Assembly: GCA_007280285.1 (NCBI GenBank)
Contig: QYQA01000060.1
Coordinates: forward strand, 1-49,564
Length of the DNA stretch: 49,564 bases
From: Methylococcus sp.
Lineage (GTDB): Bacteria > Pseudomonadota > Gammaproteobacteria > Methylococcales > Methylococcaceae
Direction of reading: 5' to 3'
Part shown: positions 1 to 49,564 of the stretch, piece after piece
Layout of the letters: the number at the start of each line of letters is the position of its first letter
How positions within the stretch are numbered: position 1 is the stretch's first letter
Notes under the pieces: generated by a model
The model's database searches: none
The model's input: only the letters and a program-made list of their open reading frames with translations
What the model was told of the DNA's origin: nothing
Made by a program: the position numbers and the translations under genes

Positions 1-579
1 GAGGCGATGACCACCATCGACGTCAACACCGGTGCTTTCGTGGGCGGGCGAAACCTTGAGGAAACCATCTTCAAGACCAACCTTGAGGCCGCGCAGGCCA
101 TTGCACGGCAGCTGAGACTCCGCAATTTAGGCGGTATTATCATCATTGATTTCATCGACATGCGAGATCAAGATCATCGCCAACAGGTGCTGGGATCGCT
201 GCAAAAAAGTCTCGAAAAGGATCACGCTAAAAACGCCATCAGCCAAGTCTCGAACCTGGGCCTCGTTGAGATGACCCGCAAGCGGACCCGCGAAAGCCTC
301 GAGCACATCCTTTGTCAGCCTTGCCCGAGTTGCAGTGGTCGGGGAGTGCTCAAGACGCCCGAAACGGTCTGCCTTGATATCTTTCGGGAAATTATCAGAG
401 AAGTCCGGCAATATCATGTTCAAGAGCTTCTGGTCCTCGCCTCGAACGACGTGGTGGCCCGACTGCTTGATGAGGAATCAGACACGCTCTCGGAACTGGA
501 AACCTTCACCGGGGTCAAAGTTAAATTCCGCACTGAAGCGCAATACAATCAGGAGCAATACGACATCGTTCTGCTCTAA
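1..579 (+). CDS. rng: Ribonuclease G, C-terminal part (cut by window start)
   Basis: This is the C-terminal part of a ribonuclease E/G family endoribonuclease; the reading frame is open from base 1, so the N-terminal S1 RNA-binding domain lies outside the window. RNase G processes the 5' end of 16S rRNA and degrades some mRNAs. The visible part starts in the catalytic DNase I-like region (IDVNTGAFVG, then IIIIDFIDM) and contains the CPSCSGRG zinc-link motif that joins subunits. The protein stops soon after this, without a long degradosome scaffold, which fits RNase G rather than RNase E. The rng, nitrilase, tldD, pmbA order that follows resembles the rng-tldD neighbourhood of many gammaproteobacteria. 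Confidence 0.93.
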   Translation, partial: EAMTTIDVNTGAFVGGRNLEETIFKTNLEAAQAIARQLRLRNLGGIIIIDFIDMRDQDHRQQVLGSLQKSLEKDHAKNAISQVSNLGLVEMTRKRTRESLEHILCQPCPSCSGRGVLKTPETVCLDIFREIIREVRQYHVQELLVLASNDVVARLLDEESDTLSELETFTGVKVKFRTEAQYNQEQYDIVLL

Positions 580-611
580 TAAAAGGAGGCGATCTAGCCG
601 CGTGTCGCCTA

Positions 612-620
612 TGCTAGAAT
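612..620 (+). promoter_or_regulatory. Extended -10 promoter for the nitrilase-tldD-pmbA genes
   Basis: TGC followed by TAGAAT (615-620) matches an extended -10 element. No convincing -35 hexamer lies 16-18 bases upstream, as is common for extended -10 promoters. It lies about 90 bases before the nitrilase-family start at 710. The same TGCTAGAATCG string occurs upstream of the HEAT-repeat gene at 5437. Confidence 0.4.
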
Positions 621-709
621 CGGCCACCCGACAGACCGATCAGTGTGTTTAGTGACTCAAAAGGGCCGGGATCGGCCTTCTTAAGGAAAAGATTGAGATA
701 GACCGTCCG

Positions 710-1543
710 ATGAAGAAAGCGACCCTCGCCGCCATCCAGATGGCCTCAAGCCCTAATGTCAGCAGCAACCTCCTCGAGGCTGGGCGGCTGATTGAAACCG
801 CGGCGCAGGCCGGCGCTAAACTGGTGGTCCTCCCGGAAAATTTTGCTCTGATGGGGGTCCACGAATCCGACAAGCTTGAGATTAGCGAAACGGATGGGGC
901 AGGCCCCATTCAAGAATTCCTATCGAAAGCCGCGCAACGCCACAAGGTCTGGTTGGTCGGCGGCACCATCCCCATCAAAGCATCCCCTTTGAAAGTCAGA
1001 GCCGCCTCGTTGGTTTTCGATAGCAAAGGACAACGCGCTGGCCGCTACGACAAGATCCATCTCTTTGATGTCAACCTCCCAGGATCCGACGAGCGCTACG
1101 AAGAGTCAGCCACCATTGAGGCCGGCGAAGAGGCCTTGGTCATCGACACCCCCTTTGGCCGTCTGGGATTATCGGTCTGCTACGACATTCGCTTCCCGGA
1201 ACTTTACCGTCAGATGGCCGCTGCTGGAATGGACATTCTGGCGGTTCCCTCGGCCTTTACCCAGCGCACGGGTGCCGCCCACTGGGAGATTCTGGTCAAG
1301 GCTCGGTCGATCGAAAACCTCTGTTATACCATCGCAGCCAACCAAGGCGGCTTTCACATGAATGGCCGGGAAACCTTTGGACACAGCATGATCGTCGACC
1401 CTTGGGGCGCCGTTCTCGAGAGCCTCCCCCATGGTTCCGGGGTGGTGACTGCGAGCTTTGACCGGGATCGAGTGAACAAAGTCCGCGCCGCCTTCCCGGC
1501 CCTTGAACACACCCAGTTCACCTGCCATAGAGCCCCATCATGA
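710..1543 (+). CDS. Nitrilase-superfamily amidase (Nit1/Nit2-like)
   Basis: A 277-residue carbon-nitrogen hydrolase. The Glu-Lys-Cys catalytic triad is visible as E43 (LPENF), K115 (YDKIHLFD) and C157 ([13 protein letters not shown]). The [12 protein letters not shown] block is typical of the Nit branch, which hydrolyses omega-amides and deaminated glutathione as a metabolite-repair enzyme. That role is known for the family and is not shown here. The stop codon overlaps the tldD start as ATGA (1540-1543), so the two are translationally coupled. A nitrilase-family gene next to tldD is a recurring arrangement in gammaproteobacteria. The exact substrate cannot be read from the sequence. Confidence 0.9.
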
Positions 1544-2991
1544 CCCTTGACGCCCAGACCATCGCCCATGAGGTCCTCTTGACCCCTACAGGATTGGCCC
1601 CTTCAGATCTTGACGGGGTGATGCAGCAGCTGTTGAGACCCGGAATCGACACCGCCGACATTTACCTTCAAGCGACCCGCTTTGAATCCTGGGGGCTTGA
1701 GGATGGCATCGTCAAGGAGGGATCGCACAGCATCGACCATGGGGTCGGTATTCGGGCCGTCTCCGGCGAAAAGACCGGGTTTGCCTACAGTGACGATATG
1801 ACCCTCCCAGCCCTGCTGGAGGCCGCAGGCAGTGCTCGTGCCATTGCCCATCAGGGCCAAGAAGGCCGACAAGAAATCAAGACGGAGACGCCGCGGGTCG
1901 AGCTTTACTTGCCCATAGACCCCATAGACTCCCTTTGCGAGGTGGACAAAATCGCCCTCCTGAAACGCCTTGACAGTGAAAGCCGAGCCCTTGATCCGAG
2001 GGTTGAACAGGTTTTTGTCAGCCTTTCAGGGAGCCATGAAGTGATTCTGGTGATGGGCCAAGATGGCGCGCTGCACCATGACGTGCGGCCCCTGGTGAGG
2101 CTCAATGTCAGTGTCATCGTCGAGCACGAAGGCCGCCGGGAACAGGGAAGCTATGGCGGTGGTGGCCGGACCGATTATCGCTATTTCCTCGATGGCGATC
2201 GCGCCTCAGAGTACGCCCGGGAGGCAGTCCGCCAAGCCCTGGTCAATCTCGATGCCGAAGAAGCCCCTGCGGGCAGTATGACGGTGGTCCTCGGGTCCGG
2301 CTGGCCTGGCATCCTCTTGCACGAAGCGATCGGTCATGGCCTTGAGGGTGATTTCAATCGAAAAGGAACCTCTGCCTTTTCAGGACGCGTGGGCGAAAAG
2401 GTCGCCTCGCCCCTCTGCACCGTGGTCGATGACGGGACCCTCCCTGGCCGGCGGGGCTCACTAACGATCGATGATGAAGGCACGCCCACGACATCAACCA
2501 CTCTGATCGAGAACGGGATCCTCAAGGGCTACATGCAGGATAAGCTCAATGCCCGCCTGATGGGCGTCAGCCCAACCGGTAACGGCCGCCGAGAATCCTA
2601 TCAACACCTCCCTATGCCCCGAATGACCAATACTTACATGCTCGCAGGGCCCCATGATCCAGAAGAAATTATTCGTTCGGTGAAGAAAGGCCTTTATGCT
2701 CGTAATTTTGGGGGCGGCCAGGTTGACATCACCTCCGGTAAATTTGTCTTCTCAGCCAGCGAAGCCTATCTCATTGAGAATGGTCAGCTGACCCGACCGA
2801 TCAAGGGGGCTACCCTGATCGGCAACGGTCCCGATGTCCTGACGAGGGTCAGCATGGTGGGCAATGATCTTGCCTTCGATACCGGGGTAGGCACTTGCGG
2901 CAAAGACGGCCAAAGTGTCCCGGTGGGTGTCGGCCAACCGACCCTCAAAGTGGACAGTCTCACCGTGGGTGGAACCCGCGTTCAGGACTAG
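1540..2991 (+). CDS. tldD: Metalloprotease TldD
   Basis: A 483-residue TldD, the zinc-binding subunit of the TldD/TldE heterodimeric protease that degrades unfolded peptides and matures modified peptides such as microcins. The HExxxH metal site is H261-E262-A-I-G-H266 within a GHGLEGDF context. The C-terminal [12 protein letters not shown] block is also characteristic. Length matches the E. coli protein (about 481 residues). The start overlaps the upstream nitrilase-family stop, and its partner pmbA follows within 35 bases, so both subunits should be made together. Confidence 0.96.
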
Positions 2992-3022
2992 TTCGTTCAT
3001 TCCTTCCCATACCGGATTTGCT

Positions 3023-4375
3023 GTGTCCACATTGCCGCCTTCAACCCCCAGTGAACTTTCCCTCGATGATCTCAAGAATCTTGTCGGCGACTGCCTTGAA
3101 GAGGCGCGCCGGCAAGGCGCCACAGGCAGTGAGGTCGGTCTTAGCATCGAATCAGGACTCTCGGTCAGTGCCCGACTCGGAGAAGTTGAAACGGTGGAAC
3201 ACCATCGGAGTCGGGGCCTAGGGCTCACCGCTTACCTCGGACAGCGCAAAGGGTCCGCCAGCACCAGCGATCTCAGCCCCAAGGCGATGAAGGAAACCGT
3301 CGAGGCAGCGCTTCGTATCGCCCGCTACGCGGCCGAAGATCCCTGTGCCGGCCTCCCAGATCCAGAACTCTTGGCCCAAGATTGCGAGAATCTGGACCTT
3401 TACTACCCCTGGCCGATTTTGCCTCAAGAAGCCATGGCCCTCGCCATTCGCTGTGAGGATGCCGCTCGGGGGGTTCATCCTGATATCCGAAATTCCGAAG
3501 GCGCCGCCCTCAATACCTTTGAAGGCATCCGGGTCATGGGCAATAGCCTCGGCTTTCTCCATGGCTATGCCTCGAGTCGGCATAGTCTTAGTGTCTCTGT
3601 GATTGGTGAGCGGGATGATCAAATGCAACGGGACGATTGGTGGACCGTCGCCCGCGATGCCCGAGATCTTCAAGCAGCCGAAGCCGTGGGCCAAGAAGCC
3701 GCCCAGCGGGCCCTCCGGCGATTGGGCGCACGAAGCCTGAGCACGCGCCAGTGCCCGGTGATTTTTGCAGCGGACATCGCTTCGAGCCTTCTTGGGCACT
3801 TCATCGGCGCGATCCGTGGCGGTAATCTTTATCGAAAATCCTCTTTTCTTCTCGACTATCTCGGCAAGCCGGTGTTCCCTGATTTCGTCCATATCGAAGA
3901 GCAACCCCATCTCCTCAAAGCACTGGGGAGTGTTCCCTATGATGCCGAAGGGGTTCGCACGACGCCTCATCACCTGGTCCGCGCCGGTGTCCTCGAATCT
4001 TACGTGCTGAGCACCTATTCGGCCCGCAAACTCGGAATGCGTTCTACAGGTAACGCCGGGGGCGTCCATAATCTCATCATCGAGCCGGGCCCCGATAACC
4101 TCGAGGGACTGATGAAGACCATGGGCACGGGCCTTTTGATCACCGAACTCATGGGGCAAGGGGTCAACCTCCTGACCGGGGATTACTCTCGAGGGGCGCA
4201 AGGCTTTTGGGTCGAGCAAGGCATCATCCAGCATCCAGTGGAAGAAATCACGATTGCCGGCAACCTGAAGGACATGTTCCAAGGTCTTGTAGCCATCGGT
4301 AATGATGTGGACCTTCGCGGCAATACCCGAACCGGATCGATTCTTCTTGAACAATTGACCATCGCCGGCAACTGA
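3023..4375 (+). CDS. pmbA: TldE/PmbA metalloprotease subunit
   Basis: A 450-residue PmbA (TldE), the non-metal-binding partner of TldD. Recognisable segments include RSRGLGLTAYLGQRKGSAS near the N terminus and the C-terminal GDYSRGAQGFWVEQG and NTRTGSILLEQLTIAGN region typical of PmbA. No HExxxH is present, as expected for this subunit. The GTG at 3023 is chosen because upstream in-frame codons overlap tldD by up to 77 bases. It gives a length like E. coli PmbA (450). A Shine-Dalgarno sequence is not obvious, so the start is less certain than the identity. Confidence 0.93.
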   Translation: MSTLPPSTPSELSLDDLKNLVGDCLEEARRQGATGSEVGLSIESGLSVSARLGEVETVEHHRSRGLGLTAYLGQRKGSASTSDLSPKAMKETVEAALRIARYAAEDPCAGLPDPELLAQDCENLDLYYPWPILPQEAMALAIRCEDAARGVHPDIRNSEGAALNTFEGIRVMGNSLGFLHGYASSRHSLSVSVIGERDDQMQRDDWWTVARDARDLQAAEAVGQEAAQRALRRLGARSLSTRQCPVIFAADIASSLLGHFIGAIRGGNLYRKSSFLLDYLGKPVFPDFVHIEEQPHLLKALGSVPYDAEGVRTTPHHLVRAGVLESYVLSTYSARKLGMRSTGNAGGVHNLIIEPGPDNLEGLMKTMGTGLLITELMGQGVNLLTGDYSRGAQGFWVEQGIIQHPVEEITIAGNLKDMFQGLVAIGNDVDLRGNTRTGSILLEQLTIAGN

Positions 4376-4398
4376 TCACGGCGACTGTGAGAACCCTG

Positions 4399-5358
4399 AT
4401 GAAAACGGCTTTGATATTCTTGGCGCTCTCCTTACTGCCGCCTGTAAGCCTCGCCGAAGCGCCAGCGCCCATTCGCATTGGCGCCCTAGCCCTTGGGACC
4501 CTCCATTGGGAACTGGCGGTCATCGAAGAGGAGGGCCTTGACCTCGAGCAAGGGTTTAAGATCGAATCACACACCCTCGCCAGTCCCGATGCCGGACGCA
4601 TTAGCCTCATGGGTCATAGCGTCGATCTCATTGTGACCGATTGGATGTGGGTGGCTCTGCAGCGGCGCCAAGGTCAAGATTTTACCTTTTCGCCGTTCTC
4701 ATTGGCCCATGGGGCCCTCATGGTTCCCGCCGATTCAACGATCAAAGCGCTAAAAGATCTCCGCGGCAAACGTCTCGGGGTCGCCGGCGGCGGACTGGAC
4801 AAGAATTGGCGCCTGTTGGAGGCCGCCGCTCAGAAAACGGCCGGACTGACCCTTGAAAAGGACGCCATCATCACCTTTGGTGCCCCCCCACTCCTCAGTC
4901 GATCCTTCGAGGGGGGGCAGCTGGACGCTCTGCTGACCTACTGGAATCATGCGGCAAAATTGGAGGCCTTAGGCTACCGCCAACTGCTGGATGGGCGCTC
5001 CCTGCAGCATCTGATCGGGATCACCGACGATGTTCCGACCTTAGGGTATGTCTTCAGTGCGGCCTGGGCCAAAGCCCATAGCGCCGCGCTCCAAGGCTTT
5101 CTCAACGCCGCCAGTCAAGCCCGCGAACGGCTTTGCACCTCCGATACGGTGTGGGCTAAAGTTGTCCCGTTGACAGCGGAATCAGATCCCAAGGTGACCG
5201 CAGCCCTCCGCCATCATTACTGCGAGGGACGGGTAGAAACCTTCGGCGCGAAGGAAGCAGCCGCTGCCGCCAAGATTCTTGATCTGGTCACCGAACCGAA
5301 TGGCGGAACCCAAAACGCATCGACGGGACTCCCCTTAGGCACCTTCTACACCCGGTAA
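4399..5358 (+). CDS. ABC transporter periplasmic binding protein, NitT/TauT/SsuA type
   Basis: About 319 residues with a Sec signal peptide (MKTALIFLALSLLPPVSLAEA). The mature part has the type II periplasmic-binding fold seen in SsuA/TauA/ThiY-like proteins: a segment running from LHWELAVIEEEGL to SHTLASPDAGRISLMGHSVDLIVTDW, then KALKDLRGKRLGVAGGG, then QLDALLTYWNHAAKLEALGY. No permease or ATPase gene lies beside it, so it either uses distant partners or works with another system. A GTG four codons upstream (4387) is an alternative start. It follows pmbA by 23 bases and is probably cotranscribed. The ligand cannot be deduced. Confidence 0.82.
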   Translation: MKTALIFLALSLLPPVSLAEAPAPIRIGALALGTLHWELAVIEEEGLDLEQGFKIESHTLASPDAGRISLMGHSVDLIVTDWMWVALQRRQGQDFTFSPFSLAHGALMVPADSTIKALKDLRGKRLGVAGGGLDKNWRLLEAAAQKTAGLTLEKDAIITFGAPPLLSRSFEGGQLDALLTYWNHAAKLEALGYRQLLDGRSLQHLIGITDDVPTLGYVFSAAWAKAHSAALQGFLNAASQARERLCTSDTVWAKVVPLTAESDPKVTAALRHHYCEGRVETFGAKEAAAAAKILDLVTEPNGGTQNASTGLPLGTFYTR

Positions 5359-5436
5359 CGACAGGCAATAAGGTGCCGTCTGCATGACAATATGAGGTCG
5401 AGATCATCAAAGGTGATGTTCGATAGGCCTCTGCTC

Positions 5437-5445
5437 TGCTAGAAT
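5437..5445 (+). promoter_or_regulatory. Extended -10 promoter upstream of the HEAT-repeat gene
   Basis: TGC plus TAGAAT (5440-5445) forms an extended -10 element in the 160-base gap between the binding-protein gene and the HEAT-repeat gene. It repeats the nine-base core found at 612-620. No good -35 element is visible. The gap otherwise shows no gene or terminator. Confidence 0.35.
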
Positions 5446-5519
5446 CGCCTTTAAAACCATTCGCCTCAGACTCCGTCTTGGGCCTTTAAACACGTTGAAG
5501 GTTTGACGCCGATTACCCC

Positions 5520-6182
5520 ATGTCGATTGCCCGCATACTTCTCATTACCCTCCTGATCTCCAGCGGGATCGTGGCACTCACCCTCTTTAACCTCGAATCC
5601 GACCCCGGTGACAACGAGGCCGAAGAAGAGGCGGTGAAGACCCTGAATAAGCCCAAGATCGAAACTCCCCAAGCGGCCAAACCGACAGCACCTAATGACA
5701 TGGGTATGCCGGGAGATGAGTCGCTCGATGAAGCTCAGATTGAGCGCGAACAAATCGCTGAAGCCCTGTCGCATCTCAGCAGCCAAAAAGAGGAGGAGAG
5801 GATAGAAGCCGTCGAGCAGCTGGGGGCTTATCCAAGCCCAGATACCGAAGCCACCTTAAGTCAACTCTTAGCCACAGATTCAAACCCTGAAGTCCGTAAT
5901 GCGGCGGCCTTGAGCCTAGGCTCCCTGGATGTTCCTTCAGACGCCACCCTCGCCTCGCTCCTCACCGCACTCGACGATCAGAGCGAAGACGTCCGCTTCA
6001 GTGCCCTTTCAACCCTTGAAGACTTCATGCTGGGCCAGGACGAGGATTCCTCAACTTATAAGCGGATCCGCAGCGGCCTCTCTGCAAAAGCGGATTCTTC
6101 AAGCCTCTCGGAAGACCTCAAAGACTCCATCAAGGAGGTTCTTAAGGACCCCGGCCTCCCTGCCGCCGAGCCTGACAACTAA
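5520..6182 (+). CDS. Membrane-anchored HEAT-repeat protein
   Basis: A 220-residue protein of unknown specific role. Residues about 3-23 form one hydrophobic helix that is likely an N-terminal anchor. An acidic, low-complexity linker follows (roughly 28-75), then two to three HEAT-type helical pairs, for example EERIEAVEQLGAYPS, NPEVRNAAALSLGSLD and SEDVRFSALSTLEDFM. Such repeats form protein-binding scaffolds. The protein probably sits in the inner membrane with the repeats in the periplasm, but the topology is inferred. Its stop lies three bases from the stop of the convergent ABC ATPase gene, leaving no room for a terminator between them. Confidence 0.8.
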   Translation: MSIARILLITLLISSGIVALTLFNLESDPGDNEAEEEAVKTLNKPKIETPQAAKPTAPNDMGMPGDESLDEAQIEREQIAEALSHLSSQKEEERIEAVEQLGAYPSPDTEATLSQLLATDSNPEVRNAAALSLGSLDVPSDATLASLLTALDDQSEDVRFSALSTLEDFMLGQDEDSSTYKRIRSGLSAKADSSSLSEDLKDSIKEVLKDPGLPAAEPDN

Positions 6183-6185
6183 AGG

Positions 6186-7850
6186 TCAAGGCGACAAGCG
6201 ACCCCGCCGAAGCACCGGCAGAGCGTCAAGAAGTCGCCGGGTGTGGGGGCTTTGCGGATGAAAAAGAACCTCTCTGACCGGCCCCATCTCGACCAGCCTG
6301 CCATCGTGCATGACGGCCACTCGATCGGCGAGGGCCGAAACCACCCCGAGATCGTGGGTGATAAAAAGGTAGCTGTGACCAAAGCGCTGTTGTAGGGATT
6401 TTAAAAGGTCTATCACCTGCGCCTGAACCGACACATCGAGAGCACTGGTCGGCTCATCACAGATGAGGATCTTAGGTTCTACCGCGAGGGCCCGGGCAAT
6501 GCAGAGCCGCTGGCGTTGGCCACCTGAAAACTCATGCGGGTAACGGCCAAGCGCTGAGGCCTCAAGGCCAACGGCCGTAAGCAGCGATTGAACGCGATCG
6601 GATCGCTCGGAAGGGTCCATGGAAGGCCTCAAGGCCCAAAGACCCTCCTCAAGAATATCAGCCACCACCATTCTGGGATTCATCGAAGCAAAGGGATCTT
6701 GAAAGACCATCTGCAGCATGCCCCGATCCTCGCACCGGGTCCGACCCCCCTCGCCGGAGAGGGGATACCCCGCCAAAAGGACCTCGCCGCTCACCATGGG
6801 CACCAGCCCCAAGAGGGCCTTCCCAAGGGACGTCTTGCCGCAACCTGAAGCCCCCACCAGCGCCAGAGTTTCACCGGGCTCCATCTCGAAAGACACCCCA
6901 TCAACCGCCGGTGGTCTTGGCTTTTGCCTTGAAAAAAGGCCTCTTTGAGCCTCGTAGCGAACCGTGACATCACGAACGCTTAACAGCGCTTCTCGGTTCT
7001 CTTTTGATGCGATGGATCCACTGAAGGGCCTTTCAAAACACGCGTCCAATCGAGGCATCGCCTTCAACAGCGCCTGACTGTAAGGATGGATAGGGCCATC
7101 GAAAAAGGTCCGTCCGGCGGTTTCAACCAGAACGCCCTGATGCATGACGGCGATGCGATCGGCAAGGTCAAACACCGTCCCAAAATCATGTGTAATCAAC
7201 CACAGCGCCATTCCTCGCTCTCGCTGTAACCTGAGCAGGAGCTCTAAAATCTGGGCTTGCAAGGTCACATCAAGAGCGGTCGTCGGCTCATCGGCAATCA
7301 AAAGATCAGGAAGGCCCGCCAGCGCCATGGCGATCATCACTCGTTGCCGCATCCCGCCTGAAAGCTGATGGGGAAAGGCCTTTAACTGTTCCCGAGGATC
7401 AGGAAGGCCGACCTGATCAAGCCAGGCTATGGCTTCAAGCCGCTGTGGTTCGCCCTGAAGTCCCTGATGACGGGTGATCACCTCACCCAGCTGATAACCG
7501 ATGGATAAGACCGGATTCAGTGAGGTCATCGGATCTTGAAAGACCATCCCGATCCGGCCGCCTCTAAAAGTTTCCATCGCTTGCTCAGGCAGTGAGAAAA
7601 GGTCGACGCCATCGAGAAGGACATCCCCCTCGAGCCTCGTTCCTTGCCGCTGCAAAAGTCGCATCACCGACAAGGCGCTCACGGACTTACCAGAACCCGA
7701 CTCCCCCACCAAGGCAAAACATTCACCCCGATGGATATCAAAAGAAACCCCCGCAACAGCGGTGACCTCACTCTCTCCTTGGCAAAACCGCACCCGAAGG
7801 TCACGAACCGACAGCAAAGGGGATGCCGTCAAGGGTTTTCCTAATGACAC
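6186..7850 (-). CDS. Peptide ABC transporter, fused double ATPase (YejF-like)
   Basis: About 554 residues with two complete ABC ATPase domains in one chain, like YejF/GsiA. Domain 1 has GESGSGKS (Walker A), LSGGMRQR (signature) and LLIADEPTTALD (Walker B). Domain 2 has GASGCGKT, FSGGQRQR and ILICDEPTSALD. It powers import by the two permeases encoded directly upstream. The GTG at 7850 is preferred because GAGG lies eight bases before it; a GTG at 7871, overlapping the upstream stop, is an alternative. The operon order of binding protein, permease, permease, fused ATPase matches yejABEF-type peptide importers. Confidence 0.93.
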   Translation of the reverse strand: MSLGKPLTASPLLSVRDLRVRFCQGESEVTAVAGVSFDIHRGECFALVGESGSGKSVSALSVMRLLQRQGTRLEGDVLLDGVDLFSLPEQAMETFRGGRIGMVFQDPMTSLNPVLSIGYQLGEVITRHQGLQGEPQRLEAIAWLDQVGLPDPREQLKAFPHQLSGGMRQRVMIAMALAGLPDLLIADEPTTALDVTLQAQILELLLRLQRERGMALWLITHDFGTVFDLADRIAVMHQGVLVETAGRTFFDGPIHPYSQALLKAMPRLDACFERPFSGSIASKENREALLSVRDVTVRYEAQRGLFSRQKPRPPAVDGVSFEMEPGETLALVGASGCGKTSLGKALLGLVPMVSGEVLLAGYPLSGEGGRTRCEDRGMLQMVFQDPFASMNPRMVVADILEEGLWALRPSMDPSERSDRVQSLLTAVGLEASALGRYPHEFSGGQRQRLCIARALAVEPKILICDEPTSALDVSVQAQVIDLLKSLQQRFGHSYLFITHDLGVVSALADRVAVMHDGRLVEMGPVREVLFHPQSPHTRRLLDALPVLRRGRLSP

Positions 7851-7860
7851 CGCGGCACCC

Positions 7861-9255
7861 TCAGGAGACACGCCGAGGATCAAAAGCATCCCGCAACACA
7901 TCGGCGAGGAGATTCGCGGGGAGCACAAGACCTAACATGAAACAAAAAGCCGAGGCGAGGGACCACCAGACGACGGGCTCCCGGGCCATCTCAAGACGGG
8001 CCGTATTGATCATATTGCCCCAAGACTCCGTGCTCGGATCGACACCAATATTGACATAAGAAAGGACCGCCTCGGCCAGGACCAGAGAACTGAAATCAAG
8101 TGCCACGGCGATGAGAACCAAATGGAAGACATTAGGGAGGATGTGACGCAGAAGAATGCGGGGCTGACTGACCCCCAGAACCTTTGCAGCCTGAACATAT
8201 TCAAGATTTCTAAGTTTTAGAGTTTCCGCCCGAAGGAGACGGCAAAGACCGGTCCACGAGGTGAGCCCAAGAATGAGGCAGAGCGCTAACAGCCTGACAT
8301 CCGCGCGCAGCGCAAGACTCTGGAAGGCGGCCTCATGGCGCGCCATTGACGCCTGCATCACCAGCATGGCGGCGGCAATCAGAAGAACCCCGGGTATCGC
8401 GTTGAGGGTGGTGTAAACATACTGGATGACATCATCAACCCAGCCTCTGAAATAGCCCGCCAAAATCCCTAAAAGGAGCGACAGCGGAAGGGTTGCAACG
8501 GTGGTGAGGGTTCCTATCAAGATCCCGGTCCGAATGCTCTTGAGACTCTGGTAGAGAACATCGGCGCCCACCTTATCCGTCCCAAGGACATGATAAACCG
8601 CGGCCCATTCGGCCAAAACGCCAACCACCATCGCAAGGAAGAGTCCCGCTAAAAGAACCGCCCTCCATGGAAATCGGCTGCGGCCAAGGGCGATATCGAG
8701 GAGAACCCGACGCTTGTCTCCTGTCCACCACACCACCATGGCCAAGAGGGGAACGGTCAACATCAGCCAAACTAAAGCGCCCTTGAAAAATCCTTTGATG
8801 GCGCGGCGAAAAAGATCCGAGGTTCGCTCCTTGAAAGGATCGATAAGATGGCTGCCACCGTAGCGCAGCCTTGGCGTTGACCAGATCTCACGGCCATCAG
8901 GAAGCCGCACCATTTCCCGCGCATGGAGTTCCACTTGGAGCGGCGCCGAGTAGGTTTTCTCAACAGAAAGACGCAGCCGTTGAAGTCCAAGATCAAGGAG
9001 ACTTAAAGGCTCTGAAGACGCCACCGGCCCCTCACCGGCCTGAGGGACCAGGACGCCCTCTAGCCGGATCGAATCGGCGACCGCGACCAACAGATAGGGG
9101 ATCAAGATGACCAGCGAGACCATGGCCTGAGTACTTTGGAACACCTTTTGCCAGGGCCGCCTTAAGTGGGTCTGGCCAAGGGAATAAACCAAAAGCCCGA
9201 AGAGCCCAAAGAGCGTCAGGAAAAAAAAGACATCCGTGGGCAACAACTGAGGCAT
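7861..9255 (-). CDS. Peptide ABC transporter permease (DppC/YejE-like) with long periplasmic insert
   Basis: A 464-residue inner-membrane permease of the OppC/DppC/YejE group. The C-terminal half has the permease core, including the EAA-type loop (LEYVQAAKVLGVSQPRILLRHILPN) that docks on the ATPase. It is longer than E. coli YejE (341). The extra length lies between the first two hydrophobic segments and an additional N-terminal helix, and contains a hydrophilic region of about 110 residues (VRLPDGREIWSTPRLRYGG). The ATG overlaps the upstream permease stop by one base (TGATG), so coupling is likely. The solute is inferred to be a peptide from the family. Confidence 0.9.
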   Translation of the reverse strand: MPQLLPTDVFFFLTLFGLFGLLVYSLGQTHLRRPWQKVFQSTQAMVSLVILIPYLLVAVADSIRLEGVLVPQAGEGPVASSEPLSLLDLGLQRLRLSVEKTYSAPLQVELHAREMVRLPDGREIWSTPRLRYGGSHLIDPFKERTSDLFRRAIKGFFKGALVWLMLTVPLLAMVVWWTGDKRRVLLDIALGRSRFPWRAVLLAGLFLAMVVGVLAEWAAVYHVLGTDKVGADVLYQSLKSIRTGILIGTLTTVATLPLSLLLGILAGYFRGWVDDVIQYVYTTLNAIPGVLLIAAAMLVMQASMARHEAAFQSLALRADVRLLALCLILGLTSWTGLCRLLRAETLKLRNLEYVQAAKVLGVSQPRILLRHILPNVFHLVLIAVALDFSSLVLAEAVLSYVNIGVDPSTESWGNMINTARLEMAREPVVWWSLASAFCFMLGLVLPANLLADVLRDAFDPRRVS

Positions 9256-10235
9256 CAATCTTGAAGCCTCACTCTTGGATCAACCAACATATAAGAAATA
9301 TCCGTTAACAAAAGCCCAAGGATATAGAGGAAGGACCCTAAGAAAACCATGGCGCGAACAATCGCGAAATCTTGCTGATTGATCGCGTCGATCGTATAGC
9401 TACCGAGTCCTGGAATAGCAAAAAAAGACTCTGTTAATAACGATCCCGTGAACAGCAGTGGCAAGACCACCACGACGCCGGTCAAGATCGGGATCATCGC
9501 ATTCTTGAGGACATGAACCGTCAGGACCTTGGCTTCACTGAGCCCTTTAGCCCTTGCTGTTCGGACATAATCCTGTTCAATTTCCTCGAGAAAAAGGGTC
9601 CGATACCAACGAACCCCAGAACCCACCCCGGCGAGGGTGCCAATCAGAACCGGAAGGACGATGAAGCGGATCGCTTCAAGCCCACTATCGTAGCCTGAGA
9701 TGGGCACCCACTGGAGGCATTTGCCCACTAAAAACTGACCCCCAATGATGTAGAACAGCGTCGAAATGGACATCAGCATGATACAAAGCGCAGCCCCCCA
9801 GACTTCAAGGTAGGTCAATCTAAAAAAGACCAGCAACAAGGCCAAAGAGATATCCATCAACAGACCCACGATCAACGAAGGGACCGCAATCGCCAAGGAA
9901 GGCCCCATGCGTTGCCTGATGTCGGCACCGATATCGCGGCCGGCGTCGGAATGACCGAAGCGGAACAGGAACAGCCCAAGTGATTTCTCAACAAAGATGG
10001 TCTTCGTAAGGACCTCAAGGCCTTCGGCCTTCCCGTTATAGAAGAGCGGCAGGTCATAGCCTCGTTCATGGGTCCACTTAGCAATCCCCTCCTGGGTGAC
10101 ATGCTTTTGCCCAAGATGCATCCTCGCCATGTCCTCAGGTGAATTGATCACAAAAAAAAGTACAAAGGTGAGAAGGTTGATACCGATCAGCAGCGGCACG
10201 GTGGTCAACAGCCGACGCAAAAGATAGGCACTCAT
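9255..10235 (-). CDS. Peptide ABC transporter permease (DppB/YejB-like)
   Basis: A 326-residue permease with the typical OppB/DppB N terminus (MSAYLLRRLLTTVPLLIGI), six predicted membrane helices, and the EAA loop DYVRTARAKGLSEAKVLTVH followed by KNAMIPILTG. It pairs with the larger permease encoded downstream. Its start overlaps the binding-protein stop as ATGA (10232-10235). The periplasmic loop after helix 1 includes a segment specific to this protein (EDMARMHLGQKH). Identity as a family 5 peptide-type permease is secure, while the substrate is not. Confidence 0.93.
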   Translation of the reverse strand: MSAYLLRRLLTTVPLLIGINLLTFVLFFVINSPEDMARMHLGQKHVTQEGIAKWTHERGYDLPLFYNGKAEGLEVLTKTIFVEKSLGLFLFRFGHSDAGRDIGADIRQRMGPSLAIAVPSLIVGLLMDISLALLLVFFRLTYLEVWGAALCIMLMSISTLFYIIGGQFLVGKCLQWVPISGYDSGLEAIRFIVLPVLIGTLAGVGSGVRWYRTLFLEEIEQDYVRTARAKGLSEAKVLTVHVLKNAMIPILTGVVVVLPLLFTGSLLTESFFAIPGLGSYTIDAINQQDFAIVRAMVFLGSFLYILGLLLTDISYMLVDPRVRLQD

Positions 10236-12397
10236 CGGGCCGGTGATCTCATTCTAAGACGGTAGGCCCAAAAAGCCGGCCAGAGGAGGGCAATAAAGAG
10301 GACCAGACCAAGGGCCAGTGGCCAATAGATAGGCCGATTCCATTCAGCCCGCCGTTCAGCCCGCAGGGCGGCATCAATCCTCAGATATTTAAGGCCATTA
10401 TTGGCCATGAGGTTCGGTTTGTAGTTCTGGTACCACGCATGGCGAAGACTGAAGCTTTTGGGATGAACGCCAAAGACCCAGGGCGCATCATGCCGAACGA
10501 TGGCCTGCATCTTTTGGATGATCTCCAGCCGTTTTTCATCATCGTCCATCGACCGCATGGCTAGAAACCATCGATCAAACTCAGGATTCCGATAGTTGGC
10601 TGCATTCTCTCCCCCCTTGGAGGCCTTCGCGTTCTCCCCATAGAGGAGAAAAAAGAAGTTTTCAGGATCAGGGTAGTCCGCATTCCAGCCCCAGCGAAAC
10701 AACTGGGCATTGCCATTCGCCATCTTCTGCTGAAACTGATTGTAATCCGTGGTCCTCAAAACCAGCTGGAGACCAATCTTGGCCAGTTGCTTTCGATACC
10801 AATTGAGGAGTGGCTTGTCATCAGCCCCCGACATCGTCGTATCAAGATAAAGCACCAAGGGCTGCTGCGTCTTAGGATCAATCCCATGAGGATACCCGGC
10901 CTCCTTCAGGAGGCGCTCAGCCTCCAGGAGGGGCTTCCGCTTGGGGCTCCCCATCACCCAGTCGTAGACCAAGGGATTCATGCCCGCCTCACCTTCAAGA
11001 TAACCAAAGATTCCCGGCGGCAACATCCCCTGAGCCGGCACCCCGCGACCATTCATAAAAATGGCAATAAATTCCTCTTCATCAATGGCGAGACTGATGG
11101 CTTGCCGCAGCCGCGTAGGGCCAGGGTCAAGGCCTCCCACCACGGGATCTTGCATGTTAAAACCAAGATACAAGATGGAGGCCGTCACCGCGGTATCAAG
11201 GTGAATGCCCTTTAAGAGGAGATCCTCGGTCAATTCGGCCTGGCCCACCCCTGAAAACTGGATCGCCTGATCAAAGTTGTCAGAAGCCAACCCCGAGGCA
11301 TCATAGTAGCCTTGAAGAAACTTACTCCAATAGGGAATCGTTTCCTTCTCAAGAACGAAGATGACCTGATCCATCAGGGGGAGCCGCTGACCTCGATCCT
11401 TGAGCAGCCCCAACGCCTGATCTGAGGGTTCTCCGGCACTGGGGTAAAGCTCCTCGTGATAATGGGGGTTCCGTTCCAATACCATCCGCCGATTGGGATT
11501 GTTCTCGGTCAGCTGGAAGGGGCCTGAACCCACGGGATACCAGTCAAGGGTGATGTTCTTGGCCTTAAGCCGCGGCTGAGCGTAGAAAGCATCCGCCTCG
11601 AAGGGCATCGGTGCAAAAAAAGGCATGGCCAACCAAAACCGAAACTGCGGGTACTTGCCTTTTATCTTGATCTTGAAGTGATGTTCATTAAGCACCTCTA
11701 CCCCTTCAAGGGGGTAGGGCCGAAGGTCAAGCCAACCCCCCTGTTTTCGGCGAGCCTCAAAATCAAGGGCTAACCGCTCCCCAAGAGGTCTGAGACCCAC
11801 AATCAGGTCGGCCATCATTTCAGCGACCGGTGAATGGACCTCAGGATGCGCGAGCCGCTTGATTTGATAGAGGTAGTCATCGGCTGTGACCGGCCTTGAG
11901 GCGACCGCATCAAAATCTTGAAGACGCTCAATCCCCTCAAGGTCCTTTGCCGAGAGATCATGAAAACGATAAGCCGCCTCGCCCGTTTGAACAAAAGCCG
12001 GATGCGGTTGATAGGCTAGATCCTGACGAAGATCGATGTCGTAAACACTGTAAGCAATCGTCGCTTCAAGGGCATTGTCCGCCAGCACCTCACCGTTGTG
12101 ATCAAGATAAGTCACCGTGGGAAGTTGAAGGGCCGCCAGCGGCTCCAGCTGATAGGGCCTTTGAAGGTATGCATACTGGAGGGGAGGCTCATAGACCTGC
12201 GCAATGATCTCCAATTCGTTCGCGCTGTAAGCGCGGGCCGGATCCAAATGCTTAGGCCGCTCCTCAAACGAGGTGTAAAGAATATTCTTAAGGGCTTCTG
12301 CTGCCGGATAGGGGTTATTGGGGGGACTCCCACAGCCGTCAAGCATCACCGCAACGATCCAGAAGGTAACGCCCGATCGAAAGCCCTTAAGAACCAT
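10232..12397 (-). CDS. Peptide-type solute-binding protein (SBP family 5) with C-terminal membrane helix
   Basis: A 721-residue family 5 extracellular solute-binding protein, the first gene of the importer operon. The N terminus looks like a signal with a lipobox-like end (VAVMLDGC), although Asp before Gly is atypical. The central part shows the family's features, including VGSGPFQLTENNPNRRMVLERNPHYH and FRWGWNADYPDPENFFFLLYG. Unusually, a hydrophobic helix (about residues 692-712, WPLALGLVLFIALLWPAFWAY) lies at the C terminus, followed by a basic tail. The protein would thus be tethered at its C terminus. At 721 residues it is longer than YejA (about 600). Confidence 0.88.
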   Translation of the reverse strand: MVLKGFRSGVTFWIVAVMLDGCGSPPNNPYPAAEALKNILYTSFEERPKHLDPARAYSANELEIIAQVYEPPLQYAYLQRPYQLEPLAALQLPTVTYLDHNGEVLADNALEATIAYSVYDIDLRQDLAYQPHPAFVQTGEAAYRFHDLSAKDLEGIERLQDFDAVASRPVTADDYLYQIKRLAHPEVHSPVAEMMADLIVGLRPLGERLALDFEARRKQGGWLDLRPYPLEGVEVLNEHHFKIKIKGKYPQFRFWLAMPFFAPMPFEADAFYAQPRLKAKNITLDWYPVGSGPFQLTENNPNRRMVLERNPHYHEELYPSAGEPSDQALGLLKDRGQRLPLMDQVIFVLEKETIPYWSKFLQGYYDASGLASDNFDQAIQFSGVGQAELTEDLLLKGIHLDTAVTASILYLGFNMQDPVVGGLDPGPTRLRQAISLAIDEEEFIAIFMNGRGVPAQGMLPPGIFGYLEGEAGMNPLVYDWVMGSPKRKPLLEAERLLKEAGYPHGIDPKTQQPLVLYLDTTMSGADDKPLLNWYRKQLAKIGLQLVLRTTDYNQFQQKMANGNAQLFRWGWNADYPDPENFFFLLYGENAKASKGGENAANYRNPEFDRWFLAMRSMDDDEKRLEIIQKMQAIVRHDAPWVFGVHPKSFSLRHAWYQNYKPNLMANNGLKYLRIDAALRAERRAEWNRPIYWPLALGLVLFIALLWPAFWAYRLRMRSPAR

Positions 12398-12458
12398 GAT
12401 GGATGAACCGCCCCTCGCTTGTGAATATGTGCGCGTTTACTCTGCCCTAATGCCTTAA

Positions 12459-12464
12459 ATTATA
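12459..12464 (-). promoter_or_regulatory. Candidate -10 element for the peptide importer operon
   Basis: On the minus strand the sequence reads TATAAT, about 62 bases upstream of the binding-protein start. No good -35 is seen at normal spacing, so the call rests on the perfect -10 and the divergent layout with skp. Confidence 0.35.
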
Positions 12465-12517
12465 CGATGATTGAGACTAATCCGGGCATTCGACCCCAGG
12501 CCATAGCGCAAGTCTTG

Positions 12518-12523
12518 TATAAT
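12518..12523 (+). promoter_or_regulatory. -10 element of the skp-fabZ-lpxA promoter
   Basis: A perfect TATAAT lies 84 bases before skp in the divergent intergenic gap of 209 bases. The -35 region is weak. The expected transcript start near 12530 opens a leader in which 12527-12533 (TTGGGGG) can pair with 12563-12569 (CCCCCAA), closing a hairpin over the first 40 bases. Confidence 0.5.
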
Positions 12524-12606
12524 ACTTTGGGGGCCAGATGTTCGGCGTCTTGAGGACGTCATCCCCCAAGCGCCCATCGACCAACCTAATCTCAGGGATC
12601 TAAAGC

Positions 12607-13113
12607 ATGTCAAAGAAAATTCTTGTTGCAATCTGTGGTGTTCTGCTCAGCACTGGTTTGGCGGCGGCCGACCTTAAAGTCGGCGTGGTCGATCTTCGTA
12701 AACTAGTTGATCAGTCAGCCCAGAGCCAAAAATCACAGGCCGAGCTCAAGAAGGAATTTCAGCCCCGTGAGAATAAGTTGGTCAACGAACAGAAGGAACT
12801 CAAGAAGCTCGAGGAAAAGCTCGAGAAGGATGTCGCCGTCATGACCGAAGCAGACAAGCGCAAGCTTGAGAAGGACCTGATCGATCGCGGCCGTGAATTC
12901 AAGCGCGCCATGGATGAGATGCGTCAGGACTATGGCCTCCGCGCTAATCAGGAAATGGCTAAGATCCAGAAAGTGGTACAAGAAGCCATCCAAACCGTGG
13001 CCAAGGAACAGACCTTCGACCTGATTCTGGTCGATGGCGTGGCTTTCGCTAAGGATTCCCTCAACATCACGGATGAAGTTGAAAAGAAGCTGGCCGGCGG
13101 CATCAAAAAGTAA
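12607..13113 (+). CDS. skp: Periplasmic chaperone Skp/OmpH
   Basis: A 168-residue Skp (OmpH) with a Sec signal peptide ([17 protein letters not shown]) followed by a long charged coiled coil (about residues 35-115, rich in Lys, Glu and Gln) and a C-terminal strand region ([22 protein letters not shown]). Skp holds unfolded outer-membrane proteins in the periplasm and delivers them to the Bam complex. Length and order match the family. In many proteobacteria skp sits between bamA and lpxD. Here it begins a unit with its own promoter, and fabZ and lpxA follow without lpxD. Confidence 0.95.
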
Positions 13114-13165
13114 TCAACCGTCCCCTGATCACGCCCATCGGTCCACGACATCACAGGTTAATCAT

Positions 13166-13606
13166 TTGGATATTCAAGAAATCAAGGAATATCTGCCGCA
13201 CCGGTATCCCTTCCTTCTGATCGACAGAGTTCTTGAGGTCGAGCCGGGTAAACGGCTGTTGGCGCTCAAAAACGTGACCTACAACGAGCCTTTCTTTACC
13301 GGGCACTTTCCGGCCGTGCCGATCATGCCCGGCGTGTTGATCATCGAGGCTCTGGCTCAGGCAACCGGCCTTTTGGCCGGTCGCTCAATGGAAGGACTGG
13401 TCGGCAAAGGTCGAACCTACTATCTCGTGGGCCTCGACAAGGTCCGCTTTAAGCGCCCCGTTGTGCCTGGAGACCAACTCCACCTTGAGGCCACTTATGT
13501 GCGCCATAAACGCAATATCTGGGCCTTCGAGTGTCGCGCCGAAGTCGCCGGTGAATTCGTCGCCAGCGCCGAGATCATGTGTGCGGCTGCGGAGGACAAC
13601 GCTTGA
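13166..13606 (+). CDS. fabZ: 3-hydroxyacyl-[ACP] dehydratase FabZ
   Basis: A 146-residue FabZ hot-dog-fold enzyme that dehydrates 3-hydroxyacyl-ACP in fatty acid synthesis and competes with lipid A synthesis for hydroxyacyl-ACP. The N-terminal [15 protein letters not shown] is diagnostic. The catalytic pair is H47 ([11 protein letters not shown]) and E61 ([11 protein letters not shown]), with the correct spacing of 14. The start is taken as TTG 13166, preceded by AGG at suitable distance; no ATG or GTG lies between this point and the end of skp. Its stop overlaps the lpxA start. Confidence 0.95.
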
Positions 13607-14373
13607 TCCATGCCTCGGCCTTGATTGACCCCACGGCGCGACTCGCCGCGGACGTCAGCGTTGGCCCCTTTACCGTGATCGGGCCTCAGGTTGAAATCGG
13701 CGCCGGAACGGTGATTGGGCCTCACGTGGTCATCAAGGGACCGACCCTTATCGGCCGATTCAATCGGATCTTCCAGTTTGCCTCCATTGGCGAGGACCCA
13801 CAGGACAAGAAATACCAGGGTGAAATCACCCGCCTTGAGATCGGGGACCGCAATACCATCCGGGAATACGTCACCGTTCATCGAGGCACTCTCCAAGATG
13901 CCGCACTCACCAAAATCGGGAATGACAACCTCCTGATGGCCTATACCCATGTCGCCCATGACTGTGTGATTGGGAATCACGTCATCATGGCCAACGGGGC
14001 ATCGCTCGCGGGCCATGTCCGCGTCGATGATCACGCCATCCTCGGGGGCTTTACCTTGGTCCATCAGTTCTGCCAAATCGGCCGCCAGAGCTTTTCTGGC
14101 ATGGGGAGCGTCATCAGCCGCGATATTCCGCCTTATGTCATGGTCGGCGGCAGTCCGACCAAACCCCGCGGCATCAATAACGTCGGCATGGAGCGCCTCG
14201 GCTACGATCCCGACGCTATCCTGCAAATCAAGCGCGGGTTCAAAGTCATCTACAAATCCCGCCTAAAGCTTGAAGAAGCGATCGAACAGCTGGCGACCAT
14301 GGCGGAGCAATCCCCAGAGATCGTGCCGATGCTTGATTTTCTAAGACAAAGCGGTCGCAGCATCATCCGCTAA
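13603..14373 (+). CDS. lpxA: UDP-N-acetylglucosamine acyltransferase LpxA
   Basis: A 256-residue LpxA, the first enzyme of lipid A synthesis, which transfers a hydroxyacyl chain from ACP to UDP-GlcNAc. The left-handed beta-helix hexapeptide repeats are plain through the first 190 residues, and the [12 protein letters not shown] block carries the catalytic His region. The start is TTG at 13603, overlapping the fabZ stop (TTGA), with GGAGG eight bases upstream. This gives the normal N terminus [12 protein letters not shown]. An in-frame ATG at 13579 would add eight unrelated residues inside fabZ. Confidence 0.96.
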
Positions 14374-14392
14374 CAACAGAGAACCTGCCCAC

Positions 14393-14992
14393 ATGCTGGT
14401 CGCAACCGCCATGGACATCCTTGCAGGCTTTGATGAGGCGGGACGGGGATGTCTTGCGGGGCCCGTCATTGCCGCTGCGGTCATTCTCCCTCCTGAAGGA
14501 GATCCCATTCTAGGTCTTGATGACTCCAAGCGATTAAGCCCGAAGGCGCGGGCCCGGCTGGCCGACCTCATCAAGACAGAGGCTCTAGCCTTCGCCGTGG
14601 GGCGTGCTGAACCCCTTGAAATCGATCACTACAACATTCTTAGGGCCTCGCTCCTGGCGATGCAAAGAGCCTGTCAAAGCCTTTCCTTGACCCCGACCTA
14701 TGGCCTGATTGATGGCCCTCATTGCCCTGATCTTCCCTTTAGAACGAAAGGAATCATCCATGGCGACCGACTGGAACCTTCTATTTCAGCGGCGTCCATC
14801 CTCGCCAAAGTGGCAAGGGATCAGGAAATGATCATGGCCGATCGGCTTTACCCAGGATACGGCTTTGCTGTCCACAAAGGCTATCCAACAGCGGCCCATC
14901 GAAAAGCGCTGATGGCCCTCGGGCCCTCACCCATCCATAGAATGAGCTTCAAGCCCGTAGAGGCGGCCATTGATCGCCTTGAGACCATCTGA
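14393..14992 (+). CDS. rnhB: Ribonuclease HII
   Basis: A 199-residue RNase HII that nicks RNA in RNA-DNA hybrids, including single ribonucleotides in DNA. Acidic catalytic residues are visible as D14 and E15 (GFDEAGRGCLAGP), a third Asp in GLIDGPHCPD and the region EPSISAASILAKVARDQ. The usual YGFAVHKGYPTAAH follows. ATG 14411 is an alternative start six codons later. The gene follows lpxA by 19 bases, echoing the lpxA-lpxB-rnhB order seen in many genomes, but without lpxB. Confidence 0.95.
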   Translation: MLVATAMDILAGFDEAGRGCLAGPVIAAAVILPPEGDPILGLDDSKRLSPKARARLADLIKTEALAFAVGRAEPLEIDHYNILRASLLAMQRACQSLSLTPTYGLIDGPHCPDLPFRTKGIIHGDRLEPSISAASILAKVARDQEMIMADRLYPGYGFAVHKGYPTAAHRKALMALGPSPIHRMSFKPVEAAIDRLETI

Positions 14993-15675
14993 TGAAGGTC
15001 CTTTCGATCAACCTTGGAACCCCGAAGACCCTTCTTTATCGCGGCAAGACCGTCAAGACCGGGATCTTCAAAACACCGACCGAGGGGCCTCAGACGGCGA
15101 CCTTTGAAGGCTTCATCGGCGACCATCAAGCCGATCTCAAGCATCACGGCGGCCCCGACAAGGCAATTTATGTCTACGATCACATCAATCTCGGTTACTG
15201 GGCCCTTAAACGCGGCGAATCGGACTATCCCCCAGGCCATCTCGGGGAAAATCTGACGGTCACCGGAATGGAGGATGAAAACGTTCACCTCGGGGATGTC
15301 TTTGTCATGGGCACGACCGAACTTCAGGTCACCCAACCCCGGGTTCCCTGTTTCAAGCTGGGCGTCAAACTCAAAGACGCCGGATTCGTCGGCGATTTCC
15401 TTCGCTCAGGCCGAACCGGATTTTATCTTCGGGTACTCAAAGAGGGGACCATCAGCGCCGGAGATACGATTATGAAGTGCCGCGAGGATCCGGCGCCCAT
15501 CAGTATCAAAGAGGCGATGAAGTGCCTCATTCAAGGACCCGAGCAGCGCCCCATGATCGAACGAGTCCTCGCCAATGAAGCCCTTTCCCTGGCCTGGCGC
15601 TTGGACCTTCAGGATCGATTCGCCACCCATCATGCGGCAGATCACCCGATGACGACATCGCCTTCATCAACATAG
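14992..15675 (+). CDS. MOSC domain protein (YiiM-like)
   Basis: A 227-residue MOSC-domain protein with a C-terminal three-helix extension like YiiM. Family members bind molybdenum cofactor and some reduce N-hydroxylated compounds. Visible landmarks are the N-terminal strand MKVLSINLGTPKT, DHQADLKHHGGPDKAIYVYD, GHLGENLTVTGM and the conserved Cys in RVPCFKLGVKLKD. The C-terminal IERVLANEALSLAWRLDLQDR matches the helical extension. It starts on the last base of the rnhB stop (TGATG), indicating coupling. The physiological substrate is unknown. Confidence 0.9.
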   Translation: MKVLSINLGTPKTLLYRGKTVKTGIFKTPTEGPQTATFEGFIGDHQADLKHHGGPDKAIYVYDHINLGYWALKRGESDYPPGHLGENLTVTGMEDENVHLGDVFVMGTTELQVTQPRVPCFKLGVKLKDAGFVGDFLRSGRTGFYLRVLKEGTISAGDTIMKCREDPAPISIKEAMKCLIQGPEQRPMIERVLANEALSLAWRLDLQDRFATHHAADHPMTTSPSST

Positions 15676-15704
15676 ACTCATCCCTTTTTTTAAGTCACCG
15701 CCCT

Positions 15705-16157
15705 ATGACCACCGATAAACTTTTTTTCTTCCCACCCCCCATCGTAGCCCTTCTCCTGATCGGGGCAGCCCGCAGCCTCGATCAGATCGCTTCTTGGATC
15801 TGTCTCGTTCCCGCCTCGTCGGGCGGGATCGTCTGGGTGGCGGCAGGCCTCGGCTTGGCCGCATCCGCCGCGTTTCAGTTCCATGCGATCAAGACCACCG
15901 CCCTTCCGATGGGCACCCCGACCCAGCTGGTCACCCTTGGCGCCTATCTTTGGACCCGGAACCCGATGTATCTTGGGATCGTGACCGCGCTGCTAGGGCT
16001 CGCGGTAATGATGGGAACACTGCCTTACTGGCTGGTTCCGCCGGTCTTTTTTTTGATCATAAATCGGATTCATATCCCCTATGAAGAGGCTCAGCTTGAG
16101 GCGGCCTTTGGGCCGCGCTATGTGCGCTACAAAAACGCAGTGCAGCGCTGGCTCTGA
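15705..16157 (+). CDS. Isoprenylcysteine carboxyl methyltransferase-family membrane protein
   Basis: A 150-residue integral membrane protein with about four hydrophobic segments. The motif LVTLGAYLWTRNPMYLGI and the C-terminal PYEEAQLEAAFGPRYVRYKNAVQRWL are typical of the ICMT/PEMT-type SAM-dependent methyltransferases found in bacteria. Bacterial members generally have unknown substrates. Low-complexity T and C runs precede the start. The gene ends 26 bases before a strong bidirectional terminator that closes the skp-to-here unit. Confidence 0.88.
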   Translation: MTTDKLFFFPPPIVALLLIGAARSLDQIASWICLVPASSGGIVWVAAGLGLAASAAFQFHAIKTTALPMGTPTQLVTLGAYLWTRNPMYLGIVTALLGLAVMMGTLPYWLVPPVFFLIINRIHIPYEEAQLEAAFGPRYVRYKNAVQRWL

Positions 16158-16182
16158 GCTTCGATCCTTGGAAGACATAAAA

Positions 16183-16219
16183 AAACCGGCGCTGTCCGAA
16201 TCATAAACAGCGCCGGTTT
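16183..16219. terminator. Bidirectional intrinsic terminator
   Basis: A perfect 13-base-pair stem (AAACCGGCGCTGT at 16183-16195 with its complement at 16207-16219) and an 11-base loop lies between convergent genes. A-rich sequence precedes it (16179-16185) and TTT ends it, so it can stop transcription from both the methyltransferase gene and hpnH. Confidence 0.9.
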
Positions 16220-16237
16220 CTTGGGGGGTGGGTCGTC

Positions 16238-17344
16238 TTAGTCGACGGCCTCGATCGGGATGGTGCGGCGAACTTTTGAAGGCTCGCTATCCACCAGATA
16301 TTCCGGGGTCTTTTCTTCCACCATCGCACCGCTGGTATTAGGGCCCATGATGGACACCAGGGCCGCCTTCAGGGGGTGACGGAGCGCGTCCTCAACGGCG
16401 GTCGCTTCAAAACCACAGTGGGCCATGCAATTGGCGCATTTGGGGTTCTTGGAATTCCCATATTTATCCCAAGGCGTTTCTTCCATCAAGGCTTTGAAGG
16501 AAGGTGCATAGCCCTCGTCGACCAGCAGATAGCAAGGCTTTTGCCAGCCAAAGACATTGCGGGTCGGGTTACCCCAGGGCGTACAGTTGTAGCTCTGGTT
16601 CCCGGCCAGAAAGTCGAGGTAGAGGCTCGAATGGTTGAGCTGCCACTTACGACCCCGCCCCAGCTTAAAGACATCACGGAACAGCTGCTTGCTGTCGCGC
16701 ATCTTAATGAAGATATCCTGCTGGGGGGCGTGTTCATAGCTGAATCCAGGAGCAATCGTCGCCCCTTCAACGCCAAGCTCATTGCAGTAATCAAGAAACT
16801 TCGCGATCTCCTCAGCGCCTTCCCCTTGAAACAGGGTGCAATTGATGGTGACCCTGAAGCCGCGACTGATCGCCATCTTGATCGCGTCAACAGCGCGCTC
16901 AAAGACGCCCTCCTGACAGACCGAGGTATCGTGGCGATCTTCGTTACCATCCAGATGAATCGAGAAGGTCAAAAAAGGAGAAGGCTTGTAGTCGTCCATG
17001 CGCTTTTTGAGCAACAGCGCATTGGTGCAGAGGTAAACATACTTGCCACGCGCAATGATGCCCTCTACGACTTCTGGGAGCTCTTTATGCAGTAACGGCT
17101 CGCCACCGGCGATCGAAACGATCGGTGCGCCGCATTCATCCACAGCCTCAAGGCACTCCTCAACGCTCAAGCGGCGATTCAGGATCTCATCGGGATAATC
17201 AATCTTACCGCAACCCGCACAGGCGAGATTGCAGCGAAACAAGGGCTCGAGCATGAGCACCAGAGGATATTTCTGTTTGCCGGCCAGCTTCTGCTTCAGC
17301 AGGTATTTTGCAACGGTGAACTGCTGCCTTAATGGAACGCCCAT
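16238..17344 (-). CDS. hpnH: Hopanoid biosynthesis radical SAM protein HpnH
   Basis: A 368-residue radical SAM enzyme that joins a 5'-deoxyadenosyl group to diploptene to make adenosylhopane, the first step in side-chain extension. The iron-sulfur motif is C38-x3-C42-x2-C45 (CNLACAGC), after the characteristic MGVPLRQQFTVAKYLLKQKL start. The C-terminal CANCMAHCGFEATAVEDA carries additional conserved cysteines. ATG 17344 is chosen because GGAGG lies five bases upstream. The gene is divergent from the squalene synthase-shc operon, so the hopanoid genes share one control region. Confidence 0.96.
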   Translation of the reverse strand: MGVPLRQQFTVAKYLLKQKLAGKQKYPLVLMLEPLFRCNLACAGCGKIDYPDEILNRRLSVEECLEAVDECGAPIVSIAGGEPLLHKELPEVVEGIIARGKYVYLCTNALLLKKRMDDYKPSPFLTFSIHLDGNEDRHDTSVCQEGVFERAVDAIKMAISRGFRVTINCTLFQGEGAEEIAKFLDYCNELGVEGATIAPGFSYEHAPQQDIFIKMRDSKQLFRDVFKLGRGRKWQLNHSSLYLDFLAGNQSYNCTPWGNPTRNVFGWQKPCYLLVDEGYAPSFKALMEETPWDKYGNSKNPKCANCMAHCGFEATAVEDALRHPLKAALVSIMGPNTSGAMVEEKTPEYLVDSEPSKVRRTIPIEAVD

Positions 17345-17493
17345 GTGTCCTCCACAGGATAAGGGTTCATTGGTCGGATGGGCCAAATGGAGGCCCCCGG
17401 TGGTGCCGGAAGTCGACGCCAAGATGTTGCGGATTCCAGCAGCTGGAGTCCTCCTAAAGGATCTCCATTAAAAATGCGTATATTTCAGGGTAA

Positions 17494-17522
17494 ATGGTAG
17501 CCCGTAGTTGTATTTTCCTCAA
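17494..17522 (-). promoter_or_regulatory. hpnH promoter
   Basis: On the minus strand TTGAGG (17522-17517) and TACCAT (17499-17494) are separated by 17 bases, placing a sigma70-type promoter about 150 bases upstream of hpnH. It lies back to back with the squalene synthase promoter. Confidence 0.5.
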
Positions 17523-17549
17523 CTCTTTTTAGTGAAAAAACAACATTGC

Positions 17550-17577
17550 TTGACGTAAACCACAAAAAAGCTAGAAT
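17550..17577 (+). promoter_or_regulatory. Promoter of the squalene synthase-shc-hpn operon
   Basis: TTGACG (17550-17555) and TAGAAT (17572-17577) are separated by 16 bases, a good sigma70 match. The leader to the ATG at 17678 is about 95 bases. The 333-base gap between hpnH and the synthase gene (17345-17677) holds these two divergent promoters and no gene. Confidence 0.6.
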
Positions 17578-17677
17578 TTAGGTACCTGCGCCACTTTGGG
17601 CGTGTCGCTTCATTTGCAGCGATCATTCAAGAAAGCCAATCTGATTCAAGGACTTGAAGGAAACCGCTCACCACTGC

Positions 17678-18757
17678 ATGACTGATACCACGCCGCTGAA
17701 CGCCCTTGACTCCCTGAGCGCTGACGCTTTTCAGGACCACCTCCTTCAGGGCGTTTCCAGAACGTTTGCCCTCACCATCCCCCAACTCCCCGAGGGGCTC
17801 GCGCGGCCGGTCGCCAACGCGTATCTGTTGTGCCGCATCGTCGATACGATCGAGGATGAAGTGAGCCTAGACGCCGCTCAAAAACGCCACTTTTGCACGT
17901 GGTTTACAGAAGTGGTTCGCGGCGAAAAAACCCCAGAATCCCTCCGCGACCACTTAGGCCCTCTCCTCTCAGAGTCGACCCGCCCCGAGGAGCACGCGCT
18001 GATCGCGGTGATGCCGAGGGTCATCGCCATCACCCATGGTTTTGACCCCGAGCAGCGTGAAGCGCTCGCTCTTTGTGTCGTGATCATGGCAGAGGGTATG
18101 GCGAACTTTCAGAATCTTGATCTCAGCCAGGGCCTCCCGACCCTCAAGGACATGGACCGCTACTGCTATTATGTCGCCGGAGTCGTCGGTGAAATGCTCA
18201 CCCGGCTATTCTGTCACTACTCTAAGGATATCGCCGCCCATCGCGAGGAGATGATGGCGCTGGCCGTATCTTTTGGTCAGGGCCTTCAGATGACCAATAT
18301 TCTTAAGGATCTCTGGGATGATCATGCGCGAGGCGTCTGCTGGCTCCCTCAGGATATTTTTGACCAGGCCGGCGGCTTCCCCTTGGGGAGCCTTGAGCCG
18401 CACCACCACGACCATCGGTTCCAGAAAGGTTTTCTCCACTTGGTGGGTATTGCGCACGAGCACCTTAAAAACGCCCTCCGCTATACCCTCATGATCCCTG
18501 CTGAAGAAAAAGGGATGCGGGAATTTTGCCTCTGGGCCATCGGCATGGCCATTTTGACCCTGAGAAAAATCGCAGGGAACCCCGATTTCAGTCGCTCCGT
18601 CGACGTCAAGATTACTCGGCGCTCGGTCAAGGCGACCATCGCGACCTGCCGCCTCCTCAGATCCAGCAATGCCGGCCTCAAGGCCGTGTTTCATCTGGCG
18701 GGCCAGGGACTCCCTAGAGCGCCGGCCGGAACCGAACTTTTTCAAATTAACCACTGA
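17678..18757 (+). CDS. sqs: Squalene synthase (one-step, eukaryote-like Sqs)
   Basis: A 359-residue trans-isoprenyl diphosphate synthase that condenses two farnesyl diphosphates. The first aspartate-rich motif is DTIEDE (from D56) and the second is in NILKDLWDD (from D211). The YCYYVAGVVGEML block resembles NADPH-dependent one-step squalene synthases. HpnC, HpnD and HpnE homologues are absent from this locus, and shc follows directly, which supports squalene as the product. ATG 17678 is preferred; an in-frame TTG at 17654 adds eight residues. A phytoene-type product is less likely given the context. Confidence 0.88.
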   Translation: MTDTTPLNALDSLSADAFQDHLLQGVSRTFALTIPQLPEGLARPVANAYLLCRIVDTIEDEVSLDAAQKRHFCTWFTEVVRGEKTPESLRDHLGPLLSESTRPEEHALIAVMPRVIAITHGFDPEQREALALCVVIMAEGMANFQNLDLSQGLPTLKDMDRYCYYVAGVVGEMLTRLFCHYSKDIAAHREEMMALAVSFGQGLQMTNILKDLWDDHARGVCWLPQDIFDQAGGFPLGSLEPHHHDHRFQKGFLHLVGIAHEHLKNALRYTLMIPAEEKGMREFCLWAIGMAILTLRKIAGNPDFSRSVDVKITRRSVKATIATCRLLRSSNAGLKAVFHLAGQGLPRAPAGTELFQINH

Positions 18758-18788
18758 GAAGCCAACTCTATCAGGGGACATCTCAAAC

Positions 18789-20762
18789 ATGTTTAAAGAT
18801 CACTACGATCCATCGGCAAATTCAGCCCATGTGAAGCCGCTGATGAGCGGGCCTTCAGGGGACCCCGTTGTTCGGGCCGCCGAGCGGGCGCGCGATTACC
18901 TCCTAGAGCAACAGCACCCGGAGGGCTATTGGGTTTTCGAACTCGAAGCCGACTGCACGATCCCAGCAGAATACATTCTGATGATGCATTTCATGGACGA
19001 AATGAATCGTCCCTTGGAAGCCAAGATTGCCGTCTACCTCCGGAGACATCAACGTGAGGATGGCAGTTATTCCCTCTTTACCGGCGGTCCTGGCGACGTC
19101 AGCTGCACGGTCAAAGTTTACTACGCGTTGAAATTGGTGGGCGATGATATCGATGCCCCCCATATGAAGAAGGCGCGGGAATGGCTGTTGAGTCAAGGCG
19201 GCGCCGCCCAGGCGAACGTTTTCACCCGCATCATGCTGGCTATGTTTCAGCAGGTCCCATGGCGGGCGGTGCCGTTCATTCCGGTTGAAATCATGCTGCT
19301 GCCTCGCTGGTTCCCTTTTCATCTTGACAAGGTCGCCTACTGGTCAAGAACCGTCATGGTCCCGCTGCTCATCCTCTGCAGCTATAAGGTCAAGGCCCGA
19401 AACCCACAGGGCACCTCGGTGAGGGAACTCTTTACCGTGGACCCCGATCAGGAGAGAAACTACTTCTCCCACGTCAAGACGCCGCTTGGAAAAATGGTCC
19501 TTGCTTTAGAACGACTGGGCTTCAGCCTAGAACCTTATCTTCCAAAGGCGCTTCGGGCCCGTGCGACCGAAAAAGCCCGCGACTGGTTCATTGAACGCCT
19601 CAATGGGGTCGACGGCCTAGGCGCCATCTTCCCGGCCATGGTCAATGCCTATGAGGCGCTCGACTTCTTAGGCTATCCGAAAGATAACAACCTCCGGAAA
19701 GTGGCCCGGGAATCCATCGAGCGACTCTTAGTCATTAAAGACGACTGGGCCTACTGCCAGCCTTGCGTTTCCCCGATCTGGGACACCGGCCTCACCAGCC
19801 TCGCGCTGCAAGAGACGATTCGGCTCAAACCCGATGCAAGGACCCAGAAAGCCCTCACCTCAGGCCTTCGTTGGCTCACCAGCAAACAGCTGACCGACCA
19901 TCCCGGCGACTGGCGAATCCGCCGGCCTAACGTCGAAGGCGGTGGCTGGGCGTTCCAGTTCGAGAACACCCACTACCCCGATGTTGATGATTCTGCGGTC
20001 GTCGCCCACGCCCTTTTGCAATCTGACAGCGAAGAATTCAGTGACCCCGTCCGCCGTGCCGGCCACTGGATTGCCGCAATGCAGTCAAAAGGTGGCGGCT
20101 GGGGCGCTTTTGATGCCGATAACACGTATCACTACCTCAACCATATCCCGTTCGCTGATCATGGGGCACTCCTTGACCCGCCGACGGCGGATGTCTCAGG
20201 TCGGTGCCTGATGTTCCTCGCAAAATTAGCTGAACAGCGCAGCGATCTCGGACCCGTGCTTGAGGACGCGATCGACTATCTCCTCAGAGAACAGGAAGCT
20301 GATGGCTCCTGGTTTGGCCGCTGGGGCACCAACTACATCTACGGCACCTGGTCGGTCCTGGTTGGCTTTGAGCTGGCGGGGCTTCCACGCAGCCATCCCG
20401 CGACTCAGCGGGCGGTAGCCTGGCTTAAAAGCATTCAGTGCCAGGATGGTGGCTGGGGTGAGGATAATTTTACTTACCATGACCCTGCCAGCGACAAGCG
20501 TGGGCGTTTTCATACCAGCATGGCGTTCCATACTGCGCTGGCCATCCTCGCCCTCCTGTCACAAGGTGAAGGGGAGTCACCTGAAGTCAGCCGCGGGATC
20601 GACTATCTGCTGCGGAACCAAAGTGCCGAAGGTCATTGGAACGACCTTTACTTCAATGCCCCAGGCTTTCCGAAAGTGTTCTATCTGAAGTATCACGGCT
20701 ATGACAAGTTCTTCCCGCTGTGGGCGCTAGCGCGCTTCCAAAACGACCGCCAGCCCGCATAA
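18789..20762 (+). CDS. shc: Squalene-hopene cyclase
   Basis: A 657-residue cyclase that turns squalene into hopene and diplopterol at the membrane. The catalytic DxDD motif is D398-V-D400-D401 (YPDVDDSAVV). QW-type repeats include QEADGSWFGRWGTNY, QCQDGGWGEDNF, QREDGSYSLF and SKGGGWGAF. Length is normal for the family (630-680). The ATG at 18789 lies 31 bases after the squalene synthase stop; an upstream in-frame ATG (18669) lies inside the synthase gene. It is the committed step of the hopanoid operon. Confidence 0.97.
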   Translation: MFKDHYDPSANSAHVKPLMSGPSGDPVVRAAERARDYLLEQQHPEGYWVFELEADCTIPAEYILMMHFMDEMNRPLEAKIAVYLRRHQREDGSYSLFTGGPGDVSCTVKVYYALKLVGDDIDAPHMKKAREWLLSQGGAAQANVFTRIMLAMFQQVPWRAVPFIPVEIMLLPRWFPFHLDKVAYWSRTVMVPLLILCSYKVKARNPQGTSVRELFTVDPDQERNYFSHVKTPLGKMVLALERLGFSLEPYLPKALRARATEKARDWFIERLNGVDGLGAIFPAMVNAYEALDFLGYPKDNNLRKVARESIERLLVIKDDWAYCQPCVSPIWDTGLTSLALQETIRLKPDARTQKALTSGLRWLTSKQLTDHPGDWRIRRPNVEGGGWAFQFENTHYPDVDDSAVVAHALLQSDSEEFSDPVRRAGHWIAAMQSKGGGWGAFDADNTYHYLNHIPFADHGALLDPPTADVSGRCLMFLAKLAEQRSDLGPVLEDAIDYLLREQEADGSWFGRWGTNYIYGTWSVLVGFELAGLPRSHPATQRAVAWLKSIQCQDGGWGEDNFTYHDPASDKRGRFHTSMAFHTALAILALLSQGEGESPEVSRGIDYLLRNQSAEGHWNDLYFNAPGFPKVFYLKYHGYDKFFPLWALARFQNDRQPA

Positions 20763-20763
20763 C

Positions 20764-21480
20764 GTGCCGGTTTTAGGATTTGTCGTCGCCCTTCCGGGCG
20801 AGGCCAGAACCCTCTCACAGCAGCGCCTCGATTTTGAGGCAACCCATGCCTTGCCGGGAGGTCACTGGATTGGGGTCTCAGGGGCAGGCCCTGAGCGGGC
20901 CCATCGGGCCGGACGGAAACTCTTGGATCAAAACGTCGACGCCCTGATCAGCTGGGGCTGCGCCGGAGCCCTCAAAGAGGATCTTCAGCCAGGCCATCTG
21001 GTGATACCAGAATGCATTCTCTCGGCGAACCATGAACCGTTGGTACCGGATCGCTCCTGGCATCAGGCCTTCCTCGACACCATCCCGACGCATCTCACGC
21101 ATCATACGGGGACGCTCCTTGAGAGCCGCAGCGTGATCAAAACTGCCGATGAAAAGAGCCGCCTCCAGAGCGCCACAGGGGCTCTGGCCATCGACATGGA
21201 AAGTGCGGCCATCGCCCGGCTGGCGAAGGCTGAAAATATTCCTTTCCTGGTCATTCGAAGCATTGCCGATGACGCCTTGATGAATGTCCCAGAAGCGATC
21301 AACCAATCACTCAACCCGAGGGGCGATGTCAGGATGGGGGCCTTGCTCTTGGGCCTCCTAAGGCGCCCTCAGGATCTTCCAGGATTGATCCAGCTGGGGC
21401 GGAGCTTTGCTTTAGCCCTGACCACGCTTCGCGCGGTCAGGGACGCCCAAAACACTCACTTCAGCCTCAAAGGCCGCTGA
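20764..21480 (+). CDS. hpnG: Adenosylhopane nucleosidase/phosphorylase HpnG
   Basis: A 238-residue member of the nucleoside phosphorylase/MTA-SAH nucleosidase fold. The VVALPGEAR N terminus, ISWGCAGAL and the IDMESAAIARLA block are visible. In hopanoid producers HpnG removes adenine from adenosylhopane to give ribosylhopane, the step after HpnH. The start is GTG 20764, one base after the shc stop, so translation is probably coupled. The position between shc and hpnN supports the assignment over a general nucleosidase. Confidence 0.92.
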   Translation: MPVLGFVVALPGEARTLSQQRLDFEATHALPGGHWIGVSGAGPERAHRAGRKLLDQNVDALISWGCAGALKEDLQPGHLVIPECILSANHEPLVPDRSWHQAFLDTIPTHLTHHTGTLLESRSVIKTADEKSRLQSATGALAIDMESAAIARLAKAENIPFLVIRSIADDALMNVPEAINQSLNPRGDVRMGALLLGLLRRPQDLPGLIQLGRSFALALTTLRAVRDAQNTHFSLKGR

Positions 21481-21494
21481 ACCAGAAGTACCCG

Positions 21495-24128
21495 ATGCCA
21501 TCCTCCACACAACCCTCTCGTATCGACCGCTTCATGTGGTTTCTGGACGCCCGAGTCATCCGTTTTCCGTGGCTGATTCTCCTTTTGTTCCTGGGTTTAG
21601 CGGGGCTGACGCTCCGCTACACCATGGACCACCTCAAGGTGAACACCAACACGGCCGACATGATTTCGCTGGAGGTTCCCTTCCAGAAGAATCGTTTGAC
21701 CCTCGAAAAGGCCTTTCCCCAAGATATCGGCAGTGGCCTCCTCCTGATCGAGGGGCTGACGCCAGAAGCCACCTCTGCCGCGGTGGACCAAATCACCCAA
21801 AGACTCACTAGCGACCCCGCTCATTTCAAAGACGTGGTGATCCCTGATGGTGGTCCCTTCTTCGCCCGCGAGGGGCTTCTCTACCTGAGCGTCGAAGATC
21901 TCGAGGACCTCTCTTCACAGCTGGCCCAGGCGCAACCCTTCATCGGTCGACTGGCAAAGGACATGAGTCTTGAAAGCCTCCTAAGCCTCATCAAAGAAGC
22001 GCTTGAGGCTTCGAATCAGGAAGACCTGCCACTGGACCTCAATCCACTCCTCAACACCTTGAATGAGGCCCTCAAAGCCCACCTCGAAGGTCGCCCCTAT
22101 GACCTCTCCTGGCGCCAATTGATGACCCCTAAGGCCACGGGGCTTGGGGTCACCAAACGGCTGGTCCTTTTTAAGCCGGTCCTCCACTACGAAGAGGTGA
22201 TGCCGGCGGAATCGGCGATCAAGGCGCTCGATGCCGTGATCGCTGAAACCCTCCAAGGCACCCTCAAAGAGGTGACGGTCAGAAAAACCGGCGAAGTCGT
22301 CCTTGAGCATGAGGAGATGGAGACCATCAGCAATGGCGTGTCCAAAGCCAGTATTGCTTCCCTGATCCTGGTCTGTCTGACGCTCTGGCTGGCCTATCGC
22401 TCTTTCAAACTCGTCATCGCAACCTTCATCTCACTCACCTTGGGATTGGTTTTCTCGCTGGGCTTCGCGACGGTAGCGATTGGTCAGCTGAACCTCATAT
22501 CGATTGGTTTTGCGGTCCTTTTTATTGGAATGGGAGATGCCTACTCTTCTCACTTCTGCCTTCGCTACCGGGAACTGATCTTAGAAGGAACACCCCCCTC
22601 TAAGGCGTTGCGCTTGACCATGAGTTCGACCGCGCCTGCCCTCCTTCTCAGCGCCTTTACCGCGGCCATTGGCCTGTTCGCTTTTATTCCAACCCGCTAT
22701 TCAGGGGTCGCAGAGCTCGGCATCATTGCCGGCGCTAGCATGTTCATCGCCCTGTTTACGACGTTCACCGTGCTCCCCGCACTGATGAAGATTCTGCCGA
22801 TCAACCCCCCCAAAAAGGCCCTCAAAGGCAAAGATCGAAGCCGTCTCAGCAACTGGCCGATCACTCATGCCATAACCGTGAGGCGCATCACCTTTGTCCT
22901 TGGCCTTCTGGCCTTGGGACTGATGCTCGGGGTCGAAGTGGATTTTAATCCCATCAACCTTCGGGACCCCGATACCGAGTCGGTTAAAACCTTCAAAACG
23001 CTTCTGGCATCCAAAGACACCTCGCCCATGTCTCTGGCTGCCCTCGCCCCCAATGAACAAGAGGCCGAGCGGTTAAAGGCCCAATTTGAGGCCCTCTCGA
23101 CGGTGGATCAGGTAAGGACCCTCAAGGATCTCATCCCCGAAGATCAGGAAGAAAAAATTGATCTGATCCAGAACCTTGCATTGATCATGGGCTCAGGGCT
23201 GGAAGACTTTCCGCCACCGAGCGGCCAGCATGCCTCGATCAATGGCCTTAAGGCGCTCAATCTCGCCCTGGAGCATCGCCTGGCAAAAGTCCCCGATGAT
23301 CCGATCCTTCAAGCGCTCAATGAAACCCTCAAGGGATTCTTGAGCGCGGTCAAGGGATGGCCAGCTGACGATGAGGCCTCAAGACTTCAAGGCCTAGAGC
23401 ACAGTCTCCTAGGGGGTCTTCCAAAGGTCATTCAGGATCTTGGGGAAAGTCTCAAGGCGGAACCCATCACCGAAACCAGCCTTCCGCCTGATCTTCTCGC
23501 TCGCTGGAGAAGCCCCGAGGGCCTCTACCGGCTCCAGATCATGCCGAAAGAAGACCTGAATCACCTCAACCACCTAAGGGCTTTCATTGTTGAAGCGCAA
23601 ACGGTTGACCCCAATGTCACCGATCTTCCGGTCACCTACCTCGAGTCCATGAACGAGGTCATCACGGCCTTCAAGGAAGCCTTCACGATCGCCTTCCTCG
23701 CAACGACGATCATCCTCCTCCTGGTCCTGAGAAGCCTCCGGGATACCCTCTTAGTCCTTTTGCCGCTGCTCCTTGCCTCCCTTTTCACCGCGGCCGCAAC
23801 CGTTCTTTTTGGTGTCCCCTTCAATTTCGCCAACATCATTGCCCTCCCTCTTCTTTTTGGTCTCGGGGTCGATAGTGGCATTCACATGACCCATCGTCTT
23901 CACGCCATCCAGCACGAAGGCGGCAATCTCTTGGATACCAGCGAGGCCAAGGGCGTTTTTTATGGGGCACTGACGACGATCTTCAGCTTTTCAAGCCTTG
24001 CCTTAACGTCACATCAAGGCACCGCCAGCATGGGTCTTCTCTTATCCATCGGACTCCTTTTGACCCTGATCTGCGCCCTCGTGGTGCTTCCCGCCTTCAG
24101 CGGCATCAAGCCCCGGCGGACCCCCTGA
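21495..24128 (+). CDS. hpnN: Hopanoid transporter HpnN (RND/MMPL family)
   Basis: An 877-residue RND-superfamily transporter that carries hopanoids from the inner to the outer membrane. The layout is one helix near residues 20-45, a large periplasmic domain (about 46-270), five helices (to about 430), one helix near 460, a second periplasmic domain (about 485-720) and a final set of five helices. GMGDAYSSHFCLRYRE and LGVDSGIHMTHRLH are the paired motifs after the fourth helix of each set. A pseudo-duplicated structure is evident. It sits 14 bases after hpnG. Confidence 0.95.
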   Translation: MPSSTQPSRIDRFMWFLDARVIRFPWLILLLFLGLAGLTLRYTMDHLKVNTNTADMISLEVPFQKNRLTLEKAFPQDIGSGLLLIEGLTPEATSAAVDQITQRLTSDPAHFKDVVIPDGGPFFAREGLLYLSVEDLEDLSSQLAQAQPFIGRLAKDMSLESLLSLIKEALEASNQEDLPLDLNPLLNTLNEALKAHLEGRPYDLSWRQLMTPKATGLGVTKRLVLFKPVLHYEEVMPAESAIKALDAVIAETLQGTLKEVTVRKTGEVVLEHEEMETISNGVSKASIASLILVCLTLWLAYRSFKLVIATFISLTLGLVFSLGFATVAIGQLNLISIGFAVLFIGMGDAYSSHFCLRYRELILEGTPPSKALRLTMSSTAPALLLSAFTAAIGLFAFIPTRYSGVAELGIIAGASMFIALFTTFTVLPALMKILPINPPKKALKGKDRSRLSNWPITHAITVRRITFVLGLLALGLMLGVEVDFNPINLRDPDTESVKTFKTLLASKDTSPMSLAALAPNEQEAERLKAQFEALSTVDQVRTLKDLIPEDQEEKIDLIQNLALIMGSGLEDFPPPSGQHASINGLKALNLALEHRLAKVPDDPILQALNETLKGFLSAVKGWPADDEASRLQGLEHSLLGGLPKVIQDLGESLKAEPITETSLPPDLLARWRSPEGLYRLQIMPKEDLNHLNHLRAFIVEAQTVDPNVTDLPVTYLESMNEVITAFKEAFTIAFLATTIILLLVLRSLRDTLLVLLPLLLASLFTAAATVLFGVPFNFANIIALPLLFGLGVDSGIHMTHRLHAIQHEGGNLLDTSEAKGVFYGALTTIFSFSSLALTSHQGTASMGLLLSIGLLLTLICALVVLPAFSGIKPRRTP

Positions 24129-24183
24129 TCGTGTAAAATCAAGGCCCATCATTCACTCTCGAACTCCCTGAGGCACGACACCG

Positions 24184-25572
24184 ATGTCCACGTATATCGC
24201 CGATCTTCTGGTAGAACACAGCGGCCAAAACTTTTCGCTGCACGAGGAACACCTCAACACACAGATCGTGCGTGTCTTAAAGACTATCGGTTACGATCGG
24301 GTCTACACCCGCGCCAAAGGTCCTTACCTCTATGATCAGGATGATCAGGAATACCTCGATCTCTTGAGCGGCTTTGGTGTCTATGCGATGGGCCGTAATC
24401 ATCCAACGGTGATCGAAGCCCTGAGGGATGTGCTCGACAACAACCTTCCCGACATGGTCCAGATGGACGTCTCGCTGTTGAGTGGTCTTTTGGCTGAAGC
24501 GCTCTTGAAACGCTGCCCGAAGAACCTGACCAAGATGTTCTTCTGCAACTCAGGAACAGAAGCGGTCGAGGCGGCCATCAAGTTTGCCCGCTATACAACG
24601 AAACGGGATCGGGTCGTCTATTGTGAGCACGGCTACCATGGCCTGACTCTGGGCGCCCTGTCCCTCAATGGCGAGAATGTCTTCCGTGAAGGCTTTGGCC
24701 CCCTCCTACCCGGCTGCGCCTCGGTGCCATTTAATGATCTTGCAGCGCTTGAGGCAGCCCTTAAGGGACAGGATGTCGCCGCCTTCATCGTCGAACCCAT
24801 ACAAGGAAAGGGCGTCAATCTCCCTGATGATGATTATCTTCCAGGGGTTCAAGCCCTCTGCCAAAAATATGGCACGCTGTTCGTCGCCGATGAAATCCAG
24901 TGCGGCCTTGGCCGCACCGGAAAATTCTGGGCGATCGATCATTGGGGGGTTCAGCCTGACATGATCTTAATGGCCAAGGCCCTCTCTGGAGGGTTTGTCC
25001 CGGTCGGTGGGGTCGCCATGACCTCTCAGGTCATGGAGGCGGTCTTCAATCGCATGGACCGCGCCGTGGTCCATGGATCGACCTTTTCAAAGAACAACAT
25101 GGCGATGGCGGCAGGTCTTGCGACCCTCAAAATCATCGAGGAGGAGAAGCTCATCGAGAACGCGGCCAAAATCGGTGACGAACTGATGAGCGGGATGCAG
25201 GAACTCGCTGATCGCTATGAGTTCCTCAAAGCCGTTCGCGGCAAAGGATTGATGATCGCCATGGAATTCGGCTCCCCGAAGAGTCTGTCGCTGAAAGCGG
25301 CCTGGAGTATGCTAGAAGCCGCCAACAAGGGGCTTTTTAGCCAGATGATCACCATCCCCCTGTTCAAGAACCACCGCATTCTGAGCCAAGTGGCGGGGCA
25401 TGGCATGAATGTCGTCAAATTCCTGCCCCCGCTGGTTATTAACGAGCGCGATCGGGACTGGACCCTCGGTGCCCTCGATCAGGTGATCGCAGACTGTCAC
25501 AAAGTCCCAGGCTCCATCTGGGATCTTGGTAAGACCATGGCCGGTCATGCCCTCAAATCCAAGGCCGGCTGA
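24184..25572 (+). CDS. hpnO: Hopanoid biosynthesis aminotransferase HpnO
   Basis: A 462-residue class III PLP-dependent aminotransferase. The SGTEAVEAAIKFARYTT block binds phosphate, VADEIQCGLGRTG holds the cofactor Asp, and the Schiff-base lysine falls in ILMAKALSGGFVPVGG. HpnO produces aminobacteriohopanetriol by aminating ribosylhopane. The family resembles acetylornithine aminotransferases, but the location within the hpn operon favours HpnO. It ends 45 bases before copC. Its presence implies that aminohopanoids can be made. Confidence 0.9.
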   Translation: MSTYIADLLVEHSGQNFSLHEEHLNTQIVRVLKTIGYDRVYTRAKGPYLYDQDDQEYLDLLSGFGVYAMGRNHPTVIEALRDVLDNNLPDMVQMDVSLLSGLLAEALLKRCPKNLTKMFFCNSGTEAVEAAIKFARYTTKRDRVVYCEHGYHGLTLGALSLNGENVFREGFGPLLPGCASVPFNDLAALEAALKGQDVAAFIVEPIQGKGVNLPDDDYLPGVQALCQKYGTLFVADEIQCGLGRTGKFWAIDHWGVQPDMILMAKALSGGFVPVGGVAMTSQVMEAVFNRMDRAVVHGSTFSKNNMAMAAGLATLKIIEEEKLIENAAKIGDELMSGMQELADRYEFLKAVRGKGLMIAMEFGSPKSLSLKAAWSMLEAANKGLFSQMITIPLFKNHRILSQVAGHGMNVVKFLPPLVINERDRDWTLGALDQVIADCHKVPGSIWDLGKTMAGHALKSKAG

Positions 25573-25617
25573 CCCCATCGTCACGCCCCAACGACCCAAC
25601 GCTTGAGAGAAAACCCC

Positions 25618-25995
25618 ATGCCTTTTCTGTCTCATAGGTTCCAAGGCGCTTTGCGCCTGCTGCCTTTCCTCGTGTGCCTGATCATGCCGAGTACCGGCTT
25701 TCCCCATGCGGTGGTGACCGAATCTTCCCTGGCCAAGACAGCCATTAAGGCTCACCACCCCACCAAGGTGGTCCTCCTCTTTAACACCCATGTAGAGCTC
25801 GCTCTATCGCGGGTGTTTCTGGTCAGCGCCGGAGACGTATTTCATCCGGCCGAGATTTCGAACGGGCAGCACGACGGTGAACTCCTGATCCAGCTGCCAT
25901 CGCTAGAGCCTGGGGATTACGCCATCAAATACAAAGTCTTCGCAGCCGATGGTCACCTGACCGAGAACAATATCCGTTTCCACGTCGCCCCCTAA
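25618..25995 (+). CDS. copC: Periplasmic copper-binding protein CopC
   Basis: A 125-residue CopC-like protein. A signal peptide (about residues 1-28) is followed by a mature chain that probably begins with His (HAVVTES), as in CopC, where the N-terminal His is a Cu(II) ligand. The C-terminal AADGHLTENNIRFHV contains the conserved D-x-H ligand pair. It binds Cu(II) in the periplasm and passes it to CopD. The start is ATG 25618; a TTG five codons upstream (25603) is weaker. It sits between hpnO and copD, 45 and 24 bases away, so it may belong to the hopanoid transcript. Confidence 0.88.
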   Translation: MPFLSHRFQGALRLLPFLVCLIMPSTGFPHAVVTESSLAKTAIKAHHPTKVVLLFNTHVELALSRVFLVSAGDVFHPAEISNGQHDGELLIQLPSLEPGDYAIKYKVFAADGHLTENNIRFHVAP

Positions 25996-26019
25996 GACCC
26001 ACGTCAGGAGTTCGTCCGC

Positions 26020-27696
26020 ATGTACATGCAAGGTCTTGCCAATTTTATTGACGATTTTCTCGGCGGCCTGATCCTGATCAGCTATGCCTTGGTGGTCGGC
26101 GGCCTCTTCTGGAGCGCCTTCATCCTCAAAGTCTGGGCGAAGGAGCCTTTGGCCAATCCGGCGATCATCCGCCGCGCGGTCAGCGTTCTCCGCTTCGGTG
26201 CTTTCGCATTGGCCAGCCTCCAGGGCATTAAGCTACTGATCAAGGGCATGGTTCTTTGGGGTGTCCTCGGTGAGCTCCCGATCCAAGACTACTGCGGCAC
26301 CGTCCAGTTCCAGGCCGGCCTCCTGAGAATGCTGCTCGCGCTCGGGATCGCCGTCATCGCCGGCCGACTGCTTCTCGACACGCGCCAAAGGGGACTTTGG
26401 AATCTTATCCTTTTTATGAGCATCCCTCTGGTGATTGCCGGTGCCTGGCTGGTCCACGCGGTAGGCCGCTTCGAGCACCGGGAAATCCTGATGACGATGA
26501 CCCTCCTTCACCAAATGTCCGCGGCTATTTGGTTTGGCGGGGTCGCTCAGCTTCTCGCGCTGTGGCGTCTCGGCTACCAAGATGAAGAAGCGCGACAGTT
26601 TTGGCCCCACGCCATCATTCGGTTTGGGACCCTCGGGGCCGCCGCCGTGGTCCTGCTCTTAATGACCGGCCTCCCCCTCGCCATCAACTACATCGCCTCC
26701 TTCGAGGGCCTCTTTGGAACCGGCTACGGGGGCCTCGTGCTCACGAAGGTCGCTCTTCTAACCCTGGCACTAGGATTCGCCTTCATCAATCATCGGGCCG
26801 GCCGGCGCTGGCAAGAGACTGGCGAGGCCGGAGCCCTCAAGCGCAAGGTGCCTTACTACATTGAAGCCGAAGCCTTCATTCTGGTAGGCATTCTCTTTAT
26901 TGCAGCGACCCTCTCCTCGCAGCCACCTTCAGAGGACATCGCTAAAAATCCCGAGCTCACCGCGACCATCTCCGAAGTCATCGAGATGTTCACGCCACGA
27001 CTACCCAAAATTCACTCACCCTCCCACGACCAGCTCCTCGCCGGGGAAGCCGGAAGAGTGGCGGTGGTTAACAAAATTCCCTCGATGGCCGCCACCGAAT
27101 GGTCGGACTACAACCATAATATTTCGGGGATCTTCCTCGCCACGATGGGCCTGATGGCCTTGCTTTCCTATATTCCATCACCCGCTTTTCGTTGGGCCCG
27201 TTATTGGCCATTGGGATTTATCGGCCTCAGTATTTTTCTATTCTTTAGAAGCGATGGGGAGACTTGGCCGCTTGGCCCAATCGGGTTCTGGGAAAGCACC
27301 TTTGGCAATGGCGAAGTCTTCCAGCATCGCATCGCGACGCTGCTGACCTTTGCGCTTGGGGTCCTCGAAGTCCGCGCAAGGACCCGGCTCGATGCCCAAA
27401 AGGTGCGCTACATGTTCCCCATCCTGTGTGCCTTTGGCGGGATTCTCCTGTTGACGCATGCCCACGCTGAATTTGAACTCAAAAGTGAATACATCATCCA
27501 GTCGACCCATACCACCATGGGCCTTCTGGCCGTCATCATGGCGGCGGGTCGCTGGCTGGAATTACGACTTGCTCCGGGTGCGACCCAAAGTGATGGCACC
27601 GTCATCAACGAGGCAACGGTCGCAGGACTTTTAGCGATTTTCTCGATGTTCCTGATTGGCACTATCATGATGTTTTACCGTGAGCCTCTGTTCTAG
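26020..27696 (+). CDS. copD: CopD-family copper transport protein with extra C-terminal membrane domain
   Basis: A 558-residue membrane protein. The first about 300 residues match the CopD domain, with about eight helices and His-containing helices such as LLHQMSAAIWFGGVAQLL. A hydrophilic stretch (about 305-365) then leads into a further membrane domain of about five helices with many histidines (NHNISGIFLATMG, EVFQHRIATLL, LLTHAHAEFELK, STHTTMGLL). CopD proteins are usually near 300 residues, so the second half is an addition that may bind metal or another partner. It probably moves copper across the inner membrane together with CopC. Confidence 0.85.
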   Translation: MYMQGLANFIDDFLGGLILISYALVVGGLFWSAFILKVWAKEPLANPAIIRRAVSVLRFGAFALASLQGIKLLIKGMVLWGVLGELPIQDYCGTVQFQAGLLRMLLALGIAVIAGRLLLDTRQRGLWNLILFMSIPLVIAGAWLVHAVGRFEHREILMTMTLLHQMSAAIWFGGVAQLLALWRLGYQDEEARQFWPHAIIRFGTLGAAAVVLLLMTGLPLAINYIASFEGLFGTGYGGLVLTKVALLTLALGFAFINHRAGRRWQETGEAGALKRKVPYYIEAEAFILVGILFIAATLSSQPPSEDIAKNPELTATISEVIEMFTPRLPKIHSPSHDQLLAGEAGRVAVVNKIPSMAATEWSDYNHNISGIFLATMGLMALLSYIPSPAFRWARYWPLGFIGLSIFLFFRSDGETWPLGPIGFWESTFGNGEVFQHRIATLLTFALGVLEVRARTRLDAQKVRYMFPILCAFGGILLLTHAHAEFELKSEYIIQSTHTTMGLLAVIMAAGRWLELRLAPGATQSDGTVINEATVAGLLAIFSMFLIGTIMMFYREPLF

Positions 27697-27732
27697 GGGC
27701 GTTAACCGCCCTTACCCTTGGAGGTCAGCCTG

Positions 27733-29052
27733 ATGCCTGCCACCGATCGTTGCGCCTATGTGGAATGGTTTCGGGGCTCCGCGCCCTACATCAACGCCCA
27801 TCGCGGCAAGACCTTTGTCATTTATTTCGGGGGCGAAGCGGTTGCAGACCCAACATTCAAGACGCTGCTGCATGACGTTGCACTCCTTCACAGCCTCGGC
27901 ATCCGGCTGGTCTTAGTCCATGGCATGCGGCCGCAGATTGATGAGCGACTGAGCCGCCGCCGGCTGACGGCCACCTATTTTAACGGGCTTCGGGTCACCG
28001 ACGACGCGGCCTTAGAGTGCGTCAAAGAGGCCGCAGGAACGGTCCGCGTCGAAATCGAGGCGCTGCTCTCGATGGGGCTCCCCAATTCGCCCATGGCCGG
28101 CGCCGAGCTGCGCGTGGCCTCTGGAAACTTTGTGATCGCTCGCCCGGTCGGGGTTCGCGATGGCGTCGACTTCCAGCACACCGGCGAAGTGCGCCGGATT
28201 GATGCCTCTGGCATTCGGGAGGTTCTCGATCTTGGCAAGATGGTCATGCTCTCAGCGGTAGGCTATTCACCCACGGGTGAAATCTTTAACCTTCGCTCGG
28301 AAGACGTGGCCACCCAGACCGCGATTGCCCTCAAGGCTGACAAATTGGTCCTTTTAGGCGAAGGCGACTGCCGCGCCGCTTTGGATGGCGCTTTGATCCG
28401 CCAATTGACGAGTGAGGAAACCCGACAGCTGCTCGATCAAGGCCCTCTCGAGAATGATCAGATTCGGCCTGATCTTGAGGCGGCGGTCGCCGCATGCGAT
28501 CAGGGGGTTGAACGCGCACATTATCTCAATGGGCAGGTGGATGGCGCGCTGCTGCTCGAGTTCTTTACCCGCGATGGGGTCGGCACCCTGATCAGTCAGA
28601 CGCCTTTTGAAACCCTTCGGCCCGCATCCGTCAGTGATGTCCCGGGCATCTTAGGTCTCATCGTTCCCTTGGAGGAGGCCGGCATCCTGGTCAAGCGCGA
28701 CAGGGAGCGCCTTGAAAGTGATTTGAGGGACTATACGGTCATTGATCGCGATGGCACGGTGATTGGGTGTGCGGCCCTTCACGCCTATCCAGAATCCGCT
28801 CAAGGAGAAGTTGCCTGTCTCGTTCTTCACCCCGATTATCGCTGCGAGCAGCGCGGGGCTCGACTGTTGGAATCCCTCGAGTCGACAGCCTCGAGCCTGA
28901 ACCTCCAGCAACTCTTTGCCCTGACCACACAGACCGCGCACTGGTTCAGGGAGCGGGGATTTGAGCCCGCCGACATCAGCGACCTCCCCCCCGCTCGACA
29001 GACCCGCTACAATCCCGAGAGAAACTCTAAGATCCTGATCAAAGTCTTATAG
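27733..29052 (+). CDS. argA: N-acetylglutamate synthase ArgA
   Basis: A 439-residue bifunctional-type N-acetylglutamate synthase, the first step of arginine synthesis. The N-terminal amino acid kinase-like domain (about 1-290; YFGGEAV, LVHGMRPQID) mediates arginine feedback, and the C-terminal GNAT domain has the acetyl-CoA loop in LHPDYRCEQRGARLLESLE. The ATG at 27733 has GGAGG eight bases upstream; an in-frame TTG at 27718 overlaps the same ribosome site. It lies 36 bases after copD on the same strand. Confidence 0.95.
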   Translation: MPATDRCAYVEWFRGSAPYINAHRGKTFVIYFGGEAVADPTFKTLLHDVALLHSLGIRLVLVHGMRPQIDERLSRRRLTATYFNGLRVTDDAALECVKEAAGTVRVEIEALLSMGLPNSPMAGAELRVASGNFVIARPVGVRDGVDFQHTGEVRRIDASGIREVLDLGKMVMLSAVGYSPTGEIFNLRSEDVATQTAIALKADKLVLLGEGDCRAALDGALIRQLTSEETRQLLDQGPLENDQIRPDLEAAVAACDQGVERAHYLNGQVDGALLLEFFTRDGVGTLISQTPFETLRPASVSDVPGILGLIVPLEEAGILVKRDRERLESDLRDYTVIDRDGTVIGCAALHAYPESAQGEVACLVLHPDYRCEQRGARLLESLESTASSLNLQQLFALTTQTAHWFRERGFEPADISDLPPARQTRYNPERNSKILIKVL

Positions 29053-29061
29053 TCTTATGGC

Positions 29062-29424
29062 TTAAGGCGTCTTGTGATCCTCGACACAGGCGTAGGTCGC
29101 CGCATTGCTCTTCATCATCAGGGAGGCGGGATATTTCCCCTCAATCACAAACTCCCGTACTTCCTCGCTGGTCACCCGCTTGCTTTCTTCCTTCGCAATA
29201 CAAGCACAGACTGTAGTGACCTCTGCAAGAAGAACACCGGATCCTTTCATCGCCGCCTTTTCATTCTCAACGCACATCTCGGTGAACTTTTTTTCAAATT
29301 CTCTGTGGTTCTCCTCACTCACCGGCGTCGTCGACCAAGCGGCACCCGAGCTTAGCAGTGAGGCCGCAATGAGCGTCATGGACATCAAACACTCAGAAAG
29401 GGGTCTTTTATTGTTGTTCATCAT
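29062..29424 (-). CDS. Small secreted cysteine-containing protein of unknown function
   Basis: A 120-residue protein not recognised as a named family. A signal peptide covers about residues 1-31 (LMSMTLIAASLLSSGAAWS). The mature part contains four cysteines (TEMCVENE, TVCACIAKEE, ATYACVEDH), consistent with two disulfides in the periplasm, and is otherwise helical and charged. It is convergent with argA and divergent from the J-domain gene. A second ATG directly follows the first. No role is inferred. Confidence 0.7.
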   Translation of the reverse strand: MMNNNKRPLSECLMSMTLIAASLLSSGAAWSTTPVSEENHREFEKKFTEMCVENEKAAMKGSGVLLAEVTTVCACIAKEESKRVTSEEVREFVIEGKYPASLMMKSNAATYACVEDHKTP

Positions 29425-29518
29425 TTTGTCCCAAAGTGGTTAAGGCGCTCAATTGTAAGCCATCCCTCCAACCCGCACGCAATGCCTGTCGCCCCTTCCA
29501 ACGCTGATGGAGCCTCCC

Positions 29519-30595
29519 ATGATCCCACCAAAATCGCCAATCATCGCCCTCAAGCCCAAGACGAAAGGGGCACCAAAAAGCCGCGCCCATGACCAATTCA
29601 ATAAGCTTATCGATAAAATAGAACAGCATAAACAAAGGCTAACAGCATGGAACGAAGCCATTGCACAGCATCACGAAGAGCGCTCTTTGATTTTTATGCC
29701 GCTTATCCACCGCTTCATCGCTGCCAAAGAACAGTTAGCGAGGCAACTCGATCGGGCCATGGACGATGATCGTTTTAGGCAGCGAGAGAGAGACAAACTC
29801 GCGGGGCTCATTCTTGATCTCATCGAGCCTCTTATCGACCAAGGCGGTGCCGATCACCTCAAACCCCTCTACGACAAACACAGTCCGATCAGCTACGACT
29901 TTGGGATGGCCGCCCTCGATGAGGAGCTCGAAACGCTAATGCGGGAAGACTCCGATCACGAAGCATTCTTCGATAACACCCTCACCGACGCAGAGATGGA
30001 AGCCATTCAGCAACGACTTCTCGAAGAAGAAATGGCTTTTGAGCGCTTAGAAGCGGAGCGGATGGCGGAGCGCCAAAAAAAACGGCGCACACCAAAAAAA
30101 AAGGAAACCGTGGACGTCAGTCAATCCATTCAAGCGGTCTTTCGACAGCTGGCCAGCGCCCTTCACCCCGACCGTGAACTAGATCCTGAGGAGAAAATAA
30201 GAAAGACGGCCTTGATGCAGAATATCAATGTGGCCTACCAACATCGGGACCTGTTGAAGCTTCTCGAATGGCAGCGCACCCTTGAACCCAACGATCACGA
30301 CCATGCCCTGCGACTTCCCGAACAAACGATCAAACACTATAACCAACTCTTAAGGCAACAACTCAAAAAGCTTCAGAACGACATCGCGGACATCGACGGA
30401 CGCTATCGAGATCACTTAGGACTGGGGCCACGCCAAACCTGTTGCCCCGACCTTTTATTGCAGCGCCTGCGCCAAGATATGGCGGCCATCAAACAAGACC
30501 TTCAGGAAACCGACAAGACGATCAAGACCGCTCGACATCACGAGAGTTTGGCCTTCTGGTTAAGAGCACTCCCAAAATCAAATCGCCCTCTTTAA
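29519..30595 (+). CDS. J-domain-like protein with flanking coiled coils
   Basis: A 358-residue cytosolic protein. Long charged helical regions (residues about 20-60 and 270-345) flank a central J-domain-like segment (about 195-250), with HPD in FRQLASALHPDRELDPEEK. A basic patch (QKKRRTPKKKE) lies just before it. The HPD tripeptide suggests it stimulates an Hsp70 such as DnaK, but no zinc-finger or DnaJ C-terminal domain is present. ATG 29519 has GGAG six bases upstream; an ATG at 29507 is an alternative. Related J proteins of unknown role are common in gammaproteobacteria. Confidence 0.78.
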   Translation: MIPPKSPIIALKPKTKGAPKSRAHDQFNKLIDKIEQHKQRLTAWNEAIAQHHEERSLIFMPLIHRFIAAKEQLARQLDRAMDDDRFRQRERDKLAGLILDLIEPLIDQGGADHLKPLYDKHSPISYDFGMAALDEELETLMREDSDHEAFFDNTLTDAEMEAIQQRLLEEEMAFERLEAERMAERQKKRRTPKKKETVDVSQSIQAVFRQLASALHPDRELDPEEKIRKTALMQNINVAYQHRDLLKLLEWQRTLEPNDHDHALRLPEQTIKHYNQLLRQQLKKLQNDIADIDGRYRDHLGLGPRQTCCPDLLLQRLRQDMAAIKQDLQETDKTIKTARHHESLAFWLRALPKSNRPL

Positions 30596-30606
30596 CCAGG
30601 GCTCGA

Positions 30607-30635
30607 TTGACGGAATGCTTTCGAGCTACTAGTGT
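30607..30635 (+). promoter_or_regulatory. Candidate fnr promoter
   Basis: TTGACG (30607-30612) and TAGTGT (30630-30635) are separated by 17 bases, in the 72-base gap before fnr. The -35 is good and the -10 weak. Confidence 0.4.
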
Positions 30636-30667
30636 TGTGTTTTTATACATGAGGAACCCCTGACCAG

Positions 30668-31423
30668 ATGACCGCCCACCCGCCTTTAAGGGCCCACCAC
30701 TTCGTCAAAGTCGCCTGTGAGGACTGCAACCTCACCAGAATTTGTCTCCCGAAAGACCTCGAAGATGATGGCATCAAGGATCTTTCTAAAGTCGTCCGCC
30801 GTGACCGCACCCTCCAAAAAGGGGAAACCCTCTATTGGGCCGGTGAAAGTTTCAGTGGTATCTATGCGCTAAAATCAGGCTCCGCCAAACTGGTCCATAC
30901 CGATCGTCAAGGTCGGGAAACGATTATCTCCCTGGTGCTTCCTGGGGAGCTGTTCGGCTTTGATGGCCTCACCGCCAAAGAACATCGCTGCGCGCTGGTC
31001 GCCCTTGAGACCAGTCGTTACTGTGAACTGGCCTCGAGCGATCTTGAGCCTCTCGCCAAAAAGATTCCAAGCCTTCAGCACATCCTCCTTGAACGGAGCT
31101 GTGAACAGATGGATCAGGTGGTGGAGCAGCTGGCTGCCAGCCAACGTCCCGCGGAAGAGCGTCTGGCCGGCTTCCTTCTAGACCTTGCCAGCCGTTACCA
31201 GCGCCGAGGCTTCCCTTTTGAATCCTTCAACCTGAGCCTCACCCGCCAAGATATCGGCCATCACTTGGGCCTCGCGCTTGAAACCGTCAGCCGCCTTCTC
31301 GGTCGGCTGGAATCAGCGGGCATCATCAAAGTGCAGGGAAAAAGGATTCAGCTCCTCGATATCAATGGTTTGAAAACCGCTGCAGGTCAACCGGAGGAAC
31401 GTTCGGCATCAACCTTGATCTAG
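30668..31423 (+). CDS. fnr: Oxygen-sensing regulator FNR
   Basis: A 251-residue Crp/Fnr-family regulator with the oxygen-sensing cysteine set C17-x2-C20-x5-C26 plus C119, as in E. coli FNR (20, 23, 29, 122). This set holds a [4Fe-4S] cluster that permits dimerisation without oxygen. The cyclic-nucleotide-fold beta barrel follows, then the dimer helix. The C-terminal helix-turn-helix (TRQDIGHHLGLALETVSRLLGRLE) has the recognition E-x-x-S-R that reads TTGAT half sites. The gene ends inside a 28-base palindrome whose centre is a perfect FNR box, and another near-perfect box lies 725 bases downstream. Confidence 0.95.
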   Translation: MTAHPPLRAHHFVKVACEDCNLTRICLPKDLEDDGIKDLSKVVRRDRTLQKGETLYWAGESFSGIYALKSGSAKLVHTDRQGRETIISLVLPGELFGFDGLTAKEHRCALVALETSRYCELASSDLEPLAKKIPSLQHILLERSCEQMDQVVEQLAASQRPAEERLAGFLLDLASRYQRRGFPFESFNLSLTRQDIGHHLGLALETVSRLLGRLESAGIIKVQGKRIQLLDINGLKTAAGQPEERSASTLI

Positions 31424-31435
31424 ATCAAGGTTGAT
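31408..31435. promoter_or_regulatory. 28-bp perfect palindrome with a consensus FNR box at the fnr stop codon
   Basis: The 28 bases are perfectly self-complementary. The core (31415-31428) reads TTGAT-CTAG-ATCAA, an exact match to the FNR consensus TTGAT-N4-ATCAA. The fnr stop TAG lies at 31421-31423. In RNA it could also fold as an 11-base-pair stem, but no T run follows, so it is a poor terminator. It may control the transcript that would end at the 31555 terminator. Confidence 0.65.
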
Positions 31436-31482
31436 GGGACCAAGGATTAACCAAGGACAATGAACCTTGGGTTAGATCCCCT

Positions 31483-31588
31483 TATCATTTCACCAACGAC
31501 ACGGTTTGAAGTCAGACCTCACCGTTCCCGTTGAAAGACCTACAACAGCATTTGGCGCGCAACCCCCGGGGTCGGCGCGCTTTTTTTT
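31483..31588 (+). ncRNA. Candidate FNR-linked small RNA (predicted)
   Basis: A possible transcript of about 95 bases: TATCAT (31483-31488) could be a -10, giving a start near 31495, and the strong terminator ends it at 31588. The FNR-box centre (31421.5) would then sit about 73 bases upstream, close to a known class I position (-71.5). No reading frame of interest is seen. ACGGT at 31501 can pair with ACCGT at 31521. This resembles FNR-activated small RNAs such as FnrS in logic only; there is no sequence evidence of homology. Confidence 0.35.
31555..31588 (+). terminator. Intrinsic terminator downstream of fnr
   Basis: GCGCGC (31555-31560) pairs with GCGCGC (31575-31580), with an inner ACCC/GGGT stem. 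A run of eight T follows (31581-31588). It ends transcription from fnr or from a separate small transcript in the gap. Confidence 0.88.
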
Positions 31589-31888
31589 GGTTCTCGCTTC
31601 ATAGTAGCCCTAACGACGACATCGTTTGGTGATGGGGCTCAGTAACTTCAGCGCAGCGGGATCTTAAAGCCATCAAAAATGCTGAGGGCCCTCTGAAGCC
31701 TCTCAATTTGACCCATGAGGTAGGGAGGGACTCATCGCCTTAGGGGCCTGCGTGGGTCTATGCCATTATTTGACGCAAAAGCAGCCACGTCCATGATTGT
31801 GGCCTTTTGAAGACCTTCAACCATGCCGTGACCCAACGCCTCCTCGAGGGGATATTCCCCTCGAGGACAGTCTAGAAAAGCAAACCCT
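31589..31888. other. Gene-poor spacer with a 12-bp hairpin
   Basis: No convincing gene is seen in these 300 bases. The only strong structure is a perfect 12-base-pair inverted repeat (31841-31852 with 31856-31867, loop TAT), 21 bases downstream of the small membrane-protein stop on the minus strand. No T run follows on either strand, so it looks like an mRNA-end stabilising hairpin or a protein site rather than a standard terminator. Confidence 0.5.
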
Positions 31889-32053
31889 TTAAGGGGCGTG
31901 CTTGTACGCTGAATTGCTTGAATCCTCAGCGATCGCCTTCGCGGCGGTCGCATATTTGCCATGCTCAGAGCCCTTGACGATGAACAATGTCACGACCACA
32001 GCAAGAACCAAGCCGCCGATATATACCCAAAAGAGATCTTTTTCTTCAGTCAT
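31889..32053 (-). CDS. 54-residue single-helix membrane protein, probably FNR-controlled
   Basis: A small membrane protein with an acidic N terminus (MTEEKDLFW), one hydrophobic helix (about residues 9-27) and a hydrophilic C-terminal tail (YATAAKAIAEDSSNSAYKHAP). ATG 32053 is chosen because GGAGG lies seven bases before it; upstream in-frame ATGs lack this. A near-consensus FNR box lies about 95 bases upstream. Size and regulation recall the small accessory subunits of respiratory oxidases, but the sequence is not recognised and no function is claimed. Confidence 0.72.
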   Translation of the reverse strand: MTEEKDLFWVYIGGLVLAVVVTLFIVKGSEHGKYATAAKAIAEDSSNSAYKHAP

Positions 32054-32119
32054 TAGATGTTCCTCCAAAATCATGTGCTTTTCTTTCAACCCCGTTCTGC
32101 TAACGCTGAACGTGGGATA

Positions 32120-32161
32120 AGACTAGTGGAGGTTAAGAATGAAGACTTTGACCAAGATCAA
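32120..32161 (-). promoter_or_regulatory. FNR-dependent promoter of the 54-residue membrane protein
   Basis: On the minus strand TTGAT-CTTG-GTCAA (32161-32148) matches nine of ten FNR-consensus positions. A -10 candidate TAGTCT (32125-32120) sits exactly where a class II site centred at -41.5 would place it. No -35 hexamer is needed in that architecture. The regulator gene fnr is 725 bases away. Confidence 0.55.
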
Positions 32162-32203
32162 AAAAGAAGACGAGATTTAACGGGTAGACGAAAAAAAAGA
32201 CGT

Positions 32204-32920
32204 CTATTGGGCCATGAGGATCAGTTCGCTCGCGGCATCATCAAGCGTCACCTTAAAATGGCGAAGAAAGCTCATCCCTAAAAGCTGCTGTCCCTTGAGT
32301 TTGTCATCCGCCATGAAGGCCACCTCCACATCGGCGACTTCGGCATGCCCCAGGCTGACCCGACTCAACCGTCCAATCTGAACCGGCTCGGTGCCACTGG
32401 CGGTTTGGCTGGTCCCCGACCGAAGGGTCTCTGGAGTGAATCCAAGAGCACCCTCTAAGGAGGCCGGCAATACCAACAAAGAGGCTCCGGTATCGATCAG
32501 CAGGGTCAAGGTCTTCGTCCCTGAAGGCCCCGTCAAACGCACCTCGACCTCATGATGAGAACCCTGACGATGGGTGGACACTTGGGTCACCCCGGATGAC
32601 TGGCGGGATAAAGGAGCACCCCTTGCACCGAGAATACGAACCGATTCGATGACCCCGGGCTTTGCGAGCGTCATGGTGTAGTTGTAGCCCTCTAACCACC
32701 GGCGGACCTGCCTTAAGGGGTCCCCCGTGGGCGGCTGGACCATCAAAGGCTCCAGTCGATCAGCCCCTTCGATACGGAACCCTGTTTGGTGGGCTAGGGC
32801 CTCAAGGGCCTCATTTAGAGGCTGTTGGCCTTCTAAAGCCTCAAGGCGACTGATCGTGAGGGAGGCGATCAGGACCCCGCCCAACGCCAGCACCCTTCGC
32901 GCTGATAACCCCCATTTCAC
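32204..32920 (-). CDS. Retropepsin-like aspartic protease (clan AA), exported
   Basis: A 238-residue protein with an N-terminal signal or anchor (VLALGGVLIASLTIS). Residues about 30-97 resemble a secretin/TonB-type short N-terminal domain (ALEALAHQTGFRIEG). A clan AA protease domain follows, with active-site D143-T-G-A-S147 and the later LLGMSFLRHFKVTLDD flap/hydrophobic-Gly region. Enzymes of this type act as dimers. The GTG start overlaps the upstream mtdB-like stop (GTGA, 32917-32920), so it is probably coupled to C1 metabolism genes. Its substrate is unknown. Confidence 0.85.
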   Translation of the reverse strand: MKWGLSARRVLALGGVLIASLTISRLEALEGQQPLNEALEALAHQTGFRIEGADRLEPLMVQPPTGDPLRQVRRWLEGYNYTMTLAKPGVIESVRILGARGAPLSRQSSGVTQVSTHRQGSHHEVEVRLTGPSGTKTLTLLIDTGASLLVLPASLEGALGFTPETLRSGTSQTASGTEPVQIGRLSRVSLGHAEVADVEVAFMADDKLKGQQLLGMSFLRHFKVTLDDAASELILMAQ

Positions 32921-33831
32921 ACTAATCGCCGCGCTTCTTCGAAGGCCCGACGAAAATCAATATACAACGGCGTTTCGCTGCTCAACAAAGAGGCCAACAG
33001 GGCGTTCTGCAACTTGTATTTGATATCCCCGACCGCGAGGGCGCCAATCCCTAAGGCGCCTGCTGCGTTCACCGCGTGAAGCAGCGGTTCGCCATCATGA
33101 CTGCGCTTAATCCCCTCGATGCCAAGCGGCGGGACCGCATTCACATCCCCAGCGACCTTCAGCTGGGTCGCATCGGATAAGACGCTGGCATTAAGGACCT
33201 GAACACCCGCCTTAGCCGTACAGAAAATGACATCGGCCTGGGCGAGGAGACGCGCCTTATCGGCATCAGAACTGGCATAGGTACCCACCATCGTTGAACC
33301 GCAACGCTCGTTATATTCCCGCGCCTTGTCGAGGGCATGATCGACATTGAATGGATCAACAATGGTGACATTAGCCCCGGCTAAGGAGGCAATGACCGCC
33401 GTTGCAATCCCGACAGGGCCGGTGCCACCGAAGACCACGGCCTGGGCCCCTTTGAGTTCATCGCCATGACGGGATTTGAGTTGCCGCTCGACACAGGCCA
33501 CCAAGGCGGCGGCGGTCGTAAAGGCACCGCTCGGGTCCGCTAAAACGGAGACCACAAACGGGGGAACCATGGCCTTCCGCGCCGCCTCGAGCATATTGAG
33601 CGCCACGCCGATATCCCGGCCACCAATAAAAATACCCGTCCGTTTGACGCCAGAGGGGCCTCTCGAAAAGATCGCATCTTGAACTAAGCCATTGACCTGA
33701 TCCAGCTGAACGTTGTCAGTGGGAAAAACGTGGTCAAAGCCGGCATCGACCGCCATGTTGATGTCAAAGGGGCTGACATGGGGCATCGGGTCCAGCATGT
33801 GAAGGACGCTGCGTTTTTCAGCTTTTTGCAT
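32917..33831 (-). CDS. mtdB: Methylene-tetrahydromethanopterin dehydrogenase paralogue (probable NAD type)
   Basis: A 304-residue MtdB-family enzyme that oxidises methylene-H4MPT to methenyl-H4MPT in formaldehyde oxidation. Landmarks are HVSPFDINMAVDAGFD, KRTGIFIGGRD, DPSGAFTTAAALVA and VAGDVNAVPPLGIEGI. In the Rossmann fold GGTGPVG is followed by ANVTIVDPFNVDHA, where the Asp after the second strand suggests NAD preference. The start is ATG 33831 with GGAGG seven bases upstream; in-frame sequence further up lacks this. It follows its paralogue by 48 bases. The two are roughly half identical by eye. Confidence 0.9.
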   Translation of the reverse strand: MQKAEKRSVLHMLDPMPHVSPFDINMAVDAGFDHVFPTDNVQLDQVNGLVQDAIFSRGPSGVKRTGIFIGGRDIGVALNMLEAARKAMVPPFVVSVLADPSGAFTTAAALVACVERQLKSRHGDELKGAQAVVFGGTGPVGIATAVIASLAGANVTIVDPFNVDHALDKAREYNERCGSTMVGTYASSDADKARLLAQADVIFCTAKAGVQVLNASVLSDATQLKVAGDVNAVPPLGIEGIKRSHDGEPLLHAVNAAGALGIGALAVGDIKYKLQNALLASLLSSETPLYIDFRRAFEEARRLV

Positions 33832-33879
33832 CAAAAGACCTCCAAGGCGTGATGATTCATTGGGGGATGACCTCAAAAT

Positions 33880-34794
33880 CTAGTTCGCGCGCGCGAATTC
33901 ACGGGCGAGCTCGAACGCATCATCAAAGCTGAGATAAATCGGGTGCGTCGTTTCCCGCATGCGCTTTAACAAAGCACTCTGGGTTTTATACTTAATATGG
34001 CCAATCGCGAGGGCGCCCACCCCTAAAGCGCCACTTTCAGAGCCTGCGATCGGGTGAGCCCGGTGATGCGCATCAAGACCTGCGATCCCCGAGGGTGGCA
34101 CCGCATTGACATCGGCAGCAATTTTGAGGGATGAAGCGAGCGCGATGAGTTCGCTGCTGAGGACTTCAATGCCGGCCGCAGCCGTTGCAAACACAATGTC
34201 GGCATCGGTGATCAGATCCCCTTTGTGGGCATCAGCATCGCCAATGATCTGAGTCTGACCATCACCGAATTCGCTATCGCAAAGATGCGCCATGGCCTGA
34301 GCCTTCTCCAGCTGGCGACCGATGATCGTGACCTCAGCGCCGGCTTTGGCGGCCAGTGTGGCTGCAATCTGCCCGACCGGGCCGGTGCCTCCAAGGGCTA
34401 GAACCTTCTTGCCTTCGAGGGTCGTATGGAAATGGTGTTCAAGCGCCTGTTCCACTACAGCGACCATGGCAGCGGCCGTGGTAAACGCACCACTTGGATC
34501 CGCAAACACCGACACCTCAAAGGGAGGGACCATCGACTTCATGGCGCTCCTGACCATGTCGACGGCCATCTTGGCATCGCGACCACCGATAAAGATGCCG
34601 GTCCGCTTGAGGCCGCCTGGGCTTCTTGAAAAGATGGCGTCCTGAACGAGAGCCTGGATGTCTTGAGGCTCCACATGGAGGTAAGGAATCGCCGAGGTCC
34701 ACCCTGCATCGAGGGCCATGTTGACATCAAACGGGCTGAGATTCTTCTCCGGCGTGAACATATGAAGAATATAGGGCTTTTCCAGCTTTTCCAT
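33880..34794 (-). CDS. mtdB: Methylene-tetrahydromethanopterin dehydrogenase (probable NADP type)
   Basis: A 304-residue MtdB-family enzyme, first gene of the pair. It has NLSPFDVNMALDAGW, KRTGIFIGGRDAK, DPSGAFTTAAAMVAVVEQ and IAADVNAVPPSGIAGLD. After GGTGPVG the loop reads EVTIIGRQLEKAQ. The Gly-Arg pattern with a downstream Lys is like the NADP-binding loop of MtdA (GRKLDKAQ), so NADP preference is inferred, whereas the downstream copy carries Asp at the equivalent point. The overall sequence is nevertheless closer to MtdB than to MtdA. H4MPT enzymes mark the organism as a methylotroph or formaldehyde oxidiser. Confidence 0.9.
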   Translation of the reverse strand: MEKLEKPYILHMFTPEKNLSPFDVNMALDAGWTSAIPYLHVEPQDIQALVQDAIFSRSPGGLKRTGIFIGGRDAKMAVDMVRSAMKSMVPPFEVSVFADPSGAFTTAAAMVAVVEQALEHHFHTTLEGKKVLALGGTGPVGQIAATLAAKAGAEVTIIGRQLEKAQAMAHLCDSEFGDGQTQIIGDADAHKGDLITDADIVFATAAAGIEVLSSELIALASSLKIAADVNAVPPSGIAGLDAHHRAHPIAGSESGALGVGALAIGHIKYKTQSALLKRMRETTHPIYLSFDDAFELAREFARAN

Positions 34795-34967
34795 GGGACG
34801 GCTCTCTAGAAGATCGGGGGATAGAATGAACTTGAAAGGTCGTCGCCTTCATCGCGGATGACCCTCCTCAAAGCGCGCGAGGATAGCATATTCACAACCG
34901 CCGAAGGGATGCCGAGTGATCCTCAGGATGACAAGGAGGCCACAGCACGATGACACACACCTGTCAA

Positions 34968-34995
34968 TTGCGCGGACCTTAAAACCCCGTATAAT
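34968..34995 (+). promoter_or_regulatory. metK promoter
   Basis: TTGCGC (34968-34973) and a perfect TATAAT (34990-34995) are separated by 16 bases. The expected start lies about 40 bases before the metK GTG. No SAM riboswitch fold was recognised in the remaining 247-base gap after mtdB. Confidence 0.6.
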
Positions 34996-35041
34996 CGTCG
35001 GTTAATTGTTTTTTTTACTTCACCTGAGGATCAGCAGCACC

Positions 35042-36217
35042 GTGAGCAGCAGCTACTTCTTTACCTCTGAATCTGTTTCAGAAGGCCATCCCGATAAGGT
35101 TTCCGATCAGATCTCCGATGCCATTCTGGATGCCCTCCTCGCTCAGGATAAGCACTCCAGAGTCGCGGCTGAGACCCTCTGTAATACCGGTCTCGTCGTG
35201 CTGGCTGGGGAGATCACCACCCACGCAAGCGTTGATTACATCAAGGTGGCGCGAGATGTACTGCAGCAAATTGGCTATACCAACACCGAATACGGCATCG
35301 ACTACAAGGGCTGCGCCGTTCTGGTGGCCTACGACAAGCAGTCGCCGGATATTGCCCAAGGCGTCGACAAGGCCTTTGACGATGATTTTGGCCAGGGAGC
35401 CGGTGATCAGGGCTTGATGTTCGGTTATGCCTGCGATGAAACGCCGACCCTGATGCCGATGCCGATTTATCTCGCCCATCGTCTCGTAGAACGTCAGGCG
35501 CGTCTTCGTCACGACGGCCAGCTGACTTGGTTGCGCCCCGACGCCAAGAGTCAGGTCACCATTCGCTACGTCAACGGGCGTCCTGACTCCATCCATACCG
35601 TGGTGGTGTCGACCCAACATGCGCCCGATGTCAGCGAATCGACCCTCCGCGAAGCGGTCATTGAGGACATCATCAAACCGATCATCCCAAAGGAGCTCAT
35701 CAAGGGCGACGTCAACTTCCTCGTGAATCCGACCGGTCGTTTTGTGGTCGGCGGCCCTCAAGGCGATTGCGGCCTCACCGGCCGCAAGATCATCGTGGAT
35801 ACCTATGGCGGTTCAGCACCCCATGGCGGCGGCGCATTTTCTGGTAAGGATCCATCTAAAGTTGACCGCTCGGCCGCTTATGCCAGCCGCTATGTTGCGA
35901 AAAACATCGTCGCTGCGGGTCTTGCTTCACGCTGCATGCTGCAGGTCTCTTACGCCATCGGCGTGGCCAAGCCCACCAGCGTCATGGTCGAAACCTACGG
36001 GACCGGCAAGATTTCAGATGAAAAGATCACCGATCTGGTCCTTGAACATTTTGACCTTCGCCCCCACGGTATCGTCAACATGCTGGATCTCCTTCGGCCG
36101 ATTTATCAGAAGACCGCCTCCTACGGCCATTTTGGCCGCGAGGAGCCGGAATTCACCTGGGAAAAGACGGACAAGGCCGCACTCCTTCGGGACGCGGCAG
36201 GTCTTCCTCCCCAGTAA
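35042..36217 (+). CDS. metK: S-adenosylmethionine synthetase
   Basis: A 391-residue MetK that makes SAM from methionine and ATP. The N-terminal [31 protein letters not shown], the [21 protein letters not shown] block and the [19 protein letters not shown] motif are all present. The GTG at 35042 is preferred as start since it gives the usual short lead before the conserved FTSESV; a longer in-frame extension upstream is unrelated. It heads the metK, ahcY, metF methyl-cycle set and supplies SAM to HpnH and other methylation steps. Confidence 0.97.
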
Positions 36218-36261
36218 TTTCGACTTTAAGGTCATGACTCTTTGAGGCATGGCCTTTAAGC

Positions 36262-36334
36262 GGCGACGAGGAGCGCTGCGACGGGACATTCCCGCCAGGC
36301 TCGTCACCGTGGTTTTTTAGGAAACGGCGCTCGA
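36262..36334 (+). ncRNA. SAH riboswitch in the ahcY leader
   Basis: The sequence matches the S-adenosylhomocysteine riboswitch core. P1 is GACGAG (36265-36270) with CTCGTC (36300-36305). P2 is CGGGA (36282-36286) with TCCCG (36290-36294). The pseudoknot is GAGCGC (36271-36276) with GCGCTC (36327-36332). The conserved GAGGAGCGCTGC and GCCAGGCTCG strings are intact. It should raise ahcY expression when SAH accumulates. Confidence 0.93.
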
Positions 36335-36339
36335 TTCAC

Positions 36340-36385
36340 CCACAGGCACGTGGTGATTCGAGCAACGCCTAAATCCTGCCTGTGG
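36340..36385 (+). promoter_or_regulatory. Hairpin between SAH riboswitch and ahcY start (possible expression platform)
   Basis: CCACAGGCA (36340-36348) pairs perfectly with TGCCTGTGG (36377-36385), eight bases downstream of the riboswitch pseudoknot and 30 bases before the ahcY start. No T run follows, so control of translation rather than termination would be expected if it is the switch platform. Confidence 0.4.
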
Positions 36386-36415
36386 CTTGCCATCCTCATT
36401 TCAGGAGCATGACAC

Positions 36416-37840
36416 ATGAACGCTGTTTCTAAGACCAACCCCTTCAGTGACTTTAAAGTCCACGATCTAAGCCTCGCATCTTGGGGCCACAAAGAAATCC
36501 GCATCGCCGAAACCGAAATGCCAGGCCTCATGGCCATCCGCGAAGAATACGCAAAGACCCAGCCGCTCTCAGGCGCCAGGATCACCGGATCTCTTCACAT
36601 GACCATCCAGACAGCCGTCCTGATTGAGACGCTGATCGCCCTCGGGGCTGAGGTCCGCTGGGCGTCTTGTAATATTTTCTCAACCCAAGATCATGCCGCC
36701 GCAGCGATCGCCGATCAGGGGATCCCCGTTTTTGCGGTCAAGGGTGAAACCCTCGAGGAATACTGGGACTACACCCATAGGATCTTTGAGTGGGCGGATG
36801 GCGGCTACTCCAACATGATCCTTGATGATGGCGGTGACGCTACCCTCCTCTTACACCTCGGCGCGCGGGCTGAACAAGATCTCTCGGTGCTGGGATCCCC
36901 AGCCTCTGAAGAGGAACGCGTCCTTTTTGCCGCAATCAAGACGACGCTTCAGGAAGACGCCCACTGGTACTCTGACCGCCTTTCCAAGATCAAGGGCGTC
37001 ACCGAAGAGACCACCACGGGGGTTCACCGCCTTTATCAGATGCATCAGCGCGGTGAACTCAAGTTCCCCGGCATCAATGTCAATGATTCTGTGACCAAGT
37101 CAAAGTTCGATAACCTCTACGGCTGCCGGGAGTCTCTGGTCGATGGCATCAAGCGCGCTACCGATGTCATGATCGCCGGCAAAATCGCCGTGGTCGCTGG
37201 CTACGGTGATGTCGGCAAGGGGTCCGCCCAAGCCCTTCGGGCACTTTCAGCACAGGTTTGGGTGACCGAAGTTGACCCGATCTGCGCCCTTCAGGCCGCC
37301 ATGGAAGGTTATCGTGTGGTCACGATGGATGAAGCCTGCTCTCAGGCCGACATTTTCGTCACCGCGACCGGCAACTACCACGTCATCACCCATGACCACA
37401 TGGTGAAGATGAAAAATCAGGCCATCGTCTGCAACATTGGCCATTTTGATAATGAAATCGAAGTCGCCGCTATCGAAAAATACCAGTGGGAAGAAATCAA
37501 GCCCCAGGTCGATCATGTGATCTTTCCCGACGGGAAGCGCATTATCCTTCTCGCCAAGGGCCGTCTGGTCAATCTCGGCTGCGGCACCGGACATCCCTCC
37601 TATGTCATGTCTTCAAGCTTTGCTAACCAGACGATCGCTCAAATTGAATTGTGGATTGAACGGGATTCGGGGAAGTATCCGGTGGGCGTCTATACCCTTC
37701 CAAAGCATCTCGATGAGAAGGTCGCGCGCCTGCAACTTAAAACACTCAACGCGGTGCTGACGACCCTCACCTCGGAGCAGGCGGCCTATATCGGGGTGAC
37801 CCAAGATGGCCCCTTTAAGCCAGATCACTATCGGTACTAA
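36416..37840 (+). CDS. ahcY: Adenosylhomocysteinase
   Basis: A 474-residue SAH hydrolase that splits SAH to adenosine and homocysteine, relieving product inhibition of methyltransferases. The NAD site [11 protein letters not shown], the substrate region [22 protein letters not shown] and the C-terminal KPDHYRY are diagnostic. The larger bacterial form, with an insert near residues 150-190, fits the length. ATG 36416 has GGAG nine bases upstream. Its long leader carries the SAH riboswitch. Confidence 0.97.
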
Positions 37841-37864
37841 GATAGGCTCCCCCACCCCATGGCT

Positions 37865-37889
37865 GACACCGCCACCATGAGGCGGTGTC
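37865..37889 (+). other. Hairpin between ahcY and metF
   Basis: GACACCGCC (37865-37873) pairs with GGCGGTGTC (37881-37889), a nine-base-pair stem with a seven-base loop and no T run. It lies 22 bases before metF and could tune read-through or stability. Confidence 0.45.
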
Positions 37890-37911
37890 CCCTCTATGAA
37901 GGAATGCTCCG

Positions 37912-38784
37912 ATGACAGCAGTCAGCACCAACCCCATTTTTAGCATGGAATTTTTTCCGCCGCGAACGCCGGAGGCGGAAGCGTCCCTCGCCTGCGTTAT
38001 CGAACAGCTGGCCCCCCTGAAGCCGCGATTCTGTTCCGTGACCTTTGGAGCCGCCGGCTCCACCCGCGAGAAAACCTTCGAGACCGTCCTCAGCCTTCAG
38101 CCTCTGGGGCTTGAAGGCGCGCCCCACCTCTCCTGTATCGCCTCCACGAAGGACAATATCCGGGAAGTCCTGACGGCCTATCAGGCGGCTGACATCCGCC
38201 ACATCGTCGCCCTTCGAGGCGACATGCCCTCCGGGATGCTGTCAGCCGGTGAGTTTCGCTATGCCAATGAATTAGTCGCTTTCATCCGCGAGGAAACCCA
38301 AGATCACTTCCACATTGAAGTCGCCGCCTACCCGGAGATGCACCCTCAGGCGCCGAACTTTCGGACGGACATCCAAAACTTCAAGCGCAAAGTAGACGCC
38401 GGCGCTAACAGCGCCATCACGCAGTACTTCTTTAACCCGGAGGCCTACTTCCGATTTCTTGATGATTGCGAACGGGCAGGCATCGATCTCCCCATCGTCC
38501 CAGGCATCATGCCCATCACCAACCATACGCAGATCGCTCGCTTCTCCGAAATGTGCGGGGCCGATATCCCCCGATGGATCCGAAAGCGCTTAGAGCAGCT
38601 CGGGGATGACCGCGAGGGTATTAGAGCCTTTGGCCTTGAAGTCATTTCGGACCTTTGCCGGCGACTCCTGGAGGAAGGGGCCCCCGGGCTCCATTTCTAT
38701 ACTCTGAACCAATCAGAAGCCGTAATCGGCATCTACCGAAACCTTGGGATGACCATCCCCTCATCAGGGTGTGATACTTTATGA
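37912..38784 (+). CDS. metF: Methylenetetrahydrofolate reductase
   Basis: A 290-residue flavoprotein that reduces methylene-H4F to methyl-H4F for methionine synthesis. The N-terminal SMEFFPPRT carries the catalytic Glu, and the FAD-binding segments HIVALRGDMP and EVAAYPEMHPQAPNF are present, as is ITQYFFNPEAYFRF. AAGGA lies eight bases before the ATG. With metK and ahcY it completes most of the methyl cycle; methionine synthase is not in the window. Confidence 0.97.
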   Translation: MTAVSTNPIFSMEFFPPRTPEAEASLACVIEQLAPLKPRFCSVTFGAAGSTREKTFETVLSLQPLGLEGAPHLSCIASTKDNIREVLTAYQAADIRHIVALRGDMPSGMLSAGEFRYANELVAFIREETQDHFHIEVAAYPEMHPQAPNFRTDIQNFKRKVDAGANSAITQYFFNPEAYFRFLDDCERAGIDLPIVPGIMPITNHTQIARFSEMCGADIPRWIRKRLEQLGDDREGIRAFGLEVISDLCRRLLEEGAPGLHFYTLNQSEAVIGIYRNLGMTIPSSGCDTL

Positions 38785-38842
38785 GGACCCTATTGCGGGC
38801 CCTAAAAGGGTCATCCCATTGACGTCCAACACCGAGGTTTTC

Positions 38843-39298
38843 ATGAGCCTTCTCGATTTTGTGTCCGATATTGGTCACTCACTTTTTAATGCTGAAGAAC
38901 ACGCTGCTGAAAAAATTCAGCAGCACATCCTCAATGATAATCCTGGGATCGAGAACCTCGGCGTGCTCTTCCAGAAAGGCTTCGTCACCCTAACGGGCGC
39001 CAGTAAGAGCTGGGAAGCGGTTGAAAAGGCGATCCTCATGGCGGGCAACGTCAAGGGCGTCGGTAAGGTCATCAGCGATATCGAGGTCACTGAGAGCCAG
39101 GATCTCGCACCGGGTGAACTCGGGGGCTCCAGCAACGGCCAGTATTACGTCATCAAATCAGGGGATACGCTCTCAGCCATCGCTCAACAGTTCCTCGGTG
39201 ACGCCTCGAAATATCCGGCTCTCTTTGATGCCAACCGTGAGGTCATCAAACACCCCGACAAGATATTTCCTGGGCAAAAAATCAGAATCCCTGCCTGA
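38843..39298 (+). CDS. BON-LysM protein (YgaU/Kbp-like)
   Basis: A 151-residue protein with an N-terminal BON domain (about 20-95; NPGIENLGVLFQKGFVTLTGAS) and a C-terminal LysM domain (about 103-151; YYVIKSGDTLSAIAQQFLGD). This matches E. coli YgaU/Kbp (149 residues), a potassium-binding cytoplasmic protein. No signal peptide is present. ATG 38843 gives the normal MSLLDFVSDIGHSLF start; an upstream in-frame ATG at 38771 overlaps metF and is not preferred. Confidence 0.92.
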   Translation: MSLLDFVSDIGHSLFNAEEHAAEKIQQHILNDNPGIENLGVLFQKGFVTLTGASKSWEAVEKAILMAGNVKGVGKVISDIEVTESQDLAPGELGGSSNGQYYVIKSGDTLSAIAQQFLGDASKYPALFDANREVIKHPDKIFPGQKIRIPA

Positions 39299-39339
39299 TC
39301 TTGGGCTCAGGGGGGCTTAAAAGCCCTCCATTTGCTCCG

Positions 39340-40692
39340 ATGTCAAATAATCAAGACCTCGCTGCCCGCGACCTCAAGGTTCTCTGGCACCCCTGTACCC
39401 AGATGAAGGACCACGAACAGTGGCCCCCCATCCCCATAAAACGGGCCTTCGGGGTCTGGCTCGAGGACTTTGAGGGCAACCGTTATCTCGATGCCATCAG
39501 CTCCTGGTGGGTCAACCTCTTTGGTCATGCCCATCCTGCCATTAACGCGGCGCTTAAAGACCAGCTGGAAACCCTCGAACATGTTCTCCTTGCAGGTTTT
39601 ACCCATGAACCCGCTATCGCCTTGGCGGAGCGTCTGACCCAGATCGCCCCAAAAGGGCTCACCCGGTGTTTCTATGCCGACAATGGCTCCTCAGCTGTTG
39701 AAGTGGCCTTAAAGATGAGCGTCCATTACTGGCGCAATGAGGGCCAACCTCAAAAGACCCGCTTTATGACGCTTGAAAACAGCTACCACGGAGAGACCCT
39801 AGGCGCTTTAGGGGTGGGCGATGTCGGTCTCTACCGGGAAACCTATGCCGCCCTTCTGTTGACCCCGATCAGGGTCATGAGCCCCGATGCCTATCAGCGA
39901 GCGGACGATGAAACGGCCAAAGACGTGGCGCTTCGTGCCATAGCTGATCTTAAAAGGGCCCTCGACAGCCAGGGCCATGAGGTCGCTGCCTTGATCATCG
40001 AACCTTTGGTCCAGTGTGCCGGTGGCATGCGGATGTATGACGCCTCCTATCTCACGCTTGTGAGAGAGGCGTGCGATCACTATGGGGTCCATTTAATTGC
40101 CGATGAGATTGCCGTTGGCTTTGGCCGAACAGGCACTCTTTTTGCCTCGAATCAAGGCCCTATCACCCCCGATTTCCTCTGTCTTTCAAAGGGGCTTACC
40201 GGAGGCTACCTCCCCCTCTCCGCCGTCCTGACCCTAGAATCTATCTATGAAGCCTTTTACGCAGAGCATCTAGCCCAAAAAGCCTTTCTTCATTCCCACA
40301 GCTATACCGGAAATGCGCTCGCCTGTCGGGCCGCTCTTGCCACCCTTGATCTCCTCAATGAGACCACCCTCGCCCGCAACCATCGATTGGCTCAACACAT
40401 GTTGGCCTCGGTCGAGACCCTTCAAGATCATCCAAACGTGGCCGAAATTCGTCAGACCGGGATGATTCTCGCCATCGAACTGGTGCAGAACAAAAAGGCA
40501 AGGAAGCCTTTCGACAAGGGGGAACGCCTGGGCCATCGGGTTTATCGCCATGGTCTCAGCGCCGGCGTTCTGCTCCGCCCCTTGGGGGATGTGATCTATT
40601 TCATGCCGCCTTATGTGATCAGCCCTGATGAGATCGAGCTCATGGGCAAAACAGCGGTTGAAGGGGTCCATCAAGCCCTGAAGAATCACTAG
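39340..40692 (+). CDS. bioA: Adenosylmethionine-8-amino-7-oxononanoate aminotransferase
   Basis: A 450-residue class III aminotransferase of biotin synthesis that uses SAM as amino donor. BioA-type features include LWHPCTQMKDH, ISSWWVNLFGHAHP and the Schiff-base region FLCLSKGLTGGYLPLSA, plus HSYTGNALACRAALATLDLL. The start at ATG 39340 avoids a 13-residue unrelated lead from TTG 39301. A GC-rich hairpin (GGGGGC with GCCCTC, about 39312-39328) lies just before it. No other bio genes are near. It abuts rsmE without any gap. Confidence 0.94.
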   Translation: MSNNQDLAARDLKVLWHPCTQMKDHEQWPPIPIKRAFGVWLEDFEGNRYLDAISSWWVNLFGHAHPAINAALKDQLETLEHVLLAGFTHEPAIALAERLTQIAPKGLTRCFYADNGSSAVEVALKMSVHYWRNEGQPQKTRFMTLENSYHGETLGALGVGDVGLYRETYAALLLTPIRVMSPDAYQRADDETAKDVALRAIADLKRALDSQGHEVAALIIEPLVQCAGGMRMYDASYLTLVREACDHYGVHLIADEIAVGFGRTGTLFASNQGPITPDFLCLSKGLTGGYLPLSAVLTLESIYEAFYAEHLAQKAFLHSHSYTGNALACRAALATLDLLNETTLARNHRLAQHMLASVETLQDHPNVAEIRQTGMILAIELVQNKKARKPFDKGERLGHRVYRHGLSAGVLLRPLGDVIYFMPPYVISPDEIELMGKTAVEGVHQALKNH

Positions 40693-41424
40693 ATGCGCAG
40701 TTCAAGACTTTATCTTTCGGCGACACTCTCAAATGGCGCACTGGTGCCCCTCGATGAAGCCGCGGCCCATTACCTTAAGACGGTGTTGCGCCTCAAAAAA
40801 GGCCACCGACTTACCGTCTTCCATGGGGATGGCCGAGAATGGCCTGCAACCGTTGCGGCCCTTGGGCGGGATGGTGTTTTGCTGCAACTGGGCGACAGCC
40901 TTTTGCCGTTAAGGGAATCCCCCCTCAAGACCCATCTAGCCCTCGGGATTTCGAGGAGTGAAAAGATGGATTTTGCTCTCCAAAAGGCGGTAGAACTTGG
41001 GGTGACGATGATCACACCCCTTCAAACGGATCACTGCGTGGTCCGTCTCGATGACGATAAAAGAATCTCCCGCCACCAGCACTGGCTCCGCGTCGCCATA
41101 AGCGCCTGTGAGCAATCAGGCCGCAACGTGGTTCCAAGGATTGAAAAACCAAGGCCCTTTTATGAGTGGCTTGAACAGAGTGAAGGGACCCGTCTGGTTC
41201 TGGACCCAAGGGGCGCCAAGAGCCTCGATCAGCTTGCACCGCCAACAGAAGGCATCACCTTTGTCTCAGGCCCCGAAGGCGGCTTTTCAGAGGAGGAACG
41301 GGCCACAGCGATCCAAAAGGGCTGTCTCCCCATCCGGCTTGGGCCTAGAATCTTGAGAACCGAAACCGCGGTTTTGGCCATTCTTTCCGCGGCACAAATC
41401 CTCTGGGGCGACTGGCGGGTTTGA
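40693..41424 (+). CDS. rsmE: 16S rRNA (uracil1498-N3)-methyltransferase RsmE
   Basis: A 243-residue SPOUT methyltransferase. An N-terminal PUA-like domain (about 1-70) is followed by the SPOUT knot with FVSGPEGGFSEEE and LGPRILRTETAVLAIL. RsmE methylates U1498 of 16S rRNA. ATG follows the bioA stop immediately, so translational coupling is likely. Confidence 0.95.
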   Translation: MRSSRLYLSATLSNGALVPLDEAAAHYLKTVLRLKKGHRLTVFHGDGREWPATVAALGRDGVLLQLGDSLLPLRESPLKTHLALGISRSEKMDFALQKAVELGVTMITPLQTDHCVVRLDDDKRISRHQHWLRVAISACEQSGRNVVPRIEKPRPFYEWLEQSEGTRLVLDPRGAKSLDQLAPPTEGITFVSGPEGGFSEEERATAIQKGCLPIRLGPRILRTETAVLAILSAAQILWGDWRV

Positions 41425-41434
41425 TCGCGCCTTT

Positions 41435-41458
41435 AGACAAGGTCCTCCCGCCTTGTCT
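41435..41458 (+). terminator. Candidate hairpin terminator after rsmE
   Basis: AGACAAGG (41435-41442) pairs with CCTTGTCT (41451-41458) with an eight-base loop, 11 bases after the rsmE stop. The T run is lacking, so termination is only probable. Confidence 0.4.
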
Positions 41459-41539
41459 CAACGTTCTGAGTCACAGAAGCCCAAAGGCCATGAGAAGGCC
41501 TCTGTTTCCTCATCACACTCAAAGGGACATCACTGCCGA

Positions 41540-42022
41540 CTAATCCCTAAAGTTAGTGAACTGCAGCGGCAAATCAAGCTCTGCCTTTTTGAGAAGGGCC
41601 ATGGCCTCTTGCAGATCATCCCGCTGTTTTCCGGTCACCCGAACCTGCTCCCCTTGAATGGCGGCCTGGACCTTCATCTTGCTGTCTTTTATGAGCCGCA
41701 CGATCTTCTTTGCAAGGAGGGCATCCACGCCCTGCCTGAGTGTAGCTTTCTGATGCGCCTTACTGAGGCTGACTTCCGGCGGGCTCACCTCAAGACAAAG
41801 AAGATCGATACCGCGCTTCGCCAATCTCGGCCTCAGGAGATCAAGCATCTGCTGCAACTGAAATTCATTTTGCCCGGAGAGGATGATGACCCCATCCTTG
41901 AGCTCATACTGGGCGCCTGATCCCTTGAAATCAAACCGGGTGCCCACTTCGCGGTTGGATTGATCGACCGCATTGAGGGCTTCATGGAGATCCACTTCTG
42001 AAACGACATCAAAGGAAGGCAT
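41540..42022 (-). CDS. yajQ: YajQ family nucleotide-binding protein
   Basis: A 160-residue YajQ. The N-terminal MPSFDVVSEVDLHEALNAVDQSNREVGTRFDFKG region and the C-terminal FRD are strongly conserved; positions 1-34 cover the first motif. Members bind nucleotides, and some bind cyclic di-GMP. The gene lies 62 bases downstream of djlA on the same strand. Confidence 0.95.
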   Translation of the reverse strand: MPSFDVVSEVDLHEALNAVDQSNREVGTRFDFKGSGAQYELKDGVIILSGQNEFQLQQMLDLLRPRLAKRGIDLLCLEVSPPEVSLSKAHQKATLRQGVDALLAKKIVRLIKDSKMKVQAAIQGEQVRVTGKQRDDLQEAMALLKKAELDLPLQFTNFRD

Positions 42023-42084
42023 GAAACAAGATCCTCAACAAGAACTGAATGAAAATGAATGGGGGGATCACATCAGGTTTGATC

Positions 42085-42957
42085 TCAAAAATGCCGGGCT
42101 TTCTGGATAGCCTCATACGCTTTTTGTATCTTCTGGGTTTCCTCGGTCGCCTTCTGCATCTCTTTAAGGCTCGCGCCCGTCGCCTCAAGCTTATCGGGAT
42201 GATGCTGACTGATCCTTCGACGATAGGCCCTTTTAATCTCTTCCACACTCGCTGAGGAGGCTAATCCAAGGGCTTTAAAGGCCTCATCCAAATGATTCCG
42301 CCCGACCCTCGGATCATGGCGTTGCCATTGACGCTCCTGATATTGATGGCGCGAACGGGTCTCATCGTTCCGGGATTCTTGATACCTCGGCCGGGTGCCA
42401 AAGGCTTGAAATTTCCGCTCAGCCTCCATCCGAACTCTAATCCCATAAAATTCGTACCTTGAAAAATGAAGCCGTTCACAAAGCCTCAGGAGCAAGCGCT
42501 CCTGGTCAGGGACTAGAGCACCATCGGCTAGCGCTGCTTCCATCTGCAGCGCGACAAATAACCTCAGCAGATGAATCCGCTCCTTTGAGGCCACTCTGAA
42601 CTGTTCAACTGTGGAATCAAACAGGAACTGCTCACTTTTCCCTTCGTTATAAAGACGCATCGCGGTCACCCGCCAATCGTCAGGAAGCATCATCCGGTCC
42701 ATGATGCCCCGGGCTGCCTCGATTTCAGCTGGCGTGACACGGCCATCCGCCTTGGCAATATGGCCCATAAGCTGAAAAGTCGCGGTAAAAAAGGCCATCT
42801 TGAGGACCAGCGTCTCCTCAGGATCCCCCCCTTCGAGCCTTAATTCAAAGCCGCCCTGATCGATTTGGTGGCCTAAGGCAGCGCCTAGAGCCGCCCCCAA
42901 AGGCCCCCCCATGAGAAATCCGAATGCACCACCAAGGACCTTGCCAAACCAGCTCAT
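42085..42957 (-). CDS. djlA: Membrane co-chaperone DjlA
   Basis: A 290-residue DjlA-like protein. The N terminus is a glycine-rich membrane helix (about 5-31; GGAFGFLMGGPLGAALGAAL). A TerB-like helical domain follows (about 50-160), including MGHIAKADGRVTPAEIEAAR. A C-terminal J domain has HPD in RRISQHHPDKLEATG and presents it to DnaK. Length and order match DjlA. It is divergent from purC. Confidence 0.92.
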   Translation of the reverse strand: MSWFGKVLGGAFGFLMGGPLGAALGAALGHQIDQGGFELRLEGGDPEETLVLKMAFFTATFQLMGHIAKADGRVTPAEIEAARGIMDRMMLPDDWRVTAMRLYNEGKSEQFLFDSTVEQFRVASKERIHLLRLFVALQMEAALADGALVPDQERLLLRLCERLHFSRYEFYGIRVRMEAERKFQAFGTRPRYQESRNDETRSRHQYQERQWQRHDPRVGRNHLDEAFKALGLASSASVEEIKRAYRRRISQHHPDKLEATGASLKEMQKATEETQKIQKAYEAIQKARHF

Positions 42958-43035
42958 CGGGTAATCAGTGCTTTAAAAGTTGCCAACATGGAGAGAAACT
43001 AACATGATTGACCGTTTAGCATAAAGCCCACGCCC

Positions 43036-43935
43036 ATGACCGCCCCGAAGAGCCTCTACCAAACCGACCTTCATTCCCTGAAGCTTCTTGCTCGCGGCAA
43101 GGTTCGGGATATCTATGAGATCGATCAGGACCTCCTGCTGATCGTCACTTCGGATCGTCTCTCGGCCTTTGATTGCGTCCTCGAGGACCCCATCCCCGGC
43201 AAGGGCCTCATTTTGACTGCTGTTTCGGCCTTCTGGTTTGAACGATTAGCTCATGTAATCCCCAACCAAATGACCGACATTCCCCTTCAGGCGGTGATCA
43301 AAGACAAAGACGAATGCGCCCTCCTTCAAGGCCGCGCCATCGTCGTCAAGAAGCTCAAGGCACTCCCCATCGAAGCAGTGGTTCGTGGCTACCTCATTGG
43401 GTCCGGCTGGAAAGAATACCAGCAACATCAATCGATCTGTGGCCTCCCTCTTCCAGAAGGCCTTCGGCAGGCAGAGAAACTCCAAGAGCCGCTCTTTACC
43501 CCCTCCACCAAGGCGGACCTTGGCGGTCATGATGAAAACATCCCTTTTGAAAAAATGGAAACCATCCTCGGCGCTCGCCTGGCTTCAGAGGTTCGGGAGG
43601 TGAGCCTTCGGCTTTATCGGGAAGCGAGCGCCTATGCGCTCGAGCGCGGCATCATCATTGCCGACACCAAATTCGAATTTGGCCTTAATGATGAGGGAAC
43701 CCTCCATCTGATCGATGAGGCTCTAACCCCTGATTCCTCGAGATTCTGGCCCGTCGATCAGTATCAGGTGGGCATCAGCCCACCCAGCTTCGACAAGCAA
43801 TTCGTCAGGGATTATCTTGAAAGCCTTGATTGGAACAAGGCGCCACCCGCCCCGCATCTCCCCGAGGAGATTCTTCAAAAGACATCAGCAAAATATCGGG
43901 AGGCCTTGGAGCGGCTGACCAAACAAAAATCTTAA
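43036..43935 (+). CDS. purC: SAICAR synthase
   Basis: A 299-residue phosphoribosylaminoimidazole-succinocarboxamide synthase of purine synthesis. The [10 protein letters not shown] terminus, the [15 protein letters not shown] motif and [10 protein letters not shown] and [14 protein letters not shown] motifs are clear. Length is that of the longer yeast-type branch, about 60 residues longer than E. coli PurC. No other pur genes are adjacent. Confidence 0.96.
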
Positions 43936-43982
43936 AGGCGCCTTCTTCGGGTCCAAGGGCAGCCATCAAAAGGGCTTGTGCC

Positions 43983-45206
43983 TTAAACCAAAGCCCTCGC
44001 GGCCCGGATGGCTTCGATGCGATGCCCCCTCAAAGCCTCGCCTAAAACTGGGCCGCGAAGACCTGCTTCAAGCAGTGGCGCCACCTCGACCGACAAGGCC
44101 GCGGCATGGGCTTTCAAGAGCCAGTCTGCTTGAGGATAAGGCGTTGTTTCAAAACCAGGTCGGCCGCGCGCATCGGCAAGGCAAGCCAAAAGAAAAGGTT
44201 CCAGACCTTCCCGCTGGCGAAAGGCATCAAGACGCTCCAAAAGATCCACCACAGCGTCTGGCCGAAGCGCAAGAGCGCGATGACAAAGGCCATGTTCGCG
44301 CATCACCTTAGCGGCCAGTTTCTGATAGCTTTTAGGGACCCGAAGGCGCTGACAAAAGGTGTCAAGGGCCGGAAGCCCAAGGACTTCGTGGCCATGATGG
44401 CTCGGCCACTTTAAAGGGTCGGTGAGAGCTTTACCGAGGTCATGGGTTAAGGCAGCAAAACGCACCACGGGATCTTGAGAAAGGCGTGCAGCCTGATCAA
44501 GAACCAGCAAGGTATGGAGGCCGGTGTCGATTTCAGGGTGAAACTCTGGGGGCTGCGGCACGCCAAAAAGGGCATCTATCTCCGGAAAAAGACGCTCTAG
44601 GGCACCACAACGTCGAAGGATGCCGAAGAAAATACTCGGCGTCTCCTCCAACAACACCTTGGCGACTTCTGTAAAAATCCGCTCAGGAACCAAGGCATCG
44701 ACCTCACCTGCCTTGACCATCTCCCGCATGAGGCCCATCGTCTCCTCCGCCACCTCAAAGCCCAGAGGATGAAAACGAGCCGCAAAGCGGGCGACTCGAA
44801 GCACGCGAACGGGGTCTTCGCTAAAGGCGGGAGAGAGATGCCTTAGGCGTCGTGTCTCAAGATCCTTGAGTCCACCATAGGGATCTATGAGGGTGCCATC
44901 TTCCGCTTTCGCGATGGCATTGATGGTGAGATCCCGCCGAATCAGGTCTTCTTCGAGGGTCACCTCCGGCGCGGCGTGCACCAAAAAGCCATGATAGCCC
45001 GGCGCTGTTTTTCGTTCAGTCCGTGCAAGGGCATATTCTTCGTGGGTGTCTGGGTGGAGAAACACCGGAAAATCCTTGCCGACCGACCGAAATCCTCGCG
45101 CCAGCATGGCCTCTTTCGTTTCACCAACGACCACCCAATCACGTTCCTTGACCTCCCGCCCGAGGAGCTCATCACGAACCGCACCACCGACCAGATAGAC
45201 CTTCAT
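43983..45206 (-). CDS. cca: CCA-adding tRNA nucleotidyltransferase
   Basis: A 407-residue class II tRNA nucleotidyltransferase that adds or repairs the 3' CCA end. The MKVYLVGGAVRDELLG N terminus, ERDWVVVG with the catalytic acidic pair, and the RRDLTINAIA motif are present, followed by an HD domain (ALTHDLGK, with HHGHEVLG). The length resembles E. coli Cca (412). ATG 45206 gives the canonical start; the in-frame GTG at 45224 adds six residues. Its promoter lies in a 17-base inverted repeat shared with the divergent SelW-like gene. Confidence 0.95.
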   Translation of the reverse strand: MKVYLVGGAVRDELLGREVKERDWVVVGETKEAMLARGFRSVGKDFPVFLHPDTHEEYALARTERKTAPGYHGFLVHAAPEVTLEEDLIRRDLTINAIAKAEDGTLIDPYGGLKDLETRRLRHLSPAFSEDPVRVLRVARFAARFHPLGFEVAEETMGLMREMVKAGEVDALVPERIFTEVAKVLLEETPSIFFGILRRCGALERLFPEIDALFGVPQPPEFHPEIDTGLHTLLVLDQAARLSQDPVVRFAALTHDLGKALTDPLKWPSHHGHEVLGLPALDTFCQRLRVPKSYQKLAAKVMREHGLCHRALALRPDAVVDLLERLDAFRQREGLEPFLLACLADARGRPGFETTPYPQADWLLKAHAAALSVEVAPLLEAGLRGPVLGEALRGHRIEAIRAARALV

Positions 45207-45233
45207 CCCGTTTAATATCCCCACGTCATTCCA

Positions 45234-45340
45234 TCAAGGCGGTCATTTTATCCCCATCGCGTCCATCAAAAAGACGTCTCGCCGATCATGGCCGACGACA
45301 TCTAGGCTTTTAGCGGGTTGCGCTAAAATGACCGCCTTGA
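45234..45340. promoter_or_regulatory. 17-bp inverted repeat carrying divergent -10 elements
   Basis: TCAAGGCGGTCATTTTA (45234-45250) is exactly complementary to 45324-45340. Each copy contains a -10-like TAAAAT facing outward: minus strand (45250-45245) toward cca and plus strand (45324-45329) toward the SelW-like gene. Spacing between the copies is 73 bases. No clear -35 boxes are seen. Confidence 0.5.
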
Positions 45341-45371
45341 GAGCGCTCTCTTTTTGCAACATGATGTCGAC

Positions 45372-45653
45372 ATGTCTTCAAAGCCCCGGATCGAACTTTT
45401 TTATTGCACCCAATGCCGCTGGCTGATGCGGGCCGCATGGCTGGCCCAAGAGCTCCTTACCACCTTCGAGGAGGAGCTCGGCGGGGTCACCCTGATCCCC
45501 TCAACAGGAGGGCGCTTTGAGGTGAGGCTTGAACAAGAGCTGATCTGGTCGAGAGCCTTAGAAGGCCGCTTTCCAGAGGCCAAGGAACTGAAACAGCGGG
45601 TTCGGGACCTTATTGCGCCGGATCGACATCTCGGTCACTCAGAGCCAGGATAA
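45372..45653 (+). CDS. SelT/SelW/SelH-family (Rdx) protein, Cys form
   Basis: A 93-residue thioredoxin-like protein of the SelW/Rdx family. The N-terminal redox motif is C12-T-Q-C15 (FYCTQCRWL), with Cys in the place of selenocysteine. The following helix (RAAWLAQELLTTFEEEL) and TLIPSTGGRFEVRL strands fit the fold, as does FPEAKELKQRVRDLI. The start is ATG 45372; an in-frame TTG at 45354 is weaker. It ends eight bases before the convergent SWIM gene. The specific redox partner is unknown. Confidence 0.88.
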   Translation: MSSKPRIELFYCTQCRWLMRAAWLAQELLTTFEEELGGVTLIPSTGGRFEVRLEQELIWSRALEGRFPEAKELKQRVRDLIAPDRHLGHSEPG

Positions 45654-45661
45654 AGCCCAAA

Positions 45662-46501
45662 TCAGAAGCTGTCCTTCCCCTTTTTTCGAACCTGCTCGTA
45701 AAAAGCGTCCATCACATCGACAAACGACTCTTCCTTGTCCCAGAACGAGGGATAGTTGCCCCCTTTGCGGATCAGAATGCCGGAAACGCCGACCGGCGGC
45801 GGCGGTTCGACCCCCGCGGGGAGTTTCCGCTGACCGCGCCAGAAATCCCTCGGTGAAACCGTCTTAGGCTGATCAAGCAGTAACGGCCGCGTAAAAAAAG
45901 AGGCTTTTGGCACCGGCGGCACAGGGGCTTCATCCAAGGCCGATGCCAAGGCGGTTCCAAGGGGTGTCGCCTTGAGCCGCCCAATCAACTGCGCCCTTGA
46001 AAGCCCCCGAAGCTCAAAGAGCATGAAAGGATCCTGATCCAGACGGCTAGCGAGAAGATAAAAGAGAGCGGCAGTATGCTTACAGGGGGCTTCAAGGTCG
46101 GGGCAGTCACAGCCACTTTGAATTTCGCCTGGGCCTTGTGGGAGCAACCTGACGCCTAAGGCCGACAGGGGACGCTCCATCTCATCTGGCATTTCATTGA
46201 CCAAAAGCCGCGATATATAACCGGCGCGACTGCCAATCAGATCGAGGGCTTCATCCCAAGCGGCTGCAGGAATCGGCTCGAAGGCCAGCCAGGTCGAATA
46301 GATCGGCACTTCGTGGATGCCATAATAGGGATTGACCTTGCCGCGGATGCGCGCCTCAACCCGCCCCCCCCTGACTTCCCACTGCCGGATCTGCTGGGTG
46401 TTGAGGTAATGACGGCCACGGGCAAGCCGTCCGGGATCAGACTGACGCTCCAACACATCGATGAATCGCTGACCCCACCAGGTCTTGCTGGTCTTGCTCA
46501 T
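45662..46501 (-). CDS. SWIM zinc-finger protein
   Basis: A 279-residue protein with a SWIM zinc finger, CDCPDLEAPCKH (C-x-C-x6-C-x-H), near residues 124-135. The N-terminal half (RGRHYLNTQQIRQWEVRGGRVEARI) resembles proteins found next to SNF2-like helicases. No helicase gene lies nearby in this window, so its partner is unclear. The C-terminal part after about residue 190 is proline-rich. It is divergent from the acetyl-CoA synthetase gene, 104 bases away. Confidence 0.87.
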   Translation of the reverse strand: MSKTSKTWWGQRFIDVLERQSDPGRLARGRHYLNTQQIRQWEVRGGRVEARIRGKVNPYYGIHEVPIYSTWLAFEPIPAAAWDEALDLIGSRAGYISRLLVNEMPDEMERPLSALGVRLLPQGPGEIQSGCDCPDLEAPCKHTAALFYLLASRLDQDPFMLFELRGLSRAQLIGRLKATPLGTALASALDEAPVPPVPKASFFTRPLLLDQPKTVSPRDFWRGQRKLPAGVEPPPPVGVSGILIRKGGNYPSFWDKEESFVDVMDAFYEQVRKKGKDSF

Positions 46502-46552
46502 CCTCAGAGGCTTAACACACGATCAAGGTATCGGGAGGGTTACAAGGACCCA

Positions 46553-46566
46553 TCTCCCGTGGGAGA
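46553..46566. promoter_or_regulatory. 14-bp palindrome upstream of the STAS-acetyl-CoA synthetase gene
   Basis: TCTCCCGTGGGAGA is a perfect 14-base palindrome, in the 104-base gap between the SWIM gene and the synthetase start at 46606. Its size fits a dimeric repressor or activator site, or a small RNA hairpin. No matching regulator is present in the window. Confidence 0.4.
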
Positions 46567-46605
46567 ATCGCCTTGAAGCGCCTGTCATTAAGGAGTGTTT
46601 GGAAC

Positions 46606-48879
46606 ATGAAGAGCGAACAGCCCGCCTGGGTGATGGAGATATCAGGACAGGATAGCACGCGTCTTATTCGCCTGATTGGACGCCTCGACAGCATCCACCT
46701 TAAGGAAGTAGAAGCCGCGCTAGAAGCAGAGCTTGAGGGCGATCTGAAGGCACTCACCTTCGACCTTGAAGCCGTGACCTTTCTGGGTTCGAGCTTCATC
46801 CGTCTCGTCATTGATGCCACCAAGGCGATGGGGACTGAGGCCATCCACATCATCAACGCCCATCCTCACCTTTGTGAAGCGCTCGTCATCGGGGGGCTTG
46901 AGAAGGTCATCCAAAGTGATCTCACTGACCCCCCGCAAGGCGCCTCACTATCAGGCCGTTACCCGGTCGATCCAGCCCTTAAGGAACGAGCCTTCATCGG
47001 TAAAGCGGACTATGACGCGCTTTATCAGCAGTCGATTAAGGATCCAGATACGTTTTGGCGCGAACAAGCCTTAAGCCTTCTCGATTGGGATCAGACATTC
47101 AAAACCGTCTCCTCCGCAGATTTTAGAACCGGCGAGATTCAATGGTTTAAGGAAGGTCGCCTCAATGCCAGCGTCAACTGCCTGGATCGCCACCTTGAAA
47201 CACGGGGGGATCAAGTCGCTCTTCTGTTCGAAGGCGATGAGCCTCATATGATTCGGCGTATCACCTACCGAGAACTCCACGGGGAGGTCTGCCGTTTGGC
47301 TAATGTCCTCAAAGCGAAAGGGGTTTCGGCCGGCGATCGGGTCTGCCTTTATGTCCCGATGATCCCTGAGGGGGCGATCGCCATGCTCGCCTGTGCCCGC
47401 ATTGGGGCGGTCCACTCGGTGGTCTTTGGGGGATTTTCAGCGGAGGCCTTAAAGGACCGGATTCTGGATGCCGGCTGCCGCCATGTGATCTGCGCCGATG
47501 AAGGACGTCGTGGCGGTAAGCCCGTCCCTTTGAAACGGCAGGTCGATGAGGCGCTGCAATCGTGCCCCGAGGTGACTTCTGTGATCGTCATTCGCCATAC
47601 CGGCGGTCCGATTGAGTGGACGAGAGATCGTGACCTTTGGTATCACGAGGCCATGGCCGAGGCTGAACCCATCTCAGAACCGGTGTCGATGAACGCTGAA
47701 GACCCTCTTTTTATCCTTTATACCTCCGGTTCAACCGGCAAACCCAAGGGCGTCCTTCACACAACAGGCGGCTATTTGGTTCATGCGAGCCTTTCGCACC
47801 GAGCCGTTTTCGATCTTCGGGAGGGGGACATCTACTGGTGTACAGCGGACCTTGGCTGGGTCACCGGCCACAGTTATGGGGTGTATGGCCCCCTCTTAAA
47901 TGGCGCGACCACCCTCCTGTTTGAGGGGACGCCGACCTACCCCGATCCCGGTCGCTTCTGGGACGTGATTGAGCGCCACCGGGTCAATATTTTTTATACC
48001 GCCCCCACCGCGATACGAGCGCTGATGGGGCACGGCAACCAGTGGGTTCATGCCCATCGGTTAGAGAGCTTGAGGATCCTCGGTTCGGTGGGTGAGCCGA
48101 TTAACCCTGAGGCCTGGAGCTGGTACTACCATGTCGTCGGTGACTCCCGCTGCCCCATCGTCGATACCTGGTGGCAAACTGAAACCGGTGGCATCATGAT
48201 CACACCACTGATCGGAGTCACCGATCTTAAGCCCGGCTCTGCCGGCTTGCCCTTTTTTGGCGTAGAACCCGCGATATTGAATGAAGCCGCCCAGCCGATC
48301 GAGGGGCCTGGTGAAGGCGTCTTGGTCATTAAAAACAGCTGGCCCGGCCAAGCAAGAACCCTCTACAAGGACCCTGATCGCTTCTTCGAGACATATCTTG
48401 CCCCTTACCCCGGGGTTTACTTCACCGGCGATGGCGCCCGCCGGGATGAGGATGGGTTCTACTGGATTACCGGCCGCGTGGATGATGTCATCAACATTTC
48501 AGGGCATCGCTTAGGCACGGCTGAAATCGAAAGCGCTCTGGTGCTGCATCCTAAAGTCGTCGAGGCCGCTGTGGTTGGCTATCCTCACCCCATCAAGGGT
48601 CAAGGCCTCTATGCCTTCGTCACGCTCGTCCTTGATGTCGTCCCTGATGACGCGCTTAAAAATGAATTAATGGCCCTGGTTCGGCATGAGATTGGAGCGA
48701 TTGCAAAGCCCGAAGTGATTCAGTGGGCGCCGCAGCTTCCCAAAACCCGCTCTGGAAAGATCATGCGGAGGGTCCTTCGAAAAATTGCCGCGCGCGAGGT
48801 TGATCAGCTGGGCGATCTATCGACACTGGCTGACGCCAGCGTGATCGCCGATATTCTCGAAGCTCGGAGCCTCCTTTAA
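46606..48879 (+). CDS. acs: Acetyl-CoA synthetase with an N-terminal STAS domain
   Basis: A 757-residue protein. Residues about 8-102 look like a STAS (anti-sigma antagonist) domain: [37 protein letters not shown] (split by strand), then [17 protein letters not shown]. The usual phospho-acceptor position falls in G61-S62-S63. Residues from about 115 form a full-length acetyl-CoA synthetase with [12 protein letters not shown] (ATP loop), [10 protein letters not shown] and the C-terminal [11 protein letters not shown] acetylation-site lysine. It makes acetyl-CoA from acetate and ATP. The start is ATG 46606 with AAGGAG 11 bases upstream. No frameshift separates the domains. Confidence 0.9.
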
Positions 48880-48927
48880 AGGCTGGACAAAAGACCTCAT
48901 CCATAGCTCATCGAATCAGGGCCTCTC

Positions 48928-49564
48928 ATGAAACTCTACCGCCGAATCCTCATTGAGGAATGTGGGGACCCCCTCATGCCGATTCCTCGAGACTTTTTCT
49001 GCTTCACCGAACCCCACCCCTACGAGGCCTTTGGGGCCCCTTATGACAGTGATCACCCCTGGCAACTTCGAGCCGGCGTTATCGACAAACTGCTGATCGC
49101 GGCAACAGTCCTCCATCGCCAAAAGAAGGGTTTTAAACTGAAACTCTTCGATGCCTATCGGACTAACCGGGTCCAATCCTTCATGGTGCACCATGAGTTC
49201 AAAACCCTTTCAGGCGGGCTTTCGCCATCCATGGTCCCGCCTGATCAGCGCGAAGTCCTCTGGCAAAAGACTTTGAGAATCTGGGCCGAGCCCAGTGACG
49301 ACCCTCTCACCCCACCACCGCACAGTACCGGGGCCGCTATGGATCTCACGCTCATCGATGGCGATGGGCAGGAGATCGACATGGGATCCCCTATTGATGA
49401 AAATTCAGACCGCTCAAGCCCCGATTATTTTGAGGCGCGCGATGGGGTCGTCCATCAGAACCGCGACCTTTTGTTCGCCGTGATGAAAGAGGCAGGATTT
49501 ACCCGACACCCTGAGGAATGGTGGCATTTTAGTTTTGGAGATCAGATGTGGGCCTTCCTCCAGC
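48928..49564 (+). CDS. D-alanyl-D-alanine dipeptidase, M15D/VanX-like (cut by window end)
   Basis: The frame is open from ATG 48928 to the window end (212 complete codons). Zinc ligands H132, D139 (HSTGAAMDLTL) and H200, with catalytic E197 (EEWWHF), have exactly the spacing of VanX (7, 61 and 3). DAYRTNRVQ supplies the conserved Arg. The enzyme cleaves D-Ala-D-Ala; chromosomal relatives serve peptidoglycan recycling rather than vancomycin resistance. No vanH, vanA or sensor genes are near. No clear signal peptide is seen, so it is probably cytoplasmic. The stop codon lies outside. Confidence 0.9.
   Translation, partial: MKLYRRILIEECGDPLMPIPRDFFCFTEPHPYEAFGAPYDSDHPWQLRAGVIDKLLIAATVLHRQKKGFKLKLFDAYRTNRVQSFMVHHEFKTLSGGLSPSMVPPDQREVLWQKTLRIWAEPSDDPLTPPPHSTGAAMDLTLIDGDGQEIDMGSPIDENSDRSSPDYFEARDGVVHQNRDLLFAVMKEAGFTRHPEEWWHFSFGDQMWAFLQ

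Follow-up and report, generated by a model that had tools for sequence, protein, structure and literature searches.

Two genes for MtdB-type methylene-H4MPT dehydrogenases stand in tandem in the window, the whole 49,564-nucleotide stretch of a Methylococcus sp. contig analysed in this study. The protein encoded by the first gene (A) carries an NADP-type cofactor loop and the protein encoded by the second (B) an NAD-type loop, and tandem pairs across the order Methylococcales show this same division. The reading we favour, at a probability of roughly 70%, is that A and B are each a complete methylene-H4MPT dehydrogenase of the pathway from formaldehyde to formate, the former NADP-linked and the latter NAD-linked, which together would set the yield of NADPH and NADH.

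Gene A occupies 33880-34794 and gene B 32917-33831, both on the minus strand and each encoding 304 amino acids. The 48-base spacer between them (33832-33879) holds a GGAGG just upstream of an ATG that is probably the start of B, and translation probably does not begin at the alternative TTG (33876). Over 307 columns, A and B share 48% of their residues (E 6e-94), so the first-pass annotation was right in describing two MtdB-family genes 48 bases apart and about half identical. The glycine loop GGTGPVG, which binds the dinucleotide, is found at residues 135-141 of both proteins (34372-34392 in A and 33409-33429 in B), and the cofactor loops quoted in that annotation, TIIGRQLEKAQ for A and TIVDPFNVD for B, read the same in the translations. 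The spacing suggests that A and B share a transcript. Neither a sigma-70 promoter-like site upstream of A nor a regulatory RNA at the pair was found. The genome is 2.22 Mb in size and 88% complete, and a third family member, identified as mtdA by the tree, lies on a separate contig. A gene for a retropepsin-like aspartyl protease (32204-32920, minus strand) overlaps the stop codon of B by four bases and has a homologue in only 4 of 53 compared loci. The metK-like gene at 35006-36217 is divergently oriented relative to the mtdB pair. A SAH riboswitch (RF01057, 55.3 bits) was detected at 36262-36339 on the plus strand, directly 5' of an adenosylhomocysteinase-like gene at 36416, and the next gene after this one is metF-like.

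Both proteins belong to the Pfam family Mpt_N, with 126.8 bits for A and 119.5 bits for B against a cut-off of 27 (E 3.6e-37 and 6.6e-35, respectively). Among solved structures, the only full-length relatives are those of MtdA (1LU9, 6TGE and 6TLK; E 1e-36 to 1e-41), the NADP-dependent methylene-H4MPT/methylene-H4F enzyme of Methylorubrum extorquens AM1. The AlphaFold models of A and B have pLDDT values of 96.4 and 96.5, and their nearest folds are MtdA 6TLK and 1LU9, with TM scores of 0.87-0.90 by query length. A and B thus share with MtdA the fold (TM ~0.9) and a conserved core. However, MtdA is only 31-33% identical to the two proteins and forms its own clade (100/100), which excludes both; at the MtdA/MtdB split, A and B group with MtdB. 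Among columns conserved at 95% or more across MtdA and MtdB, 33 of 33 are retained in both A and B. The dN/dS ratios against the nearest relative (L033) are 0.09 for A and 0.06 for B, and the ratio lies between 0.04 and 0.09 in every comparison that could be computed; A of L034 and B of L018 gave no value owing to saturated dS. Both genes are under purifying selection, and decay of one gene of the pair is ruled out by these ratios and by the intact core residues. Because the 33 conserved columns are kept and dN/dS is low, A and B are both probably active enzymes.

In Rossmann folds, an Asp at the end of the second beta strand (beta-2) classically indicates an NAD enzyme, and a Gly-Arg at this place an NADP enzyme. 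Beta-2 consists of residues 154-159 in both AlphaFold models. In B, residues 155-166 (VTIVDPFNVDHA, 33334-33369) include Asp159 (33355-33357), the final residue of the strand, and this Asp is fixed throughout the B clade. In A, residues 155-166 (VTIIGRQLEKAQ, 34297-34332) cover the strand end and the cofactor loop, with Gly159 as the final strand residue, then Arg160, and Lys164 one turn later. Just after beta-2, A has a basic residue instead of an acidic one, the same pattern as in MtdA. The loop of A is in fact nearly identical to that of the NADP-specific MtdA (IGRQLEKAQ in A and CGRKLDKAQ in MtdA), whereas B has Asp where the GR stands. Throughout the Methylococcales, GR is found at the beta-2 end in every A, and D followed by H or P in every B with a readable loop; single MtdB genes elsewhere have mostly neutral loops (SHxG and GHDG, for example). 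A chance origin of the two loop types is excluded, since the same two types recur in every distinct pair examined. The earlier assignment of an NADP-type loop to A and an NAD-type loop to B is thus backed by the residue at the end of beta-2, by the likeness of A to MtdA and by fixation across the order, and the structural modelling proposed as a check placed D159 of B and G159 of A on the final residue of the strand. The order-wide fixation strengthens the cofactor interpretation, although it does not prove it.

We infer the cofactor preferences and the physiological role of A and B as follows. Protein A would reduce NADP+, with Arg160 and Lys164 of the GRQLEK loop holding the 2'-phosphate as in MtdA. 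Protein B would reduce NAD+, with Asp159 at the end of beta-2 holding the adenosine ribose hydroxyls and repelling a 2'-phosphate. Expressed from one transcript in fixed order, the two enzymes would allow the same formaldehyde step to supply assimilation with NADPH, and respiration and methane monooxygenase with NADH; MtdA and the transhydrogenase PntAB would be additional levers. The GHDG loop at locus L132 resembles the loop of M. extorquens MtdB. Loop type alone may not confer strict specificity, since M. extorquens MtdB, whose loop would by this resemblance be of the neutral type, is described as using either cofactor in a metabolic model (PMC3227643). A and B might likewise both accept NAD and NADP, as alphaproteobacterial MtdB does, and be kept as a pair for dosage or for differing expression conditions. 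Formaldehyde flux is high in methanotrophs, and extra stand-alone D-type copies are present in genome G016, both of which would suit such an arrangement. Nevertheless, we consider it unlikely, for it explains neither the loop states that never mix across the order nor the separate lineages of A and B.

The pairing of A and B is an order-wide trait and not a peculiarity of this genome. Mpt_N genes are present in 277 of the 301 genomes of the order, and the genomes without any belong mostly to families f6 and f7. About 250 of these 277 hold at least three such genes, so the earlier view of the pair as unusual does not stand. That most methylotrophs carry a single mtdB, as had also been stated, is true of most genomes sampled outside the Methylococcales but not of the order itself, where the extra gene is present in nearly all genomes that have the family. 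Among the loci read, all 76 distinct pairs have A and then B on the same strand, with a median gap of about 38 bases and a gap of 150 bases or less in 69 pairs. Named relatives with the pair include Methylococcus, Methylovulum, Methylobacter, Methylomicrobium and Crenothrix, from which the order was judged to be Methylococcales. No adjacent gene pair of the A-B type was found outside the order in a class-wide sample of 369 genomes. Within the window's own genus, the pair was not found in G002 and G003, of which the latter is 98% complete with a single Mpt_N gene and the former has none; the missing pair reflects either an assembly gap or a real loss. In the complete genome G016, the two extra stand-alone D-type copies (L184 and L185) lie far from the tandem pair.

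The ancestry of the pair was analyzed with a tree of 104 proteins from which the loop columns were left out. All 21 rows of D-type proteins form one clade (100/97), the B clade, and the A rows fall inside a GR clade (100/99) together with single enzymes from seven other families. The phylogeny called for earlier, run here on MtdA and MtdB sequences, thus places A and B in separate clades outside MtdA. Tandem duplication within the Methylococcales, with A and B as one clade, is rejected by the AU test (p 0.0003). A single, older origin for the rows of the GR and D clades taken together is not rejected (p 0.42). A and B thus do not derive from duplication within the order. Either they go back to an older duplication whose products were lost elsewhere, or two lineages have come together. 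One further Mpt_N subfamily, the fourth, with the odd loop LCQLTADDD (L161, L178, L189 and L197 in G179, G126, G056 and G008) is present in a few Methylococcales and two other families and forms its own clade (99/99).

The two types also occur separately, the D type without A in family f10 and the GR type without B in f52, f93, f149 and others. This distribution bears on two further explanations. In the first, only one gene of the pair encodes the methylene-H4MPT dehydrogenase of the pathway, and the other enzyme is mainly reductive or acts on another one-carbon carrier, for example tetrahydrofolate. As mtdA is also present in the cell, there seems little need for a third enzyme at this step, and NADP-linked enzymes are frequently reductive in vivo. 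However, the residues conserved across MtdA and MtdB are all kept in both proteins, and where the sole MtdB-type gene is of the GR type (for example in f52, f93 and f149) or of the D type (f10), it is evidently able to serve the pathway alone, so we regard this explanation as doubtful, somewhat more so than the one based on dosage. In the second, A and B form a mixed oligomer and hence their genes are never separated, which would fit their strict adjacency and order despite changing neighbours. This is very improbable, because each type is found alone elsewhere and thus neither needs the other, and because co-transcription for balanced supply accounts for the adjacency without a complex. Three f10 loci (L093, L097 and L105 in G219, G062 and G421) come from near-complete genomes of 1.7-2.6 Mb with MtdB of the D type only; mtdA lies about 2 kb from the D-type gene and the A type is absent. 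These genomes are a natural test of the D-type enzyme working alone.

The genes flanking the pair vary. The commonest neighbour family outside the pair is present in just 13 of 53 loci, which rules out the pair as a piece of a fixed larger cluster. In two genomes from two families, pntA-pntB lies downstream of B on the same strand, at 227 bp in G037 and 371 bp in G039. It lies 3.4 kb further on in G044, and in G017 it converges on the pair from 5.2 kb. About 0.1 case of pntAB within 6 kb would be expected by chance over some 33 genomes, an estimate that assumes random gene placement and ignores kinship. This linkage is confined to a few genomes and hints at a role in redox balance without proving it; a nearby transhydrogenase could also mean that a dedicated enzyme is unnecessary. 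The first-pass suggestion that the pair routes electrons separately to NADPH and NADH thus gains from the order-wide fixation of the loop types and from the pntAB linkage in some families, but its premise that the pair is peculiar does not hold. At L204 (G039), a stretch between B and pntA, at about 7495-7860, resembles a lone CRISPR repeat (GTCGCGCCCTTCCCGGGCGCGTGGATTGAAAC).

Among the closest known systems is the NAD(P)-dependent MtdB of alphaproteobacteria, which shares with A and B full-length homology, a clade apart from MtdA and the expected reaction. It differs in being encoded by one gene, with a neutral loop (GHDG or the like), and in accepting both cofactors (PMC3227643); here two genes have the two extreme loop types. 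MtdC was reportedly described by Vorholt et al. in 2005 as the NADP-preferring methylene-H4MPT dehydrogenase of planctomycetes. Its described function, methylene-H4MPT with NADP, is the one expected of A. A paper that cites this work sets MtdC apart as a third group (PMC3505017). For Methylocaldum, a 2024 genome paper reports one mtdA and two mtdB genes, the latter assigned to separate orthologous groups and treated as redundancy (PMC10974252). The two mtdB genes are very likely the same pair, and the passages on them are silent on loops and cofactors. The presence of two mtdB genes per genome is thus already known. None of the open literature searched mentions the cofactor split, which may have been noted elsewhere, for example in subscription papers on M. 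capsulatus enzymes. The same search found neither cofactor kinetics for an A or B enzyme nor a naming as mtdB1/mtdB2.

Metabolic models still rely on assumptions about the NADPH source of methanotrophs. According to one M. capsulatus model, the sole NADP-linked step known for C1 oxidation is 6-phosphogluconate dehydrogenase (PMC6613435). In a model of M. buryatense, NADH and NADPH are freely interconverted (PMC4658805). The main texts of both contain no cofactor split at the methylene-H4MPT step. We see about even odds that the Methylococcales as a whole have a cofactor switch at the formaldehyde node, made of an NADP enzyme and an NAD enzyme of the MtdB type that are encoded side by side and differ in ancestry. 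Among bacterial methylene-H4MPT dehydrogenases, B would then be the first class dedicated to NAD, next to MtdB with its dual cofactor use and to MtdA and MtdC, which are NADP-linked. Should the whole order have an NADP-linked A and an NAD-linked B, the oxidation of formaldehyde would itself be an adjustable source of NADPH; yield predictions would change, and two clear engineering targets would be available. The pairing suggests how gammaproteobacterial methanotrophs may split electrons between biosynthesis and respiration.
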